Below are positions 1 through 64,000 of a DNA stretch of 64,000 bases, piece after piece. The first letter of the stretch is position 1; the number at the start of each line of letters is the position of its first letter. The position numbers were made by a program, and so were the translations under genes. The notes beneath the pieces are model-generated. The model made no database searches. It was not told the DNA's origin and worked only from the letters and a program-made list of their open reading frames with translations. This DNA comes from Flavobacteriales bacterium (GTDB taxonomy: Bacteria; Bacteroidota; Bacteroidia; Flavobacteriales_F; PHOS-HE28): NCBI GenBank assembly GCA_016788295.1, contig JAEUSY010000003.1, positions 1 to 64,000 on the forward strand, read 5' to 3'.

Positions 1-792
1 GCAACGGCTTGACTCCCAAATGATGATGCCATCGTGCGCCGTCTGCATGCCGTCCGCATCGATCTTACCCCCAAGATTTGCTTGATCAATATTGCCATTC
101 AGCTCCACATTCCGAACTGCAATGGAATCGCAATGCCGGAATGTGAACATGGTGCCTACTGCGGCGTGACGCAAATTGAGATCAAGAAACGCTGGTAAGT
201 GCCATTGCTCATCGCAGGTGATACAGTTCGAGAGCGTGACCGGCGCAATGATCGTGTCCTGCCCGGTTATCGTCTGCACCCATAAGGTCGTGTCCTGTGC
301 CGCAACTGCGCTCGAAACAGCTCCTGTCTGCACATCGCGAACGAAGGTGCCGTAGTACAAGCAATCCCGGTAGCGCACCCGCGTATTCGCGCCACCCTGT
401 ATCGTGAAGTTGAAGCAGTTATCGAGTACGAATCCATTTTGTGATGCGACCATTGAATAACAGAAAGGCGCACTTGGATCTCCTAATGGGTAACGCCAAA
501 TATCCCAGTCCAGACCGGGTTGGGGATCGTTCGGGTTCCGGAACTGCTGCACCCCCATGATGTACTCCCCATCTTCCAAGATCAACGTACCATAGCCGTT
601 CCGTGCTTGGAAGTACGCCGCGGCATCAACGAAGGCCTGGTGGTCGTTGATATCATCATTCGGGTAACCACCACCACCCGGAGTGGCGAAGTCGTACAGA
701 TGTTTGGTGACCATCGGCGGCGTTTGGGCGCTCGCCGAATGGACGCAGGCCACACCAAAAGCCCACGCGATGAGTTGCTTATTGATGTGCAT
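1..792 (-). CDS. Secreted right-handed beta-helix (pectate-lyase-fold) protein, 3' end missing
   Basis: The reading frame is open for 264 codons from an ATG at 792 to the left edge, so the C-terminus lies outside the window. An in-frame TAA seven codons upstream fixes the start. The first 23 residues form a signal peptide ending in SASAQ. Residues about 40-75 (DDINDHQAFVDAAAYF, then GTLILEDGEYIMG) resemble the entry strand of pectate_lyase_3-type beta-helix proteins, where DD..A..A is followed by G.L.L..G.Y. The rest is rich in Asn, Cys and short beta-strand patterns. The substrate is unknown; it is probably an extracellular glycan-binding or glycan-degrading protein. GC content is lower than in the core genes further right. 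Confidence 0.62.
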   Translation of the reverse strand, partial: MHINKQLIAWAFGVACVHSASAQTPPMVTKHLYDFATPGGGGYPNDDINDHQAFVDAAAYFQARNGYGTLILEDGEYIMGVQQFRNPNDPQPGLDWDIWRYPLGDPSAPFCYSMVASQNGFVLDNCFNFTIQGGANTRVRYRDCLYYGTFVRDVQTGAVSSAVAAQDTTLWVQTITGQDTIIAPVTLSNCITCDEQWHLPAFLDLNLRHAAVGTMFTFRHCDSIAVRNVELNGNIDQANLGGKIDADGMQTAHDGIIIWESSRC

Positions 793-1115
793 GCGATAGG
801 CTTTGTAAGGTTGGTCCCGTTAGGTGAAACTAATCCGCCTCCGTGGCAATTCCAAGCAGGGCGGCAAGGGATGTTCGCTACCGGCCGTGTGACATTGCCG
901 GGCATACAGCAGCCAACCTAAGAGAACGGCTTTGAACTCAGGCCTACGCAGGGTATCCGGCCATGACCGGACCTTGGCAGCGGTCTGCCGTAGGCAACCC
1001 TGCCTTGGGACCGGACAATGTCCCGTCGCTAACGCGCATGTAGCTGGTTTGCATCTAAGATCCAGCCCTCCCCCCTGCTCCCGCGCGTTCGCAACGCGCG
1101 GCCAGCCCTTCGCCC
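793..1115. other. Intergenic region, no gene supported
   Basis: The short frames on either strand here have no family resemblance and no credible starts. The stretch must hold the promoter of the minus-strand beta-helix gene, but I could not place it. Its right end carries a perfect palindrome listed separately. Confidence 0.5.
1081..1101 (-). terminator. Terminator-like perfect palindrome
   Basis: A 9-bp stem CCGCGCGTT / AACGCGCGG closes a 3-nt loop. It lies 14 bp beyond the stop codon of the minus-strand thioredoxin-fold gene. No T-tract follows on the minus strand, so it could instead be a transcript-stabilising hairpin. Confidence 0.5.
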
Positions 1116-1640
1116 CTACCGCAACAGCACCTCCTCGATCGCCTCCAGCTTCTCCTCGGTGAAGGCGCCCTGGGTGCGGTGCACGATGCGGCCGGTGGCA
1201 TCGAGCACGAAGATGTAGGGAATGTCCTTGTCGGTCATGCCGAGCTGGGTGCGCAGCATGTCGGCCTCGGCCTTGGCGAAGAGCACAAGGTCCACCACTT
1301 CGGGCGTGGCGGTCTTGCGGAACTTCTTGATGCTGGGCTCATAGGCGCTCTTGTTCACCCCAACGAACAGCGGAACGAAGTACACCGCCGCATCATACTG
1401 CCCGGCAAAGAGCCCATGACCGCGCACGAAACGCAGGTAGGCCGGTTCGTACCAGCCCTCCAGCAGCGGTTGCGCTTTCTGGCCATAGGCCATGCCCACA
1501 ATGGTGTACTTCTTCGGCTTCGCGGCCGGTAGTGTTACGCTCGTGCCATCAGCGGTCTCCCCTGCTATGGTGGGGAACTGGCCTTGGGCCATGGCCGCGA
1601 ACGCGGAAAGGAACAGAAGAGCGAGGAAGGATGTACGCAT
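1116..1640 (-). CDS. Secreted thioredoxin-fold protein lacking a CxxC motif
   Basis: This codes for 174 residues. The start at 1640 (MRTSFLALLFLSAFAAMAQG) gives a clean signal peptide; an upstream in-frame ATG at 1694 would add 18 non-signal residues and was not used. After the signal come IAGETADGTSVTLP and YTIVGMAYGQ, the strand-and-loop pattern at the front of TlpA/redoxin folds, and near the end DIPYIFVLDATGRIVHRTQG, the usual thioredoxin beta-hairpin. The redox CxxC is absent (YGQK occupies that region), so thiol-disulfide exchange is unlikely; an Atp10-like or structural role is possible. Function unknown. Confidence 0.5.
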   Translation of the reverse strand: MRTSFLALLFLSAFAAMAQGQFPTIAGETADGTSVTLPAAKPKKYTIVGMAYGQKAQPLLEGWYEPAYLRFVRGHGLFAGQYDAAVYFVPLFVGVNKSAYEPSIKKFRKTATPEVVDLVLFAKAEADMLRTQLGMTDKDIPYIFVLDATGRIVHRTQGAFTEEKLEAIEEVLLR

Positions 1641-1742
1641 GGTGGTAGAGCGGTCAAAGATCATACCATCCTCGGGACCGGATACAGGGCCCACGGGGAG
1701 CGGAACTCATAGCCGCACAAGCGCCAGGATATTCAATGCAAG

Positions 1743-1841
1743 CCGCAGATGGCGCAGATGGAATGCCTGTAGCAGCGAACGACAAACGAACACTTTGCAT
1801 CGCATGCGGTATTATCTGCGCTAGCTGCGACATCTGCGGCC
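1743..1841. repeat. CCGCAGAT/ATCTGCGG palindromic repeat, unit 1
   Basis: A 99-bp unit starts CCGCAGATGGCGCAGAT and ends ACATCTGCGGCC, so its ends are imperfect inverted repeats. Its interior shares GGAATGCCTGTA and GCATCGCATGCGGTATTATC with unit 2. It contains no coding sequence. The layout resembles a REP or MITE-like element. Confidence 0.7.
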
Positions 1842-1868
1842 TATATCTACCATGCTGCAATTATTATC

Positions 1869-1967
1869 CGCAGATGACGCAGATGACACAGATGGAATGC
1901 CTGTAAGCGTGAACGACCAACGAGCGCCGCGCATCGCATGCGGTATTATCTGCGCTATCTGCGGCCG
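1869..1967. repeat. CCGCAGAT/ATCTGCGG palindromic repeat, unit 2
   Basis: This 99-bp unit has inverted-repeat ends (CCGCAGATGACGCAGATG at the left, ATCTGCGCTATCTGCGG at the right) and lies 27 bp after unit 1. Half-length relatives of the same family occur at 37612-37680 and 38442-38511. Confidence 0.7.
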
Positions 1968-2015
1968 TTAACTGCCTGCGATCAAGCAGCCCCTGCGGAC
2001 TTGGAACCCGCCCCA

Positions 2016-2564
2016 CTAACGGATACCATCCTCGGGGTTCTTCCCTTTATGCGGCCTGAACCAGTCCTTCATGCGCACGATGTCGGCCTCCGGATCGCTG
2101 GTGAGCGTGAAGGGGTCCGTGATGATGACCTCCTTGGCCGGATAGTCGAAGGTGCACAGGATGATGGGCACACCGGCCTTGGTGGCCATGTGGTGGAAAC
2201 CGGTCTTCCAGTGGGGTTGGTACTTGCGCGTGCCCTCCGGCGTGATGGCGATCTTGGTGATCTCGCCGCGCTGGAACATGGCCACCACGGCATCCACCAG
2301 GTTGTTGTGCTTGCTGCGGTCCACCGGATAGCCGCCCAAGGCGCGGAAGACCCAACCGATCGGTGGCTTGAAGAGTGACTGCTTGGCGAGGTACTTCGCA
2401 TCGCCCATGCGCGCCAGGCTGCGCACGGCCAGCCCCACGAAAAAATCCCAATTGCTGGTGTGGGGCGCCACCACCACGATGTAGCGGTCCAGCGGGGTGG
2501 TCCGTTCATCGCGGATACGCCAGCCGCACAGGGTCTGGAAGAAGAACCGGTAAATGGGTCGCAT
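2016..2564 (-). CDS. Lysophospholipid acyltransferase family protein (PlsC-like)
   Basis: At 182 residues this is a short member of the 1-acyl-glycerol-3-phosphate acyltransferase superfamily, which moves acyl chains onto lysophospholipids or other membrane-lipid precursors. The catalytic HX4D motif is H35-TSNW-D40 and the substrate-binding block is TPEGTR (residues 108-113, usually FPEGTR). GWVFRALGGYPVDR between them fits the family's third block. The N-terminus is amphipathic without a clear transmembrane helix, suggesting peripheral membrane attachment. The next minus-strand gene ends 10 bp before its start, so the two may be co-transcribed. The exact acceptor lipid cannot be told. Confidence 0.82.
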   Translation of the reverse strand: MRPIYRFFFQTLCGWRIRDERTTPLDRYIVVVAPHTSNWDFFVGLAVRSLARMGDAKYLAKQSLFKPPIGWVFRALGGYPVDRSKHNNLVDAVVAMFQRGEITKIAITPEGTRKYQPHWKTGFHHMATKAGVPIILCTFDYPAKEVIITDPFTLTSDPEADIVRMKDWFRPHKGKNPEDGIR

Positions 2565-2573
2565 CGGTAACGA

Positions 2574-2960
2574 TCACATCTGGGCCAGGAGCCAATCCGC
2601 AGCCTCCGCCTCGGTGGCGAAGATCGCTGTAGCGAACGGCGGTTGGTGATGATCGTAGTAGAGATCGGCCAACCGCTTGATCCATTCGTCGGGCGCCACG
2701 GTGGCCTCGGCCAGCGTAAGGTGCCGCACACGCTGTGCATGGTCGGTGATGTTCACGCGCACATCGCCGAAGGTGTCGGCACCGAGCACCACCATCACCG
2801 GGATCGGCTTTCCGTTGGCCATCTTTGCGCGGTGATCCACCACCTCGTTCACACCATCAAGGTCCAGCACAACGCCGTCCTTGAAGCGGATGCACAGGAT
2901 GCCGGAGGGCAGGAAAGACAACGTGGCCAATCGTGTTTCGATCTTCCCAGTGTGGACCAT
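2574..2960 (-). CDS. DUF7793/SpoIIAA-like (STAS-type) small protein
   Basis: This codes for 128 residues from an ATG at 2960 (MVHTGKIETRLATLSFLPSG). A longer frame runs further upstream, but it antisense-overlaps the exonuclease gene and has no family resemblance. The pattern I.FKDGVVLDLDGVNEVV, then KPIPVMVVLGADTFGDV, and a closing PPFATAIFATEAEAADWL matches small SpoIIAA/DUF7793 proteins found singly in many Bacteroidota. No catalytic residues are apparent. It sits just upstream of the PlsC-like gene on the same strand and diverges from the exonuclease gene at 3055. Function unknown. Confidence 0.6.
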   Translation of the reverse strand: MVHTGKIETRLATLSFLPSGILCIRFKDGVVLDLDGVNEVVDHRAKMANGKPIPVMVVLGADTFGDVRVNITDHAQRVRHLTLAEATVAPDEWIKRLADLYYDHHQPPFATAIFATEAEAADWLLAQM

Positions 2961-3054
2961 GGAGCAGCCTGTTGGTGAACGCAAGATAACCCGGAACCCG
3001 TTCCATGGACCACACCTTGGAACAAGTGGACCCGTAACCGCGTATGACGGCGCC

Positions 3055-3615
3055 ATGGAAAGCGTGCGCTTTGCGGTGTTGGATGTGGAGATGACCAGCG
3101 GTGACCCCACCGAAGGGCGCATCATGGAGGTGGCGGTGCTCGCCCTCGATGGCAAGAATGAACGCATGCGCTGGGATTCGCTCGTGCAGCCCCGACGTTC
3201 CATCCCACCGTTCATCCGGCGCCTTACCGGCATCCACGACGACATGCTGCGCGATGCGCCGGTGTTCGTGGACGTGGTGAGGACCTTGGAGACCCTGACC
3301 CAGGACCGGATCGTGGTGGGGCACAACGTGCGCTTCGATATCACGGCCATCGCGCATGAGTTCGCGCGAACGGGCCTGGTCCTTGAACGCGCCACGCTGT
3401 GTACCGAGAAGCTCTCACGCCGCCTGGCACCCGGTCTGCCGCACTACAACCTGGGCAGTCTTTGTCGCCATTTCGGCATTCCCTACCAGGCCGCGCACCG
3501 CGCCATGAACGACGCCGAGGCCACCGCCCTGCTGTTGGGCCGCCTGCTGGACGTGCATGGTAGCGAAGCCGTGCTGGCAAGCGTCACCTGGGTGCCTACC
3601 GCAAAAAGGGCCTGA
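3055..3615 (+). CDS. DnaQ-like 3'-5' exonuclease (DEDDh)
   Basis: The 186-residue protein is a single exonuclease domain of the DNA polymerase III epsilon superfamily, which removes 3' nucleotides from DNA. Exo I is LDVEMTSG (D10, E12), Exo II is GHNVRFDITA (H90, D95), and Exo III has H148 and D153 in AHRAMNDAEA, giving a complete DEDDh set. The start at 3055 (MESVRFAVLD) puts Exo I near the N-terminus as usual; the open frame extends upstream to 2881, but that part overlaps the divergent STAS-like gene. It lacks the UvrC- or helicase-type extensions found in some relatives. Proofreading or repair are both possible. Confidence 0.88.
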   Translation: MESVRFAVLDVEMTSGDPTEGRIMEVAVLALDGKNERMRWDSLVQPRRSIPPFIRRLTGIHDDMLRDAPVFVDVVRTLETLTQDRIVVGHNVRFDITAIAHEFARTGLVLERATLCTEKLSRRLAPGLPHYNLGSLCRHFGIPYQAAHRAMNDAEATALLLGRLLDVHGSEAVLASVTWVPTAKRA

Positions 3616-3624
3616 TCGCTCAGC

Positions 3625-3918
3625 TCACCCTAACAGTACGTTGGTGCGCCAAAGCACCCACATCACAACTGCACAGGCCATACCGGCCATACCCAGACGG
3701 GTGCCGCGCTTGGTGCGTTGAACGCTTGTAGGAGTATAACGCAGCAAATGGCGCTCTGCTTGTTGGCCACCCCACAGCCCAAAGGCGATGGACAGCGTGG
3801 CCAGCACCACGGCCAGTGAGACCAGGTGGCCCAGAAAGGCCAAGGGAATGCTCAGCGCCCCGAAGAGGAACACCACGCGGCTCAAGGGCAGGTCCTTGGG
3901 GGCTTTTTCCGTGGTCAT
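3625..3918 (-). CDS. Small membrane protein
   Basis: This 97-residue protein has three hydrophobic stretches (about residues 14-27, 28-48 and 74-92) and a basic loop (QRTKRGTR) before the last. Its ATG overlaps the coaE stop as ATGA, so translation is probably coupled, making it the last gene of the nusB-coaE run. It has no recognisable catalytic motif. Function unknown. Confidence 0.6.
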   Translation of the reverse strand: MTTEKAPKDLPLSRVVFLFGALSIPLAFLGHLVSLAVVLATLSIAFGLWGGQQAERHLLRYTPTSVQRTKRGTRLGMAGMACAVVMWVLWRTNVLLG

Positions 3919-4499
3919 TGGATGGTGCGCAAGGTATTGTGCAAGGCGATCACCTGTGGAATGACGAGACGGGTATCGTCGTTGATGATCACGTGGTCGG
4001 CAATGGCCAGGCGTTGTTCTTCAGTGGCCTGGTTGCGCATGCGGGCCAGCACCTCCTGCTCCCCCGCCCCATCGCGCCGCATCACGCGTTGCACGCGAAC
4101 GCCCTCGGGGGCTGAGACCACCACAATGCGGTCGAAGGCGCTGTGGCCACCGGTCTCGGCGAGGATCGCCGCCTCCATTACCACATACGGTGCTTGCTGC
4201 TCCCCGGCCCACGACCGGAACGCCTTGCGTACGGCCGGGTGGATGATGGCGTTCAGATCGGCCAGGGCCTTGGGTTCGTTGAACACGATGTTGGCAATGG
4301 CCTTGCGGTCCGGGGTGCCATTGGCAAAGACCGCATCGCCGAAGCGTGCACGCAGGGCCTGATGCACCTCCGGATCGTTGGCCAGGAGCTGGCGCCCGGC
4401 CTCATCGGCAGCGAACAAGGGTACGCCCAACAAGCGAAGGATCCGGCCCACGGTGCTCTTTCCGCTGCCGATACCTCCCGTAAGGCCGACCTTCAACAT
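3915..4499 (-). CDS. coaE: Dephospho-CoA kinase
   Basis: This codes for 194 residues, the usual length for CoaE, which phosphorylates dephospho-CoA in the last step of coenzyme A synthesis. The P-loop GGIGSGKST is at residues 8-16. Family blocks that follow include the nucleotide-site D in FAADEAGRQLL, the CoA-site HPAVRKAF, and EAAILAETG (normally PLLfE). The end IADHVIINDDT is the standard C-terminal signature. The gene follows yajC on the minus strand and shares ATGA with the small membrane-protein gene. Confident call. Confidence 0.96.
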   Translation of the reverse strand: MLKVGLTGGIGSGKSTVGRILRLLGVPLFAADEAGRQLLANDPEVHQALRARFGDAVFANGTPDRKAIANIVFNEPKALADLNAIIHPAVRKAFRSWAGEQQAPYVVMEAAILAETGGHSAFDRIVVVSAPEGVRVQRVMRRDGAGEQEVLARMRNQATEEQRLAIADHVIINDDTRLVIPQVIALHNTLRTIQ

Positions 4500-4564
4500 G
4501 GGGTGATCGGAATGTTCGCCTAGGTCTGCCGTCCAACGATACCGGTCGGCAGGCCGATCGACGG

Positions 4565-4894
4565 TCAGGCTTTGCCGCCTTGTGCCTGGGCCAGTTGCTC
4601 GGTGTTGTCCATGGCAATGGCGCTCTTCTCGAAACGGAGCTTCACATTGCTGTCCACCTCCAGCAGGATGGTGGTGTCGTTCACCTCCACCACTTTGCCG
4701 TGGATGCCACCGATGGTGACCACCTTGGCGCCCTTCTGCAGGTTCTCGCGGAACTTGCGCGCTTCCTTGGCCTTCTTCTGTTGCGGACGGATCATGAAGA
4801 AGTAGAAGACCACCATGAGCAGCGCCATCATGATCCAGAAGCTGGCGGGGTTCTGTTGCTGGTCTGCCTGAAGGAGAATGCTGGAAAGGGTCAT
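4565..4894 (-). CDS. yajC: Preprotein translocase subunit YajC
   Basis: The 109-residue protein has one transmembrane helix (about residues 18-36) followed by the YajC signature MIRPQQKKAKEARKF and GDK-like segment GAKVVTIGGIHGKVVEV. YajC associates with SecDF at the inner membrane and assists export. A Gln-rich stretch (QADQQQNP) precedes the helix, as is common in this phylum. It lies between the DUF1573 gene and coaE, a neighbourhood typical of Bacteroidota. Confidence 0.95.
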   Translation of the reverse strand: MTLSSILLQADQQQNPASFWIMMALLMVVFYFFMIRPQQKKAKEARKFRENLQKGAKVVTIGGIHGKVVEVNDTTILLEVDSNVKLRFEKSAIAMDNTEQLAQAQGGKA

Positions 4895-4919
4895 GGGTCG
4901 TTGGGTTCTGGGAAGATGT

Positions 4920-5429
4920 TCATTCTACGGCCGGTGTGCCGGGCGGCGCGATCACCTGACCGGTTAGCGCCAGCACCGTGCTGGGTGGCGTGGCGTTGGT
5001 GACCACGGTAACGGTCTTTTCCTGGCGGCCACTGCGGCCTTCGCTGTCGAAGACCACTTCGATGCTACCACCTTCACCAGGTGCAATGGGCTGTTTGGGC
5101 CAGTCCTTGCCCACGGTGCAGCCGCACACGCTGTGCACGTTGGTGATCACCAGCGGGGATCCGCCGGTATTGGTGAACAGGAAACGCTTGGAGACCTTGG
5201 CGCCCTGCACGATCATCCCCATGTCGCGACGCAGGGAATCGAAGGTGATCATGGGCAGCTTGTCGGGGTCCACTTGTTCGTGGCCCGACGTGGTGAAGGT
5301 GATGTCCTCCGATGATAACTCGTTGGCACCTTCGCTGTGGTCGCTGAGCCGACAAGCACCCAGTAGCAGTAGGGTCACTGCAAGCCCAACGTGAGCCAAG
5401 CCATACCGTATGGAGCGCGTACCGTTCAT
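4920..5429 (-). CDS. DUF1573 lipoprotein
   Basis: At 169 residues, it begins with a lipoprotein signal ending LLLGAC. The DUF1573 core follows: GAKVSKRFLFTNTGGSPLVI, then VHSVCGCTV and a second strand set to the end. DUF1573 is an immunoglobulin-like beta-sandwich common in Bacteroidota, with a conserved CGC in the middle. It lies immediately downstream of nusB and upstream of yajC, and this linkage is typical. Its role is not established; the signal places it in the periplasm or on a membrane. Confidence 0.85.
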   Translation of the reverse strand: MNGTRSIRYGLAHVGLAVTLLLLGACRLSDHSEGANELSSEDITFTTSGHEQVDPDKLPMITFDSLRRDMGMIVQGAKVSKRFLFTNTGGSPLVITNVHSVCGCTVGKDWPKQPIAPGEGGSIEVVFDSEGRSGRQEKTVTVVTNATPPSTVLALTGQVIAPPGTPAVE

Positions 5430-5435
5430 GATCGA

Positions 5436-6386
5436 TCAGCTTTCCAGCAGGCCACGGCCCACCTTGCGGATGCGGCCATCGGCCTTCATCTCGATGAACA
5501 GTTTGTCCAGCACGCCGTTGATGAAGCCTTTGCTCTTCGGGGTGCTGTAGGCCTTGGCGATCTCGATGTATTCGTTCATCGTCACCTTCACCGGGATCTG
5601 GTCGAAGAAGCGCACCTCGGTGAGGGCCATCTTCATCAGGATCATATCGCTGTAGGCGATGCGGTCGGCCTCCCAGTTGCTGGCCTTGTCGGCAATGGCC
5701 TTCTCATGTTCATCGCTGAACTCGATGGAGCGCCGCAGCAAGGTGGTCACGAACTCCTGCTCTTCCTTGGGGTCTTGGGAAAGGTCGGCCAGGAAGCTGT
5801 CGCGCTCACTTTTCTCGCTCATCTGTTCCAGCGCGCGCTTCACCAGGGTGGCGGCCAGATCGAGGTCCTCCAGCCAGTAGATGCTGCGTGCATCGAACAC
5901 CTCCTGCAGCGCTTCGCTGTTGGCGATGTGGTCTGCGAACATGCGGATCAGGTAGGCCTGGTCCTTGCGGAAACCGCCTTCTGCCTCGGCCATGTAGGCC
6001 TGGTGCTCCGGGCTGGCCTCCACTTCGCGCCAGAGCTTGGAGAACAGTTCGTGGTTGCCCACCCAGCTGATGCGGCGACGATCGCACTCCAGCCTGAGGC
6101 GCTCGCTGTTGGCGAGGTCGAGCAGCAGCGGGTTGTCCACGAAACGCCGGTTGGGGTCCAGGTCCTCGGGCGTGGGCAGGCGCTTCTTCTTCCGCTCTTC
6201 GATCCGCAGCTCGGCAATGTGCCGCAGCTCGCCGAACACCATCAGCAGGGAGAGGAACAGGTCGTAGGTCCGGTCGATGCCGGTGAAGAGCTCCTTCTCG
6301 ATGCGGGCCGCGCTGGCGCTATCGCTCTGCCAATAGGCATAGAGCGATTGGTAGACCTTGATGCGGAGATAACGGCGATTGAGCAT
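5436..6386 (-). CDS. nusB: Transcription antitermination factor NusB (long Bacteroidota form)
   Basis: The 316-residue protein is about twice the length of E. coli NusB. The N-terminus MLNRRYLRIKVYQSLYAY is the NusB opening helix, and the C-terminal third (DMILMKMALTEVRFFDQIPVKVTMNEYIEIAK, followed by KSKGFINGVLDKL) is the canonical RNA-binding and NusE-binding part. The central charged insertion (about residues 40-210) is normal for this phylum. NusB with NusE (S10) supports antitermination on rRNA operons. It heads the minus-strand run nusB-DUF1573-yajC-coaE. Confidence 0.94.
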   Translation of the reverse strand: MLNRRYLRIKVYQSLYAYWQSDSASAARIEKELFTGIDRTYDLFLSLLMVFGELRHIAELRIEERKKKRLPTPEDLDPNRRFVDNPLLLDLANSERLRLECDRRRISWVGNHELFSKLWREVEASPEHQAYMAEAEGGFRKDQAYLIRMFADHIANSEALQEVFDARSIYWLEDLDLAATLVKRALEQMSEKSERDSFLADLSQDPKEEQEFVTTLLRRSIEFSDEHEKAIADKASNWEADRIAYSDMILMKMALTEVRFFDQIPVKVTMNEYIEIAKAYSTPKSKGFINGVLDKLFIEMKADGRIRKVGRGLLES

Positions 6387-6395
6387 TGGCGGGGA

Positions 6396-7496
6396 TCAGA
6401 AACGGATACCGGCCGAGCGCATGCTGCTGATGCGGTGCTCGGCGGCCTGGTTGGCGGCCAGGTAGGTGGGAATGCCCAGTTCGGCGCTGGCCTTGAAGAT
6501 GCGCAGCGCGGTATTGTAGATGTCCGCCGTTTGGTTCAGCGCGGCCTGGCGGTTGTAGCCCTTGCGCTCCCAAGCGCAGTTGATGATGCCGCCGGCGTTG
6601 ATCAGGAAGTCGGGCGCATACAGGATGCCCTTCTCCATCACGGCCTTGCCATGCACGGTCTCATCGGCCAATTGGTTGTTGGCGGCACCGGCAATGATGC
6701 TGCACTTCAACCGCTTCAGGGTGTCGTCGTTCACCGTGGCACCCAATGCGCAGGGCGAGTAGATGTCCATCTCCAGATCGTAGATCTCCTCGGGCTTCAC
6801 AATGGTGATGGCCGGGAACTCGGCCTTGATGGCCGCCAGCTTGTCGTCGTGGATATCGGTAAGGAACACCGTGGCGCCCTCTTTCACGAGGTGGCCCACC
6901 AGCGCCTTGCCCACGTTGCCCGCGCCCTGGATGCCCACCTTGCGGCCCTTCAGGTCGTCGGTGCCATAGGCGGTCTTCGCAGCGGCCTTCATGCCCACGT
7001 ACACACCATAAGCGGTCACCGGGCTGGGGTCGCCGCTGCCTCCCATTTCCTCAGGCAGGCCGGCCACGTTCTTCGTTTCCTTCTGGATGTTCACCATCTC
7101 GGTGGTGCTCATGCCCACGTCCTCGGCCGTGATATAACGCCCGTTGAGGCTTTCAACGAACTGGCCGAAACGGCGGAACATGGCCTCGGTCTTCTGGGTG
7201 CGTGCATCGCCGATGATCACGGCCTTGCCACCGCCCAGGTCCAGACCGGCGAGCGAGCTCTTGTAGGTCATGCCGCGGCTCAGGCGGAGCACATCGTGCA
7301 GGGCCTCCTGTTCCGAAGCGTAGGGCCACATGCGGGTACCACCCAGCGCAGGGCCGAGCGTGGTATCGTGGATGGCGATGATGGCCTTGAGGCCCGTGGG
7401 ACGATCAAAACAGAAGAGCACTTCCTCGTGATCGTACTTCTCCATGCGTGAGAGAACGAGCTCTGCACTGGCGGCTTTGGTGCTGGTATTGACCAT
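6396..7496 (-). CDS. Leucine (branched-chain amino acid) dehydrogenase
   Basis: The 366-residue protein matches the Glu/Leu/Phe/Val dehydrogenase family, which reversibly deaminates amino acids to 2-oxo acids with NAD. The active-site lysines are K79 in MTYKSSLAGL and K91 in DLGGGKAVI, and the dinucleotide fold carries GIQGAGNVG around residue 190. The length and the GPALGGTRMW block fit leucine dehydrogenase better than glutamate dehydrogenase, which is longer. Its start is 196 bp from the divergent ABC transporter gene, so it probably has its own promoter. Preference among Leu, Val and Phe cannot be read from sequence alone. Confidence 0.9.
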   Translation of the reverse strand: MVNTSTKAASAELVLSRMEKYDHEEVLFCFDRPTGLKAIIAIHDTTLGPALGGTRMWPYASEQEALHDVLRLSRGMTYKSSLAGLDLGGGKAVIIGDARTQKTEAMFRRFGQFVESLNGRYITAEDVGMSTTEMVNIQKETKNVAGLPEEMGGSGDPSPVTAYGVYVGMKAAAKTAYGTDDLKGRKVGIQGAGNVGKALVGHLVKEGATVFLTDIHDDKLAAIKAEFPAITIVKPEEIYDLEMDIYSPCALGATVNDDTLKRLKCSIIAGAANNQLADETVHGKAVMEKGILYAPDFLINAGGIINCAWERKGYNRQAALNQTADIYNTALRIFKASAELGIPTYLAANQAAEHRISSMRSAGIRF

Positions 7497-7621
7497 GGCT
7501 TTTTGTTCGGTCAGTGAGTGTTCCGTGAACCTGGATCGAGGGGTGATCGAAGGTGTTCGCTGCCGTACACAAAGGTCATCCGGTCAATGCGCCACATCCG
7601 TTCCGCTCCTCGCTCCGCCCC

Positions 7622-7629
7622 TACCTTTG
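7622..7629 (+). promoter_or_regulatory. Putative -7 box (TACCTTTG) upstream of the ABC exporter gene
   Basis: TACCTTTG fits the Bacteroidota -7 consensus TAnnTTTG and lies about 64 bp before the ATG at 7693. I see no clear -33 TTTG at the expected spacing, so this is only partly supported. Confidence 0.4.
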
Positions 7630-7692
7630 CAGCACTTCCGAAGCACTTCCTGGAAAAGGGCGGCGCAAAAGTAGGAAGTTCCCTCCCGCCAC

Positions 7693-9573
7693 ATGCGTCC
7701 GCTGCTCAAGCTCAACCCGTATTTCGCGAAGTACCGCTGGCACATCCTGCTGGGAACGGTCTTCATCGTGCTCAGCAACCTGTTCGCGGTGTATTCCCCC
7801 CAGGTGGTGCGCGAGGCCATCGACCTCATCGCCGAGGGTATCAAGCAAATGGCCCTGCCAGTGGACCAGCGCAGCCTGCCCGTGCCGGAAATGCTGCACG
7901 TGTGGGTGGGCTGGACCGGTATTGACCTGGCCGGGCGCCTGCAGGACCTGCACGATGACAGCGCGGTAGCGGCCACCGTGGTGTGGATCGCCGGCATCCT
8001 GGGCCTGCTCTACCTCGTGTTCGCACTGCTGAAGGGCTTCTTCATGTTCCTCATGCGGCAGACCATCATCGTGGTGAGCCGCCTGATCGAATACGACCTG
8101 AAGAACACCGTGTTCGACCACTATCAACGTCTGGACCGCGCATTCTACAAGCGCAACAGCACCGGCGACCTGATGAACCGAATCAGCGAGGATGTGGGCA
8201 AGGTGCGCATGTACCTGGGCCCTGCGGTGATGTACACCATCAACCTGGTGGTGCTCTTCGTGATGTGCATCGGCTTCATGCTGCACGTGAACGCCGAACT
8301 GACCTTGTGGACGCTGGCGCCGCTACCTGTAATGAGCGTGGTGATCTACTACGTGAGCGACGTGATCAACCGGCGCAGCATGGAAGTGCAGGAACAGCAG
8401 AGCAAGCTGAGCACCCTGGCGCAGGAGAGCTTCAGTGGCATCCGCGTGCTGAAGGCCTATGCCAAGGAACCCATGGCCGTGGACCGGTTCGCGGAAACGG
8501 CCGCCACCTACCGCGATCGCAGCCTGGCGCAGGCCAAGGTGGATGCGCTGTTCATGCCGGCCATCATGCTGCTGATCGGCCTCAGCACCGTGCTCACCAT
8601 CTTCATCGGTGGCATGAAGTTGATCCAGGGCGACCCCTCGGTAACGGTGGGCAACATCGCCGAGTTCGTGATCTACGTGAACATGCTCACCTGGCCCTTC
8701 GCATCGGTGGGCTGGGTCACCTCGCTGATCCAACAGGCCAGCGCCAGCATGGTGCGGATCAACGAGTTCCTGGACACGCCGCCCGCCATTGTGGACGTGG
8801 CCGATGACCTGCGCGAGATCCAAGGCGCCATCGAGTTCCGCAACGTCACCTTCACCTACCCCGATACCGGCATCACCGCGCTGAACAACGTCTCCTTCAA
8901 GGTCCCTGCAGGGGGCACGCTGGCCATTGTGGGCCATACCGGCAGCGGCAAGAGCACCATCGCCGAACTGATCGGCCGCATGTTCGATGTGACCAGCGGA
9001 ACAGTGCTTATTGATGGTGTTCCCATCCAACGCATCAAGTTGGAAACGCTCCGCAGCCGCCTTGGTTTCGTGCCGCAGGACGTGTTCCTGTTCAGCGATA
9101 CCATCCGCAACAACATCGCCTTCCGCCTGGAAGCTTCCGACGATCTGAACGAGCGTGTGGAGCAGGCGGCACGGGCGGCGCAGGTACACGACAACATCGT
9201 GGACTTCCCGAACGGCTACGACACCTTGCTGGGCGAGCGCGGCATCACCCTGAGCGGTGGCCAGAAACAACGCGTAAGCATTGCCCGGGCCATCATCGGC
9301 AGGCCGCGGATCCTGCTTTTCGACGATGCGCTGAGCGCCGTTGACACCGCCACAGAAGAGGCCATCCTGCGCGAATTGCGTGGTGTGATGAAAGGCCGCA
9401 CCACGGTGATCATCAGCCACCGGATCAGTGCCGTGCGCGATGCGGACCACATCATCGTCCTGGACCACGGCCGCTTGGTGGAAGCCGGCACCCACGCCGA
9501 ACTGCTGAAACGCGGCGGTCCCTACGCCCAACTGCACGAGGAGCAGCTGTTGGAAGAGGCCAAGAGCGCTTAG
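7693..9573 (+). CDS. ABC exporter, fused permease and ATPase (MsbA/BmrA type)
   Basis: The 626-residue half-transporter has an N-terminal six-helix export domain (about residues 1-335) and a C-terminal nucleotide-binding domain. Walker A is GHTGSGKST (near residue 415), the signature is LSGGQKQRVSIARA, and Walker B is ILLFDD followed by the D-loop ALSAVD. The catalytic glutamate after Walker B is Asp, a variant known in the BmrD/YheH group, often the degenerate half of a heterodimer. No partner gene is next to it. The first extracellular loop is long (around residues 40-95). The substrate could be lipid or drug. Confidence 0.88.
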   Translation: MRPLLKLNPYFAKYRWHILLGTVFIVLSNLFAVYSPQVVREAIDLIAEGIKQMALPVDQRSLPVPEMLHVWVGWTGIDLAGRLQDLHDDSAVAATVVWIAGILGLLYLVFALLKGFFMFLMRQTIIVVSRLIEYDLKNTVFDHYQRLDRAFYKRNSTGDLMNRISEDVGKVRMYLGPAVMYTINLVVLFVMCIGFMLHVNAELTLWTLAPLPVMSVVIYYVSDVINRRSMEVQEQQSKLSTLAQESFSGIRVLKAYAKEPMAVDRFAETAATYRDRSLAQAKVDALFMPAIMLLIGLSTVLTIFIGGMKLIQGDPSVTVGNIAEFVIYVNMLTWPFASVGWVTSLIQQASASMVRINEFLDTPPAIVDVADDLREIQGAIEFRNVTFTYPDTGITALNNVSFKVPAGGTLAIVGHTGSGKSTIAELIGRMFDVTSGTVLIDGVPIQRIKLETLRSRLGFVPQDVFLFSDTIRNNIAFRLEASDDLNERVEQAARAAQVHDNIVDFPNGYDTLLGERGITLSGGQKQRVSIARAIIGRPRILLFDDALSAVDTATEEAILRELRGVMKGRTTVIISHRISAVRDADHIIVLDHGRLVEAGTHAELLKRGGPYAQLHEEQLLEEAKSA

Positions 9574-9659
9574 GGCGCACGGTGCTGCGAACGGCCACAT
9601 GGCGGTCAAGGTTCACAAGGCTTTACCAAGGCGACCTCCCAACCCTGATACCCAGCGGT

Positions 9660-9690
9660 TTTGCACATGTCGGGATCCCGTTTATATTTG
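9660..9690 (+). promoter_or_regulatory. Bacteroidota-type promoter (-33 TTTG, -7 TATATTTG)
   Basis: TTTG at 9660-9663 is separated by exactly 19 bp from TATATTTG at 9683-9690, the sigma-ABfr consensus TTTG-N19-TAnnTTTG. The predicted transcript would start about 30 nt before the ATG of the PUR-family gene at 9726. It is the best promoter match I found in the window. Confidence 0.75.
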
Positions 9691-9725
9691 GATTCGTCAC
9701 GCACTAAGCGAAGGCCTGAATTCAC

Positions 9726-10079
9726 ATGGTGGATGATCGCGAGGATGTTTATTCCAAGGCCGTTCGTGCCGGGAAACGCACCTACTTCTTTGACGTGAAG
9801 AGCACCCGTGGGCGGGACCTCTACCTCACCATCACGGAAAGCAAGAAGCACACCCACGAGGACGGCACGGCCACCTACGACAAGCACAAGATCTTCCTGT
9901 ACAAGGAGGACTTCGACAAGTTCCTGGACGGGCTGCGCGATGCGTTCGACGAGATCGACCGCCTGCGAGCCAATGGCGACTATGGCCGCAACGACGAACA
10001 GGCGCCCCGCCAGACCGAAGGCGGAAGTTCACCCTATACGGACGTGAACTTCGAGGACCTGGACCGGAAGGACATCTGA
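9726..10079 (+). CDS. PUR-alpha-like single-stranded nucleic-acid-binding protein (DUF3276)
   Basis: The 117-residue protein has the single PUR repeat seen across Bacteroidota and spirochaetes: YSKAVRAGKRTYFFDVK, then RDLYLTITESKKH and HKIFLYKEDFDKFLDGL. The fold binds single-stranded DNA or RNA. The C-terminal third is acidic and low-complexity, probably disordered. A strong consensus promoter lies directly upstream and the next gene is parA, so it may be highly expressed. Its cellular role is not established. Confidence 0.88.
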   Translation: MVDDREDVYSKAVRAGKRTYFFDVKSTRGRDLYLTITESKKHTHEDGTATYDKHKIFLYKEDFDKFLDGLRDAFDEIDRLRANGDYGRNDEQAPRQTEGGSSPYTDVNFEDLDRKDI

Positions 10080-10238
10080 TCCTTCGCTGCACCCGGATCT
10101 GTTCAAAACTCGCCGACTTATCAACACGACCGAACGGGTGGTGTGCCGGTACTTTGCGCCATCGGCTAAGCGTTGACCCAACGATTAGCGGAACGCACAG
10201 AACCCAAACGCCTCCGCCGGGCCAACGGCGAACGAAGC

Positions 10239-11054
10239 ATGGCCAAGATCATATCCATTGTGAACCAGAAAGGCGGTGTGGGCAAGACCACCACGGCCAT
10301 CAACCTGGCCGCCAGCCTGGGCGTGCTGGAGCGTCGCACCCTGCTGGTGGACGCCGATCCGCAGGCCAACGCCACCAGCGGTGTGGGCTACGACCCGCGC
10401 AACGTGAAGGCCAGCATCTACGAGTGCATCATCAACAACACGCCGGCCAGCGATGTGATCCTGGGCACCGACAACCCGAACCTGGACCTCCTTCCTGGCC
10501 ACATCGACCTGGTGGGCGCCGAGATCGAGATGATCGACATGCGCGAACGCGAGCAGCAGATGAAAGCCGTGCTGGAGCCGCTACGCGAACAGTACGACTT
10601 CATTATCATCGACTGCTCCCCTTCCCTCGGCCTGGTCACGGTGAACAGCCTTACGGCCAGCGACAGCGTGATCGTGCCCGTGCAGTGCGAGTACTTCGCC
10701 TTGGAAGGTCTGGGCAAACTGCTGAACACCATCAAGATCGTGCAGCAACGCCTCAATCCCGAACTGGTGATCGAGGGCATGCTGCTCACCATGTACGACA
10801 GCCGCCTGCGCCTGGCCAACCAGGTGGTGGAGGAAGTGAAGACCCACTTCCAGCAGCTGGTATTCGATACGGTGATCCACCGCAACGTGGCGCTGGGCGA
10901 GGCACCGAGCCACGGCCAGACCATCATCATGCACGACGCCAGCAGCAAGGGCGCCACCAACTACCTGAACCTGGCCCGCGAGATCCTGCAGAAGAACAGC
11001 CTGACGCGTATCCCCGATAGCGAGCGCACCCTGGCCATCCCCGACGAACAATGA
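10239..11054 (+). CDS. parA: Chromosome-partitioning ATPase ParA
   Basis: This codes for 271 residues from the ATG at 10239 (MAKIISIVNQ); an in-frame start 66 bp upstream adds a non-conserved tail and was rejected. The deviant Walker A is KGGVGKTT (residues 11-18), followed by DADPQANATSG and the later DCSPSLGLVTVN. The protein is a P-loop ATPase that moves ParB-parS complexes during chromosome segregation. It overlaps parB through ATGA at 11051. A -7-like TACTTTG lies at about 10150. I did not find a consensus parS nearby. Confidence 0.95.
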   Translation: MAKIISIVNQKGGVGKTTTAINLAASLGVLERRTLLVDADPQANATSGVGYDPRNVKASIYECIINNTPASDVILGTDNPNLDLLPGHIDLVGAEIEMIDMREREQQMKAVLEPLREQYDFIIIDCSPSLGLVTVNSLTASDSVIVPVQCEYFALEGLGKLLNTIKIVQQRLNPELVIEGMLLTMYDSRLRLANQVVEEVKTHFQQLVFDTVIHRNVALGEAPSHGQTIIMHDASSKGATNYLNLAREILQKNSLTRIPDSERTLAIPDEQ

Positions 11055-11926
11055 CGAAGAAGAAAGGCCTGGGACGCGGCTTGAGCGCCCTGTTGGAAGA
11101 CCCCACCACGGACATCACCACGCGCAACGAGCCGGTGAGCGCGCCGCGCAGTGCGGGCCCCATCGGCACCATTCCGGTGGCGCAGATCGAACCGAACCCG
11201 TTCCAGCCCCGCGTCTACTTCAGCGACGAAGCCCTGGCCGAACTGGCCCAGAGCATCAGTGAACTGGGCATCATTCAGCCCGTTACGGTGCGTAAGGTGG
11301 GCTACGACCGCTACCAGCTGATCAGCGGCGAGCGCCGTTTCCGTGCCTCGCAACTGGCCGGGCTCGAAGAGGTGCCCGCCTACATCCGCATCGCCAACGA
11401 CGAGGCCATGCTGGAGATGGCCCTGGTGGAGAACATCCAGCGCGAGGAACTGGATGCCATCGAGGTGGCCATCAGCTTCCAGCGCCTCATTGACGAGGTG
11501 AAGCTGACGCAGGAGCAACTGAGCGAGAAGGTGGGCAAGGACCGCGCTACCGTGGCCAACTACCTGCGCCTGCTGAAGTTGCCGCCCGAGATCCAACTGG
11601 GCTTGCGCCAACGCACCATCGGCATGGGCCACGCCCGCGCACTGATCAGCATCAGCGACCCCGTGCGGCAGGTGGAGCTGTACCACAAGATCGTGGAGAG
11701 CCAGCTGAGCGTACGGGCCGTGGAGGACCTGGCGCGCACGGCCACGCCCAAGAGCAAGGGCACCGCGGCACCCGGACTACGTCCGAACAAGGACCTTAGC
11801 CGCCAGCTCGCCGAACGCTTCGGCAGCAAGGTGAGCGTGAAGCAGAGCGTGGAAGGAAAAGGGCGGATCGAGATCCCCTTCCGAAACGAGGATGAACTGC
11901 GGAGGATATTGGCCGTGCTGGGTTGA
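11051..11926 (+). CDS. parB: Chromosome-partitioning protein ParB
   Basis: The 291-residue protein starts with the basic segment MTKKKGLGRGLSALL that contacts ParA. The ParB/Srx domain follows with GERRFRAS (residues 93-100, the CTPase/clamp motif) and ENIQREEL (127-134), then a helix-turn-helix (EKVGKDRATVANYLRLLKLP) for parS binding and a C-terminal dimer domain ending RRILAVLG. It shares ATGA with parA, so both are made from one message. Confidence 0.95.
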   Translation: MTKKKGLGRGLSALLEDPTTDITTRNEPVSAPRSAGPIGTIPVAQIEPNPFQPRVYFSDEALAELAQSISELGIIQPVTVRKVGYDRYQLISGERRFRASQLAGLEEVPAYIRIANDEAMLEMALVENIQREELDAIEVAISFQRLIDEVKLTQEQLSEKVGKDRATVANYLRLLKLPPEIQLGLRQRTIGMGHARALISISDPVRQVELYHKIVESQLSVRAVEDLARTATPKSKGTAAPGLRPNKDLSRQLAERFGSKVSVKQSVEGKGRIEIPFRNEDELRRILAVLG

Positions 11927-11964
11927 GCCTGTGCGGCTACAGGCATAGTACCGATCTTTGCGCC

Positions 11965-12531
11965 ATGTCCATGGTGCGCTGTATGGTCGTTGCCCTGCTC
12001 GTTGCGAGCGGCCTGGCATCGCGTGCACAGTCCGTCACGGACACTGTTCCATCTGCTTTTCCGGACACCCTGGGCTGGCGCTACCACCATTCCCCCCGCA
12101 AGGCCTCCATCCTTTCGGCGGTGCTGCCGGGCGCCGGGCAGATCTACAACCGCAAGTACTGGAAAGCGCCCATCGTTTGGGCCGGACTGGGCACTTGCAT
12201 CTACTTCATCAGCGAGAACAACAGCGAATACCAGCGCTACAAGACCGCTTACATCGCCCTTGTTGACGGTGACCCCAACACCGTGGATGAGTTCAACGGG
12301 GCGTTCAGCGCACAGAGCGTGTTGAACGTGGTGGACACCTACCGCCGTTGGCGCGACCTGAGCTACCTGGCCTTTGCGGCCGTGTACATCTTGAACGTGG
12401 TGGATGCCGGCGTGGACGCCAACTTCGTGCGCTTCGATGTGGGGCGCGACCTGAGCTTGGGGATCACACCCACCATGGACCTGGGCGCCATGCGCAGCAC
12501 CGGGCTCTGCCTCGCACTTACCCTGCGTTGA
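11965..12531 (+). CDS. DUF5683 membrane-associated protein
   Basis: This codes for 188 residues from ATG 11965, giving a signal-like N-terminus (MSMVRCMVVALLVASGLASRA). The DUF5683 core is KASILSAVLPGAGQIYNRKYWKAPIVW, then a membrane segment, YRRWRDLSYL and AAVYILNVVDAGVDANF. DUF5683 is found almost only in Bacteroidota, between parB and dapB as here. Two to three hydrophobic segments suggest membrane insertion. Its role is unknown, but the linkage suggests a link with chromosome or envelope maintenance. Confidence 0.82.
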   Translation: MSMVRCMVVALLVASGLASRAQSVTDTVPSAFPDTLGWRYHHSPRKASILSAVLPGAGQIYNRKYWKAPIVWAGLGTCIYFISENNSEYQRYKTAYIALVDGDPNTVDEFNGAFSAQSVLNVVDTYRRWRDLSYLAFAAVYILNVVDAGVDANFVRFDVGRDLSLGITPTMDLGAMRSTGLCLALTLR

Positions 12532-12660
12532 TCGGCCAGCCGTAAGCCCCCATCGCCGTTCAACGTGTTGGGCGCCCGTGCCTCGGGGCGGTCGGTTAAC
12601 TTCGGCACCGCTTCCGCCGCGTGTACCGCAGTGGAGCACCAACAGGAAGAAGTACCCGCC

Positions 12661-13377
12661 ATGCGCATCGCACTCTACGGCTACGGCAAAATGGGCAAGG
12701 CCATTGAACAGGTGGCCCTCTCCCGTGGCCATGAGGTGGTGTTGCGTGTGGCCGCTGAGAACGCCGGTACCCCACCCACCGGGGCCGATGTGGCCATTGA
12801 GTTCAGTCGTCCGGAACAGGCCCTGGCCAACATGGCGCTCTGCCTCGCCCACAAGGTGCCGGTGGTGGTGGGCACCACGGGTTGGTACGACCACCTGAAC
12901 GATGTGCGTGCGCTGGTGCAGCAGCACGATGGCACCCTGCTCTGGGCCAGCAATTTCAGCATCGGCGTCAACCTCTTCTTCCGCATCAACCGCCAATTGG
13001 CCGCGCTCATGAACACGCAGCCGCAGTACGGCGTGCGCATCGACGAGATCCACCACGTACACAAGCTGGACGCACCCAGCGGCACGGCCATTACCCTGGC
13101 GCGCGACATCGACCTACGGCACAGCGGCTACACCGGTTGGGCCTTGGCGCCCGAGGCCGGTACCACGCCCGCGCCCGTGCCCATCCACAGCGAACGCATC
13201 GGCGAAGTGCCCGGCAAACATTCGGTGACCTGGGCCGGTACCGACGACCGCATCACCATTACCCATGAAGCCTTCGGTCGCACTGGTTTCGCCACCGGCG
13301 CCGTGGTGGCCGCCGAATGGCTGCGCACACGCAAAGGCCTGTTCACCATGGACGATGTGCTTGACGTGAACCCGTGA
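12661..13377 (+). CDS. dapB: 4-hydroxy-tetrahydrodipicolinate reductase
   Basis: The 238-residue protein is a typical short Bacteroidota DapB, which reduces 4-hydroxy-tetrahydrodipicolinate in lysine and diaminopimelate synthesis. The nucleotide site is YGYGKMGKAI (residues 6-15). The catalytic block EIHHVHKLDAPSGTA (129-143) supplies H131/H132 and K135 and the substrate loop. The start at 12661 (MRIALYGYGK) is the family's normal start; the frame extends 96 bp upstream without similarity. It lies between DUF5683 and lepB. Confidence 0.95.
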   Translation: MRIALYGYGKMGKAIEQVALSRGHEVVLRVAAENAGTPPTGADVAIEFSRPEQALANMALCLAHKVPVVVGTTGWYDHLNDVRALVQQHDGTLLWASNFSIGVNLFFRINRQLAALMNTQPQYGVRIDEIHHVHKLDAPSGTAITLARDIDLRHSGYTGWALAPEAGTTPAPVPIHSERIGEVPGKHSVTWAGTDDRITITHEAFGRTGFATGAVVAAEWLRTRKGLFTMDDVLDVNP

Positions 13378-13423
13378 CCTTCAACCAGTGACACGCACGC
13401 TAAAGACACGCGAACGGTGGTAG

Positions 13424-13442
13424 GTCGACCCGGAGGGTCGAC
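13424..13442. terminator. Palindrome between dapB and lepB
   Basis: GTCGACCC and GGGTCGAC pair perfectly around a 3-nt loop (GGA). No T-tract follows. It may be a terminator for dapB or a dispersed intergenic palindrome. Confidence 0.45.
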
Positions 13443-13484
13443 GATACCGGTGCGAACAGAACCATTACCATATAACCTCTCGCC

Positions 13485-15029
13485 TTGATACCCTACCTCT
13501 TCCTCTTCGCCTACTTCGCTGTGGTGATGGCCAGCCTGTGGAAGCTCTTCCAAAAGGCAGGCAAGCCCGCGTGGGCCGGCTTCGTACCCGGTTACAACAT
13601 CCTGGTGTGGCTGCAGATCACCGGCAAGCCCTGGTGGTGGATCTTCCTCTTCATCGTGCCCGGCGTCAACCTGCTCATGTTCATCATCATGAACGTGAAC
13701 ATCAGTATCGTGCTCGGCGAACGCGAGTTCAAGGACCATGTGCTGATGACCTTCCTGCCCTGGTGGAAAGTGCCGCAGCTCTGCTACTCGGACAAGGCCT
13801 ACGTGGGTCCCATACCCGTGGCGCAGCGCAAGCGCGGCACCTTGGGCCAATGGGGCGATGCCGTGCTCTTCGCCGTGATCGTGGCCACCGTGTTCCGCAC
13901 CTACACCTTCGAGGCCTTCACCATTCCCACGCCCTCCATGGAGAAGAGCCTGCTGGTGGGCGACTACCTCTTCGTGAGCAAGCTGAGCTACGGGCCGCGC
14001 CTGCCGATGACGCCCATCACCTTCCCCTTCACCCACCACACCCTGCCGCTGAGCAGCAGCACGCCTTCCTTCGTGAATTGGTTCAGCCAGCCCTACCGCC
14101 GCCTGCCGGGCTTCGGAACGCCCCAACGCGGCGATGCCGTGGTGTTCAACTTCCCCGAGGGCGATACCGTGGTGGCCAACCTGCAGAACCAGAGCTACTA
14201 CCAGCTGGCCCGCCAGTACCCGCGCACCAAGCTCGCCAACCCCGAGTTCAGGGTGCGGAGCTACAATGAGACCGGCCGCCCCGTACTGATCCCCACCGGC
14301 GGATTGCTGGTGCGTCCGGTGGACAAGCGCGAGAACTACATCAAGCGCTGCGTGGCCGTGGCCGGTGATAGCCTGCGCATCGTGAGCGGCAAAGTGTTCG
14401 TGAACGGCGAGGAAAGCCCCCTCTCGAACACGGGCCAGTACAGCTACGAGTTCGTGCTGCGTTCCTCCTTCCGCAAGGACAACCTGAAGAAGCGCTTCGA
14501 CATCAGTGAGAGCGATGTGCAGGACGACGGGCAGATGGCCATCATCCCCACCTCCACGGCCATTGCCGAGCAGCTGGGCAAGTTCGACAACGTGGTGAGC
14601 ATGACCCGCCAGGACCACCCCGAGGGCTACTACGACAGCTACGGTGTGTGGCCCATCTTCCCAAACCACCCGGACTTCCACTGGACCGAGGACAACTTCG
14701 GCCCCATCTGGGTCCCCAAGGCCGGTGCGCAGATCACCCTCACCCTGCAGAACCTGCCGCTCTACGCCCGCGCCATCCGCGTGTACGAAGGCAACACGCT
14801 GGAGGTGAAGGACGGCACCATCCTGATAAACGGCGAGGCCACCAACACCTACACCTTCAAGCAGGACTACTACTGGATGATGGGTGACAACCGGCACCGC
14901 TCGCAAGACAGCCGCTTCTGGGGCTTCGTGCCGCAGGACCACATCGTGGGCAAGGCCGTGCTGGTGTGGTTCTCCAAGGACCCTTACACCGGTATCCGCT
15001 GGAAGCGCTTGTTCTCGGGCGTGAAGTGA
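13485..15029 (+). CDS. lepB: Signal peptidase I, long Bacteroidota form (TTG start)
   Basis: This codes for 514 residues of S26 leader peptidase, which cuts signal peptides on the outer face of the inner membrane. A TTG at 13485 is chosen because residues 1-70 (IPYLFLFAYF, SLWKLFQKAGKPAWAGFVPGYN) are the conserved N-terminal membrane part in this phylum; no ATG is suitably placed. The catalytic Ser is S151 in PTPSMEKS and the general-base Lys is K287 in YIKRCVAVAGD; the box MMGDNRHRSQDSR follows near the end. The large insertion between Ser and Lys is normal for Bacteroidota. A smaller paralogue follows. Confidence 0.92.
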   Translation: MIPYLFLFAYFAVVMASLWKLFQKAGKPAWAGFVPGYNILVWLQITGKPWWWIFLFIVPGVNLLMFIIMNVNISIVLGEREFKDHVLMTFLPWWKVPQLCYSDKAYVGPIPVAQRKRGTLGQWGDAVLFAVIVATVFRTYTFEAFTIPTPSMEKSLLVGDYLFVSKLSYGPRLPMTPITFPFTHHTLPLSSSTPSFVNWFSQPYRRLPGFGTPQRGDAVVFNFPEGDTVVANLQNQSYYQLARQYPRTKLANPEFRVRSYNETGRPVLIPTGGLLVRPVDKRENYIKRCVAVAGDSLRIVSGKVFVNGEESPLSNTGQYSYEFVLRSSFRKDNLKKRFDISESDVQDDGQMAIIPTSTAIAEQLGKFDNVVSMTRQDHPEGYYDSYGVWPIFPNHPDFHWTEDNFGPIWVPKAGAQITLTLQNLPLYARAIRVYEGNTLEVKDGTILINGEATNTYTFKQDYYWMMGDNRHRSQDSRFWGFVPQDHIVGKAVLVWFSKDPYTGIRWKRLFSGVK

Positions 15030-15106
15030 GGACCTGTTGCACGTGCCCGTTACGGCAACGCTCCTGAATTGGTCCAGCGCCCGGTAATGCCCAATTGCAC
15101 GCGCCC

Positions 15107-16048
15107 ATGAACAAACTACGTGCACTGAAGCAGCACTGGAGCGCCATGAACGACTGGCTGCGCGCCTTCCTGCTGGCCGTGGTGCTGTTGACCTTCATGC
15201 ACCTGTTCCTGCTGCGCTTCGTGAGCGTGCAGAGCACCAGCATGTTCGCCACGCTATTCCCCGGGGATCTGGTGCTGGTGCAACGGTGGCGCACATGGAC
15301 CGGCATGGAGCGCAACGACATCGTGGTGTTCCGCGATCCGCTGAAGGACGATGTGCCTGCTGCACGCAGACCACTTCTGGTGAAACGCATCGTAGGCATG
15401 CCCGGCGATGTGGTGGAACTGCGCGATGGACGCACCTACGTGAACGGAAACCTGGTCGCCGATGCCCCGGCCACCACGCACAGCTACCTGGTGCGCTTCC
15501 GGACAGGAAGCAACGCGGACAGCCTGCTGGGGTCCATCGGACTCCCCCCCACCTACCTGGGCCAGGACAGGCGTGCGGTGGAGGTGCCGCTGAACGAAAC
15601 GCTCGCGGAACAACTGCGGAAACGCGATGACGTGGTGAGCGTGGAGCGCATGGGGCCGGCCACCGGTGCGCCGCGCCACATCTTCCCCTTCAGTCCGTAT
15701 TTCCAATGGAACAGCGACGACTACGGACCGATCACCGTGCCGCGCAAGGGCGATACGGTGCGCATCGATGTGAGCAACCTGCCACTGTATGATCGGCTGA
15801 TCAGTGTCTACGAGGGCCACCGACTGGGCGTGAGCGGCCGCGAGCTCACCATCGACGACCGGCCTTTGACCGACTACGTGTTCGAGCAGGACCACTACTT
15901 CGTGCTCGGCGACAGCCGCCACCACAGCGCCGATTCGCGCTACTGGGGCTTCCTGCCCGGCGACCATCTGGTGGGCCGCGCCTCCTTGGTGCTCTTGAGC
16001 AAAGGTCCTGCTGGCTTGCGCAGCGGGCGCTGGCTCATCCGGCCATAG
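15107..16048 (+). CDS. Second signal peptidase I paralogue
   Basis: The 313-residue protein has a single transmembrane helix (about residues 22-42), then the catalytic Ser S45 in SVQSTSMFATLFPGD and the Lys K93 in LLVKRIVGMPGD. The closing box is VLGDSRHHSADSRYWGF. It lacks the three-helix N-terminal module of the larger LepB just upstream. The ATG at 15107 was taken over a TTG four codons earlier. Both enzymes look catalytically complete; they may have different substrates, but the sequence does not say which. Confidence 0.88.
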   Translation: MNKLRALKQHWSAMNDWLRAFLLAVVLLTFMHLFLLRFVSVQSTSMFATLFPGDLVLVQRWRTWTGMERNDIVVFRDPLKDDVPAARRPLLVKRIVGMPGDVVELRDGRTYVNGNLVADAPATTHSYLVRFRTGSNADSLLGSIGLPPTYLGQDRRAVEVPLNETLAEQLRKRDDVVSVERMGPATGAPRHIFPFSPYFQWNSDDYGPITVPRKGDTVRIDVSNLPLYDRLISVYEGHRLGVSGRELTIDDRPLTDYVFEQDHYFVLGDSRHHSADSRYWGFLPGDHLVGRASLVLLSKGPAGLRSGRWLIRP

Positions 16049-16052
16049 GGGG

Positions 16053-16060
16053 TAATTTCG
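16053..16060 (+). promoter_or_regulatory. Putative -7 box (TAATTTCG) 9 bp before the lipoprotein start
   Basis: TAATTTCG is a one-mismatch match to TAnnTTTG. The ATG follows after only 9 bp, implying a nearly leaderless transcript. Similar short spacings occur at 29204-29211, 39139-39146 and 39876-39883. Confidence 0.35.
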
Positions 16061-16069
16061 CCCACCCTC

Positions 16070-16567
16070 ATGCCAGCATTCCGTATTCGTCCCGCATTCG
16101 TTGTTCTGCTCAACGCGCTGCTCATCAGCAGCGGTTGTGGTTCACCCAGCGCCACCTGCGCCAATTTCTTCGAGCCCTACCCCGACCTGATCACCGGTCG
16201 CGTGCGCACCGCAAAGAACGGCGCGTACCTGGATGCCATGGCGCTATATGGCAAAGGCAACTACGCCGAGGCCGCGCCCCTGCTGCGCACCTACCTGAAT
16301 GCCCGCGATGCGCACGACGGCGCACACCTCTACCTGGCGTGCTGCCTGCTGGCCACCGGCCAACCCTTCGAGGCGGAGCTTGAGCTGGACCACTTGGAGC
16401 GCAGCAACCTGAAGGACTTCCGCGACCAGACCGAGTGGTACACCGTGCTCTGCTGGTTGTGCAGCGACCAGAAGGACCGCGCCCTTGAAGGCGCCCGAGA
16501 CATTGCCGCCAAGCCCCGCCACACCTACGCCAAGGAGGCCGATGCCCTGGTGAAGGCCCTGCAGTAA
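16070..16567 (+). CDS. TPR-like lipoprotein
   Basis: The 165-residue protein has a lipoprotein signal (LLISSGC, Cys at 23). The rest is helical with TPR-like pairs: MALYGKGNYAEAAPLLRTYLNAR and LYLACCLLATGQPFEAELELDHLE. It probably forms an anchored protein-protein interaction scaffold. Its stop overlaps the NUDIX start (TAATG), suggesting coupled translation. Function unknown. Confidence 0.6.
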   Translation: MPAFRIRPAFVVLLNALLISSGCGSPSATCANFFEPYPDLITGRVRTAKNGAYLDAMALYGKGNYAEAAPLLRTYLNARDAHDGAHLYLACCLLATGQPFEAELELDHLERSNLKDFRDQTEWYTVLCWLCSDQKDRALEGARDIAAKPRHTYAKEADALVKALQ

Positions 16568-17202
16568 TGGACAACCTCGCGTTGGACCGGCTCCGTGATG
16601 CGCTCCGTGGTCCCCTGCCCGGCCACGACCGTTTCCTGGAACTTTCTGGCTACAAGCGCCCGGACCTTGAGCGTGCCCGCGCGGCCGACCCACCACCGCG
16701 TGAAAGCGCTGTGCTGGCGCTGCTTTTCCCGCAGGACGGCCAGTGGCGCACCTTGCTGATGCGCCGCCCCGATTACGAGGGCGTGCACGGCGGACAGATC
16801 TCCTTCCCCGGCGGGCGCTGGGAGCCGCAGGACGCCACGTTGGAGCACACCGCCCTCCGCGAGTTCATGGAAGAGACTGGCGCTTTGGACACGCGGATCG
16901 AAGTGCTGGGGCAACTGAGCCCCGTGTACATCCCGCCGAGCCGTTCGCTGGTAACACCGTTCGTTGGCATTGCCGAGGCACTTGCGCCCGTGGCCCCCGA
17001 CCCGCGCGAAGTGGCCGAACTGATCCACCTGCCGCTGTACCTGCTGCTGCGCGACGACATCCTGAAACGCCGCGAGCAGTACATCCAGGTGATGGGCCGC
17101 AGCGTGGAGATCCCCTACTTCGATGTGCACGGCCATGTGGTGTGGGGCGCCACGGCCATGATGCTGGCCGAACTACGCGAGCTCCTGCACGGGCTCCGGT
17201 AG
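16567..17202 (+). CDS. NUDIX hydrolase, CoA-pyrophosphatase-like
   Basis: The 211-residue protein carries a full Nudix box at residues 82-105: GG.WE at its start, then REFMEETG (98-105), the GX5EX7REUXEEXGU pattern with metal-binding glutamates. The segment VHGGQISFPGG before the box is the signature of the CoA pyrophosphatase (NudL/PCD1) subgroup, which splits CoA into 3',5'-ADP and phosphopantetheine. The gene's last 30 bp overlap the 3' end of the convergent cyclase gene. Substrate is inferred from the subgroup only. Confidence 0.85.
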   Translation: MDNLALDRLRDALRGPLPGHDRFLELSGYKRPDLERARAADPPPRESAVLALLFPQDGQWRTLLMRRPDYEGVHGGQISFPGGRWEPQDATLEHTALREFMEETGALDTRIEVLGQLSPVYIPPSRSLVTPFVGIAEALAPVAPDPREVAELIHLPLYLLLRDDILKRREQYIQVMGRSVEIPYFDVHGHVVWGATAMMLAELRELLHGLR

Positions 17203-20200
17203 GCCGCATTCCTTGCGGAAACGGGCATTGGGCACCAGTCCGCGCTCGTCGGCGCTGAACTCCGGCTTGATGCGCTTCACGAAGTACATGTCGATCTTGC
17301 CCTTGTTCTTGGCCTCCACCTGGCCGCGGTGCTCGCACACGAAGTGGTCCTTGATCAGCGCGTAGGTGGTGCCGCTCACGTTCACTTCGCCGGGTTCGCC
17401 GCTGCTTTCCATGCGGCTGGCGGTGTTCACGGCATCGCCCCAGATATCGTAGGCGAACTTGCGCTTGCCCACCACACCGGCCACCACCGGACCCGAGTGC
17501 AGGCCGATACGCAGGATCCATGGTTCCTTGCCACGTGCCTCGTGCTCCTTGCGCCAGCCGTCCATCATCTCGCGCACTTCCAGCGCGGCCATCACCGAGC
17601 GGGTGGCGTGCGCGGGATCGCTGGAAGGCACACCGCTGGCGCACATGTAGCTGTCGCCGATGGTCTTGATCTTCTCGATGCCGTAGCGCCCGATGATCTC
17701 ATCGAACTTGATGAAGCACTCGTCCAGCTCGCTCACCAGCTCTTCCGGGGTCATCTTCTCGGCGGCCTTGGTAAAGCCTTTCATGTCGGTGAACATCACC
17801 GTTACGGCATCGTGGCGCCGTGCGGTGGCCTTGCCCTTGTCCTTCAGTTCATCGCTGATCTGTTTGGGCAGGATGTTCAGCAGCAGGTCCTCGATCCGCA
17901 CTTTCTGGCCTTCGATCTCCTTGCTCTGGGCCACCACTTCGGCAGTACGCTCCTGCACCCTGCGCTCCAGTATCTGGTTGCGCAACCGCAGTTGCCGTTC
18001 GCGGAATTTGATCCAGCTGATCACGGTAATGGCGATAACCAGGGTTAGCGCGGTGTAGAACCACCAGCTCTGCCACCAGGGCGGCAGTATAGTGAAGGCC
18101 AGTTCAGCGGGCTTCTCGCTCCACAGCCCTGCCCTGTTCATGCTCTTCACCTTGAAGGTGTAGGCGCCCGGCGGCAGTGCCGGGTAGTAGGCATCGGTCT
18201 CGGTGGTCAGGGGCTGCCACTCCTTGTCCAGACCGTCCAGTTGGTAGGCGTAGCGCACGGCCCCGGGGTCGCTGAGGCTAACGGTGCCGTAATAGATGCG
18301 GATGCTGCGTTCGCTGTGCCCGAGCCGCAGGTCCTGTTCCAGTGCCCGGTCCTCCAGATTGATGTTGAGGCCGCGCAGCGCCACCAGCGGCGGCAGTGCG
18401 GCCATGCCCCCTTTCTCGGGCACCACGCGCGTGGCCCCGCGTGCCGTGCCGAACCAGAGGTCGCCCTTGCGGGTAAGGCATGCTGCGCTCGGCTTGGCCT
18501 CCACGCCGATAAAGCCCGAACGCTCGGTGTAGGCCAGGAACCCTTCCTGCCCCGGACGCCAGCTGTTGAGGCCGCTCACCGTGCCGATCCAGATGTTGCC
18601 ATCGGCATCGCGCATCAGCGAACGGATGGTATTGTCCAGCAGGCCATCCTCCTTGGAGAAGATCTGTTCCTGCTTGCCGTTCTTCAGCACGAACACGCCC
18701 TGGTTGCGCGAACCCACCCACAGGCGCCCTTCGGTGTCCTGCACAAAGCACGAGGGCGAGAGCGCTCGGTCCAGGTCCACCTTGGTGGCCTTGCCGTTGT
18801 CGATACGGGTGATGCCCTTGTCCTTGCTGCCCACCCAAATGGTGCCTTTGTCGTCGCGGAACAGCGCTGTAACGGGTGTGGTGGGCACGCCATCGTCATC
18901 GCCGTACACCATGGGCGGCGCACCGGCCGAATAGCGGCGCAGGCCCGTAACGGTGCCGATCCACAGCTCGCCGGGTTGGCCAATGGCCAGTGCGGTCACC
19001 TTGCCGCGCGGGATCAGGATGTCGAGGTCGGGGTGCGGGATCGGTTGGAACGCGTTGGGGTCCAGTTCCAGGATGCCGTTGGTCTCCGAACCCACCCACA
19101 CATTGCCACGCGCATCCTCCACAATGCTGCGCACGCGGCTGGTCTTCACCGTTTGTAGGGTCTTCACCATGCCGGTGCCCTGCACCTTGGGGTCCAGGAT
19201 GGAAATGCCGCCATCGGTGCCGAACCACAGCCGGCCGCTGCGGTCTTCCATCACGGCCCATACCTGTTGGTCCAGCAGGCCGTCCTGTTCCAGCAGGTTC
19301 AGGAACCGTTCGCCCTTGAAGATCTGCAGGCCATAGTCGCCGGTGGCCAGCAGCATGTTGCCTTCACGATCGCGACCAATGGTGCGGATCAGCAGGCTCT
19401 CCAGTCCGTTGGCCGGGTAGTAGTGGCGGCGCACACCGTTCAGGCCGATCACAGCGGCACCACCGCCCCAGGTACCCACCCACACCTGGCCTGCGGCATC
19501 CTCGCCGAAGCACGATACCAGGTTGCTCGGCAGGCCATTGCCCGTGTTGTAGTTCACCACCTGGCCGGTGCGCGGGTCGCGGCAGAAGGCACCGCTGGAA
19601 ATGGTGCCCAGCCACAGGCGGCCCTCGCCGTCCTCGAACACCGCGTTCACCCCGAGCACGTCCTGCAGGCCGCTCCACTCCAGCGTGGCGAAGCGTTTGG
19701 CCGCAGCGTTCCACTTCTTCAGCGTGCCGCCATCCTCCAGGAAGGCCATGGTGCCATCGCGCAGCCGGCGCACGTCCAGCAGGTGGTCCACCAGGCCTTC
19801 GTTGCCGCCGTAGCGCTGCACGGTCAGCAGGCCATCGGGTGCCACGGCGGTAACGTGCAGCACGCCCTGGCCCATGGTGGTTATCCAGTAGCTGCCGTCG
19901 GCGTCCTGCTCCAGGCCGGTAATGTCCGCCGTAAGGCTTCCCTCGCCCAGACGCAGGGTGGTGAACCGCTGTCCGGTGCGCAGCGAAAGCCCGCCGCCGG
20001 TATGGCCCACCCACAGGCGGCCATCGCTGTCCATCATCAACTTGCGCGCTCCCTTGGGCGCAAGGCCCTCATCGGGACCGAAGGACTGCAGGCCCACGCG
20101 GTCGCGGCCGTCGAAGCTCACCAGGCCGTCCTCGGTGCCCAGCCACACCAGGCCGGTGCTGTCCTGCAGCACGGCGTACACGTTGCTGGTGGGCAGGCCG

Positions 20201-20295
20201 TTCTGCACATCCAGTCGCTCGAAGTAGAAACGTTGGGCCTGCATGCCCAGGGTGAGCAGGCAGGCGCTTAGGTAGGCCGAAAGGCGCAGGTTCAT
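17173..20295 (-). CDS. Two-component-regulator-type beta-propeller receptor with class III adenylate cyclase
   Basis: The 1040-residue protein has a signal peptide, then about 12-14 propeller repeats of the kind GRLWVGT..G (residues 25-640), a Y_Y_Y immunoglobulin-like domain (DGLDKEWQPL, YTFKVKS), one transmembrane helix (about 741-763), a coiled coil, and a cytoplasmic class III cyclase. Metal ligands are D837 (FTDMKGFT) and D881 (TIGDSYM). The base-selecting pair is K875 and D950 (YDIWGDAVN), the adenylate combination, and N957/R961 complete the transition-state set. This predicts extracellular sensing coupled to cAMP synthesis. Its start is 13 bp after the stop of the pseudo-caspase gene. 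Confidence 0.88.
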   Translation of the reverse strand: MNLRLSAYLSACLLTLGMQAQRFYFERLDVQNGLPTSNVYAVLQDSTGLVWLGTEDGLVSFDGRDRVGLQSFGPDEGLAPKGARKLMMDSDGRLWVGHTGGGLSLRTGQRFTTLRLGEGSLTADITGLEQDADGSYWITTMGQGVLHVTAVAPDGLLTVQRYGGNEGLVDHLLDVRRLRDGTMAFLEDGGTLKKWNAAAKRFATLEWSGLQDVLGVNAVFEDGEGRLWLGTISSGAFCRDPRTGQVVNYNTGNGLPSNLVSCFGEDAAGQVWVGTWGGGAAVIGLNGVRRHYYPANGLESLLIRTIGRDREGNMLLATGDYGLQIFKGERFLNLLEQDGLLDQQVWAVMEDRSGRLWFGTDGGISILDPKVQGTGMVKTLQTVKTSRVRSIVEDARGNVWVGSETNGILELDPNAFQPIPHPDLDILIPRGKVTALAIGQPGELWIGTVTGLRRYSAGAPPMVYGDDDGVPTTPVTALFRDDKGTIWVGSKDKGITRIDNGKATKVDLDRALSPSCFVQDTEGRLWVGSRNQGVFVLKNGKQEQIFSKEDGLLDNTIRSLMRDADGNIWIGTVSGLNSWRPGQEGFLAYTERSGFIGVEAKPSAACLTRKGDLWFGTARGATRVVPEKGGMAALPPLVALRGLNINLEDRALEQDLRLGHSERSIRIYYGTVSLSDPGAVRYAYQLDGLDKEWQPLTTETDAYYPALPPGAYTFKVKSMNRAGLWSEKPAELAFTILPPWWQSWWFYTALTLVIAITVISWIKFRERQLRLRNQILERRVQERTAEVVAQSKEIEGQKVRIEDLLLNILPKQISDELKDKGKATARRHDAVTVMFTDMKGFTKAAEKMTPEELVSELDECFIKFDEIIGRYGIEKIKTIGDSYMCASGVPSSDPAHATRSVMAALEVREMMDGWRKEHEARGKEPWILRIGLHSGPVVAGVVGKRKFAYDIWGDAVNTASRMESSGEPGEVNVSGTTYALIKDHFVCEHRGQVEAKNKGKIDMYFVKRIKPEFSADERGLVPNARFRKECGLPEPVQELA

Positions 20296-20308
20296 GCAGG
20301 AGTTCGGT

Positions 20309-22507
20309 TCAGCGGGAAAGGTCGTAGAAGCTGGCCTCCGATCCGGCGGCATCGCTCACCACCAGCGCGTTGCTCACGCTCTCGCTGTAGTTCTGGATCA
20401 GGTTCTTCAGGGGGCCGTAGTTGTAGAAGGAATAGATGTCGTCCTTCTTCGCGTCCACGGGTATCCAAAAGCTCTTGCCGCCCACGGTGCGCCCGTGCCC
20501 GGCGTACCACACCAGCACGGTGTTCACCTTGTTGGTGCGCACCAGGTCGCGCAGTTCGGTGCTGAAGAAGCGCTCCAACTGCTGCTTGGTCAGGTTCTTT
20601 TTGGTGATGGTCTTCTGCACGTTGTACTTGGCGAAGGCCTTTTGCATCTTGGCCACATCGCTGCCCGCGCCCGGCAATGCGGGGAAGCTCTTGTAGTCGC
20701 TGTTCTCGATGTAGATCACCCAGGTGGTGCCCGAGGTCACCGCCGCACCGGCCATGGGCTTCTCGGCCGGCTTCTCCGCGGGCTTGGGCTCTGTTCCGGT
20801 GGGCTCTGCCGGCTTCACCACGGCCACCGCTTCGGCCTTGCGCTGCAGCTGGTACACCACATCGGTGCCGTTGCCGAACTGGTCCTCGGCGCGCACGGTG
20901 AACCGGTCCTTGCCGGCGATCACCAGCTTCATGCTGAAATCGGTGCGGTTGGTGTCGGGCACGTAGCTCGCCAAAATGCCGTCCACCGTGATGGAGCGGA
21001 TGTTGCTCGCATCGCTCACGGTGCCTTCAATGAAGAGGTCCTCGCGCGTGGCGGAGATGTGGATGATGCGGTCGCTGCCGGGATCGGGCGCGGTGAGGGC
21101 CACCACCGGCGGCACCCCTTCGTTGCGCTCCACGCGCAGGCTCACGGTGCTCTCGTTGTCGTACACGTCCACGGCGGTCACCACCAGTTCCTTGTCATTG
21201 ACCCCGATGGGAATGGCCACGAAGAACTCCGGATCACGCTCGTCCCGCGCAAAGTCCGCCTCCATGCCGTTCACGGTGATGCGCTTCAGCTTGTTTCGGT
21301 CGCGCACGTGGCCGTCCACCTTCACCCGTGTAAGCACGGAGCTGATCTGGGCCACGCCGCCCCGGTGTACGGGGTCCACAATGGTGATCACCGGCGGATC
21401 GCTCTCGCGGTTCATCTCGAACAGCTGGCGGTCCACGCGGTCGCGCTGTTCCTGCACCTTGCGGCGGAAGTCGGCATCGTAGGCCGCATTGCCGTCCATG
21501 ATCCGCTTGGCCGCGTCCAGGTCGTTGATCGCGCCTTCCAGGTCCAGGTTGGCCTCGCGGCATTCGGCCCTGAACAGCAGCAGCTCCATGTCGCGCGGGT
21601 CGGCCAGCAGGGGTTTGTTCAGGTCGTTCACGGCGTTCTGGTGCTGGCCGTAGCCGTGGTAGTAGCGCGCCCGCTGCAGGTACACCGCGCGGTCCGTGCG
21701 CCCCAGGGCCATGCACCGGCTCACATCATCAATGGCCTTGGCGTATTCCTTCTGCAGGGCCAGGGCCTTGCTGCGCGAGAACAGGGCATCGGTGCTCTGC
21801 GGGTTCAGCTCCAGCGCGCGCGTGCATTTGGCAATGGCTTTCTCCAACGTGCGCATCTGCATGGTAGGGCCGGTGTACTGCTCGTACAGTTTCAACTGCA
21901 CTTCCGATTGCGCCACATAGGCCGCCTCGTACATGGGGTTCCACTCCACCACCTTGTCCAGGTCGAACTCGGCCGTCTTGTAGTCGCGTGTGGCGGTGCG
22001 CACCAGGCCGTGCAGGTAATAGGTGTCGGTGGTGGCCTTCAGCGCCAGGGCCGCATCGGCCGCCGTGCTGGCGCAATCCAGGTCGTTCAGGGCCAGGCAC
22101 GCGCGCACCTTGGCCTGCAGCGCCTTCATGTGCTTGGCGTTCACGCGCAGGGCACCATCGCACAGGGCAAGCGCTTTCCGGGCGCTGTCCACCTCCAGGT
22201 AGGCCATGGCCGCAGCGGCGCCCGCATCGGCATCGCTGGGGTCGGCGGCGTAGGCGGCGGCCAGGTCGGCAGCGCGCTCGGCATTGCGCCCCAGCAGGCC
22301 GTACACATCGGCCCGGGCCACATAGGCGGCCACTAGTTTGGGGTCCACCTGTATGGCCAGCGTGTACTTCTCCAGCGCGGGCTCCAACTGCTGCTGGGCG
22401 CGCAGCTTCTCGCCCTCCTTAAAGAACGCCTTGCCTGATTGCCCGAAGGCACCGAGCGTGAGGAAGGATACAAGCAGCAGGACGGAACGGAGCGGGTGCA
22501 TGGCCAT
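20309..22507 (-). CDS. TPR protein with C-terminal truncated caspase fold (pseudo-caspase)
   Basis: The 732-residue protein has a signal peptide, TPR repeats (about 25-330), two beta-sandwich or Big-like segments (370-560; IVDPVHRGG, ITVNGMEA), a Pro-rich linker, and a caspase/C14 region from about residue 595 (WVIYIENSDYKSFPALPGAGSDV). The catalytic His is present (H671, WYAGHG), but the cysteine block DACxSG reads DAAGSE (719-724): Ala721 replaces Cys, and the protein stops eight residues later, lacking the p10-like part. Peptidase activity is therefore unlikely. The cyclase gene begins 13 bp downstream. A start at 22501 is equally possible. Confidence 0.82.
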   Translation of the reverse strand: MAMHPLRSVLLLVSFLTLGAFGQSGKAFFKEGEKLRAQQQLEPALEKYTLAIQVDPKLVAAYVARADVYGLLGRNAERAADLAAAYAADPSDADAGAAAAMAYLEVDSARKALALCDGALRVNAKHMKALQAKVRACLALNDLDCASTAADAALALKATTDTYYLHGLVRTATRDYKTAEFDLDKVVEWNPMYEAAYVAQSEVQLKLYEQYTGPTMQMRTLEKAIAKCTRALELNPQSTDALFSRSKALALQKEYAKAIDDVSRCMALGRTDRAVYLQRARYYHGYGQHQNAVNDLNKPLLADPRDMELLLFRAECREANLDLEGAINDLDAAKRIMDGNAAYDADFRRKVQEQRDRVDRQLFEMNRESDPPVITIVDPVHRGGVAQISSVLTRVKVDGHVRDRNKLKRITVNGMEADFARDERDPEFFVAIPIGVNDKELVVTAVDVYDNESTVSLRVERNEGVPPVVALTAPDPGSDRIIHISATREDLFIEGTVSDASNIRSITVDGILASYVPDTNRTDFSMKLVIAGKDRFTVRAEDQFGNGTDVVYQLQRKAEAVAVVKPAEPTGTEPKPAEKPAEKPMAGAAVTSGTTWVIYIENSDYKSFPALPGAGSDVAKMQKAFAKYNVQKTITKKNLTKQQLERFFSTELRDLVRTNKVNTVLVWYAGHGRTVGGKSFWIPVDAKKDDIYSFYNYGPLKNLIQNYSESVSNALVVSDAAGSEASFYDLSR

Positions 22508-22583
22508 GAATGCGCCAATTTAGGAAGCGCGGGCCACCTGCTCATAGCGCGGGGCGGGCGGATCCTTGCCTCCCCGCGCAGAT

Positions 22584-22720
22584 AGTTCGGTTATCTTGGC
22601 GGGAGATGAGCGCGTTAGGAGATGATGCTTCGGATCGCAGGGTCTCCTTCGGAAGAACCTGCGGAGGTTGGGATGCTTCGGGGCATAGAGGCTCTTGCGT
22701 GAGACCTTGCGTAGGTTGGG
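22584..22720 (+). repeat. Leader element, copy A (promoter-like box plus tandem hairpin units)
   Basis: AGTTCGGTTATCTTGGCGGG at 22584-22603 is nearly identical to 36797-36816. It contains TATCTTGG, close to the -7 consensus. Two 48-bp units follow in tandem (22624-22671 and 22672-22719), both starting GATGCTTCGG and ending AGGTTGGG. Unit 1 pairs CGCAGG (22636) with CCTGCG (22658); unit 2 pairs AGGCTC with GAG-A-CCT (22689-22707). The match with copy B falls in a different reading frame, so the conserved thing is nucleotide sequence, not protein. Confidence 0.6.
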
Positions 22721-22734
22721 GCTTGGGCTGGCTA

Positions 22735-23028
22735 ATGGTTCTTATGCTTGCTTACGGCTGTTCGAGTTCATCCCGGCTGGCAACAAGTTCATGTTATTGC
22801 GAACGGGGTGAGAGAATTACCAAACAAAAGTTCCGCCAGTTCTTGCTCACCAACGAGCAAGCGAGCTTGCGCCTGAAGAAGTACACGATAGAAACGGCCA
22901 CTTGGTGTGAGACACGTCATGTCTTCTGCGTAGTTGTACATGGTCGGGACCATGTTACCAGATACTTTGAACTTTCTGCCGAACTAAAGGTGCTGAATGA
23001 GGGCGTTGTAATTGAACCGCTTAATTGA
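22735..23028 (+). CDS. Small predicted lipoprotein, unknown function
   Basis: This codes for 97 residues from ATG 22735. MVLMLAYGCSSSS looks like a short lipoprotein signal with a non-ideal box (AYGC). The mature part has three Cys (CYC, WCET) and alternating charged and hydrophobic residues without a known family. The frame is open upstream to 22510, but that part crosses the leader element and reads as low-complexity Gly, Trp and Cys; a GTG at 22699 remains possible. Its GC content is visibly lower than its neighbours'. It follows leader copy A and precedes tail motif A. Confidence 0.45.
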   Translation: MVLMLAYGCSSSSRLATSSCYCERGERITKQKFRQFLLTNEQASLRLKKYTIETATWCETRHVFCVVVHGRDHVTRYFELSAELKVLNEGVVIEPLN

Positions 23029-23174
23029 CCTATACCGAGCAACCAAGCATGTTGAGTTTTGAAAGCATTTGGGGTGAAGGCATCCATGCCCCCCATGGAA
23101 CATCGGCAAAGGATGAAGCAGCTTGTGGGATCCACGGAACGCAGATCCGCGGGAGCGGGGAATCTTTAGGAACT

Positions 23175-23204
23175 CGCGCGGCTGATCAGGGGAGCTTACA
23201 GTTC
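23175..23204. repeat. Tail motif, copy A
   Basis: This 30-bp block contains the palindrome CTGATCAG and the string GGAGCTTACA. It matches 37581-37611 at about 27 of 31 aligned positions. It lies about 150 bp after the small lipoprotein gene. Confidence 0.55.
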
Positions 23205-23246
23205 ACCCTCGGTCCGGCTCAGTTCTCCTCAGTGGTCTATTCCCCC

Positions 23247-23438
23247 GCTGACGCGGATCTGTAGCGTTGCCGCTGATCTGCGCTCAGTGGCCCTTAACCC
23301 ACGCCAGCGCAGAAGTGATGGATCGGAACGGAGATCCCCCTTGCTGACGCGAACCTGTTGCGTGGCCGCTGATCCGTGATCATTTGCCCTAAGCCCACGT
23401 CATCGCAGCCCGTGATGGATCGGAACGGAGATCCGCCC
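23247..23438. repeat. Two imperfect tandem repeats of about 96 bp
   Basis: Unit 1 (23247-23342) and unit 2 (23343-23438) both begin GCTGACGCG and share GTTGC/GTTGCG, GCCGCTGATC, AAGCCCACG-like and GATGGATCGGAACGGAGATC blocks, the last being 20 bp identical. No open frame is conserved between the units. They are non-coding duplications next to the TPR gene's 3' end. Confidence 0.65.
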
Positions 23439-23502
23439 CTTCTATCTTGAGTACGCGACTCGTGGTCTATCACCCGCAAGAAGCAACTGCCCAGCAGCCC
23501 CC

Positions 23503-24648
23503 TCAGCTGTTCGCCTTGATATACGCCTCCAGCTTGCCCTCTTTCCGCAGCTTCAGCAGTTTCTCGGCGCCTTTGTTGGGCCCTAGGGCATCGCGGTTCT
23601 TCTCGTAGAAATCCAGCACGTGGGTGGTGGCGTATTGGTTGGCCTCCACCACGTTGTTGGTGTTGCGCAGCACATACTTGGCATAGGCACCGAGGTAGAT
23701 CACCAGGCACTCGGCCTGGTCCATGTAGGGCACGATCTTCTCCTTGATCTCCACCGTTACCAACGAGGTATTGGTGATCCACACGATCAGGTCGGCGTTC
23801 ACCTTCTTTCGTTTGTCCGGTTCGGTGCCCACGGGTGTGTTGTAGAGCCAATCGAACCACTCCACGGCCTGGGTGGCCTCGTCGCTCTGTTCGCCGGTGG
23901 CCGTGGTGGTGCCGGTGGTGGGGGCCGGTGTGCTGAACACGGCCTTGGTAACGTCGGGGTGGATCTTGGCGCCGCGCTCCCGGGCGCGTTGCAGGTAGGT
24001 GCGGGCCTCGTCGGTGCGCCCGGCGTAGTAGTGGATAAGGCCCACCATGTGGTAGCCATCGGGCAGGTGAGGGTCATCGGTGCGCTGGTAAATGGCCAGG
24101 GCTTTTTCGGCGTTCACCAAGGCCTCGTCGAACTGCTTCTGCTGCATCTGCACATTAGCCAGCCCGAAATACCCTTCGGCACTTTCCGGGTGGTACTTCA
24201 CCAGGGCCTGGTAGTCCTTCTTGGCGCTGGCCAGATCGCCTTTGATGGAGTGTACCACGGCCAGGTTCATGCGGGCCATTTCGCCCTCGGGATAGAGCTT
24301 CAGTGACTTGTTGTAGCACTTGATGGCATCGTCGTACTGCCCGGCCTGGCGGTACACCTGCCCCAGGTTGTCATAGGCCTCAATGAACTTGGGGTCTTCC
24401 TTCAGCGCCTTGTTGTAAGAGCGCATGGCCGCTGCGAGATCGCCCCGCTGATGCTCGCGCACGCCCTGCCGGTAATAGGCCATGGCCTGTTCGGAAGCGC
24501 TGCCCTCGTACATGCCGGAGGCGCGGCCTGACACACGCATGGCGCTACCGTCCTCGGTGCGCACGGTCTCCACGCTGGTGCCCGATTGTGCCCAAGAGCA
24601 GGTGGCGGTCAGTAGGAAGAAGCACAAGGTATGGGCGAGGTGTCGCAT
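23503..24648 (-). CDS. Secreted TPR-repeat protein
   Basis: The 381-residue protein has a signal peptide (cleavage near SWAQSG), then five or six TPRs between about residues 50 and 220 (for example AMRSYNKALKEDPKFIEAYDNLG). A Thr- and Ala-rich linker follows (PAPTTGTTTATGEQ), then a helical C-terminal domain of about 130 residues (WITNTSLVTVEIKEKIVPYM) without a known signature. It is likely periplasmic and interaction-mediating. It diverges from the gene at 24730. Confidence 0.72.
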   Translation of the reverse strand: MRHLAHTLCFFLLTATCSWAQSGTSVETVRTEDGSAMRVSGRASGMYEGSASEQAMAYYRQGVREHQRGDLAAAMRSYNKALKEDPKFIEAYDNLGQVYRQAGQYDDAIKCYNKSLKLYPEGEMARMNLAVVHSIKGDLASAKKDYQALVKYHPESAEGYFGLANVQMQQKQFDEALVNAEKALAIYQRTDDPHLPDGYHMVGLIHYYAGRTDEARTYLQRARERGAKIHPDVTKAVFSTPAPTTGTTTATGEQSDEATQAVEWFDWLYNTPVGTEPDKRKKVNADLIVWITNTSLVTVEIKEKIVPYMDQAECLVIYLGAYAKYVLRNTNNVVEANQYATTHVLDFYEKNRDALGPNKGAEKLLKLRKEGKLEAYIKANS

Positions 24649-24694
24649 GGCGAGTGGTTTTGGAATGTTGAATGTAGTACACGGTCGGCTATTT

Positions 24695-24711
24695 GTAGGC
24701 GCCTACCTTCG
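24695..24711 (+). promoter_or_regulatory. Palindrome overlapping a putative -7 box
   Basis: GTAGGCGCCTAC is a perfect 12-bp palindrome (24695-24706) that overlaps TACCTTCG (24704-24711), a one-mismatch -7 box, 19 bp before the ATG at 24730. It could be an operator between the two divergent genes; no regulator is known. Confidence 0.35.
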
Positions 24712-24729
24712 TTCGCAACGCCTGGCAGC

Positions 24730-25326
24730 ATGAACAACGCGTGGGCCTTCGGTATCCTGTTCCTGGTGGTGTGGGGCCTGGTGGCCTGGAACCACTACGC
24801 ACCCTTTGTGCCCATACTGGGCCCCACCACCGAGACCGAGGCCACCATGGTGCGCGAGGGCTGGGAGCACGGACCCAATGGCCAAGGTGCCGTGCAACGC
24901 TCGCTGCTGGCCTATCGTGTGGGCGACTCGCTGCTTTACGTGTGGCAGCGCTTGGATGCACGCAAGGGACTGGTGGGCACTGGCACCCGCATGCTGATCC
25001 ACTATGCCACCAACGACCCGCACGACCTGCGGATAAAGGGCTACACGGACCGCCGCCCACGGTGCACGCCGGTGCGCTATTTCACCGCTGAGGATGGCCA
25101 CCGCCTGAAGTTGGGCCTGTGCGCGGACATTCTTGCCCTGCACCGCAGCACCTTGCGCGGCCAGGGTGTCGACTCGGTGTACATGCACTACGAGCGACAT
25201 GGCGATACGCTGAAGGCCTACCCCATTGGCCAACTGCGGGCCATTGCTCCGCGGCACTTCCTTGTGGTGGACGGCCGTCGCGCTTCGGTGACCGACCTGC
25301 AGAGCGGGCATACCTACAGCAGATGA
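24730..25326 (+). CDS. Membrane-anchored hypothetical protein
   Basis: This codes for 198 residues from ATG 24730 (MNNAWAFGILFLVVWGLVAW), giving one N-terminal transmembrane helix; the frame extends upstream to 24631 without a sensible start. The soluble part (about 25-198) is beta-rich with repeated short strands (LLAYRVGDSLLYVWQRL, HFLVVDGRRASVTDL) and no catalytic motif that I recognise. It probably faces the periplasm. Function unknown. Confidence 0.55.
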   Translation: MNNAWAFGILFLVVWGLVAWNHYAPFVPILGPTTETEATMVREGWEHGPNGQGAVQRSLLAYRVGDSLLYVWQRLDARKGLVGTGTRMLIHYATNDPHDLRIKGYTDRRPRCTPVRYFTAEDGHRLKLGLCADILALHRSTLRGQGVDSVYMHYERHGDTLKAYPIGQLRAIAPRHFLVVDGRRASVTDLQSGHTYSR

Positions 25327-25348
25327 CCCTACGCAGAGCAATGCAGCG

Positions 25349-26521
25349 TTAATGCGACCGCACGGCCGTATGCCGGATATCATCCGCCGTGGCGCGGAAC
25401 ACGTGATAGCCACCCACGCGGTTTTGGTTCTTCTCGGTAACGGTGAGGCCGGCCACGTGCTCGCGCACCACATCGGTGCCCACCTCGTCCAGGTAGGTGG
25501 CGTAAAGCAGGTAGACCACATCGCGCTGCACCCTGATGTTCAGGGGCCGCACACCGGTGTTCACCTGGCCCCAGGAGGTAAAGTTGAGGTCGGCAGCGAA
25601 CTCCCCCACCCCTTGGTCGGCCGTAATGGCGAAGAGCCTGCCCGATACATCATCCAATTCAAGGTCCAGTACATCCACCGAAGCGGCCTTCCACGCAATG
25701 CTATCGCGCCGCGTGTGGTACATGCGCCTGTTCTGCAGCACCACCAGGTGCTCGCCGAAGATCCGCACCTTGTCGATGTTCCAATTGTCCACGTATTTGC
25801 GGCCCTTGCCGTTGAGGTAGTAGGGCTTGTACACCCGCTCGAAGAGGCCTTGGTCCAGTGGCGTGGGTATGCGCTGTGCGGTGGCGAAGCCGTTGGTGGT
25901 AATGGCCAGGTGGTTGCTGCGGTTGGTGGCGATGGCCGTGCTGGAATCGGCGAAGTGGAACGAGTAGAGGTCGGGCGCCCGGTAGTAGGCCTCGCGCTCC
26001 TTGCCGAAGATGGTGGGCAGCACCTGCCACGTAAGGCCCTGGTCGTTGGTGCGGTAAATGCGGCCGTTGGATGCCGAGATATACCCATGGCCACCGGCAA
26101 GCGTCTGTCCGTGGCGCACCCACACATCGTCCTTCCCGAAACGCACCACGAACCAACTGCGGCCACCATCGGTGGTGCGGTGCAGGCAGTTGCGCTCGTA
26201 GCTATCGGACGCACACCGGATGTTGCCGTACAGGATGGCCGTGTCGCTGGTGAAGAACAGGATGCGATCGAAACAGGTGGAAAGCCCGGTGTAGTCCGCA
26301 CCCGGGTTGGTCTGCAGGCCCTTCTGCCAAAGGGAATCCACCGAAGGGCTATAGTAGATGTTGCCCGTTCGCGTGGTGAGCCACAACGAACCATTGGGCG
26401 CCACGGAGACCTGCCCCACCTTGCCATACACCACCACCGGCGGCAGGGTCTGTGCCATGCAGGGCACTACGGAAGGGAGAAGGAACAGGCAGGCGAGCGA
26501 GCGGACCAGCGTGGCGACCAT
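25349..26521 (-). CDS. Secreted beta-propeller protein with BNR/Asp-box repeats
   Basis: The 390-residue protein starts at 26521, giving a signal peptide ending PCMAQT; the longer frame to 26608 adds a non-signal tail. Asp-box repeats are visible in TTDGGRSWFVV and TNDQGLTWQVL, typical of sialidase-like and WD40/YVTN propellers. Other blades are less regular. No sialidase arginine triad or RIP motif is apparent, so a binding or sensing role is more likely than hydrolysis. It reads like a surface or periplasmic protein. Confidence 0.65.
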   Translation of the reverse strand: MVATLVRSLACLFLLPSVVPCMAQTLPPVVVYGKVGQVSVAPNGSLWLTTRTGNIYYSPSVDSLWQKGLQTNPGADYTGLSTCFDRILFFTSDTAILYGNIRCASDSYERNCLHRTTDGGRSWFVVRFGKDDVWVRHGQTLAGGHGYISASNGRIYRTNDQGLTWQVLPTIFGKEREAYYRAPDLYSFHFADSSTAIATNRSNHLAITTNGFATAQRIPTPLDQGLFERVYKPYYLNGKGRKYVDNWNIDKVRIFGEHLVVLQNRRMYHTRRDSIAWKAASVDVLDLELDDVSGRLFAITADQGVGEFAADLNFTSWGQVNTGVRPLNIRVQRDVVYLLYATYLDEVGTDVVREHVAGLTVTEKNQNRVGGYHVFRATADDIRHTAVRSH

Positions 26522-26559
26522 TGTTCCGAAGGTAAGTGGGGCAGGCTCCACAGAACGCG

Positions 26560-26592
26560 AAGCCCCTGCAGAACCATCGTCCGCAGGGGCTT
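26560..26592 (-). terminator. Intrinsic-type terminator hairpin
   Basis: AAGCCCCTGC (26560-26569) pairs with GCAGGGGCTT (26583-26592) around a 13-nt loop. It lies 26 bp after the stop of the minus-strand gene at 26618, so it most likely ends that transcript. Confidence 0.7.
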
Positions 26593-26617
26593 TGTGCTTT
26601 GGGGCCATGTGGGCCGC

Positions 26618-27127
26618 TTAGAACACCATCGTGGCTTGGCGCTTGGCGGGGACCAGCTTGCGTTCGCGTGACACGGCCATGCAGCCACCACCCTGATCGA
26701 ACCCGATGCTGCCAACGGGGCCTTGGTAACGGAAGCCCGCCATGTGGCGCTCCAGTTCCAGGATGACGGCGAAGCGCACGCGGCGCACTCGCTGGCCGGG
26801 CACGCCGTCCTGCGCGAAGTGGGTGTCCACCACCACTTCCTTTGTAAGGTGGCCGGGCATCTCGAAGCGCAATACGGCCTCAGTGCCTGCGGGCAGCGTA
26901 ACGGTAAAGCGGCCGGTCTCGGACACGATGGCCTCGCGGATGGCGCCGTTGACCTTAACGGCCACAGTGGCGCCGCTGAAGCTGTGGTCCTCCACATGCA
27001 GCCAGCCGGTGAGCTCCACGGCCTCCTCGGCTGCGACCACGGGGGCCTTGGCCATGGCGGTGGAGCACAGGGTGATCAAGAGGGCCAGCAGGGCGGCCGA
27101 GCGGATGGGGAACGTGTGGAGCTTCAT
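26618..27127 (-). CDS. Secreted protein with carboxypeptidase-regulatory-like domain
   Basis: The 169-residue protein has a signal peptide (CSTAMAKAP). Residues about 38-110 (ELTGWLHVEDHSFSGATVAVKV, IVSETGRFTVTLPAG, AVLRFEMPGHL) form the CarboxypepD_reg beta-sandwich common at the front of Bacteroidota surface proteins. The C-terminal part ends in a basic tail without a T9SS domain. It is exported; the role is unknown. A terminator hairpin follows. Confidence 0.65.
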   Translation of the reverse strand: MKLHTFPIRSAALLALLITLCSTAMAKAPVVAAEEAVELTGWLHVEDHSFSGATVAVKVNGAIREAIVSETGRFTVTLPAGTEAVLRFEMPGHLTKEVVVDTHFAQDGVPGQRVRRVRFAVILELERHMAGFRYQGPVGSIGFDQGGGCMAVSRERKLVPAKRQATMVF

Positions 27128-27264
27128 GGTGCAGGGGTTTGGGGATGGGAACGGGCATTGGCGACAGGTGTTGCAGAACTTCGGCGGTCAGGTGGCCACC
27201 ATCGCCCGAACGGCTTCGATGATCGACGGACCGGAGCGGCATTGCGCCCGAACTTCGCGCCCCC

Positions 27265-28317
27265 ATGCGGCCCCGCCTGCGCATACCCCGTACCCGACGC
27301 ACGGTACACCATGTGGTGCGCCTGCAACAGGGCGATTGGCGCTGGGGCGCGGGCTTGCGGGCGGCTTTGGCCATTGGCACACCGATGGGCCTGTTCACGC
27401 TAGCCGGTCACCAGGACCTGGGCCTGCTGGCGGGGTTGGGTGGTTTTACGGCGCTGTACGGCACCGACCGTCCGCTGGCCCAGCAACTACGCTTGTTGCC
27501 GGTGGTGGCCATGGGCTTGGTGGCCTGTGCGGCCATTGGCGCAGCCGTGGCCCCCAGCCTGTGGTGGACGGCCGCGGCGCTGGTGGTGGTAACGGCCGTG
27601 GCGGCCACATGGTCGTGGGGTACGCGGCTGGGTCCGCCCGGTGCCTTGCTCTTTGTTCTGGTGGCGGCCATTACGGCACACGCACGCCGCGAACTGGACT
27701 GGTGGATGGTGCCCGCACTGGTGGCCGGTGGCGCGGTGCTCTCGCTGGTGTGGGTGGCGCTTTCCGCCCGGCTGCCGGGCCGCTGGGCCACAGGCCGGCA
27801 GCACCTGCCCCACCGCGCGTTGGACCTGCAGCTGGATGATACCGTGCGCAAGCATGCAGGCCGTGTTACCGCCGGTGTGGCCCTGGCCTGCCTCGCCAGC
27901 CTGTGGTTCGATGCGTTCCGCCTGCACTGGGTGGTGGTAACGGCCATGGCCATCCTGCAAGGCGCACACGATCGTTCATTCGCGTTGGTGCGCGTGGTGC
28001 AGCGGGTGCTGGGCACGCTTCTGGGCCTGGCGCTCTTCGAGGGCGTGCTGCAACTGCACCCGCATGGTGCCGCGTTGGTGGGCCTGGTGATGGTGCTGCA
28101 GTTCGCCGTGGAAGTGGTGATCTTCCGCAACTACATGCTGGGGCTGCTGTTCATCACTCCCTTGGCCCTTACGCTCGCCACCTTCGGGCAGGAGCTTGAC
28201 CCCACGAGCACCATGAGCGGTCGCCTGCACGATACCTTGCTGGGTGCGGCCGTGGCGCTGGTGGTGCTGGGGTTCCTGGACATGGTGCGTAAGGTGAAGA
28301 CAAGTAGCACCAGTTAG
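27265..28317 (+). CDS. FUSC-family membrane transporter
   Basis: The 350-residue protein has two blocks of four to six hydrophobic helices (residues 28-165 and 195-340) with an amphipathic loop between them (LPHRALDLQLDDTVRKHAGR). This two-block layout and motifs such as HWVVVTAMAILQ and LVRVVQRVLGTLLG match FUSC/aromatic-acid exporter proteins. These are efflux permeases for organic acids. No partner membrane-fusion protein is adjacent. Its stop overlaps that of the convergent beta-lactamase gene. Confidence 0.8.
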   Translation: MRPRLRIPRTRRTVHHVVRLQQGDWRWGAGLRAALAIGTPMGLFTLAGHQDLGLLAGLGGFTALYGTDRPLAQQLRLLPVVAMGLVACAAIGAAVAPSLWWTAAALVVVTAVAATWSWGTRLGPPGALLFVLVAAITAHARRELDWWMVPALVAGGAVLSLVWVALSARLPGRWATGRQHLPHRALDLQLDDTVRKHAGRVTAGVALACLASLWFDAFRLHWVVVTAMAILQGAHDRSFALVRVVQRVLGTLLGLALFEGVLQLHPHGAALVGLVMVLQFAVEVVIFRNYMLGLLFITPLALTLATFGQELDPTSTMSGRLHDTLLGAAVALVVLGFLDMVRKVKTSSTS

Positions 28318-29141
28318 TGCCAAACACCCACGACCCGCAGCACCTCCTTGGTAATGGCGATGCGATCGTTGCCGAAGGTGGCGTGGGTGGTATCGCTGGT
28401 GCTTATGCGGGTGGCAAAGAAGTACGGTGCGCGGTCCTTGGCCTCCACCCAACCCACGTACCAACCGATGCTGCCGTTATCGCCCTCGGCCCAGCCGGTC
28501 TTGGCGCGCAGCACATGTCCCAGGGTATCCTCGCGCACCATGATGGCCTTGGTAAGGGCATAGGTGCGTGCACTGAAGGGCAGTTCCCCGGCGTACACCT
28601 TGCGCAGGAAGTCGATCTGCTGGCGCGGTGTGATGTGCAGATCGCCACGCACCCAGCATTGGTCGTAGCCACCGGTGGTATCGGCGTTGCCGTAGTTCAC
28701 GGTATCCAACCAGTGCTTGAACCCTGCAGGACCGATGCGGCGCACCACTTCGCGGTAGTACCAGTACACGCTGACGTTGTAGGCCTGCGTGAGGCTGATG
28801 TCGCGGTTGGCGGCGGCACGGCCGTAGTCCTTCCCATCCCATTTGATCACGTGGGCGCTATCGGGCACCACGCCGCTCTCCAGGCCGATCAGGCTGCCCA
28901 GTATCTTGAAAGTGCTGGCGGGCAGGGTGGCCACATCGCATTGGGCGCTATCTATGAAAAGCCATTGGTCCTGCTGGGCATCGTAGCCAATGAACGAGCC
29001 CTGCACGTGCCGGTCGGCGAAGAGGTGGGCCAGGTCGTCGCGCAGGATGTGGGCGGGCGTAATCGCGGGTGTTGGCTCCGGTGCGGCGGGTCCCGAGCAG
29101 GCCACGAGCAGAACGGCGAACAGGGCGCATGCAGGCTTCAT
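28314..29141 (-). CDS. Class D (OXA-like) beta-lactamase, lipoprotein
   Basis: The 275-residue protein has a lipobox (LLVAC) and the class D motifs: S76-T-F-K79 with the carbamylatable Lys, S124-V-Y126 at the S-x-V position (Tyr instead of Val), Y150-G-N, and K214-T-G followed by W217. The alignment NVSVYWYYREVVRRIG parallels OXA enzymes at this place. Predicted function is hydrolysis of beta-lactams in the periplasm, or a penicillin-recognising relative given the Val-to-Tyr change. No regulator or mobile element is adjacent; it looks like an intrinsic chromosomal gene. Confidence 0.88.
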   Translation of the reverse strand: MKPACALFAVLLVACSGPAAPEPTPAITPAHILRDDLAHLFADRHVQGSFIGYDAQQDQWLFIDSAQCDVATLPASTFKILGSLIGLESGVVPDSAHVIKWDGKDYGRAAANRDISLTQAYNVSVYWYYREVVRRIGPAGFKHWLDTVNYGNADTTGGYDQCWVRGDLHITPRQQIDFLRKVYAGELPFSARTYALTKAIMVREDTLGHVLRAKTGWAEGDNGSIGWYVGWVEAKDRAPYFFATRISTSDTTHATFGNDRIAITKEVLRVVGVWH

Positions 29142-29203
29142 GCGACAAAGATGGCCGCGAAAACGTGCAGCATACGCACAGCGTTGGTCGCGTGCTGCTC
29201 CGT

Positions 29204-29211
29204 TAGCTTCG
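29204..29211 (+). promoter_or_regulatory. Putative -7 box (TAGCTTCG) close to a start
   Basis: TAGCTTCG lies 4 bp before the methyltransferase ATG at 29216. If it is a real -7 box the transcript would start at or inside the first codons, so it may be coincidental. Confidence 0.25.
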
Positions 29212-29215
29212 CCGC

Positions 29216-30028
29216 ATGTCCACCCAAGATAAGTTCGCCGCGAACCGCGCCCTTTGGAACGCCCGCGTACCGCACCATCTGTCGTCCCGGATGTACGATG
29301 TGGAGGGCTTCGTGGCCGGGCGGAACTCGCTCACGGCGATCGAGTTCCAACTGCTCGGCGATGTCGGGGGCAAGGACATCCTTCACCTGCAATGCCACTT
29401 CGGGCAGGACACGCTGAGCCTGGCGCGCATGGGTGCCCGGGTGACCGGCCTTGACATTTCGGATGCCGCTCTGGCCGAGGCCCGCAAGCTGGCCGAACGT
29501 TGTGGCTTGGCGGCCAACTGGGTTGAGAGCAACGTGATCGACCACCGCCCGGAACTGGACGGCGGTTCCGACATCGTGTTCACCAGTTACGGCACCATCG
29601 GTTGGTTGCCCGACCTGCGGCCTTGGGCCGCGAACATTGCGCGCTATCTGCGTCCGGGCGGTCGGTTGGTCTTTGTGGAGTTCCACCCCGCCGTATGGAT
29701 GTTCGACAACGACTTCACGCACGTGGCCTACTCCTACTTCAACCGGCAGACCATTGTAGAGGAGGAACAAGGCACTTACGCGGACCGCAACGCTCCCATT
29801 CAACTTACCTCCTATGGCTGGAACCACGACCTGGGCGAAGTGCTGACGGCCTTGCTGGACGCGGGCCTGCGCATCGAGCGCTTCACCGAACAGGACGGTT
29901 CGCCGCACGACTGTTTCGCGAACACCGTAAAAGGCCCCGACGGCATGTACCGCATCAAGGGCATGGAGGGCAAATTGCCCATGGTGTATGGGTTGGTGGC
30001 TACGAAGAAAGAAGTTGATCGGCCATGA
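29216..30028 (+). CDS. Class I SAM-dependent methyltransferase
   Basis: The 270-residue protein has a Rossmann methyltransferase core. Motif I is ILHLQCHFGQDTLSLARMG and motif II GARVTGLDIS, with the later FTSYGTIGWLPDL and PGGRLVFVEFHP strands. The LQCHFGQDTL variant of motif I marks a distinct subgroup in which substrates are not assigned. Its stop overlaps the next gene's ATG (ATGA), so the two are co-translated. The methyl acceptor is unknown. Confidence 0.85.
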   Translation: MSTQDKFAANRALWNARVPHHLSSRMYDVEGFVAGRNSLTAIEFQLLGDVGGKDILHLQCHFGQDTLSLARMGARVTGLDISDAALAEARKLAERCGLAANWVESNVIDHRPELDGGSDIVFTSYGTIGWLPDLRPWAANIARYLRPGGRLVFVEFHPAVWMFDNDFTHVAYSYFNRQTIVEEEQGTYADRNAPIQLTSYGWNHDLGEVLTALLDAGLRIERFTEQDGSPHDCFANTVKGPDGMYRIKGMEGKLPMVYGLVATKKEVDRP

Positions 30029-30741
30029 TCAGATGGTTGACCATAAGTGCCTTGTTACCATTGGTCCTTTCGGGCTGCCATATTCGCACGGCGGACGACC
30101 ACCTGCGAATAGCGGGAGAACTTGAGACGGCGGGGCAGCGTGATTCGGCTCTGTTCCACTTGAATGAAGCCGTGCGCAAGGACGGCAAGCACCTCTGGGC
30201 GCGTATCGAACGAGGTGCGCTCCGCTCCCATCTGGGCGACCATGCCGGTGCCATCGCGGACGACGACACCGTGCTGGCCTTGAACCCCGATAACCAGACG
30301 GCACTCTTCAACCGGGCATTGGCGAAGGGCCGCATGGGCGATCATGTGGGCGCCGTGGATGACCTGGAGGCCGTGATGCAGTTGAAGAGCCCGGAATGGG
30401 CTGGGAACAATGACGGCAGAATACATGTGTTCCTAAAGTTCACCTTTAGCCCGGGCTGGGGCATTGAATCAGCTGAGTTCGAAGTACCACATGAGCATGT
30501 GGCGTTCGAAATGGCCATGAACTATTTGGAATTGGATAGTGCCTCAAGAGCCTATGACTGGCTTAGTGAGAGCATCCATGGAGGATTTGAGGTCGCCAAT
30601 TGCCTTTACGAACGGGGCATCCTCTTGCTACGCCAAGGGCGCAATCAGGAAGGTTGCACCGACCTTGAACAGGCCGCGATTCAGCGTCACACAGAGGCCC
30701 GGAACGCATGGACCCGGCATTGCGCCGGGTCCACACGGTGA
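30025..30741 (+). CDS. TPR lipoprotein whose 3' end is a palindrome
   Basis: The 238-residue protein has a lipoprotein signal (LVLSGCHI) and TPR pairs (for example SALFHLNEAVRKDGKHLWARIERGA; residues about 28-120 and 160-220). It is coupled to the upstream methyltransferase through ATGA. The final codons, TRHCAGSTR, are read from a 23-bp palindrome at 30710-30732, suggesting the reading frame was extended by, or overlaps, a transcriptional hairpin. Function unknown. Confidence 0.65.
   Translation: MIRWLTISALLPLVLSGCHIRTADDHLRIAGELETAGQRDSALFHLNEAVRKDGKHLWARIERGALRSHLGDHAGAIADDDTVLALNPDNQTALFNRALAKGRMGDHVGAVDDLEAVMQLKSPEWAGNNDGRIHVFLKFTFSPGWGIESAEFEVPHEHVAFEMAMNYLELDSASRAYDWLSESIHGGFEVANCLYERGILLLRQGRNQEGCTDLEQAAIQRHTEARNAWTRHCAGSTR
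30710..30732. terminator. GC-rich hairpin, copy 1, inside the 3' end of the TPR gene
   Basis: GGACCCGGC pairs with GCCGGGTCC around 5 nt. It serves the plus-strand TPR gene and the convergent DUF3575 gene, and is almost identical to the hairpin at 31734-31754. Confidence 0.6.
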
Positions 30742-30810
30742 TGCTTCATTGTACTGGATCCTTATCTGCTCAAGAGCGGCCCAACTCTGGTCGAAGACGA
30801 TGCCGGTAGG

Positions 30811-31581
30811 TTAGAACGCGAAACCGATCGTGATGCCACCACGCACGATGGGGAAGACCTTGTTGCGGAAATAGGCCTCAGCGTAATCCGCATAGGCATA
30901 CGCTTCCGGGTCGGTCAGCACATCACCGAGGATGAAGACCTGCACATCGGCATCGTCCTCATACTTCTCGATATTCTGCTTGATGATGACATAGTCCTCC
31001 GGCTCGAGGTTGGGGTCGCTGGTGCGGATGTACGCATCGCCCATGGCCATGCCGTAGCCTGCATTAAGGTCGAGGTAAACACGGGGACCCAGCTCGAACT
31101 GCACACCAACGCCCAAGCCACCGCCCATGGCAGAGGCCGTACCGTCGAGGTTGGCGCGAATGGTGCCACCGTTCTTTTCGTAGTCGTAGGGTACCAGGTA
31201 GGAGTAATCGAAGTAGCGCAGAAAGGCTTCCACATAGAAACCCTTGAAGGCCTGCTTGGGATAGAATCGGAAATAGGGGTTCAGGTAGAAGCCCTCTGGC
31301 TCGATATCGCCCGTATAGGTCTGGTTCTCCCCATCGATGTTGGCAATAGCATCCACATGGACCACAGTAGGCAGCTTGTAACCGCCCAGCAGGCCCACGG
31401 TGATCTTGGGACCCACTTTCTGCTCGTAGTTCGCATTGACCGAAAGCCAGGCGTAGCTGGCCACGTTGGTCTTCAGCATGTAACGTGGAGCGAAGACCTC
31501 GCTGACCACGGCGGCCGCCTCCTGGGCTTTTGCGGCCGGGAGGCACAGTACCAAGGCGCTGATCGTGAGCCAGTTTTTCAT
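30811..31581 (-). CDS. DUF3575 outer-membrane beta-barrel protein
   Basis: The 256-residue protein has a signal peptide (CLPAAKAQ) and beta-barrel strands throughout. The N-terminal TNVASYAWLSVNANYEQKVG and PKITVGLLGGYKLP, then GFYLNPYFRFYP and GFYVEAFLRYF, fit the DUF3575 family of small outer-membrane barrels. The barrel closes with GGITIGFAF, whose C-terminal Phe is typical of BAM substrates. Near-identical GC hairpins stand on both sides of the gene. Confidence 0.75.
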   Translation of the reverse strand: MKNWLTISALVLCLPAAKAQEAAAVVSEVFAPRYMLKTNVASYAWLSVNANYEQKVGPKITVGLLGGYKLPTVVHVDAIANIDGENQTYTGDIEPEGFYLNPYFRFYPKQAFKGFYVEAFLRYFDYSYLVPYDYEKNGGTIRANLDGTASAMGGGLGVGVQFELGPRVYLDLNAGYGMAMGDAYIRTSDPNLEPEDYVIIKQNIEKYEDDADVQVFILGDVLTDPEAYAYADYAEAYFRNKVFPIVRGGITIGFAF

Positions 31582-31733
31582 GGTTATGGAAGGTGTTAGG
31601 GTCGTACTGATCCGTTGGGCATTGAAAGTTCACGAATAACGCGAGCCGTCCGGTATGACATTTATCAGGTCTAACGAGGAGAACGTCGAGTGATGCTGAC
31701 CGAGAGAAGCTTCGGCACGGCCTGAAATGGAGA

Positions 31734-31754
31734 GACCCGGCATTACGCCGGGTC
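31734..31754. terminator. GC-rich hairpin, copy 2
   Basis: GACCCGGC pairs with GCCGGGTC around 5 nt (ATTAC). It lies about 27 bp beyond the stop of the minus-strand OmpA-like gene at 31781 and is nearly the same sequence as the hairpin at 30710-30732. Confidence 0.65.
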
Positions 31755-31780
31755 CCCAGAACACTCTACGACCTGATGGA

Positions 31781-32683
31781 CTATTTGCCACCGTTGTTCT
31801 CCCCGGCCATCTTCAAGCCTTCCTCGATCATGCCATAGAACTGGTCCAGCTTGGGCAGGATAACGATGCGGATGCGGCGGTTGGTGGAGCGGCCCTCGGC
31901 GGTGTCGTTGGTGGCCAATGGCACATACTCGCTACGGCCACCGGCGGTAATGCGAGCGGGATCCACCTTGTAGTCGTTCTGCAGCACCCGCGTAATGGCT
32001 ACTGCACGTGAGGCGCTGAGGTCCCAGTTGTCCTTGAAGCAATCGCGCTTGATGGGCACGTTATCCGTGTGGCCTTCCACCAGCACTTCCATGTCGGGCT
32101 TGTCGTTGAGCACGATGGCCACTTTCGCCAACACCTCGCGGGCGCGGGGCGAGAGCTGCGTGCTGCCACTGCTGAAGAGCATTTTGTCGCTGAGGGAGAT
32201 GAAGACCACGCTCTTCTCCACGTTCACCACCACATCGGTATCGTTCAGGTTGCCGAGCGAGCTTTTCAGGCTCACCACCAGGGCCAGCGTCACCGAGTCC
32301 TTCTTGCTCAGGGCATCGTGCAGGGTGCGGATGCGGAGGTCCTGCTCGCGGATCTGCTCCAGCGACTTCTCCAGGTTGATGGCCTCCTGTTTGGACAGTG
32401 TGGCCATCTGCCCCACGTTGTTCAGCAAAGCCGCATTGGTGTTGTTCAGGTCGGCCACCTGTTCCTTCAGGTGCTGGTTGGCGTTCTCCAGACCGGCAAT
32501 GCGGGCATCCTGCACCGACTTCTCGCCACGGCAGGCCTCCAGCGCGCGGTTGCACTCATCCAGCTTGTTGTGCAGGGTCTCGTTGGAAGCCTTGATGGAT
32601 AGGTATTTCTTCTTGGAAACACAGGAGGTGCCGAGCGTTGCGAACAGCGCCGCCGCCAGCATGTAGGACGCAATACGTGTCAT
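31781..32683 (-). CDS. OmpA-family lipoprotein with coiled coil
   Basis: The protein has 300 residues from the ATG at 32683. The signal ends with a lipobox (LGTSC). A long coiled coil (about 35-135) leads to an OmpA C-terminal domain (160-285) that binds peptidoglycan: VLVEGHTDNVPI and NRRIRIVILP are the signature segments. It should tether the outer membrane to the cell wall, as Pal or MotB-like proteins do. An ATG two codons earlier is possible. The gene stands alone. Confidence 0.9.
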   Translation of the reverse strand: MTRIASYMLAAALFATLGTSCVSKKKYLSIKASNETLHNKLDECNRALEACRGEKSVQDARIAGLENANQHLKEQVADLNNTNAALLNNVGQMATLSKQEAINLEKSLEQIREQDLRIRTLHDALSKKDSVTLALVVSLKSSLGNLNDTDVVVNVEKSVVFISLSDKMLFSSGSTQLSPRAREVLAKVAIVLNDKPDMEVLVEGHTDNVPIKRDCFKDNWDLSASRAVAITRVLQNDYKVDPARITAGGRSEYVPLATNDTAEGRSTNRRIRIVILPKLDQFYGMIEEGLKMAGENNGGK

Positions 32684-32793
32684 GAACATGGGTTTTGTAG
32701 GTGCGAAGCTAACGCAGGCTCAAAGGCCTTGTTCGGCCAACACGCCGTTACCAAAGTGCCTTTCGGTCATTCCAAGGGAAACAAGCCCGGCCC

Positions 32794-33462
32794 ATGCTCA
32801 CCACACTGCTCACCACCCTCCCCCTACTGCTTGCACCACCGCCTAATACGCCCTACACCGCCACCAAACAACGCGTGGAAGCACAGCGACTGGCCTTTCA
32901 GCGCAGCTACCTGGCAGCGGATAGTGCAGCGCAACTGGCCGTGCTGGACAGCGCACGCAACTACCTCTTCGACCGCATTACCTTGGAAATGCTGCCCGCG
33001 TGGTACGGCACACCATGGGACTTCAACGGCATAACGCGGGTGCCCGGGCAGGGCAAGATCGCGTGCGGCTACTTCGTGAACACCGTACTGCTGGACGCGG
33101 GTTTCCGGTTGCCGCGCATCAAGTGGTCACAGATGGCGGCGGAACCCATCACCCTGAAACTGGCCGGCACCGTGAAACGCTTCCGCGACCGGCCCGTGAG
33201 CGAAGTGGAGGATTGGCTGCTGAAGCGCGGCAATGGTCTGTACAAAGTGGGGCTGGACAACCACGTGGGCTTCATTGTGGTGCGTTGCGGGAAGGCGCGA
33301 TTCGTACACAGCAGCTATTACCACCCCGAGGTGGGCGTCATGAGCGAACCGCTGGCTGGCAACAATCCGCTGGCCAATTCGCGCTACCGCATTGTGGGCA
33401 GCTTGTTGGACGAGGCGATGATGCGTGACTGGGTGTTGGGGCGGGATCTGGACAGGAATTGA
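32794..33462 (+). CDS. Predicted NlpC/P60-like (papain-fold) cysteine hydrolase
   Basis: The 222-residue protein has an N-terminal hydrophobic stretch, perhaps a signal peptide (LLTTLPLLLAP). The candidate catalytic Cys is C91 in GKIACGYFVNTVLL, with His H157 in GLDNHVGFIVV and a possible third residue at H172 (RFVHSSYYH). The order Cys-then-His and the DNHVGF strand resemble NlpC/P60-type amidases acting on cell-wall peptides. Similarity is weak, so substrate and even activity are uncertain. Confidence 0.5.
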   Translation: MLTTLLTTLPLLLAPPPNTPYTATKQRVEAQRLAFQRSYLAADSAAQLAVLDSARNYLFDRITLEMLPAWYGTPWDFNGITRVPGQGKIACGYFVNTVLLDAGFRLPRIKWSQMAAEPITLKLAGTVKRFRDRPVSEVEDWLLKRGNGLYKVGLDNHVGFIVVRCGKARFVHSSYYHPEVGVMSEPLAGNNPLANSRYRIVGSLLDEAMMRDWVLGRDLDRN

Positions 33463-33468
33463 ATGCGA

Positions 33469-35112
33469 TCACTGCACCATGAACACACCGTACAGGACAC
33501 TCCGATCATTCGAAACCCTGACAATGTATGGTCCGCCAGCGAGCATCGAGACATCGAGCGTGGCCGACCCATGCGCCCGTGTAGAGAGCACCACCCGGCC
33601 AGAAGAATCCATTAGTTCCACCAACCTGTGATCGCTCCAAGATGGCCATTGGATGGTGAGCGGTCCTGCGGTGGGATTTGGAAAGGCAATTAGCTGCTGC
33701 GCAGGTTCCTGCAATTCAGGAACCGATACATTGGAACAGTATGTGGTCTCTGTTGTGGAGGAATTCACCACCCAGCTCAATGAACTGGTCACCGGGGATA
33801 TGGGGTTGAGCGCCGCATACAGGCCATTGACCACATTGAACGCAACGGGTGTTGTGGTAGTGACCGTTTCCTGCTGCTCATTACACAATGCACCGAGGCC
33901 ATCATCGCCCACTTGGGTGCGGACCAGCAGCACATCGCCGCCTCCCGTGGAAAGCGAACCCACCATGGTGATCCCACCTTCGGCTTCCACCACCGCACTG
34001 CGTCCGTTCGCGTTGCCCAGGTCACCCGCATAGCTCCGGGCCTCGACCACCTCTCCCAACCCATCTATCCGCAAGGCCATCATCCGAGGCAATGAAAAGT
34101 CGGGGTTACTGGTAGCCCCCACGATCAGATAGCCGTCTTCGCCGAATGAGCCCAACGACACACCACTGATGTACGCCCCCTGTTGATACGCCCTGGACCA
34201 AACGACATCGCCCGTATCGTCCAATTTCATCACCTGTAGCCCAGAACTCTGCCCGGTCAGGATGCTCCCCCCATCTGCCGAAGGAATGAGCCGGGTGATG
34301 GTGACAGAGCCCTGAAGCGCCTGCCATGTACGTTCCCAAACGAGTCCACCGTCGCCATCCAGTTTGAACAGAAAGGCTTGTTGCGTAGGGAGCGTAGTGC
34401 GCGTACCAGCGATCAGAAAACCACCATCAGCTGTAGTCGTGATCGCATTCGGATCATCCTGCCGATCTGAACCGACCAAGGAGCTCCAAAGAACCTCACC
34501 CTGTCCATTGATCTTCATCACGAACACGTCCCCATCAGAGCCTCCACCGGTAATAAAGCGGGATCCGGTGATCATGAACTGATCGCCGCCTAACGCCAGG
34601 ATGTGATCCCCGACCTCATTCTGTTCCGGTGTGCCGATGCGTTTGGTCCAGATCAGTGCACCGGAGGTGGAAATGCGCATCAAGAGCACATCCGAATAGA
34701 GTCCGCCGCTGTTGACCGTTGCTCCAACAACGAGCCAACCATCGGTGGTCTCTGCGACCATGTTCAGATAGTCATAGCCGGAACCTCCAGCGGAAATGGA
34801 CCAGAGCCGTGAACCACTTTCATCCGTACGGAGAATGTACGCATTGGGCGAGGTGTTCGCTGCCGCCTGACCATAGGAGCCTGTCTGGCCAACGAGGATG
34901 TGCCCGCCCTGTGCGTCATTCACAGGAAGCACGTGCAGGGCGAACTCCTCGTTCGGTCCGCCGAAGCTCTTCATGTAGGACAGGAACTGCCCAAAGCCTT
35001 GCATGGCGACCAACGAGACCGACGCGGCCACAGTGGCACGTACGAAGTATGCACGCACCCATGGTCCGAACGACCCGATGCGGAGGCCCGGTCCGATCAC
35101 GTTCTTCATCAT
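33469..35112 (-). CDS. T9SS-sorted secreted protein with propeller-like repeats
   Basis: The 547-residue protein (ATG at 35112 or 35109) has a signal-like N-terminus (VAASVSLVAMQGFGQ). The body is built of repeats of the form DGGFLIAGT.T...AFLFKLDGDGGLVW..T, a beta-propeller-like pattern often found in delta-60-type secreted proteins. The last 75 residues (LIAFPNPTAGPLTIQW to YIVRVSNDRS) are a type A T9SS sorting domain. It should be exported by the type IX system and anchored to or released from the surface. The ligand is unknown. Confidence 0.85.
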   Translation of the reverse strand: MMKNVIGPGLRIGSFGPWVRAYFVRATVAASVSLVAMQGFGQFLSYMKSFGGPNEEFALHVLPVNDAQGGHILVGQTGSYGQAAANTSPNAYILRTDESGSRLWSISAGGSGYDYLNMVAETTDGWLVVGATVNSGGLYSDVLLMRISTSGALIWTKRIGTPEQNEVGDHILALGGDQFMITGSRFITGGGSDGDVFVMKINGQGEVLWSSLVGSDRQDDPNAITTTADGGFLIAGTRTTLPTQQAFLFKLDGDGGLVWERTWQALQGSVTITRLIPSADGGSILTGQSSGLQVMKLDDTGDVVWSRAYQQGAYISGVSLGSFGEDGYLIVGATSNPDFSLPRMMALRIDGLGEVVEARSYAGDLGNANGRSAVVEAEGGITMVGSLSTGGGDVLLVRTQVGDDGLGALCNEQQETVTTTTPVAFNVVNGLYAALNPISPVTSSLSWVVNSSTTETTYCSNVSVPELQEPAQQLIAFPNPTAGPLTIQWPSWSDHRLVELMDSSGRVVLSTRAHGSATLDVSMLAGGPYIVRVSNDRSVLYGVFMVQ

Positions 35113-35245
35113 ACGATGAAGATAACGATCTGACCGGGTTCGCAACAGAACAGACACGATGCCCCCTTGTCTTCCACATCACGCTGTTCACCAAGGGTCG
35201 TAAGCACCGCATGAACGGTAGGGCATGCTCCCCTTCTTTGCACAC

Positions 35246-36673
35246 ATGGCCCTCAGTCGCTTCTGGACCTTCATGCTGATCCTCAGCATCGGCTACGTGC
35301 TGGTGATGCTGGGCACCGGCCGGCAGTATTCCCTGGGCATGCTGGTGAACGGCAAGCAGGGCGAGGCACTGGTGGTTGCCGAGCGCGACAGTGCGGCGTA
35401 CAAAGGCAGCGTGTTCCTGAGCGACCTGCGCGCGTCCGGTGAATCGGGCCTGCAACGTGGCGACACGCTATACACCCTCACCAATACGGGCGTGGTGCGT
35501 GCCACGGTGGGCAAACAACCGGCCGACGGCCTCTTCGCCACCTGCCGCAACACCATCACCGACCTGTGGCTGCCGCTCATCGGCTACCTCACCTTCTTCT
35601 GCGGCCTGCTGAACCTGCTGATCGATTCGCGGGCCATGGAGAAGGTGGCGCGCGTGCTCTCCCCGGTCTTCCACCGCGTGTTCCCCGAACTGCGGAAGGA
35701 CCACCCGGCCTACGGCTTCATGACGTTGAACTTCGCGGCCAACTTCCTGGGGCTGGACAGCGCGGCCACGCCCTTCGGCCTGAAGGCCATGGAGAGCATG
35801 CAGGAGGACAATCCGCAGAAGGACCGCGCCACCAACAGCCAGATCATGTTCCTGTGCCTGCATGCGGCGGGCCTCACGCTACTGCCCACCAGCATCATCG
35901 GCTACCGCGCGGCGCAGGGCGCGGCCAACCCGGCGGACATCATGATCCCCACCATCATCACCAGCTTCGCGGGCACACTGGCGGCGCTGTTCATGGTGGC
36001 GGGCAAGCAGCGCATCAACCTCTTCAACTGGCCCGTGATGCTCACCGTGCTCGGCATCAGCGGCGTCATCGGCGGACTGATGGCCTACATCGGCGGGCTG
36101 GCGGGCGTGGCCAAGTTCCACTTCACGGACAACCTGAGCAACGGCATGCTGCTCACCATCATCGGGCTCATCGTGGGCTATGCCTTCCTGGTGGAGAAGT
36201 ACTTCACCGCCAAGGGCACCAACCTCTTCGACAGCTTCGTGCACGGGGCCAAGGACGGCTTCACCACCGGGCTGCGCGTGCTGCCCTACATGCTGGCGAT
36301 GCTGGCCGCCCTGAGCATCTTCCGCAACAGCGGGCTGATGGGCATCGTGATGGACGGGCTGAGCTGGGCGATGGCGCAGGTGGGCGTGAGCAAGGAGGTG
36401 ATCGATGCGGTCCCCGTGGCGTTGATGCGCCCGTTCAGTGCCGGCGGTTCGCGCGGCTTCATGCTCGATGCCATGAAGACCTACGGACCCGACAGCCTCA
36501 CCGGGCAACTGAGCTGCCTGTTCCAAGGCGCGGCCGAGACCACCTTCTATGTGGTGGCGCTCTACTTCGGCAGTGTGAACGTGAAGGACAGCCGCTACAC
36601 CCTGGGCATCATGCTGCTGGCCGACCTGGTGTGCGTGATCACGGCGGTGTTCGTGGTGCGGTTGTACTTCTAG
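35246..36673 (+). CDS. Nucleoside-recognition-domain (SpmA/SpmB-fused) membrane protein
   Basis: The 475-residue protein fuses two halves related to spore-maturation proteins A and B. The first (about 120-270) has FAANFLGLDSAATPFGLKAME and SQIMFLCLHAAGLTLLPTS; the second (300-475) has FTTGLRVLPYMLAMLAALSIFRNSG and MRPFSAGGSRGFMLDAMKTYG. About ten transmembrane helices are predicted. The fused form is common in Bacteroidota, where no spores are made. The transported or sensed ligand is unknown. Confidence 0.88.
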   Translation: MALSRFWTFMLILSIGYVLVMLGTGRQYSLGMLVNGKQGEALVVAERDSAAYKGSVFLSDLRASGESGLQRGDTLYTLTNTGVVRATVGKQPADGLFATCRNTITDLWLPLIGYLTFFCGLLNLLIDSRAMEKVARVLSPVFHRVFPELRKDHPAYGFMTLNFAANFLGLDSAATPFGLKAMESMQEDNPQKDRATNSQIMFLCLHAAGLTLLPTSIIGYRAAQGAANPADIMIPTIITSFAGTLAALFMVAGKQRINLFNWPVMLTVLGISGVIGGLMAYIGGLAGVAKFHFTDNLSNGMLLTIIGLIVGYAFLVEKYFTAKGTNLFDSFVHGAKDGFTTGLRVLPYMLAMLAALSIFRNSGLMGIVMDGLSWAMAQVGVSKEVIDAVPVALMRPFSAGGSRGFMLDAMKTYGPDSLTGQLSCLFQGAAETTFYVVALYFGSVNVKDSRYTLGIMLLADLVCVITAVFVVRLYF

Positions 36674-36796
36674 GAACTGGGCCGCAGAAGGTTGGCGATG
36701 CGGGGTAATGCGGCCGCAGACCTGCCGGCCGGTAGGCGGGTGGCGCGGATGAAAACCACTTCGGGGAGGCCCGATCACCTCACCTACCCGAGCAGG

Positions 36797-36884
36797 AGTT
36801 CGGTTATATTGGCGGGAGATGAAACCATTGGGTATAATGCTTCGATGTGCAGGGGCTCCTGGGGAAGACCCTGCAGAGGGGTGG
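36797..36884 (+). repeat. Leader element, copy B (promoter-like box plus hairpin)
   Basis: AGTTCGGTTATATTGGCGGG matches 22584-22603 with one mismatch. Further on, ATGCTTCGA and a hairpin pairing TGCAGGG (36848-36854) with CCCTGCA (36869-36875) correspond to units of copy A. The hairpin's inner part keeps CTCCT..GGAAGA. TATATTGG could act as a -7 box. The gene at 36903 starts 18 bp after the element. Confidence 0.6.
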
Positions 36885-36902
36885 AGTCCAAATGACTGCA
36901 CG

Positions 36903-37484
36903 ATGAAATACACCTTTGGAATTCTTCTACTACTTGCCCTCTCGCAAACAGCGCATTCTCAGCAAACGCCTCAATTATATGTCGTTGCTGGCGATACTGT
37001 TCAGCGTGTAACGGTGTCACTCGACCCAATTCAGACCAACCTGACCAGTTTAGTTGATAGTCTATCGAAGATCCTACCCGATGGTCAATGGTGCATCACT
37101 AACAAAGCTGATACGATTCGCTGTCGATGTCGATTTACGCTGGCAGCCGGACATCTTGAGGGGCGATTCACTGAGTTCAATGCTGCGGGTCGTGCCGAAG
37201 CTGTTAGGCACTATGAGCGTGGTAAGGCTAACGGACTTCTTGTGTATTGGTCAAGTACAGGCAGTTTGCGGACCCTGGAAACTTTGAAGAATGGCAAGCT
37301 CAACGGAACGCGAGTGAGCTTCAATGACAACGGACGTGTCCAGAGTGTATCCTACTGGTATGATGGCACCCCAATAGGATCAAAAACTTATCTCTTTCCT
37401 CGTAGGAATAAAATCCCACATCAACTCTTCAGTGCGGAGGAAGTGGCAGGGAAGAACATCCTTCGTCTTGTTGTAAGCCCCTAG
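36903..37484 (+). CDS. Secreted MORN/YwqK-type repeat protein
   Basis: The protein has 193 residues from ATG 36903 (MKYTFGILLLLALSQTAHSQ, a signal peptide). The frame extends upstream through the leader element to 36819, but that N-terminus is not signal-like and the leader matches copy A in another frame, so it was rejected. After residue 90, repeats of the type LEGRFTEFNAAGR, ANGLLVYWSSTGS and LNGTRVSFNDNGR resemble MORN_2 variants annotated as YwqK-family antitoxins; no toxin gene is adjacent. GC content is clearly lower than neighbouring genes, suggesting transfer. Confidence 0.65.
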   Translation: MKYTFGILLLLALSQTAHSQQTPQLYVVAGDTVQRVTVSLDPIQTNLTSLVDSLSKILPDGQWCITNKADTIRCRCRFTLAAGHLEGRFTEFNAAGRAEAVRHYERGKANGLLVYWSSTGSLRTLETLKNGKLNGTRVSFNDNGRVQSVSYWYDGTPIGSKTYLFPRRNKIPHQLFSAEEVAGKNILRLVVSP

Positions 37485-37580
37485 AGGTCATATCCCTAGG
37501 CCCACGTGGGTGAAAGGCCTTACCCAAACCTCGGCAGTGATCTACCGCCGGTGCCAAAATCTGCAACACGCTCGGCCACC

Positions 37581-37611
37581 CGCGCACCTGATCAGGCGGA
37601 GCTTACACTTC
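37581..37611. repeat. Tail motif, copy B
   Basis: The block CGCGCACCTGATCAGG followed by CGGAGCTTACA matches copy A at about 27 of 31 positions. It lies 96 bp after the MORN-repeat gene and directly abuts the half-REP element at 37612. Confidence 0.55.
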
Positions 37612-37680
37612 CGCATTCCATCCGCATTTCATCTGCGTTATCTGCGGCCGCATTCACACCTCTTATCGTTTACCGAAGCC
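37612..37680. repeat. Half-REP direct repeat, left copy
   Basis: It contains ATCTGCGTTATCTGCGGCCG and begins GCATTCCATCCGC. It matches 38442-38511 over about 70 bp at roughly 85% identity and in the same orientation. The core corresponds to the reverse complement of the left ends of the 1743 and 1869 units. Confidence 0.65.
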
Positions 37681-37844
37681 CAAGACCATGGCAGGGTGTC
37701 CGCCGCACTCGCCATCCACCGATGCCAACTTCCGCCAGGCCTGTCCATTGCATTTGAGCGGTCGATCGTGCATTACAGGGAGCGTTTGGCGTGATCGATC
37801 CGACCTTGAGCATATTGTTCAGGCTCGCTGTGTAGTTTCACTTC

Positions 37845-38393
37845 GTGGAAAACACTGCTCGGGATAGGCTGCTGGCTTTGTCGAGGTCGAAGCTGCATCG
37901 GGCGGTATTCATGATGTCAGTGGCCGCTGCTATTGCTGTAGGGCTGGTCTGGCATAGCGCATCCCGATCGCCGCAGATATACTGTGGTGTAGGTGACGGA
38001 CCGGATGTTCCGGAATTGATTCGAGAACGCTGGAACGCTCAGGATTCGATGCGGTTAGCACCATGGCGGGAGCGCCTTGGCAGGGAACCGGATATTGAGA
38101 AAGGTGCCATGGTCTTCAAGATCAACTGTGGGGCCTGCCACAAACCGGACCGGGATATGACCGGGCCTGCGCTTCAAGGTTTGTTGTCTCGTGCCCCACA
38201 ACCTGCTTTGGGATGGTACCTGGCCTTTATGCAACGACAAGATTCATTGATCAAAGCGGGCGAGCCATACACATTGGATCTCCATGAGCGATGGGGCAAC
38301 CCACCATGGCTACATCCCAATACGCTCACTCCTGAAGACCTGTTGGATGCCTTGGTCTTTGTGGAGTTGTATGAGTGGAGGCCCGTGCCGTAA
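37845..38393 (+). CDS. Membrane-anchored c-type cytochrome
   Basis: The protein has 182 residues from a GTG at 37845. Residues 19-38 are one membrane anchor (AVFMMSVAAAIAVGLVWH). A single haem-binding motif is C95-GA-C98-H99 in INCGACHKPD, followed by MTGPALQGLL as in small cytochromes c; M129 may be the axial methionine. It is an electron carrier facing the periplasm. No oxidase or dehydrogenase gene is nearby. The gene stands between direct repeats at 37612 and 38442. Starting at an internal ATG (37911) is possible. Confidence 0.75.
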   Translation: MENTARDRLLALSRSKLHRAVFMMSVAAAIAVGLVWHSASRSPQIYCGVGDGPDVPELIRERWNAQDSMRLAPWRERLGREPDIEKGAMVFKINCGACHKPDRDMTGPALQGLLSRAPQPALGWYLAFMQRQDSLIKAGEPYTLDLHERWGNPPWLHPNTLTPEDLLDALVFVELYEWRPVP

Positions 38394-38441
38394 GAACAAA
38401 ACAGTTGTAGCCTTGTGAGCCATAACCATTCGAGCTCTATT

Positions 38442-38511
38442 CGCATTCCATCCGCCTTTCCATCTGCGTTATCTGCGGCCGCATTCACGCCCCCGCTCGT
38501 ATGCCGAAGCC
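38442..38511. repeat. Half-REP direct repeat, right copy
   Basis: This 70-bp repeat matches 37612-37680 (GCATTCCATCCGC, then ATCTGCGTTATCTGCGGCCG, then CCGAAGCC). The two copies bracket 37681-38441, including the cytochrome gene. Confidence 0.65.
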
Positions 38512-38556
38512 AACGCCTTTCTTTGCGCCCGCATTGGACCACCCGTGCCACCACCC

Positions 38557-39078
38557 ATGACCGAGAAGCCACTGAAGATCGTCCGTCGCCGTTCCAAGAT
38601 CCATGGCAACGGCGTGTTCGCCACAGCCCCCATCCGCAAGGGCGAGCACATTGTGGAGTACAAGGGCCGCTTGATCACGCACGACCAGGCCGACGAGCAA
38701 TACCACGGCGATGTGGCATCGGGCCACACCTTCCTGTTCACCCTGAACGACCAATGGATATTGGATGCCAATGTGAAGGGCAATGTAGCGCGCTGGATCA
38801 ACACCAGCTGCGAGCCCAACGCCATTGCCTTTGTACACGAGGAGAAAAAGAAGAACCCCGATCCGAAGAACGACCGGGTGATCATTGAGGCCCTGCGCAC
38901 CATACAGCCCGGCGAGGAGATCTTCTACGATTATGGGTTCGAGTTCGACCTGCCCTACACCAAGGAGCTGCTGAAGACCTGGGCCTGCCGCTGCGGCTCC
39001 AAGAAATGCCGGGGCACCATGCTGAGCGGCAAGAAGTACAAGGCCTTTGTGAAGGCCAACCCCGATTGGAACAAGTGA
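38557..39078 (+). CDS. SET-domain protein-lysine methyltransferase
   Basis: The 173-residue protein is a complete SET domain. The opening RRRSKIHGNGVFA is the N-SET strand; I81-NTSCEPNA is the catalytic pseudoknot (normally N.SC.PN), and G119-EEIFYDYG carries the active-site Tyr. The post-SET zinc cysteines are C144, C146 and C151 (WACRCGSKKCRG). The domain transfers methyl from SAM to protein lysines. The substrate is unknown; the neighbours (lolA, cytochrome c) give no hint. An ATG start at 38557 was chosen over a GTG at 38545. Confidence 0.88.
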   Translation: MTEKPLKIVRRRSKIHGNGVFATAPIRKGEHIVEYKGRLITHDQADEQYHGDVASGHTFLFTLNDQWILDANVKGNVARWINTSCEPNAIAFVHEEKKKNPDPKNDRVIIEALRTIQPGEEIFYDYGFEFDLPYTKELLKTWACRCGSKKCRGTMLSGKKYKAFVKANPDWNK

Positions 39079-39138
39079 TCCGGCACGCATGCCCGGACGC
39101 GGCCAGACATGGCACAGCCTTTGCCAATAGCCCCGGCG

Positions 39139-39146
39139 TAACTTCG
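39139..39146 (+). promoter_or_regulatory. Putative -7 box (TAACTTCG) before lolA
   Basis: A near-consensus -7 box ends 6 bp before the ATG at 39153. The start is unusually close, so the transcript may be leaderless or the box may be coincidental. Confidence 0.3.
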
Positions 39147-39152
39147 CACCCC

Positions 39153-39803
39153 ATGAAAAAGACCCTGTTCCTGATCGTTGCGCTGCTCGTGGCCAACCTG
39201 TCCGCCAATGCCCAGGACGATGCCAAGGGCAAGGCCATTGTGGACAAGCTGATGGCCGCGGCCAAGACGTGGACCAGCTTCGAGGCCGATTTCAGCAGCC
39301 GCCTGCAGAGCACCAAGGACAAGCTGGATGTGAAGCAGGAGGGCAATATGAAGGTGAAGGGCAAGAAGTTCCGCCTGCAGCTGGACAAGAACACGGTGAT
39401 CAACGATGGGACCACCATGTACACTTACAGCAAGGAGACCAACGAGGTGACCCTGAACGACCCCTCGGAAATGGACCAGGAACTGGACCCCACCAAGATC
39501 TTCACGCAGTACGAGAAAGGTTTCAAGGTGCAGTTCGTGGAAGAGAAGACCGACGCCACGGGCACGGTGGTGCAGGTGGTGAAACTGTTCCCCACGGAGG
39601 CCGGCAAGAAGCCCTACCACACCGTGGTGCTGACCGTGGACAAGGCGAAGAACGAGCCCAAGAGCGTGCAGGTACTGTACAAGGACGGCAACGTGGTGAC
39701 CTACACGCTGAAGAAGTTCACCGCCAACGCCGTGCTGGCCGATGCGCTCTTCACCTTCGACAAGGCGAAGTACCCCGGCGTGGAAGTGAACGACATGCGC
39801 TGA
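39153..39803 (+). CDS. lolA: Outer-membrane lipoprotein carrier LolA
   Basis: The 216-residue protein has a signal peptide (LVANLSANAQ) and the single LolA domain: MAAAKTWTSFEADFSSRLQ at the front, then MKVKGKKFRLQLDKNTVINDG, YTYSKETNEVTL and a closing half-barrel. LolA shuttles lipoproteins through the periplasm to LolB or the outer membrane. The 10-bp-stem terminator follows 40 bp after the stop. The gene is the usual stand-alone form. Confidence 0.9.
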   Translation: MKKTLFLIVALLVANLSANAQDDAKGKAIVDKLMAAAKTWTSFEADFSSRLQSTKDKLDVKQEGNMKVKGKKFRLQLDKNTVINDGTTMYTYSKETNEVTLNDPSEMDQELDPTKIFTQYEKGFKVQFVEEKTDATGTVVQVVKLFPTEAGKKPYHTVVLTVDKAKNEPKSVQVLYKDGNVVTYTLKKFTANAVLADALFTFDKAKYPGVEVNDMR

Positions 39804-39843
39804 TCCATCCAGCTGCGTTGGCAACAGCGCAGCTGCCCAAGGC

Positions 39844-39868
39844 AAAGGCCACCCCCGCGGTGGCCTTT
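39844..39868 (+). terminator. Intrinsic terminator of lolA
   Basis: AAAGGCCACC pairs with GGTGGCCTTT (10 bp, perfect) around a CCCGC loop, and the right arm ends in TTT. It lies 40 bp after the lolA stop, the strongest terminator in the window. Confidence 0.8.
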
Positions 39869-39887
39869 CGCATTCTACCTTGCTGCC

Positions 39888-40460
39888 ATGCTGCACCTGG
39901 CCCTTGCCCTGGCGGTGTTCTACACCCTGCACAGCCTGCTCGCGCTGAACGCCACCAAGCGTTGGGCAGCGGCGCGCTGGGGCCTGCAGCGTTGGTACCG
40001 GTTGGCCTACACGGTGGTCTCGCTGGTGCTTTCCGGCTGGGTGCTGTTCGCCTTGGGCACCGCGCGTGGTAGCGTTGTCCTCTACCAGCCCACCTTCATC
40101 ATGCGGACACTGGGTGTGGTGCTTGTTCTTGGTGGTGGTCTGTTGGCCACGGCGGCAGTGCTGCGCTTTGGCGGGGCCGGTTTTCTCGGCCTTGCTCCCG
40201 AACGCACTACGGGCCTTGTGCGCACGGGCATGCATGGCCGCATGCGGCACCCGATCTACACGGGGATCATCCTCGCGGCCTTGGGTTGGCTGCTGCTGGA
40301 CGGGCAGCCCTCCACGCTGGTGGTAGTGGGCATCACCTTCGTGTACCTGCCCATCGGCATTGCCTTGGAAGAGCGGAAGCTGATCGCCGCCTTCGGGGAG
40401 GATTACCTGCGCTACCGGCGCGAGGTGCCGGCATTGATCCCCCGCCTGCATACCACGTAG
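39888..40460 (+). CDS. Isoprenylcysteine/PEMT-family membrane methyltransferase-like protein
   Basis: The 190-residue protein has four to five transmembrane helices. The C-terminal signature GMHGRMRHPIYTGIIL followed by EERKLIAAFGEDYLRYRREVPALIP is the ICMT/PEMT (NnrU-like) motif, where the RHP and E..L segments bind SAM. It probably methylates a small hydrophobic substrate or lipid at the membrane. A -7-like TACCTTGC at 39876-39883 ends 4 bp before the start. The actual substrate is not indicated. Confidence 0.78.
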   Translation: MLHLALALAVFYTLHSLLALNATKRWAAARWGLQRWYRLAYTVVSLVLSGWVLFALGTARGSVVLYQPTFIMRTLGVVLVLGGGLLATAAVLRFGGAGFLGLAPERTTGLVRTGMHGRMRHPIYTGIILAALGWLLLDGQPSTLVVVGITFVYLPIGIALEERKLIAAFGEDYLRYRREVPALIPRLHTT

Positions 40461-40505
40461 GGCAGGCGCCACGTTACCCTGCGGCCATTGTGGCATTCCA
40501 CGTTC

Positions 40506-41264
40506 ATGCGCACCACTACCCTTCTTCTGTTCCTATGCCTGTACACCACCACCTGGGCCAAAGCGCGCGTGGTGCATGTGCTGGTGGCCCTGTGCGACAA
40601 TGAGCACCAAGGCATTGTGAAAGTGCCCGCAGGCATTGGCAACGGCCAGAAGCCCGGCACCAACCTCTACTGGGGCGCGGGCTACGGCGTGCGCACCCAC
40701 CTCGATCGGGCGGCCGAATGGGTGCGCGTGCAGGTGCCCTCCCCCGGCCTGCCGCACATACTGGAGCGCGTGGCCTGGAAACACCGCGACAGCGCCGTGT
40801 ACCTGGTGGCCGATGCCTACGATGGCCGGAACATCCGCGAGGCCACCGAAGACCTGCTGCGGTATGCCAGCGGCGCGGGAAGCACTTCGCTGAACGTGGC
40901 CGACCGCACCATAGCCATTGGCGGCGGCGCCGACCTGGTGGCCTACGTGGGCCACGACGGGCTGATGGACTTCGCCCTGGAGGCCAGCTACCCCGCGCAG
41001 GACAAGCGGGTGCGCGAGACCATCATCCTGGCCTGCATCAGCAAGCGCTACTATGCCCCGCACCTGCGCACCACCGGCGCCCAGCCCCTGCTGTGGACAA
41101 CAGGACTGATGGCGCCCGAGGCCTACACGTTGAAGGCCGCGTTGGAAGGCTGGGTGCGCAGGGAGGCCCCAACGGCCGTACAGGAACGCGCTGCACAGGC
41201 CTACAACACCTACCAGAAGTGCGGCATCAACGGCGCGCGGCGGCTGCTGGTGACCGGTTGGTGA
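40506..41264 (+). CDS. Conserved secreted protein of unknown function
   Basis: The protein has 252 residues from ATG 40506 (MRTTTLLLFLCLYTTTWAKA), giving a signal peptide; an in-frame start six codons earlier exists. The mature part opens VHVLVALCDNEHQGIVKVPAGIGNG, a block recurring in a widespread uncharacterised family, then LYWGAGYGVRTHL and GGGADLVAYVGHDGLMDF. It is likely periplasmic, and conserved H/D residues (GHDG) make a hydrolase possible but not shown. Function unknown. Confidence 0.6.
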   Translation: MRTTTLLLFLCLYTTTWAKARVVHVLVALCDNEHQGIVKVPAGIGNGQKPGTNLYWGAGYGVRTHLDRAAEWVRVQVPSPGLPHILERVAWKHRDSAVYLVADAYDGRNIREATEDLLRYASGAGSTSLNVADRTIAIGGGADLVAYVGHDGLMDFALEASYPAQDKRVRETIILACISKRYYAPHLRTTGAQPLLWTTGLMAPEAYTLKAALEGWVRREAPTAVQERAAQAYNTYQKCGINGARRLLVTGW

Positions 41265-41309
41265 CACGCGGCACACCGCACCCGCGCCAAGAGCGCCCAC
41301 CTTTGTGCC

Positions 41310-41726
41310 ATGCAACACACCAGCCACCGCAGTGTAACGGCCGTTCTGGAAGGCCTGCCCTACACCACCAAGCTCACCACCCGCGGATTGGACCTTGTGG
41401 CCGACGAGCCCTTGGACCACGGCGGCCAGGACCTCGGCTTCCGTCCGCATGAACTGCTGCTGAGCGCACTGGCCTCGTGCACGGCCATCACCCTGCGCAT
41501 GTACGCCGACCGCAAACAGTGGAACGTGGCCCCCATTGGTGTTACGGTATCCATGGATCGCACCCAGAGCGGGGCAAGCATCGATACGCGCATCCACCTG
41601 GAGATCGACCTGCCGCAGCACCTCTCGGAAGAACAGAAGGCCCGCATGCTGCAGATCGCGCGGTCGTGCCCGGTACACCGTACCTTGGAAAGCCCGATCC
41701 AGTTGAGCGCGGGCCTCAAGGCATGA
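41310..41726 (+). CDS. OsmC/Ohr-family peroxide-reactive protein
   Basis: The 138-residue protein is an OsmC-type thiol peroxidase or regulator. The two family cysteines are C57 in ALASCTAITLRMYA and C120 in SCPVHRTLESP, matching the peroxidatic and resolving pair of the YhfA-like group. Its stop overlaps the next gene's ATG (ATGA). Co-translation with a CDGSH iron-sulfur protein is a known pairing. The physiological substrate (organic hydroperoxide or other) is uncertain. Confidence 0.85.
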   Translation: MQHTSHRSVTAVLEGLPYTTKLTTRGLDLVADEPLDHGGQDLGFRPHELLLSALASCTAITLRMYADRKQWNVAPIGVTVSMDRTQSGASIDTRIHLEIDLPQHLSEEQKARMLQIARSCPVHRTLESPIQLSAGLKA

Positions 41727-42151
41727 GCAAGGAGCACAGCTACACCAACGGTGAGGTCACTATTATCTGGCAGAAGGACCGCTGCATCCACAGCACCCTG
41801 TGCTGGAAGGGCCTGCCGGCGGTATTCCAACCCGGCAAACGCCCTTGGATAACGCCCGAGGGCATTGGCACGGAACAGATCGTTGAACAGGTGCGCAAAT
41901 GCCCGAGCGGGGCGCTAAGCTACCGGATGAACGATGGGTCCGGCCCCATGCCGACGACCAGGGCCTCCGAACGGCTGATCGAGGCCACGCCCAATGGGCC
42001 GCTGGTGCTGCAAGGCCCCTGCACGGTGAAGCATGCCGACGGCCGCGAGGAGACCCACGAAGGCAAGGTGGCCCTGTGCCGTTGCGGGGCATCGGCCAAC
42101 AAGCCTTACTGCGACGGTAGCCACCGGCGCGCGGGCTTCAGCGATCAGTGA
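41723..42151 (+). CDS. Fer4_19 plus CDGSH iron-sulfur protein
   Basis: The 142-residue protein joins two iron-sulfur modules. The first (residues 12-68) is a divergent mono-cluster ferredoxin domain with C21, C27 and C60. The second is a CDGSH 2Fe-2S domain with C119, C121, C130 and H134 (CRCGASANKPYCDGSH). It may carry electrons for, or sense redox with, the OsmC partner. The gene overlaps osmC by ATGA. No dedicated reductase is adjacent. Confidence 0.85.
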   Translation: MSKEHSYTNGEVTIIWQKDRCIHSTLCWKGLPAVFQPGKRPWITPEGIGTEQIVEQVRKCPSGALSYRMNDGSGPMPTTRASERLIEATPNGPLVLQGPCTVKHADGREETHEGKVALCRCGASANKPYCDGSHRRAGFSDQ

Positions 42152-42217
42152 CATTCGATGGTGGAGAACATGCAGGCATGGCCTGACGTTCTTCATGTAC
42201 GGGCTTGCCGTACAGGC

Positions 42218-42225
42218 TACCTTTG
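42218..42225 (+). promoter_or_regulatory. Putative -7 box (TACCTTTG)
   Basis: This exact match to TAnnTTTG lies 27 bp before the ATG at 42253, a sensible leader length. A -33 TTTG is not evident at 19 bp. Confidence 0.45.
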
Positions 42226-42252
42226 CACCCTTCCGAAAAGACAAGGACCACT

Positions 42253-43698
42253 ATGATCGTGCAGGATCCCCATCGCGTTCCGCTGAGCCCGGCCCAAAAG
42301 GCCCGTCGCATCAACATGAACGCGGACCTCTACGGCACCTTCGCCGAGATCGGGGCCGGACAGGAAACGGTGCGGCACTTCTTCCGCGCGGGCGGCGCTT
42401 CGCAGACCATTGCGAAGGCCATGAGCGCCTACGACAAGGACTTCAGCAACGCCATTTACGGACCCGAGCCCGGCAATCGGTTCGTGTGCGAAAGCCGCCT
42501 GAAGAACATGCTCCGCCACGAGTACGGTCTGATCACCGACCGCTTGTCGCGCAAGGACCACCCCACCAAGCGCTTCTTCACGTACGCCAACACGGTGGCG
42601 ACCAGCACCTTCGAGCGTCCGCACAGCGGCCACGGATGGGTGGGTGTACGTTTCCAGACCGCTCCGGACCAGCCCACCAGCGATGTGATCCTGCACTTCA
42701 GGCTGCACGACCCCGACATGAGCCTGCAACAGGAGAGCATCGGCGTGCTGGGCGTGAACCTGATGCACGGCTGCATGTTCAACCATGCCGATCCGCAGGA
42801 GATCATGACCGCGCTGTACGACAACGTGAGCCGGCACGTGGTGGAGATCGACATGATCCAAATGAACGGACCGGCGTTCGCACAGGTGGACAACCGCCTG
42901 CTGAGCCTGCAACTGGTGAAGCGCGGCTACACCGACGCCGTGCTCTTCGGTCCCGATGGCCAGAACCTACAGGCCAGCGAGATGCTCTACAAGAAGAACA
43001 TCCTCGCCATCCGCGGCAGCTTCCGCCCGGTGACCAAGGTGAACATCGACATGATCATGAACGGCTACAACATGTTCATCAAGGAACAGCGTGTGGACCG
43101 TCAGAACCTGCAGGTGCTCTTCGAGATCACGTTGAACAACCTGAAGAGCGACACCGGTGATGTGGATGAAAAGGACTTCATCGACCGGGCCGACATCCTG
43201 TGCTCCCTGGGGCAGACCGTGCTGATCAGCAACTACCAGGAATATTACAAGCTGGTGGAGTACTTCAGCCGGTACACCAAGGCGCGAATGGGCCTGATCA
43301 TGGGCGTGAACAACCTGGTGGAGGTGTTCGATGAGCGCTACTACCGCGAACTGAACGGAGGCGTGCTGGAAGCCTTCGGCATTCTCTTCCACCGCGACCT
43401 GAAGATCTACGTGTACCCGAGCCGGGCCAGCGCCAGCGACCAGATCATGACCACGGTGAACATGCCCGTGCATCCGCGGTTGAAGCCCTTGTACGACTAC
43501 CTGTTGTTCAACAAGCGCTTGGTGGACATCACCAACTTCGACCCCAATGTGCTGCACATCTTCAGCAAACAGGTGCTGGACATGATCCGCGGCGGCAAAG
43601 CGGGTTGGGAGGAACTGGTGCCCCCCTACGTGGACAACATGATCAAGGACAACCGACTGTTCGGCTTTACGCCGGAAAAGGCGTCGGCCCAGGCCTGA
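42253..43698 (+). CDS. Conserved cytosolic protein of unknown function (large)
   Basis: This codes for 481 residues from ATG 42253 (MIVQDPHRVPLSPAQ); an earlier in-frame start adds 16 residues and was not used. There is no signal or membrane segment. Conserved-looking blocks include NADLYGTFAEIGAGQETVRHFFRAGG, LMHGCMFNHADPQEIMTALYDN and ANTVATSTFERPHSGHGW; the family is recognisable as widespread but has no assigned activity that I know. GHGW and H/D-rich blocks hint at an enzyme. It stands alone. Confidence 0.65.
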   Translation: MIVQDPHRVPLSPAQKARRINMNADLYGTFAEIGAGQETVRHFFRAGGASQTIAKAMSAYDKDFSNAIYGPEPGNRFVCESRLKNMLRHEYGLITDRLSRKDHPTKRFFTYANTVATSTFERPHSGHGWVGVRFQTAPDQPTSDVILHFRLHDPDMSLQQESIGVLGVNLMHGCMFNHADPQEIMTALYDNVSRHVVEIDMIQMNGPAFAQVDNRLLSLQLVKRGYTDAVLFGPDGQNLQASEMLYKKNILAIRGSFRPVTKVNIDMIMNGYNMFIKEQRVDRQNLQVLFEITLNNLKSDTGDVDEKDFIDRADILCSLGQTVLISNYQEYYKLVEYFSRYTKARMGLIMGVNNLVEVFDERYYRELNGGVLEAFGILFHRDLKIYVYPSRASASDQIMTTVNMPVHPRLKPLYDYLLFNKRLVDITNFDPNVLHIFSKQVLDMIRGGKAGWEELVPPYVDNMIKDNRLFGFTPEKASAQA

Positions 43699-43735
43699 TC
43701 CGTTACCTATTGCCCAGCCGGGCATTCTTTGGGGC

Positions 43736-44530
43736 ATGCGCACTTTCGCCCTGCTGCTACCGCTGCTACTGAACCTTGCCGCAACCCCTGCGAAGGACCG
43801 TATCGTGGACCGATTCGCCGTGCCAAGCGGTTTTGCGCGAGTGCCCGTGGCCCCTGCCTCGTTCGGGGCCTATCTGCGCAACCTTCCCCTACTGCCTGTT
43901 GGCACCGGGGTGACGCTCTACAATGGCAGCGCCAAAGGCAGGCAGGACGTACATGCGGCCGTGATCGATATCAGCGTTGGCCAAAAGGACCTGCAACAAT
44001 GCGCCGATGCGGTGATGCGGTTGCGGGCCGAGCACCTCCATGCCAACGGGAAGGACCAGGCCATCACGTTCCGGTTCACCAACGGGTTCGAGGCGCGCTG
44101 GGACCGCTGGGCCAAGGGCGAACGCATCCGCGTGAGCGGCAACACCTGCAGTTGGTACGCTGGTGCCGCACCGGACCGATCGCACGACCAATTGCTCCGC
44201 TACCTGGACATGGTGTTCACCTATGCGGGCACGCTATCGCTGGCCCGCGAACTGGTGCCCACTACCGATGCCGTGCGGCCGGGCGATGTGTACATACAGG
44301 GCGGCAGTCCGGGCCACGCGGTGCTGGTGGTGGACGTGGCCGAACGGCCCGATGGCACCCAATCCATGCTGCTGGCCCAGAGCTACATGCCCGCCCAGCA
44401 GATCCACGTACTGAAGGACCTGCGCCATGCCGCCCATGGGGCCTGGTTCGTAGTGGGCGCCGACGACCGCCTGTACACGCCCGAATGGACCTTCAATTGG
44501 AGCGACAGGCGGCGTTGGCCCGTGGAATAG
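43736..44530 (+). CDS. DUF4846 secreted protein
   Basis: The 264-residue protein has a signal peptide (LLLPLLLNLAATPAKD). The DUF4846 core begins DRFAVPSGFARVPVAPASFGAYLRNLPLLP, continues with the Cys-containing NTCSWYAG and the HAVLVVDVAE strand, and ends with HGAWFVVG. DUF4846 occurs mostly in Bacteroidota. It is probably periplasmic; activity is unknown. H in GSPGHAVLVVD may be part of an active site, by analogy only. Confidence 0.78.
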   Translation: MRTFALLLPLLLNLAATPAKDRIVDRFAVPSGFARVPVAPASFGAYLRNLPLLPVGTGVTLYNGSAKGRQDVHAAVIDISVGQKDLQQCADAVMRLRAEHLHANGKDQAITFRFTNGFEARWDRWAKGERIRVSGNTCSWYAGAAPDRSHDQLLRYLDMVFTYAGTLSLARELVPTTDAVRPGDVYIQGGSPGHAVLVVDVAERPDGTQSMLLAQSYMPAQQIHVLKDLRHAAHGAWFVVGADDRLYTPEWTFNWSDRRRWPVE

Positions 44531-44620
44531 CGCCACGCCTGATCATTGCGACCTTCAGCTTTACGGGCCAATGTTATCTTGCCCGTCCGACGGTGCGAAG
44601 AGGGCCGTGGCGGAGGATCG

Positions 44621-45844
44621 ATGAGCGCAGGGAACACAGCAGTGAAGCAGCGCGTGCGCGACAGTCGCGTGCAGGCCCTGCCACACCCTTGGTCCGCGTG
44701 GCTCACGGTGAGCAGCGACCCGGACAACACGCGCTTTCCCGATTGGCAGGAACTGGACCGGGTGCTCTGGAAGGAACTGGGGCTCCCTTTTTCCGATTCG
44801 GCCTTCGTCCGCTCCTACAACGTGCAGCTGCCCGACCAAGTGGACCTGCACGGCCACCCGGAGATCCTGGGCAGCCACCTGCACGACACCATGCACACGT
44901 GGGGCGATTTCATGTTCGCCGGCACACGCGGTTTCGATCGCAGCGATGCGGAGGCGCACCTGAAGGTCATGGAGCAACTGCGTTTCAGCCCGCGCGTGTG
45001 GGTGGACCACAGCATGTTCATTGGCAACCTGCTGCACACCCACAAGTTCGGGGGCATTCCCGAGTTCAAGGACGCTTCGGGCTACACCTACGCCAACCAG
45101 CACTATACGCTTGACCTGATCCGAAAGGCGGGTGTGCGGTACTTCTGGGACGGTACCATCACCTCTGTATTGGGCCAGGACCGGGAGCTCTCCTTGCGGC
45201 AGTATCACTTGGAGCGCACCGGTTCAGGAAGGCGCGGTACGTTGGACTGGATGAAGCACAAGGTCGGCGACACCTTCGGGCTGGGCAAGGCGTTCAGGGA
45301 CCAGTTCCAAGGCAACCAGGCCTACCGCGTGCATCAATTCCTTGATGGCAGCCATGGCTATGTGTTCCCGCGCTACGGACGTTGGGAACTGGCCGACATA
45401 CAAGGTCTGGGCGTGCTACTGGCCCCCGATAAGATGGAACGCTTGGTGGCACATGGCGGTGTGTGCATCGCGTACACACACCTGGGCAAGCGCAAGGCCG
45501 GTCACGAGAACGATCCGGCCCACATCCCTGCGGCGACACGAAGGTCCCTTGAACATGTGGCCGGCCTGCACCGCGAGGGGAAGCTCATGTTATCCTCCCT
45601 CGGCCGTCTGCTGGACTACCTCGTTCTGCGCGATCATATCGTGATCAATGGCACTTCGATCACCTTCCAAGCGGATGGACTTGCCTTCAACGCAGTGGGG
45701 GCACGTGAACTGGCCGGGCATTCCTTCACCATCAAAGGAACTGTGCCGCAGGGCATTGAGGTCCTGGGCTCCGGTGGACCTGTGTCCCATAACATCCTTC
45801 GGCACGGCGATCGCGCGTTCACCCTTCAATTCCCTGAAGCATGA
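44621..45844 (+). CDS. Polysaccharide-deacetylase-like (NodB-type) protein
   Basis: The protein has 407 residues from ATG 44621 (MSAGNTAVKQ). The start TVSSDPDNTRFPDW (D33, D35) resembles the metal/base block of NodB-type deacetylases, and H88-DTM-H92 (LHDTMHTWGDF) matches the HxxxH metal site; later VDHSMFIGN and HTHKFGG add His residues. Such enzymes remove acetyl groups from amino-sugar polymers. There is no signal peptide. Its stop overlaps the formyltransferase start as ATGA, linking the two in one pathway. Similarity is moderate. Confidence 0.55.
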   Translation: MSAGNTAVKQRVRDSRVQALPHPWSAWLTVSSDPDNTRFPDWQELDRVLWKELGLPFSDSAFVRSYNVQLPDQVDLHGHPEILGSHLHDTMHTWGDFMFAGTRGFDRSDAEAHLKVMEQLRFSPRVWVDHSMFIGNLLHTHKFGGIPEFKDASGYTYANQHYTLDLIRKAGVRYFWDGTITSVLGQDRELSLRQYHLERTGSGRRGTLDWMKHKVGDTFGLGKAFRDQFQGNQAYRVHQFLDGSHGYVFPRYGRWELADIQGLGVLLAPDKMERLVAHGGVCIAYTHLGKRKAGHENDPAHIPAATRRSLEHVAGLHREGKLMLSSLGRLLDYLVLRDHIVINGTSITFQADGLAFNAVGARELAGHSFTIKGTVPQGIEVLGSGGPVSHNILRHGDRAFTLQFPEA

Positions 45845-46662
45845 GCCCGCGGATCGTGTTCCTGACCAGCGACCAGCCCGTGGCACGGGTGCTGGCCGAT
45901 CGGCTGGCGAACACCACGGGAATGGTGCTGATCGTGCAGCAAGTGGACACTGGTGCCCGGCCCTACAGCAAATGGTCCAACCGGGTGCGATCCGTTGTGG
46001 GTGACCGAGTGGTTGACCGGCTCGTGCACCGCGTACGACTGACCCCTGAAATGCGGCGACTTCTGGCCTTTGAGGAACGGTTGGCCGCCAAGGCCGAAGG
46101 ATACTTCCTGGACCGTGTTCCCTCCCTGGGCCTGCGCGCCGAATGGCCTGAAGTGGAACGCATTGAGACCACCGACCTGAATGCCCCGGAGACCATCCAA
46201 CGGATCCGTGAAGCTCGGCCTGATCTGCTGGTGGTCTATGGCACCAAGATCCTGAAAGCCCCCCTACTGGCAGTGCCCAGCAAAGGGACACTGAACGCAC
46301 ATACCTCCCTGCTTCCTGCCTACCGCGGCACCCGCTCGGAGTTCTGGCAATGCCTCAATGATGATCCATCGAGCGCAGGCATCACCATCCACTTGGTGGA
46401 TACGGGCGTGGATACCGGCCAGATCCTCTTCCAAAAACCTGTGGAAACGAACTGGCCAACAGACCCCTTCATGTTGCGGGCGCTCAACAACCTGATGGTG
46501 ATCGAGCACTACCCGTGGGTGATCGACCGCTTTGCACAGGGCGATCTAAAGCCTACGGTGCAACCCAAAGGCGAAGGCCACACCTACCGCCTGAGCGAGC
46601 ACACACGTGAAAAGCGTTTGGAGCTGATGCGTCGCTTGGAAAAGGAGCTCGGAACGGACTGA
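45841..46662 (+). CDS. Formyltransferase-family protein (sugar N-formyltransferase-like)
   Basis: The 273-residue protein has a Formyl_trans domain using 10-formyl-THF. The catalytic Asn-His-Asp set is N152 and H154 in GTLNAHTSLLP and D191 in DTGVDTGQIL, with RGTRSEFW nearby. Gene order suggests it formylates an amino sugar in a surface glycan rather than Met-tRNA. It is coupled to the deacetylase-like gene (ATGA). Fmt itself would be longer with a distinct C-terminal domain. The nucleotide-sugar substrate is unknown. Confidence 0.8.
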   Translation: MSPRIVFLTSDQPVARVLADRLANTTGMVLIVQQVDTGARPYSKWSNRVRSVVGDRVVDRLVHRVRLTPEMRRLLAFEERLAAKAEGYFLDRVPSLGLRAEWPEVERIETTDLNAPETIQRIREARPDLLVVYGTKILKAPLLAVPSKGTLNAHTSLLPAYRGTRSEFWQCLNDDPSSAGITIHLVDTGVDTGQILFQKPVETNWPTDPFMLRALNNLMVIEHYPWVIDRFAQGDLKPTVQPKGEGHTYRLSEHTREKRLELMRRLEKELGTD

Positions 46663-46674
46663 ACGGAAAGGCAC

Positions 46675-47610
46675 ATGGAACGCGCAACGGACCAGTTGGT
46701 GCGGGCCACGTTCAGCGGCCATCGCGGGCCTGTGTATGCACTGTTGCCCGAACTGCATGGAAACAGCTTTCTGTCGGGCTCCGGTGATGGGCTGGTGGTA
46801 CGCTGGGACCGCCAGGCCCCAGAGGCCGGACAGGTGGTGGTGAACGTAGGCCAGGCCGTGTTCAGCCTGCTGCGCACTGGCCATCTCCTGCTCATCGGCA
46901 CCGAAGGCGGCGACCTCTTCGTGATCGATGCGGAACACGGGCGCGAGCTCCATCGGTTCACCGTGCACCGCAAAGGGATCTTCCGCATGGTGGAGCTCAG
47001 CGCGAACCGTGTTGCATGTGCCGGCGGCGATGGTACGCTAAGCATCTGGCGCGTGGGGACAGAACCGGAAACAGCACTGGAACTGCTCCGGCATTTCCCG
47101 CTATGCGAAGAGAAACTGCGCGATCTGGCCATGGATGCCACGGGCGAACGGTTGGCCGTGGCCTGTGGCGATGGACTGGTGCGGGTTCTGGACACCACCT
47201 ACTTCAACGAAACGGCAACGATCAACGCCCATCCGGCAATGCTTGAACAGGTCGGCGGTGCCACGTGCGTTGCCTTCCATCCGCACAAACCCGTGCTGAT
47301 CAGCGGCGGCAAGGATGGATACCTGCGCACCTGGCTGGCCAACGAACAGTTCAGGCCCTTGCTTGGTCTGCCAGCGCACAAGGGTTCCATTTACCGCGTG
47401 GCGTTCAGCCCCGATGGGAAACACTTCTGCACGGTAAGCCGCGACAAGACCGTGAAGCTGTGGGACGCCCATTCGCTTGGACCCGTGCAGCGCCTGGACC
47501 GCACCGTGCAAGGGCACACCCACAGTGTGAACGCCGTGCTCTGGACAACAGCGGCACTGCTCACCGCCTCGGACGACCGCACGATCAAGAGCTGGGACCT
47601 GCGGCCATGA
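46675..47610 (+). CDS. WD40-repeat protein
   Basis: The 311-residue protein is built of seven WD40-like repeats; the ends GLVVRWDRQAP, TLSIWRVG, VKLWDAHS and TIKSWDLRP are clear. No signal peptide or enzyme domain is present, so it is likely a cytosolic scaffold. It lies between the formyltransferase and a membrane glycosyltransferase-like gene, sharing ATGA with the latter. Its role in the cluster is not known. Confidence 0.8.
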   Translation: MERATDQLVRATFSGHRGPVYALLPELHGNSFLSGSGDGLVVRWDRQAPEAGQVVVNVGQAVFSLLRTGHLLLIGTEGGDLFVIDAEHGRELHRFTVHRKGIFRMVELSANRVACAGGDGTLSIWRVGTEPETALELLRHFPLCEEKLRDLAMDATGERLAVACGDGLVRVLDTTYFNETATINAHPAMLEQVGGATCVAFHPHKPVLISGGKDGYLRTWLANEQFRPLLGLPAHKGSIYRVAFSPDGKHFCTVSRDKTVKLWDAHSLGPVQRLDRTVQGHTHSVNAVLWTTAALLTASDDRTIKSWDLRP

Positions 47611-49010
47611 AGTACATCTGGAGCAGAACGGCATTGGGCCTCATTGGCGTTCTGTTGCTCATCAGCAGCTCCAACATCAATTGGGGCAAGGAACACTGGC
47701 GCACGGTGATGCAGGCCGACGCGAAGGGGTACTACGCCTACCTCCCTGCCATCTTCATCTACCACGACCCCAACATCGGCTTCTTCGATCAGATCGAACA
47801 GGAGACCTACTACAACCCCGACCTCTTCTACGACTATCGCGCCGCGCACAATGGCCGCACCATACCGAAGTACTTCGTGGGCACGGCCGTGCTGCAAGCG
47901 CCGTTCTTCCTTGCGGCCCACGCCTTCACATCGCTGACCGGCGGTGATAGCGACGGCTACTCCAAACCCTATGTGGTGGCCATCAACCTGGCGGCAATAG
48001 CGTGGGTGCTGCTGGGTTGCTGGGCATTGCTGAAGCTCCTGGCCAGTTACGGGGTGCGCGACCTGCACATGGCCTTCACCCTATTGGCGTTCACTTTCGG
48101 CACCAACCTCTTCTACTATGGCGTGGTGGCACCGGGCATGAGCCATGTGTACAGCTTCGGGCTCATCAGCCTCTTCCTTTGGAAAGGCCGCCAGGTCTGG
48201 CTTGGAGATGGCACACGCGAGCTGGTAGTGCTGGCCGTATTGCTCGGGCTTATCGTACTGGTGCGGCCGGTGAACGGCATGGTGGTGTTCGCCTTGGCCG
48301 TGCTGATGCCTGAAGGGAACAAAGGCCGCGCACTGGCTGACCTCATCCGAGGCCAACGCTTTTCTGTGCTTGCAGTTGCCGCGCTCATCGCGCTTGCCAT
48401 TCCGCTCCTTCAACTGGTCTATTACAAATGGGCCACCGGTAGTTGGCTGGTCTATTCCTATGGCGAAGAAGGCTTCAAGTGGACATCGCCCGCCCTGTTC
48501 GACTTCCTGTTCAGCTACAAGAAGGGCGCCTTCGTGTACACACCGTTGCTGCTCCTGAGCATGTTCGGGCTCGTCCCCCTGTTCCGCAGCGACAGGCTGG
48601 CGGCACTGGCCTGGGGCGTGTTCTTCGTTCTGCTCGTCTACGTGCTCTCCTCGTGGTGGAACTGGTGGTATGGCGGCAGCTTCGGCAGCCGAGTGCTTGT
48701 GGAGTTCCTTGGACTGTTCGCGCTGCTGTTCGGGCTGTTGCTCGCACGGAGCAGATCGGTCGTACGGCGAGCGGTCATTACCCTGACCTTGCTGTTGACG
48801 GTCCTCTGCCAGGTGCAGACCTACCAAGCGCGGTACTACCAGATCCATTGGGAGGACATGGACCAAGAGCGTTATTGGAAGGTCTTCCTGCGCGTGGACC
48901 AACTGGGCTGCCTCAGCCCCAATGCTGCACGTACCAAGGCACGGCCCGTTCAAGGCCGGCCTTCAGGTCGAACTGCGGGGCATAGCCCAAAAGCTCACGT
49001 GCTTTGCTGA
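47607..49010 (+). CDS. GT-C-like polytopic membrane protein
   Basis: The 467-residue protein has about 11-12 transmembrane helices. The first periplasmic loop has D38 in ADAKGYYAYLPAIF, a motif of GT-C glycosyltransferases such as ArnT/PMT relatives, which use lipid-linked sugars. Its start overlaps the WD40 stop (ATGA). The last 35 residues run 98 bp into the convergent epimerase gene and look non-native, as if the original stop was lost. Enzyme class is inferred only from topology and the acidic loop. Confidence 0.7.
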   Translation: MKYIWSRTALGLIGVLLLISSSNINWGKEHWRTVMQADAKGYYAYLPAIFIYHDPNIGFFDQIEQETYYNPDLFYDYRAAHNGRTIPKYFVGTAVLQAPFFLAAHAFTSLTGGDSDGYSKPYVVAINLAAIAWVLLGCWALLKLLASYGVRDLHMAFTLLAFTFGTNLFYYGVVAPGMSHVYSFGLISLFLWKGRQVWLGDGTRELVVLAVLLGLIVLVRPVNGMVVFALAVLMPEGNKGRALADLIRGQRFSVLAVAALIALAIPLLQLVYYKWATGSWLVYSYGEEGFKWTSPALFDFLFSYKKGAFVYTPLLLLSMFGLVPLFRSDRLAALAWGVFFVLLVYVLSSWWNWWYGGSFGSRVLVEFLGLFALLFGLLLARSRSVVRRAVITLTLLLTVLCQVQTYQARYYQIHWEDMDQERYWKVFLRVDQLGCLSPNAARTKARPVQGRPSGRTAGHSPKAHVLC

Positions 49011-49896
49011 TATCGGCGAGTGAATCGCGGATATCGCCGGCCCGCTCGGCCACGTGCTGGACACCAACACGCCCAATGGCCGGATCGGTCTTGGCCAAAG
49101 CGTTCCGCAAGGCATCGATCAGTTCCAGCAGGGTGGTTCGATCGCCATAGGCCACATTGAACACCTGCCCAACGGCCCTGGCATCGGCACTTTCCAAGGC
49201 CGCAAGCACGGCCATCACTGCATTGCCCACGTAGGTGAAGTCGCGCGATTGCTGACCATCGCCATGCACCTGCGGGGCCTCGTGCTTCAGGAAGGCCCTG
49301 ATGAATTTCGGGATGGCCGCTGCATAAGGGCCTTCGGGGTCCTGCCGTTCGCCGAACACATTGAAGAAGCGCAGGCCGATGGTGTTGAGCCCGTGTAGGC
49401 GCGTGTACAACTGGGCGTACAGCTCGTTGCCCGCCTTGGTAACGGCATAGGGCGAAAGCGGATCGCCGGTGTTTGGCTCGCGCTTGGGCAGTTCCTTGGA
49501 GTTGCCGTAGACGCTGGAGCTGGAAGCGTACACGAAGCGGTCCACCCCTTCGAGGCGTGCGGCATCCAGCACGTTCAGGAAGCCGGTGAGGTTGGTGGCA
49601 TGCGAGGAGAGCGGATCGGCAATGGACCGCGGCACGGAGCCCAATGCGGCCAGATGCACCACTGCACGCGCGCCGACCATGGCGTTGCGGCATGCCTCGG
49701 CATCGCGAATGTCCCCTTCCACCAAAGCAAAGTCGGGCCGGCCTTCCAGATGGGCGATGTTGGAGCGCTTGCTGGTCGCGAAGTTGTCCATGCACCGCAC
49801 GGCCATGCCAAGCTGCAGCAACGCGTCGCACACATGGCTACCAATGAAACCGGAGCCACCGGTGACCAGAACGGGAAGGGATGCGCGGTCTGACAT
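48913..49896 (-). CDS. NAD-dependent nucleotide-sugar epimerase/dehydratase
   Basis: The 327-residue protein is a short-chain SDR epimerase. The NAD site is GGSGFIG (13-19), the catalytic triad S126-128/Y150/K154 lies in YASSSSVYG and YAVTK. Blocks SVPRSIADP, FFNVFGERQDP and QQSRDFTYVG point to the UDP-GlcNAc/UDP-GalNAc or UDP-glucose 4-epimerase group (WbpP-like). It supplies sugars for surface glycans. Start 49896 was chosen over a longer frame to 49956. Its 3' end overlaps the GT-C gene. Confidence 0.85.
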   Translation of the reverse strand: MSDRASLPVLVTGGSGFIGSHVCDALLQLGMAVRCMDNFATSKRSNIAHLEGRPDFALVEGDIRDAEACRNAMVGARAVVHLAALGSVPRSIADPLSSHATNLTGFLNVLDAARLEGVDRFVYASSSSVYGNSKELPKREPNTGDPLSPYAVTKAGNELYAQLYTRLHGLNTIGLRFFNVFGERQDPEGPYAAAIPKFIRAFLKHEAPQVHGDGQQSRDFTYVGNAVMAVLAALESADARAVGQVFNVAYGDRTTLLELIDALRNALAKTDPAIGRVGVQHVAERAGDIRDSLADISKARELLGYAPQFDLKAGLERAVPWYVQHWG

Positions 49897-49986
49897 CGGG
49901 TAAAGGACGCGGCCTTGCGCCTTGGGTTGCGAAGGTAGACCGACGCCGGATGCCACTTCGATCGTAGTGCGGGGGCTTTTCCACGA

Positions 49987-50676
49987 TCATACTTTCACCG
50001 CCACACCGTACCAGATGGTGCGTTGATTAGCGGGCACCAGTGGACGGATCAGCGCATCCACCCGGGCCAGCAGGTCGCGCTGGCCTTCGCTGCGGCCGAG
50101 GTTCGCCAACACGCCGGTGGTGTGGTCGTCCAACCGGGCGAAGGGTGCGAACAGGTCACGGTCCTTCACCGGATCGAGGTAGCGCCAGTAGTGGTCCCAG
50201 GCCACGAAGCGTTTGCGCAGCCAGGTGTGCAACGGACTGCCATGCAGGTTCTCTGCGAAGAGCAGCACACCGCCGGGTCGCAGCACACGGTGCATCTCCC
50301 GAACGGCCTGGGCTTGCTTCTCCTTGCTACCCAGCGCCCCGATCATGCTCTTGAAGATCACCACATCATAGCTGTTGTCCGCTTTGGGGATGGCCGTAGC
50401 GTCAATAGCCTCGTAGGTTATCCATTCGTCCCACCCCAAGGTCCTATGCAGATCCACTGCTCGTTCGGTAGGTCCATGGAGATCGCTGCAGACCGTAATG
50501 AAACCATGCTCGGCGAGCATGAGGCTTAGTCCTCCGTCCCGTTCTCCTAACGCCAATGCAAAATGGCGGTCATCGGGCATGGCTTGGAGCGTTCGATGCC
50601 AGAGCGGATAGGCCCTAGACCAGGAGCGCACCTCCCATTGGAAATACAGATCAAGGTGGTCTTTCGGCGCGGACAT
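49987..50676 (-). CDS. SAM-dependent methyltransferase (type 11)
   Basis: The 229-residue protein has motif I FALALGERDGGLSLMLAEHG (a degenerate ExGxG), then TVCSDLHG, DVVIFKSMIGALG and VLRPGGVLLFAENLHG. This is the Methyltransf_11 order. The basic C-terminal half is typical of glycan- or lipid-modifying relatives. It lies 90 bp upstream of the epimerase on the same strand, so it may modify the same glycan. The acceptor is unknown. Confidence 0.75.
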   Translation of the reverse strand: MSAPKDHLDLYFQWEVRSWSRAYPLWHRTLQAMPDDRHFALALGERDGGLSLMLAEHGFITVCSDLHGPTERAVDLHRTLGWDEWITYEAIDATAIPKADNSYDVVIFKSMIGALGSKEKQAQAVREMHRVLRPGGVLLFAENLHGSPLHTWLRKRFVAWDHYWRYLDPVKDRDLFAPFARLDDHTTGVLANLGRSEGQRDLLARVDALIRPLVPANQRTIWYGVAVKV

Positions 50677-50734
50677 GCGACAAAGAAAGGGGCGACATCG
50701 CTGCCGCCCCCACTTTCACCCTTGTTCAATGGCC

Positions 50735-52276
50735 TTATTTCGCCACAGCCACGGACCGTTTCTCGCGGATCACGGTGATCTTCACCTGTCCGGGATAGGT
50801 CATTTCGTTCATGATGCGATCGGCGATCTGCATGCTCAGCTCGTCGCTCTGTGCATCGGTGATCTTCTCGCTCTCCACCATTACGCGCAGCTCGCGACCG
50901 GCCTGGATGGCGAAGGCCTTGGTGACTCCGCCGTAGCTCATGGCCAGGCTTTCCAGGTCCTTCAGGCGCTGGATGTAGGCCTCGGTGGCCTCGCGGCGGG
51001 CACCCGGGCGGGCACCGCTGATGGCGTCGCAGGCCTGCACGATGGGCGAGAGCAGCGTGGTCATCTCGATCTCGTCGTGGTGGGCGCCGATGGCGTTGCA
51101 CACATCGGGCTTCTCGCCGTACTTCTCGGCCAGCTTCATGCCCAGGATGGCGTGCGGCAGCTCGGGATCCTCGTCGGGCACTTTGCCAATGTCGTGCAGC
51201 AAGCCGGCGCGCTTGGCCACTTTGGGGTTGAGGCCCAGTTCAGCGGCCATGATGGCGCTCAGATTGGCCACCTCACGGCTGTGCTGGAGCAGGTTCTGCC
51301 CGTAGGAGCTGCGGTACTTCATGCGGCCCACCATGCGGATCAGCTCGTTGTGCAACCCGTGGATGCCCAGGTCGATGCAGGTGCGCTTGCCCACCTCCAT
51401 GATCTCCTCCTCAAGGTGTTTGCGGGTCTTGGCCACGATCTCCTCGATACGCGCCGGATGGATACGGCCGTCCTTCACCAGTTGGTGCAGGGAGAGGCGG
51501 GCCACTTCGCGACGAACGGCATCGAAGCAGCTGAGGATGATGGCGCCCGGGGTATCGTCCACAATGATCTCCACGCCGGTGGCCTCTTCCAAGGTGCGGA
51601 TGTTGCGGCCTTCGCGCCCGATGATGCGGCCCTTCACATCGTCGTTCTCGATGTGGAACACGCTGACGCTGTTCTCAATGGCATGCTCGGTGGCCACGCG
51701 CTGGATGGTCTGGATCACAATGCGCTTGGCCTCCTTGTTGGCTGTGAGCTTGGCCTCCTCCTGGGCGTCCTTGATGTGGGCCATGGCGGCGGTACGGGCC
51801 TCGTCCTTCAGGCTCTCCACCAGTTGCTTGCGGGCCTCCTCGGCGTTCAGGCCGCTGATGTTCTCCAACAGGTTCACCTGCTTGGCGTGCATCTTCTCGG
51901 TCTCCTCGCGGCGGCGCTCCAGGCCCTCCAGCTTCTGCTCGAGCTCACCTTTCAGGCGGTCCACGTTCTTCTCCTTGTTGGCCAGGTCCTGCTGCTGGCG
52001 GCTGAGTTGCTGTTCACGCTGTTTCGCCTTTTCCTGGGCCTGCTGCACGGCGCGGTCCTTCTCGCGCACCTCTTTCTCATGCTCCTCCTTCATTTGCAGG
52101 AAGCGCTCCTTGGCCTGCAGGATCTTCTCCTTCTTCAGGGCTTCGGCCTCTGCTTCGGCCTCTTTGAGGATGCCGGAAGCACGTTTCTTCATCACGCTGT
52201 TCAGCGTAACGAACACAATGGCACCACCGACGACAAGGCCGCCGAGCAGTCCCACCAAAATGCTGATCATATCCAT
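50735..52276 (-). CDS. rny: Ribonuclease Y
   Basis: The 513-residue protein has an N-terminal membrane anchor (residues 4-26), a long coiled coil (30-180), a KH domain ([19 protein letters not shown], from about 215) and an HD domain ([13 protein letters not shown]). RNase Y is a membrane-bound endoribonuclease starting mRNA decay. All domains look intact. It follows zapA and a coiled-coil gene on the minus strand, a common order in the phylum. Confidence 0.95.
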
Positions 52277-52343
52277 GTGTCTCGCTGTGTTTTAGCGGAC
52301 CATGTTCCCCCGTGGAGCCGACACCCGGTAGAACAAAGGAACC

Positions 52344-52625
52344 TTAGGGCAGGACCTCGGCGAGCATGCGTTCCATGGCGGACAGTGCCGCCTCGGCGTT
52401 GGCCTTGTGCTGGGGCGCGGCGCTGTTCAAAGCGCGCACGGTCACTTCCAGGGAGGCCATGGCCAATAGGTCCTGCTTGTCGGTCAGTGGATACTGGGCC
52501 TTCAAGCGGGCGATGCTCTCGTTGATCTCGTCCACGGCTCGGCGTACGTTCTCCTCCTCCGCAGCTTGTATCGTCAGCGGGTAGGCGCGGCCGGCCAGTT
52601 CTATGCGTATCGATCGTTCTTCCAT
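52344..52625 (-). CDS. zapA: Cell-division protein ZapA
   Basis: The 93-residue protein matches ZapA: a beta-alpha head (SIRIELAGRAYPLTIQAAEEENVRRAVDEIN) and a dimerising helix (LLAMASLEVTV). ZapA bundles FtsZ filaments at mid-cell. It lies 6 bp after the coiled-coil gene and 67 bp upstream of rny, all on the minus strand. Confidence 0.9.
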   Translation of the reverse strand: MEERSIRIELAGRAYPLTIQAAEEENVRRAVDEINESIARLKAQYPLTDKQDLLAMASLEVTVRALNSAAPQHKANAEAALSAMERMLAEVLP

Positions 52626-52631
52626 GGCGTT

Positions 52632-52931
52632 CTATCGTGCGGCCTCTGGCGTAAGCAAAGCCAGGCAGCGGTCGATCTCATGGACCAGTTCATCGATGCG
52701 TTCCTTCGTTCCCGTGGTGCCCGGCCCGCTTTCGGCGGACCGTGCCTTTCGGAGGACCCCGTTCTCCCGTTCCAGTTCCGTCACGCGTGCCTTCAGCACT
52801 TCCGCTGTGCGGCGATGCTCATGGGCCTCCACCTCCAGCTCGTTCGCGCGGGCCTGCAATGCCTTGTGCTCGCCCACCAAGAGGGCGACCTTCTGCTGCA
52901 TGGCCTGGAGACGTTCGGAGAGGGTGTGCAT
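52632..52931 (-). CDS. Small coiled-coil protein upstream of zapA
   Basis: The protein has 99 residues from ATG 52931 (MHTLSERLQAMQQKVALLVGEHK). Residues 1-70 are one long heptad coiled coil; the end is a helical segment (RIDELVHEIDRCLALL). The longer frame to 53120 overlaps the promoter region and the divergent M23 gene. The position, 6 bp before zapA, suggests a division-related partner such as a ZapB-like helper; this is not proven. Confidence 0.7.
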   Translation of the reverse strand: MHTLSERLQAMQQKVALLVGEHKALQARANELEVEAHEHRRTAEVLKARVTELERENGVLRKARSAESGPGTTGTKERIDELVHEIDRCLALLTPEAAR

Positions 52932-52969
52932 GTGGTTACTGAACGGAATGGCGTTCAATGGTCCGGCCC

Positions 52970-52977
52970 CAAAGATA
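52970..52977 (-). promoter_or_regulatory. -7 box (TATCTTTG) for the coiled-coil/zapA/rny run
   Basis: On the minus strand TATCTTTG matches TAnnTTTG exactly and lies 38 bp before the ATG at 52931. No convincing -33 TTTG is at 19 bp spacing. Confidence 0.5.
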
Positions 52978-53102
52978 ACCGGGCACCCTGCTCCTGCACG
53001 GCTTTTGTTTGAACCCCAAGCTGTTGATGGCTTTACAAGTCTCGCGGACACCCTGCCCGGAATGCCATGATAGCTTGCACTACCCTCAGGACCCACACCC
53101 AA

Positions 53103-54854
53103 ATGCGCCTTCGCATACACTCGGATCCACTTTCAACCAAGCTGCTTATTGGTCTGTTAATCAGCGTGTTCGTATCTGTTGAATCGGGCGCTCAAACGCC
53201 CTCGGGAACACGCAAGTTCATCCCCCCGATGGACATCCCCATGCAGCTCTCGGGCAACTTCATGGAGCCCCGGACGGACCACTTCCATTCGGGCTTGGAC
53301 ATCCGCACTGAGGGGCGTGAGGGCATCCCGGTGAAGGCCGTCGCCGATGGGTGGATCTCGCGGATCAAGATCAGTCCGTGGGGCTATGGCAAGGCGGTGT
53401 ACATTGAACATGCCGACGGGCACACCTCGGTGTACGGGCACCTCCAGCAACTGAAAGGTCCCGCTGCGGAAGCCTGCCTAAACGCCCAATACGAACGCAA
53501 GGACTTCAGTATCGACATCTATCCAACAAAAGGCGAACTGGCTGTAAAACAGGGGGATGTGATCGGCCTGAGCGGCAATACGGGCGGCAGCGGCGGCCCC
53601 CACCTGCACTTTGAACTGAGGCGCCCCGGCGACCAGCATGCCGTTGACCCCGAGGCACTTGGCTACGATATTCCGGACCGGACACCCCCGGAGATGATCG
53701 GTGTGCGGTTGCATCCACTAACGGACAGCTCGTTGGTGGCTCCCTACCCGGCGAACGCCAAAGGCTACGCCACCCAAGGCGGCGCCGGCAAGTATGCCCT
53801 GAAACCGGGCCTGGCACCCATGGCTTATGGCACTGTGGGACTCTCGCTGCACGTGATCGACAGGTACGACAACAGCGGGGCCAAGTTCGGCGTGCGCAAG
53901 ATCGAGCTGTTCGTGGATAGCATACTGACGTTCAGCACCTTGCTGGACCATGTGGACTTCGATGTGAACCGGTACTGCAATGCCCACATGGACTACGAAG
54001 TTTACAAGGGGCAGAAGCTGGAATACCACCGCTGCTACAAGCAGCCCAACAACAAACTGCGGATCTATGGCAAGGAGCCGGCGCAAGGCCGCATCGCCTT
54101 GGTTCCCGGTCGCGACCACCGGATCAAACTCGTCGCCACCGATGCCAACGGCAACCGCTCGGAGCTTCGTTTCAACCTGCGCGGGGCCAGCTTCGAGGAA
54201 GCCCGTACATGGCCTGTAAAGACACTGGAAGGCAGCCTATTCCGATACGATACCGAGAACATACTTCAAGAGGATGGCGTGCGCCTGACCCTGCCTCCGA
54301 ACGCCTTGTACGACGATACCTACGTGCGCTACGCCCGCAGGCCGGCACCGGCGAAGGCCCTGGTACCAGTACACGTGCTGCACGACCCACTGACCCCCAT
54401 CCAAAGCAATAGTTCCCTGCGGATGGACCTGCCCGAACTGCCTGCCGAAAAGCGGAACAAGGCCCTCATTGTGCGGTTGGATGATAGTGGCAAAGTGAGC
54501 GCCGTGGGCGGCACCGTGGGCGATGGTGCGGTCACGGCCAACATCAGGGCCTTCGGGGCCTATACGCTGATGCTGGATACCGTGCCACCGGTGATCACCA
54601 ACGTGGACCTGCGCGCCGACATGAAAGGGCGTAACAGCTTCACCATCAAGATCGCCGACGACCTATCGGGGGTGGGCAGCTGGCGCGGCACGTTGGATGG
54701 CAAGTGGATCCTGCTGGAGTACGAACCCAAGAACAAGACCCTCACCCACACCTTCGACAAGCACAGCAAAGGCACTGGCAAGCGCACATTCGTGTTGGAA
54801 GTGACCGACGACCGGGGGAACACCGCGCGTTACGAAATGGCCTTCACGCATTGA
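53103..54854 (+). CDS. M23-family metallopeptidase (LytM) with C-terminal beta domains
   Basis: The 583-residue protein (ATG 53103) has a signal peptide (VSVESGAQ). The M23 peptidase has H62 and D66 in DHFHSGLDIRTEG, H113 in VYGHLQQL, and H167-L-H169 in GGPHLHFEL, a full LytM zinc set; it should cut peptidoglycan cross-bridges. The C-terminal two-thirds are Ig-like beta domains (for example VPPVITNVDLRADMKG). It diverges from the zapA run. Activity looks complete. Confidence 0.9.
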   Translation: MRLRIHSDPLSTKLLIGLLISVFVSVESGAQTPSGTRKFIPPMDIPMQLSGNFMEPRTDHFHSGLDIRTEGREGIPVKAVADGWISRIKISPWGYGKAVYIEHADGHTSVYGHLQQLKGPAAEACLNAQYERKDFSIDIYPTKGELAVKQGDVIGLSGNTGGSGGPHLHFELRRPGDQHAVDPEALGYDIPDRTPPEMIGVRLHPLTDSSLVAPYPANAKGYATQGGAGKYALKPGLAPMAYGTVGLSLHVIDRYDNSGAKFGVRKIELFVDSILTFSTLLDHVDFDVNRYCNAHMDYEVYKGQKLEYHRCYKQPNNKLRIYGKEPAQGRIALVPGRDHRIKLVATDANGNRSELRFNLRGASFEEARTWPVKTLEGSLFRYDTENILQEDGVRLTLPPNALYDDTYVRYARRPAPAKALVPVHVLHDPLTPIQSNSSLRMDLPELPAEKRNKALIVRLDDSGKVSAVGGTVGDGAVTANIRAFGAYTLMLDTVPPVITNVDLRADMKGRNSFTIKIADDLSGVGSWRGTLDGKWILLEYEPKNKTLTHTFDKHSKGTGKRTFVLEVTDDRGNTARYEMAFTH

Positions 54855-54895
54855 CCATGGTATACGCGGATCACCACCAGCCGCGTTCACGGAAC

Positions 54896-55549
54896 ATGCG
54901 AAGAAGGACACTCCTACTGGCCGGATCGGTGATCGCGGCCACGGTCATGCTGGCGCTGCAGGCAGATCCCCTCAGTTCGCCGGCCAAGACGAATAACTAC
55001 CTGGACCTGCTGCGCGAAGGGGACATCGTTTTCCAGCAGACCGGCGGCGAACAAGGACGGGCCGTGCGCCTGGCTACCGGTTCACCGTGGACCCACGTGG
55101 GGATCCTGTTCAAGCAGAGTGGCAAGTGGATGGTGTACGAGGCCGTGGGCCCTGTGCAGTTCGCGCCCCTTGCGGAATGGATCGAGCGCGGCACCGACGA
55201 CCATTGGACCGCCAAGCGATGGAAGGCAGAGGACCGGACCTTGAGCGCTGATGAGCTGGCGCGCCTGAAGAACGCCGGCACCCGCTTCAAGGGCCTGCCC
55301 TACGACCTTCAGTTCATCTGGAGCGATGAACGCATCTATTGCTCGGAGCTGGTCTGGAAGATGTACAAGGAAGGACCTGGCATAGAACTGTGCGCCCCAC
55401 GCCCCATGCGCGAGCACGACCTCGGCACTCCGGCCGTGCAAGAGTTGATGCGCAAACGCTATGGCAGCGCACCGCCATTGGACGAACCCATAATCTCGCC
55501 CGGCGCCCTGTTCGACTGCCCCTTGCTTTCCACGGTGGTGGCTCGCTGA
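54896..55549 (+). CDS. YiiX-like permuted-papain cysteine hydrolase
   Basis: The protein has 217 residues from ATG 54896 (MRRRTLLLAG), with an N-terminal anchor or signal. The catalytic residues of the permuted NlpC/P60 fold are H67 (SPWTHVGIL), E82 (YEAVGP) and C149 (RIYCSELVWKMY). YiiX-type proteins are amidases or peptidases, often envelope-linked. It starts 41 bp after the M23 peptidase gene and may be co-transcribed. The substrate is not known. Confidence 0.82.
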   Translation: MRRRTLLLAGSVIAATVMLALQADPLSSPAKTNNYLDLLREGDIVFQQTGGEQGRAVRLATGSPWTHVGILFKQSGKWMVYEAVGPVQFAPLAEWIERGTDDHWTAKRWKAEDRTLSADELARLKNAGTRFKGLPYDLQFIWSDERIYCSELVWKMYKEGPGIELCAPRPMREHDLGTPAVQELMRKRYGSAPPLDEPIISPGALFDCPLLSTVVAR

Positions 55550-55593
55550 ACGGGTGGATGGCCCGGGTTGCGTATCTCTGTGGCCGCACCATC

Positions 55594-56409
55594 ATGCTTG
55601 CACGTAGCCTGCTCATTCCCTGCCTGGTCGCTCTGGCGTTCGGGCTTGTGGGCTGTTCTCCACCGGATCCAGGAGCCGTGCTGATCATTGGCCATGGTGG
55701 CGCGGGTTCCGAAGGCCAGCACCCCATGAATTCGGAGGAAGCCTTGGAGGATGGTCTTGCTCTTGGCTTCAACGGCGTGGAGCTCGATGTTCAGCTCACG
55801 GCCGATGATGTGCTGGTGGCCTTCCACCCCGCGCAATTGAACGAACTCACTCCCTGCGCAGGCAAGGTGAACGCCTTACGCTGGGAAGACCTGCTCCGCT
55901 GCCCCAATACCGCCGAGGGCGACCGCGCTTACCCTATTGTCCGGCTTGACAGCTTGCTACCGGTCTTGTCCAAGAAATACCCCGGCGCGGACTTCACCTT
56001 GGACATCAAGCTCTTTGCTGAAGGGGACTGGCGGCCTTACTTGGACCGCTTCAGCGATGCCATCCAAGCACTGCATGAACACCCTGTGCTTGCTGGACGA
56101 TTGATCGTGGAATGCCAGAACGACGAATTCCTGCGGATGCTGCACGGCAAAACGCCTTCCCTGCCACTATTCCTCTACGCCACTGATGCCACGAACGGCA
56201 TTGCCCGCGCAACTTCCTTGGGCTGTGTGGGTGTTACAATGGATAACGCCCGCATGGGCCAAGCGGAAGTGGCGGCCGCCCGTGCCCAAGGCGTGAAGGT
56301 CACCTTGTTCGGTGTGGACGGCTGGTGGAGCCATCGGGATGCACTGGCCAAAGGCCCGGACCGAATGCAGACCGACGCCCCGGATCAATTGATACGGAAC
56401 CGGAAGTGA
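55594..56409 (+). CDS. Glycerophosphodiester phosphodiesterase lipoprotein
   Basis: The 271-residue protein has a lipobox (GLVGC, Cys21) and a GDPD TIM barrel. IIGHGGAGSEGQHPMNS holds H34, but Gly replaces the usual Arg of HRG and PMN that of PEN. NGVELDVQLT supplies E63 and D65, and LVAFHPA the second catalytic His (H78). The enzyme splits glycerophosphodiesters to glycerol-3-phosphate and alcohols. The changed HGG motif may shift specificity. It follows YiiX on the plus strand. Confidence 0.8.
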   Translation: MLARSLLIPCLVALAFGLVGCSPPDPGAVLIIGHGGAGSEGQHPMNSEEALEDGLALGFNGVELDVQLTADDVLVAFHPAQLNELTPCAGKVNALRWEDLLRCPNTAEGDRAYPIVRLDSLLPVLSKKYPGADFTLDIKLFAEGDWRPYLDRFSDAIQALHEHPVLAGRLIVECQNDEFLRMLHGKTPSLPLFLYATDATNGIARATSLGCVGVTMDNARMGQAEVAAARAQGVKVTLFGVDGWWSHRDALAKGPDRMQTDAPDQLIRNRK

Positions 56410-56449
56410 TGAGCGATCAGGCCTTCACGAAGCGAACCGCAGAATGCGA

Positions 56450-58219
56450 TCAGCGGACCCGCACTAGCCGCAGGTCCTCTTGCTTCAGCATCACGGCATA
56501 CTCGTTCCGGTAGCCGTTCTCCGGGCCGGTGCGGATCATGCGGAAGCCCATGTGCAGCGGTGACTGCGCACTGTTGGCCATACGGTCCATAAGACCTACG
56601 GGGCCACCATCGCTCAGTGCCTTCACATAGGCCAAGGTCACATCGAAACCGAGGAGGGCATACTCATCAACATCATTCCGGAAACGTTCCCTGAAGGCGC
56701 GCGTGAAGGCCTGCACAGCGGCGTCGTCCGGATCGGCGAAGGATGCCGCAGCGAAATGGAAGCCAAGCAGTTCCAGATCGTTGGTGGCCACGGTCTCCAT
56801 GTTCTGCCATGTCTCCAACCCCACGAGCATGAACTTGTACTTGGAGGCCAACGGCTTCAGCTTGCTAACCAGGGTGGTCACGTACTCCACATCCTCCCCT
56901 GGGGCCAGCAACACGTTCAGGCGGTTGGCGTCCAGCTTTGATACCAGGTCGCCCAGCTCGCGGCGACCGGGCTTGGCCACCAACGCACTATCACGCAACC
57001 GAGCCGATTGGCCAGCGAGCGCATCGCGCACGGCCCTGGCCATCTGGTCCTGCATTTCCTTCTCGGCAGGCAGGTCCGGGCACAACAACACGATGTTCTC
57101 ACGGGCATAGCGTGTTCCCACGAAACGGCCGCTATGCCGCACCAGATCGCTGCGGGTGGGTGTCACCTTGCTCACGGTGGGATTGCCGAGGATCACTTTG
57201 TTGCTCTGGGGCACAGGGCATACGATGGGCACACTGGTGGTGCGCGCCAACTGTTCAATGGCCGAACGGTGGAACGGCCCGATGAACAGATCGGTGCCGG
57301 TGAGCTCGGACTTCTTCAGGGACGTGTTCCACGTGCGGGCATCATCGCCCATGTCCACCACACGCACCTCGGCATTCACACCCATGCGCTGAAGCGAGTC
57401 CAACGCAATGCGGGCACCGGCCCAGAACTGCGTGGCAATGCGGGTGGCCTCGTAGAACCGCGGCTCGTCCTTGGGCAATGCCATCACACTATCGTTACGC
57501 GCAATGGAGAAGGGCAACAGGTAGGTGACCGTGATCCGTTCACCTGCATTGGGTATCGCGGGAACCGGGACCACCGGTGCCTTCGCCCCTGGCGGAAGCG
57601 GAATGCGCACCACACTGCCAGCCTTCAATCCTTCGGGCAAGCCACCGTTCGCTTTCTGAATGGCCTCCGGGGCCACCCCATAGAGCTGGCCCAGCGCATA
57701 CAGGGTCTCCCCTTGCTTCACGGTATGCTCAACGATGTTCTCCGGCACAGCAGGACGCGTAACGGCATCGGGCTGGCCCTGCACTTTGCCCGCGACAGGC
57801 ACTACAATGGCCATTCCCTCGCGCAGCCCCGTCTGGGCCTCGGGGTTGCGTTCCAGCAGCACGTTCACATCCACACCGTAGTTGCGTGCGATACCGAACA
57901 GGGTCTCCTTCTTGGCCACGGTGTGGACCAGTTCACCATCCTTGGCCATGGTGGGGGCCGCTTTCACTTCCTTCTTCACCACGGCATCCTTGGGCACCAG
58001 TAGTTCCTGGCCGATGCTCAGACCGGCACTGGCGGCGGGGTTGGCGGCCAGCAACGCATCCACCGGAACGGCGTACGTGCGAGCAATGGCATAAAGGGTC
58101 TGACCCGCCTCCACGTGGTGCACCGTATAAGTACGCCCATCAACGGTGCGCGTTTCCTGTGCGAAGGAGAACGAGGTCCACAGCAGCAGGGCCAGGACGA
58201 AGGAAAAACGGAGGGTCAT
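56450..58219 (-). CDS. LysM protein fused to a periplasmic-binding-type domain
   Basis: The 589-residue protein has a signal peptide and three LysM repeats (about 30-75, 95-140 and 165-210: [53 protein letters not shown]). The rest (from about 230) is a type 1 periplasmic-binding fold similar to ABC ligand-binding/LppC-like domains ([38 protein letters not shown]). It probably binds peptidoglycan and a ligand in the periplasm. Its start overlaps the guaA stop (ATGA), supporting 58219. Confidence 0.8.
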
Positions 58220-59748
58220 TCCCATTCGATGGTGGCCGGGGGCTTTGAGCTGATGTCATACACCACACGGTTAACGCCGCGCACCCGGTTGATGATGCTG
58301 TTCGATATCCGTGCCAGGAACTCGTAGGGCAGGTGGCACCAGTCGGCGGTCATGCCATCGGTGCTGGTCACGGCGCGCAGGGCCACCGCGTTCTCGTAGG
58401 TGCGTTCATCACCCATTACGCCCACGCTGCGCACGGGCAGGAGGATGGCTCCGGCCTGCCACACCTGGTCGTAAAGACCTTCATCGCGCAAGCCTTGGAT
58501 GAAGATGTGGTCCACCTCCTGGAGCAGGGCCACCTTTTCCGGAGTGATCTCGCCCAGGATGCGGATGGCGAGGCCCGGGCCCGGGAAGGGGTGCCGGCCC
58601 AGGATGTTCGGATCGAGGCCCAACTCGCGGCCAACGCGGCGCACTTCGTCCTTGAACAGTAGGCGAAGCGGTTCCACCACCTGCAGCTTCATTCGATCAG
58701 GTAGGCCGCCCACGTTGTGGTGGCTCTTGATGGTAACGCTGGGGCCGTTCACGCTCACGCTCTCGATCACATCGGGGTAGATGGTGCCCTGGCCGAGCCA
58801 CTTCACATCAGTTATCCGGTGCGCCTCGCGGTCGAACACTTCGATGAAGGTGCGGCCGATGGCCTTGCGCTTCGCCTCGGGTTCCTCCAGCCCCTTAAGG
58901 GCCGCATAGAACTCCTCCTTGGCATCCACACCGGTGATGTTGAGGCCCAGGTGGCGATAGCTCTCTAGAACGCGGTTGTACTCATCCTTGCGCAGCAGGC
59001 CGTTATCCACGAAGATGCAGTGCAGGCGGTCGCCAATGGCGCGGTCCAGCAGCAGGGCGGCCACGGAGCTGTCAACACCGCCGCTCAGGGCCAGCACCAC
59101 TTGGTCCTGTCCGAGCTGTTGTTGCAGGCGCTCAATGGTGTGCTCAACGAAGGCGTGCGGGGTCCAATCGCCCTCGCAACCACAAATGCCGATCACGAAG
59201 TTGTGCAGCAGTTGCAGGCCATCGGTGGTGTGGTACACCTCGGGATGGAACTGCACTGCGAAGGTCATGTGGTCGTTCAGCCGGTAGGCTGCCACAGGAA
59301 CGTCCTTGGTGCTGGCGATCACGTCCATGGCCTCGCTGGGCGCGGTGATGCTGTCGCCATGGCTCATCCACACCTGGGTGCCGGCCTGGATCCCGTCGAA
59401 CAGGTGGCTGTCGGTGATGGTGGTGAGGTGGGCGCGGCCATATTCGCTCACTTTGGAGCGTTCCACCGGTGCGCCGGCGCGCTTGGCCAGCAGCTGGGCA
59501 CCGTAGCATACACCGAGCACTGGCACTCTGCCCAGCATGCCCGTGAGGTCGGTATCGGGCGCGTTGGTGTCGTGCACGCTGCTGGGGCTGCCACTGAGGA
59601 TGACGCCCTTGATGGTGGGATCGCCAACGAACTGCTGCGCCTTGCTGAAGGGATGGATCTCGCAATACACGTTCAACTCGCGCACGCGCCTGGCGATGAG
59701 CTGGGTGTACTGGGAACCATGATCGAGAATAAGGATGGAACCGGCCAC
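58216..59748 (-). CDS. guaA: GMP synthase (glutamine-hydrolysing)
   Basis: The protein has 510 residues from a GTG at 59748 ([16 protein letters not shown] as translated); an ATG 42 bp further upstream adds a non-conserved tail. The amidotransferase has [13 protein letters not shown] with its Cys and HGDSI. The ATP pyrophosphatase P-loop is [15 protein letters not shown], and the C-terminal dimer domain ends [18 protein letters not shown]. The enzyme converts XMP to GMP with glutamine and ATP. All parts look intact. Confidence 0.94.
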
Positions 59749-59828
59749 GGGTTGGATGCCTCCGGTACAGATGATCCGGCGACGCCTCAAAAGTAGCAGC
59801 CCTGCCCGGAGCGGGAATGAAGAAGCGC

Positions 59829-61415
59829 TCAGGCCTCCTCGAACAGGCTGAAACAGGGCGAAAGCGGATCCAAGTTACCCAGAAGCTCATCCAGGAAACC
59901 GACGCCACGCGCGGCCAGCATGGGCAATATGTTTGCCCGGCGCTCCTGCAGGCCACCACCCGGGAAGAGCTCAGCATGGGCACTGCGCATCCGGGCCATC
60001 GCGGTATCCTGCTGGCGCTTGGCCGCACGCACCATGCTGCGCTCGATGCGATCCACTCCTTTCAACGCACTGGTGCGGCGCGCTTCAACGGCACCACGCA
60101 GGGTGGCATCGGCGGTACTGGCCTTGGCCAACAGATCGTCATAGAAAGCGGAAAGACGCTGACGTTCGGCAGCGAGGTCCGCGCTGAAGGTGGCTCGCGC
60201 AGAGGCCACACGGGCCATCAACGGCGACTGATCGGCAAAGAGTTCCTCCGTGGCAAGGTCCAATGCATGCCATTGGCGCAGGCGTTTGGTACTGATGAAG
60301 CCTGCGCTGGTGCGGAGGATCAACCTGGGCATGGGTACTTGCAGGGCTTGGAAGAGCCAGCGCAGTTGCAGCCAGTAGGCCAACTCCCCGCCTCCGCCCA
60401 CATAGGCCACGTTGGGCAGCACCACCTCCTGGTACACCGGACGTAACAACACATTGGGCGAGAAGCGCTCGGGGTGCGTGTCCACCTCGGCCATCAGTTG
60501 GTCCAGCGTGAAGGTGGGGCCGCCATCCAGCACCCGGAAGCCATCCCACTCCAGAATGATGCGCGAACGGTGCCCGGGCCGCAAATGGAAGAGATTGATC
60601 TCGCGGGCGTGGGCTTGCACAGCAAAATGTTCCGCCAAGCGGGCATTGGCATAGGACACGCTCCTTTCAGCTACCTGGTTGAGCAACTCTTCCTTCACCA
60701 CGGGTGCGAACAAGCGCTTGAGCTCAGGGTGATCGGCATCAAGGACCAACAGGCCGAAGCGACCGAACAAGGCATGCACGAAACGCCGCGTAGCCTCGGC
60801 CAGGGTACGTTCCGGTCGGTAGTGTTCACGCAACAAAGCGGCCATCTCCGCGGCATGGGCACCTTCGCCAAGGTGGGCAATGGCCTCTTCGAGCGCTGAT
60901 GTGATGCCGTCCAGGGCCATGCGCCCTACTGCACCACCGGCGTGGCCCGGCCATTGCAGTTTGTGGTCGCCGAAGAAGGTGTGGTCGATCTCGGCGCGAT
61001 CATGGTCCTCGGTGGCCATCCAGAACACCGGCACCACAGGGCGCCCGGTGGCTGCTGCCAATTCACGCGCCACCCGAATGGTGTTCAGCAATTTGAACGG
61101 CACGTATAGTGGTCCGCCGAAAAGCACCAACTGATGGCCGGTGGTCACTGTAAAGGCATCGGGACGGGCAAGGTCTCGAAGGCTTTGTTCCACAGCGGCT
61201 TCGGCCGGAAGACCTTGATATTGCGACCGAAGCACACGGACAAGCACTTCCCGAGCGGCCGGATCGAACTGTCGTTGAGCAGCTGCCTGCACCAGACCGG
61301 CAAGGTCGGAAGGTCCGGCGTGGAATTCCCGTGTGCGCTCACCGCCCGCCAAATAGTCCAGCACCAACGGGCTGAACCGGTGGGTGGCGGCGTAGGGAAT
61401 ACAGAGGGGCTGCAT
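59829..61415 (-). CDS. bshC: Bacillithiol biosynthesis cysteine-adding enzyme BshC
   Basis: The 528-residue protein matches BshC along its length: [43 protein letters not shown], then the C-terminal coiled-coil and SLFEE end. BshC joins cysteine to glucosaminyl-malate, the last step of bacillithiol synthesis, so this organism probably uses bacillithiol as its thiol. bshA and bshB are not in the window. The gene is monocistronic by its flanks. Confidence 0.9.
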
Positions 61416-61549
61416 GCGGGGCGCAAAGGTATCCGTCGTTCATCCGCATGGGGCGAAAGGCGAATGCTCCTTCGATCGATTGGGATCGCAATGGGATCAA
61501 CAAGCCTATATCCGACGGATCTGGTAATTTCCTTGCTTCGCTGATAATC

Positions 61550-64000
61550 ATGAGAACCAATCTGCATCCTTTCCTGACGGTCTTCTGCTTTGTGCTCGGC
61601 ATTTCCGGCAGCGCTCAGGACACCCTTCGCGTACAGACCCTGACCTTCGACGACATCACCCAACGACGGGGTTGGTTCATTTTCCCGGATAGTACGCACC
61701 AGTATCGCAAGGTATTGATGCATCACACGCTGAAGTGCGACCCGGCGACCACGCAGGACCAGTACCAATGCGGTGAGTGGGACTACCTCACCTACAACAT
61801 GGTCCACGAGCACACCGGAGTAATGGACAGCGCGGCATTGACCCATCCGTTGTTCAAGGTGGGAGCCGTAGCACCGACCAGCGTGGAAAGCATGGCGCTG
61901 CCCTCCTACCATACGTGGCTGCTCCCTGTCGCTCGGCGGACCATCACGAGCACAACGAACGAGAATGTCATCACCGTGGGCCAAGGCGGGGCGATGGATA
62001 CGGGGCTCTTACAGTCCGTGATGGGTAGCAGCCGTTCACAGTATCTGTTCCTTGCCGACGAACTGAGCGCAGCAGGGCTACAAGCCGGTCCACTCCAGCA
62101 GTTGAGGTTCACCACCGACGCCCAGGGCAACGGTACTTACAGCCGCCTCACCATTCGGTTGAAACACACCTCTGCCACTGGTCTCACGGCATTTGATGAG
62201 ACCGGGCTTCAGAACGTGCACGAGGTGGCCCCTGGCAGTTTGGGCACAGTTGCTGGCGAGCAGACCTTTGTATTGACCGAGCCTTTCAATTGGGACGGCA
62301 CCTCCAACCTGCTCGTTGATATATCGGCGGGACGCCTGAACGGCACCAGCGCGCCTGCTGTGGAGGCCAGTAATGTAGGCGACGGACTGGCGCTGCAAGC
62401 CGTGGGGCTTGATGGCTACTTGCAAATGAAAGAAGATGTGGTCGCCGCGGATGCAACACCGATGGCCGAACTGAGCACCGCCATTACCGTGATGTTCCGG
62501 GCCAAGGGAGATGCCGCGATCAGTGGGCAGAACACCACCATATTGGAGGCTTTGAACGCTCAAGGACGTCGCGTGCTGAACGTTCACCTGCCATGGAGCA
62601 ATGGCAGGGTCTACTGGGACGCAGGCAATACGGATGGGACCTATGACCGTATCGACAAGGCCGCCACGACCGGTGATGTGCAGGACCAATGGAACCACTG
62701 GGCCTTCGTGAAGAACACGGCAACTGGCCAGATGAAGATCTACCTGAACGGGGTGCTCTGGCACAGTGGCACCGGCATGACCCGGCCCTTGACGGGCATT
62801 TCCACGTTCAGGTTGGGAAGCGCTGCAAACGGGAGCGTTCCCTACCCCGGTGCCTTGGATGAGATCAATGTGTTCGGAGCGGAAGTAGATGCGGCCACTA
62901 TTTTCGCTTGGAAGGACCGGGCCATCAGCGCCGAACATCCTAATGCCGGGGACCTTATCTACTCCTTCCACTGCGACGAACTGCCTGATACGCACGTGTT
63001 GGAGAACAGTGCCGACCCGGCTCACCAGGCTCTGGCCATGGGCACCGTGCAGCGCCGCTACCGAGAAGCCCCTGAGACATTCCAAAACGTGCAGCCTATG
63101 ACTGTCCGGCCCGACCTCTCCTTCGTGCAGGGCAGCTTCGAGAGCGTACTGGATACGGTGGTACTGGAACGGCAGGAGCCCCTGCCCCTGCTCACCGAGG
63201 AGTTCTTTGCGGTGGATGGCAACGGGGTGGTACCGGTGGATACCGTGTTCGCTTGGATGGGCGGCATGATCTACACCTATGGCCCAAATGGTGTTCCACT
63301 GGATTCCATCCCCGCCGGTGGAACGATCGATATCAACGACACCCTCCACTACTTCGGGGTCCCCTTTGAAGTGGTGCGCGACTGGGAGATCGGCCGCTTC
63401 ATCACCCCTTACGGGATAGGCCTCACGCTGGGCCCCAATGGGTTCCGCTGGACCTTCGACGTGACCGATTACCAATGGCTGTTGCGTGACAGCGTGGAGC
63501 TCAGCGCGGGAAACCAGCAAGAGCTCATTGACCTGGAGTTCGAGCTGATCGAAGGGGTCGCACCTCGTCGTGTGGTGGGCCACCAGCGCCCCTGGGGCGG
63601 ACTGATGAGCCGCAGCTACGCCGACCTTGACAACGACGTTGCACTGCCGCCGGTCACCGTGGACCTGAGCACCGAAGCGAGCCAGTGGGCGCTTCGCACA
63701 CGACTCACCGGACATGGCCACAACAGCAACACGGGCGCGTATCCGCATTGTTGTGAATGGAAGGACAACACGCATTACCTCTACCTGAACGGCAACCAAG
63801 TGGATGCATGGCACATTTGGCAGGAGAACGACTGTGCGGAGAACCCGGTGTATCCCCAAGGCGGAACCTGGCTCAACAGCCGGGAGGGTTGGTGCCCGGG
63901 CGACCTGGTGAAGGACCATGAGGTGCTGCTGCCCGGACTGGTGGCCGGTGGCACGGCCACGCTGGACTACGGGATCACTCCTGTGCCAGCGAACAACCAA
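61550..64000 (+). CDS. PNGase F-related large secreted protein with LamG domain, 3' end missing
   Basis: The frame is open for 817 codons from ATG 61550 to the right edge. A signal peptide (LGISGSAQD) is followed by an N-terminal segment containing CGEWDYLTYNMVHEHTG, typical of PNGase F-like proteins, a LamG/concanavalin domain (about residues 310-445) and a PNGase-type C-terminal segment near 720-800: GHGHNSNTG, CCEWKDNTHYLYLNG, DCAENPVYPQGGTW and REGWCPGDL. PNGase F releases N-glycans from glycoproteins, but these relatives vary, and I cannot confirm the active-site Asp and Glu. A T9SS domain may lie past the edge. Confidence 0.75.
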   Translation, partial: MRTNLHPFLTVFCFVLGISGSAQDTLRVQTLTFDDITQRRGWFIFPDSTHQYRKVLMHHTLKCDPATTQDQYQCGEWDYLTYNMVHEHTGVMDSAALTHPLFKVGAVAPTSVESMALPSYHTWLLPVARRTITSTTNENVITVGQGGAMDTGLLQSVMGSSRSQYLFLADELSAAGLQAGPLQQLRFTTDAQGNGTYSRLTIRLKHTSATGLTAFDETGLQNVHEVAPGSLGTVAGEQTFVLTEPFNWDGTSNLLVDISAGRLNGTSAPAVEASNVGDGLALQAVGLDGYLQMKEDVVAADATPMAELSTAITVMFRAKGDAAISGQNTTILEALNAQGRRVLNVHLPWSNGRVYWDAGNTDGTYDRIDKAATTGDVQDQWNHWAFVKNTATGQMKIYLNGVLWHSGTGMTRPLTGISTFRLGSAANGSVPYPGALDEINVFGAEVDAATIFAWKDRAISAEHPNAGDLIYSFHCDELPDTHVLENSADPAHQALAMGTVQRRYREAPETFQNVQPMTVRPDLSFVQGSFESVLDTVVLERQEPLPLLTEEFFAVDGNGVVPVDTVFAWMGGMIYTYGPNGVPLDSIPAGGTIDINDTLHYFGVPFEVVRDWEIGRFITPYGIGLTLGPNGFRWTFDVTDYQWLLRDSVELSAGNQQELIDLEFELIEGVAPRRVVGHQRPWGGLMSRSYADLDNDVALPPVTVDLSTEASQWALRTRLTGHGHNSNTGAYPHCCEWKDNTHYLYLNGNQVDAWHIWQENDCAENPVYPQGGTWLNSREGWCPGDLVKDHEVLLPGLVAGGTATLDYGITPVPANNQ

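Follow-up and report, generated by a model that had tools for sequence, protein, structure and literature searches.

Organization of the locus

The window (the whole stretch of DNA that was analyzed, 64,000 nucleotides of a contig from a Flavobacteriales bacterium) carries on its minus strand a gene that reads 22507 -> 20309, from an ATG at 22507 to a TGA at 20311-20309, and codes for a protein of 732 aa, referred to below as the pseudo-caspase. The initial annotation had placed a sensor cyclase gene 13 bp further on. This gene is indeed present: it starts with the ATG at 20295 and its product carries Reg_prop/Y_Y_Y and Guanylate_cyc domains. The 13-bp gap (20296..20308) holds no remnant of the missing caspase C-terminal part. 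The coordinates of both genes and their features are listed in Table 1. Upstream of the pseudo-caspase gene, a TPR protein is encoded (window positions 23503-24648, minus strand). Unlike the cyclase gene, this neighbor is not shared by the other compared loci of the lineage, which have a different gene at that position.

Table 1. Features of the pseudo-caspase gene and of the adjacent sensor cyclase gene (window coordinates)
Feature	Position	Strand	Basis
Pseudo-caspase gene, 732 aa (signal peptide, TPR, two Ig-like domains, p20)	20309..22507	(-)	Sequence, Pfam, model
Signal peptide, residues 1-22, no lipobox Cys seen	22442..22507	(-)	Sequence
TPR solenoid (residues 25-365), modeled with about 20 helices	21413..22435	(-)	Pfam TPR matches; pLDDT mostly >95
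Two Ig-like beta-sandwich domains, residues 370-560	20828..21400	(-)	Model
Disordered Pro/Lys/Glu linker, residues 561-591	20735..20827	(-)	pLDDT about 40; 22% mean identity in genus
Pseudo-caspase p20 domain, residues 592-732	20312..20734	(-)	Pfam, predicted structure
His671 codon, catalytic His position	20495..20497	(-)	Sequence, alignment
Ala721 codon (GCC), catalytic Cys position	20345..20347	(-)	Sequence, alignment
Intergenic gap, 13 bp, pseudo-caspase stop to start codon of the cyclase gene	20296..20308	(-)	Sequence
Sensor adenylate cyclase gene, 1040 aa, ATG at 20295	17173..20295	(-)	Sequence, Pfam
Reg_prop propellers and Y_Y_Y domain, predicted to be periplasmic; ortholog of the sensor part of the SpoIIE partners	18076..20238	(-)	Pfam, searches, tree
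Inferred fusion junction in the signaling coiled coil, about residues 790-803	17887..17928	(-)	blastp of partner proteins
Class III adenylate cyclase catalytic domain, residues 825-1007	17275..17823	(-)	Pfam, alignment

The source genome is one of several uncultured Flavobacteriales-like MAGs, which represent the only genus of their order among the genomes searched. Relatives were gathered from whole genomes and from a named genome collection. The locus counts given below include MAGs, and the loci are not independent events.

Domain architecture of the pseudo-caspase

Cleavage of the signal peptide is expected before Gln23, a column that is invariant in 57 homologues, and the mature protein is probably secreted or periplasmic. 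For the Ig-like region, we obtained a weak profile match to the structure of a biofilm surface protein. None of the Pfam Ig models that define paracaspases matched, yet the predicted structure has two Ig-like folds; the paracaspase MALT1 gave a weak profile hit (E 0.06). In fold searches with the full models, matches to the TPR part dominated, so that nothing was learned about the caspase part.

The p20 domain is recognized by the Pfam profile Peptidase_C14 (PF00656) on residues 597-697 with E 6e-9 and 36.3 bits, above the curated cut-off of 21.4, the match covering only positions 4-108 of the 233 model positions. Strands b1-b4 and helices a1-a3 are retained in the predicted structure. Comparison with the predicted structure of an active relative (L078) shows that the later elements, b5, b6, and the helices beyond, are gone.

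The motifs on which the initial annotation relied are present: the opening strand WVIYIENSDYK, the His block WYAGHG (His671), and DAAGSE (Asp719-Ala720-Ala721 onward) with Ala721 in place of the catalytic Cys. Only its count of the residues that follow Ala721 had to be corrected, from 8 to 11. The protein thus lacks the Cys of the His/Cys pair as well as the p10-equivalent strands of an active C14 peptidase, which excludes a normal caspase function. With a p20 present, p10 absent, and a dyad residue substituted, it would be classed as a pseudo-orthocaspase by the published sequence criteria (PMC6426788).

Loss of Cys and of the C-terminal part throughout the lineage

The catalytic Cys is absent from all 33 non-identical members of the lineage (31 Ala, 1 Ser, 1 Val), and in each of them the stop lies exactly 11 residues past the Cys position. 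The motif DACESG of the active relatives is changed throughout (C721A, E722G, G724D or E), and the scaffold surrounding the p20 core has kept its residues. Most members keep His (three have lost it, with Ala in two and Leu in one) and the Asp of the DAC motif (Lys or Asn in four). Genus relatives thus share the arrangement noted at this locus, being devoid of Cys and of the C-terminal part, and at every locus with enough sequence the next gene codes for a Reg_prop-cyclase. Homologues with Cys and a full C-terminus, which would have contradicted the proposed loss had they occurred among close relatives, were not found in the order and are restricted to other families.

Mean pairwise identity within the lineage is higher for p20 (73%) than for the TPR (60%) and Ig (57%) parts. 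In the closest pairs, dN/dS of p20 is 0.02-0.17, and p20 has the lowest dN among the domains in most close pairs. Chance, a sequencing frameshift, an assembly error, or a recent pseudogene is ruled out by the 33 identical C-termini together with these dN/dS values. Purifying selection on p20 bears out the initial view that the truncation reflects fixation rather than decay. In the active relatives linked to a SpoIIE-type sensor (see below), p20 is relatively more constrained (71% identity vs. 36% for TPR), so that constraint in the lineage has been relaxed but not lost. The protein is a lineage-wide pseudo-caspase that is under selection and descends from an active caspase homologue.

A Peptidase_C14 search of the source genome, which is about 96% complete, returned no match besides the pseudo-caspase. 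There is thus no active caspase in its own genome that it could inhibit, and the idea that it acts as a dominant negative on a catalytically competent caspase of the cell is rejected for the source genome. Two related genomes (G007 and G034) have a second Peptidase_C14 match each.

Active relatives in other families

Homologues of the same architecture from other families of Bacteroidia carry His, Cys, and 104-106 residues past the Cys; this holds for 51 of the 51 relatives that are linked to a SpoIIE-type sensor. These homologues, with Cys and a full C-terminus, represent the ancestral state. Examples for comparison (L078, L145, L180) are direct relatives with identical domain order, encoded directly before a Reg_prop/Y_Y_Y sensor. 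They differ from the pseudo-caspase by DACESG with its 104-106 further residues and by a sensor output that is SpoIIE, not a cyclase. In a tree computed with the catalytic columns left out, the lineage forms one clade (support 100) which is nested among the active SpoIIE-linked proteins and has a long stem (1.2 changes per column). A phylum-wide search for relatives added nothing new, and a search for plasmid-borne relatives gave TPR matches only.

According to the tree, the family has seen at least three losses of Cys. Separate losses are seen in L225-L229 (f3 g84), where His is replaced by Gln, Glu, or Leu and Cys by Ala, Gly, or Thr; their C-terminus is full-length. Paralogues from family f27 (L244, L253, L255) have DATETG, with Thr for Cys, and their C-terminus is complete; the sensor-linked copies of that family keep Cys. 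Neither of these two sets has a Reg_prop neighbor where the flank is long enough. Some active members (L080, L162, L176, and others) are also devoid of any Reg_prop neighbor. At several loci from Bacteroidales (L164, L169, L170, L187), the TPR-caspase gene has another caspase gene directly upstream of it, which is short (268-275 aa) and retains Cys.

The partner sensor and the exchange of its output domain

The partner of the pseudo-caspase has Reg_prop, Y_Y_Y, and Guanylate_cyc domains (E 2e-56; Reg_prop, PF07494, E 2.6e-56; Y_Y_Y, PF07495, E 1.5e-16). Reg_prop and Y_Y_Y precede a transmembrane helix, which was recognized by eye. When aligned with mammalian adenylate cyclases, the catalytic domain shows both metal-binding Asp residues, the adenine-type Lys/Asp, and the Asn/Arg (motifs FTDMKGF, KTIGDSY, YDIWGD, NTASR).

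The neighbor of the active caspases combines Reg_prop/Y_Y_Y with a SpoIIE-type phosphatase at 51 of the 51 loci where it is this sensor and the output is known; these partners have the same size as the cyclase partners. When the sensor region was used as query, the best match was the caspase-adjacent gene in seven of the nine other-family genomes that hold a caspase. In a tree that includes paralogous Reg_prop proteins, all 30 caspase partners form one clade (SH-aLRT 99), and the cyclase partners are nested inside the SpoIIE partners with support 100. By blastp, residues 12-817 of the partner align with the SpoIIE partner of L078 (12-803 for that of L145), and residues 743-1028 align with a TPR-cyclase of G039 (51%). 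The sensors being orthologous and the fusion point recognizable, it follows that the outer part and the neighbor were kept through an exchange of the output domain. Judged from alignments and tree, the cyclase is a replacement of the SpoIIE phosphatase on an orthologous sensor. Inactivation of the caspase, loss of the C-terminal part, and exchange of the output domain are all placed on a single stem branch. From G020 and G029, which are near-complete genomes of the genus, both genes are missing.

A second Reg_prop/Y_Y_Y-cyclase of G000 (G000:C57:39026; L274, L305) is positioned outside the clade of caspase partners in the tree.

The exchange may belong to a wider re-wiring, as cyclases are more and SpoIIE domains less numerous genome-wide. 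Class III cyclases number 5-6 per genome in the lineage (G000, G004, G010, G020, G029) vs. 1 in the other families searched, and SpoIIE domains 3-4 vs. 9-59. In three genomes of other families, the lone class III cyclase (L268 of G039, L269 of G264, L273 of G257) has an HD-like domain, read from the sequence, that is C-terminal of the cyclase domain.

Comparison with known systems

Pseudo-orthocaspase clades are known chiefly from Alphaproteobacteria and Cyanobacteria (90%), the commonest type being Tyr/Ser, and only 10 of 1078 sequences from Bacteroidetes are of the pseudo type (PMC6426788). The protein described here resembles bacterial pseudo-orthocaspases in having a p20 with a substituted His-Cys dyad, in the absence of p10, and in the extension of these traits over whole lineages (PMC6426788, PMC7889975). 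It is unlike them in that His is kept, Cys is replaced by Ala, the stop is right past the Cys loop, and the partner is a cyclase. A survey of prokaryotic caspase homologues grouped operon neighbors by function and named no link to a cyclase or to SpoIIE (PMC3501461). Our literature search, with most subscription journals outside its scope, retrieved no paper describing a pair of caspase and Reg_prop sensor. The fixed truncation and the coupled output exchange set the protein apart from the known pseudo-orthocaspases.

Outside the inner membrane, PorU, a clan CD cysteine protease, and PorZ, a two-propeller protein of Reg_prop/Y_Y_Y-like build, offer a similar combination, which we consider an analogy and not a common membership; PorU is an active sortase, and PorZ is devoid of a cytoplasmic output. 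Surface exposure of PorU requires PorZ (PMC5121618); this pair may serve as a precedent, and as a lead by analogy, for contact between a protease and a propeller outside the inner membrane. The one-protein sensor BT4663 (PMC5121618) has propellers and Y_Y_Y outside and its signaling domain inside, as does the partner of the pseudo-caspase, but the output is a histidine kinase in BT4663 and an adenylate cyclase here.

A proposed non-enzymatic partner of a re-wired sensor

Our preferred reading, in which we have modest confidence, is that an old secreted pair was converted, the caspase-fold protein having given up enzymatic activity to serve as regulatory partner of a re-wired cAMP sensor. In the ancestor, the gene of an active caspase homologue would already have stood immediately before that of a Reg_prop/Y_Y_Y sensor with a SpoIIE-type phosphatase, and the protease would have touched its cognate sensor outside the inner membrane. 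On the stem of the lineage, the caspase would have lost Cys as well as the C-terminal quarter of its domain; in the sensor, an adenylate cyclase would have taken the place of the phosphatase. The dead p20, with an edge exposed through loss of the C-terminal strands, may now act by binding alone; its binding would gate the propeller/Y_Y_Y sensor, and hence the dimeric cyclase and the cAMP level.

A binding or regulatory module, as proposed in the initial annotation, is what we infer for the remnant; physical contact, gating, and whichever sign the effect may have are likewise conjectural. Because the outer part of the sensor is predicted to be in the same compartment, and because there is no other Peptidase_C14 protein, binding and gating is the simplest reading. 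More tentatively, the locus might represent a Bacteroidia pair in which both chemistries were exchanged about simultaneously with the interface kept, the dead caspase being an extracytoplasmic regulatory subunit of an adenylate cyclase. As the exchange happened once, caspase loss and output exchange are tied by one branch only, and a paired test of Cys state against partner type, with its 2-3 events, has no power. Counting against our preferred reading, most members still have His671, now dispensable for catalysis, and the genus-wide change of outputs could explain the exchange without the caspase.

Alternatively, the protein could be a structural or ligand-binding TPR-Ig scaffold outside the inner membrane which is merely co-expressed with the cyclase, its p20 being kept for another partner or ligand. 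Its TPR and Ig parts are of a kind that serves binding in general, and relatives without a Reg_prop neighbor exist and persist. We nevertheless consider this unlikely, since adjacency to the orthologous sensor is kept across most of the sampled families of Bacteroidia, even through the output exchange, and since G020 and G029 lack the one gene along with the other.

It is less probable again that two unrelated events coincide on one long branch, SpoIIE having been replaced by cyclases genome-wide and caspase catalysis having been lost separately under relaxed selection. Such a coincidence is hard to reconcile with the strong constraint on the remaining p20, with the fixed stop, and with the retention of Cys in 51 of 51 SpoIIE-linked members, even if the genome-wide shift of output domains, the length of the stem branch (1.2 changes per column), and the loss of Cys in two other family branches without sensor neighbor are in its favor.

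Completion of the domain in trans by a separate C-terminal part, or an activity independent of cysteine, might be suggested by His671 and Asp719, kept in most members, but is highly improbable given that no separately encoded C-terminal part was found in 7 lineage genomes (it was found in 3 controls), that three members have no His and four have Lys or Asn instead of Asp, and that the Cys position is occupied by Ala, Ser, or Val.

To our knowledge, few functions of bacterial caspase homologues have been established. That a secreted caspase has remained paired with one orthologous sensor throughout Bacteroidia points to a defined role in signaling across the inner membrane. A natural lineage with a dead but kept caspase separates binding from cutting, and the exchange of an output domain beside a partner that lost its chemistry makes ideas on pseudoenzymes as regulatory subunits testable with one gene pair.

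Junction of the two genes in one subclade

In a subclade of four loci (L004, L005, L007, L008 from G034, G008, G027, G024), the stop of the pseudo-caspase gene is part of the sequence TAG-CCG-ATG, and the cyclase gene is in the same frame. A single read-through would thus give one fused protein. In the family search, this subclade gave a frame of about 1780-1850 aa that is open except for one TAG.
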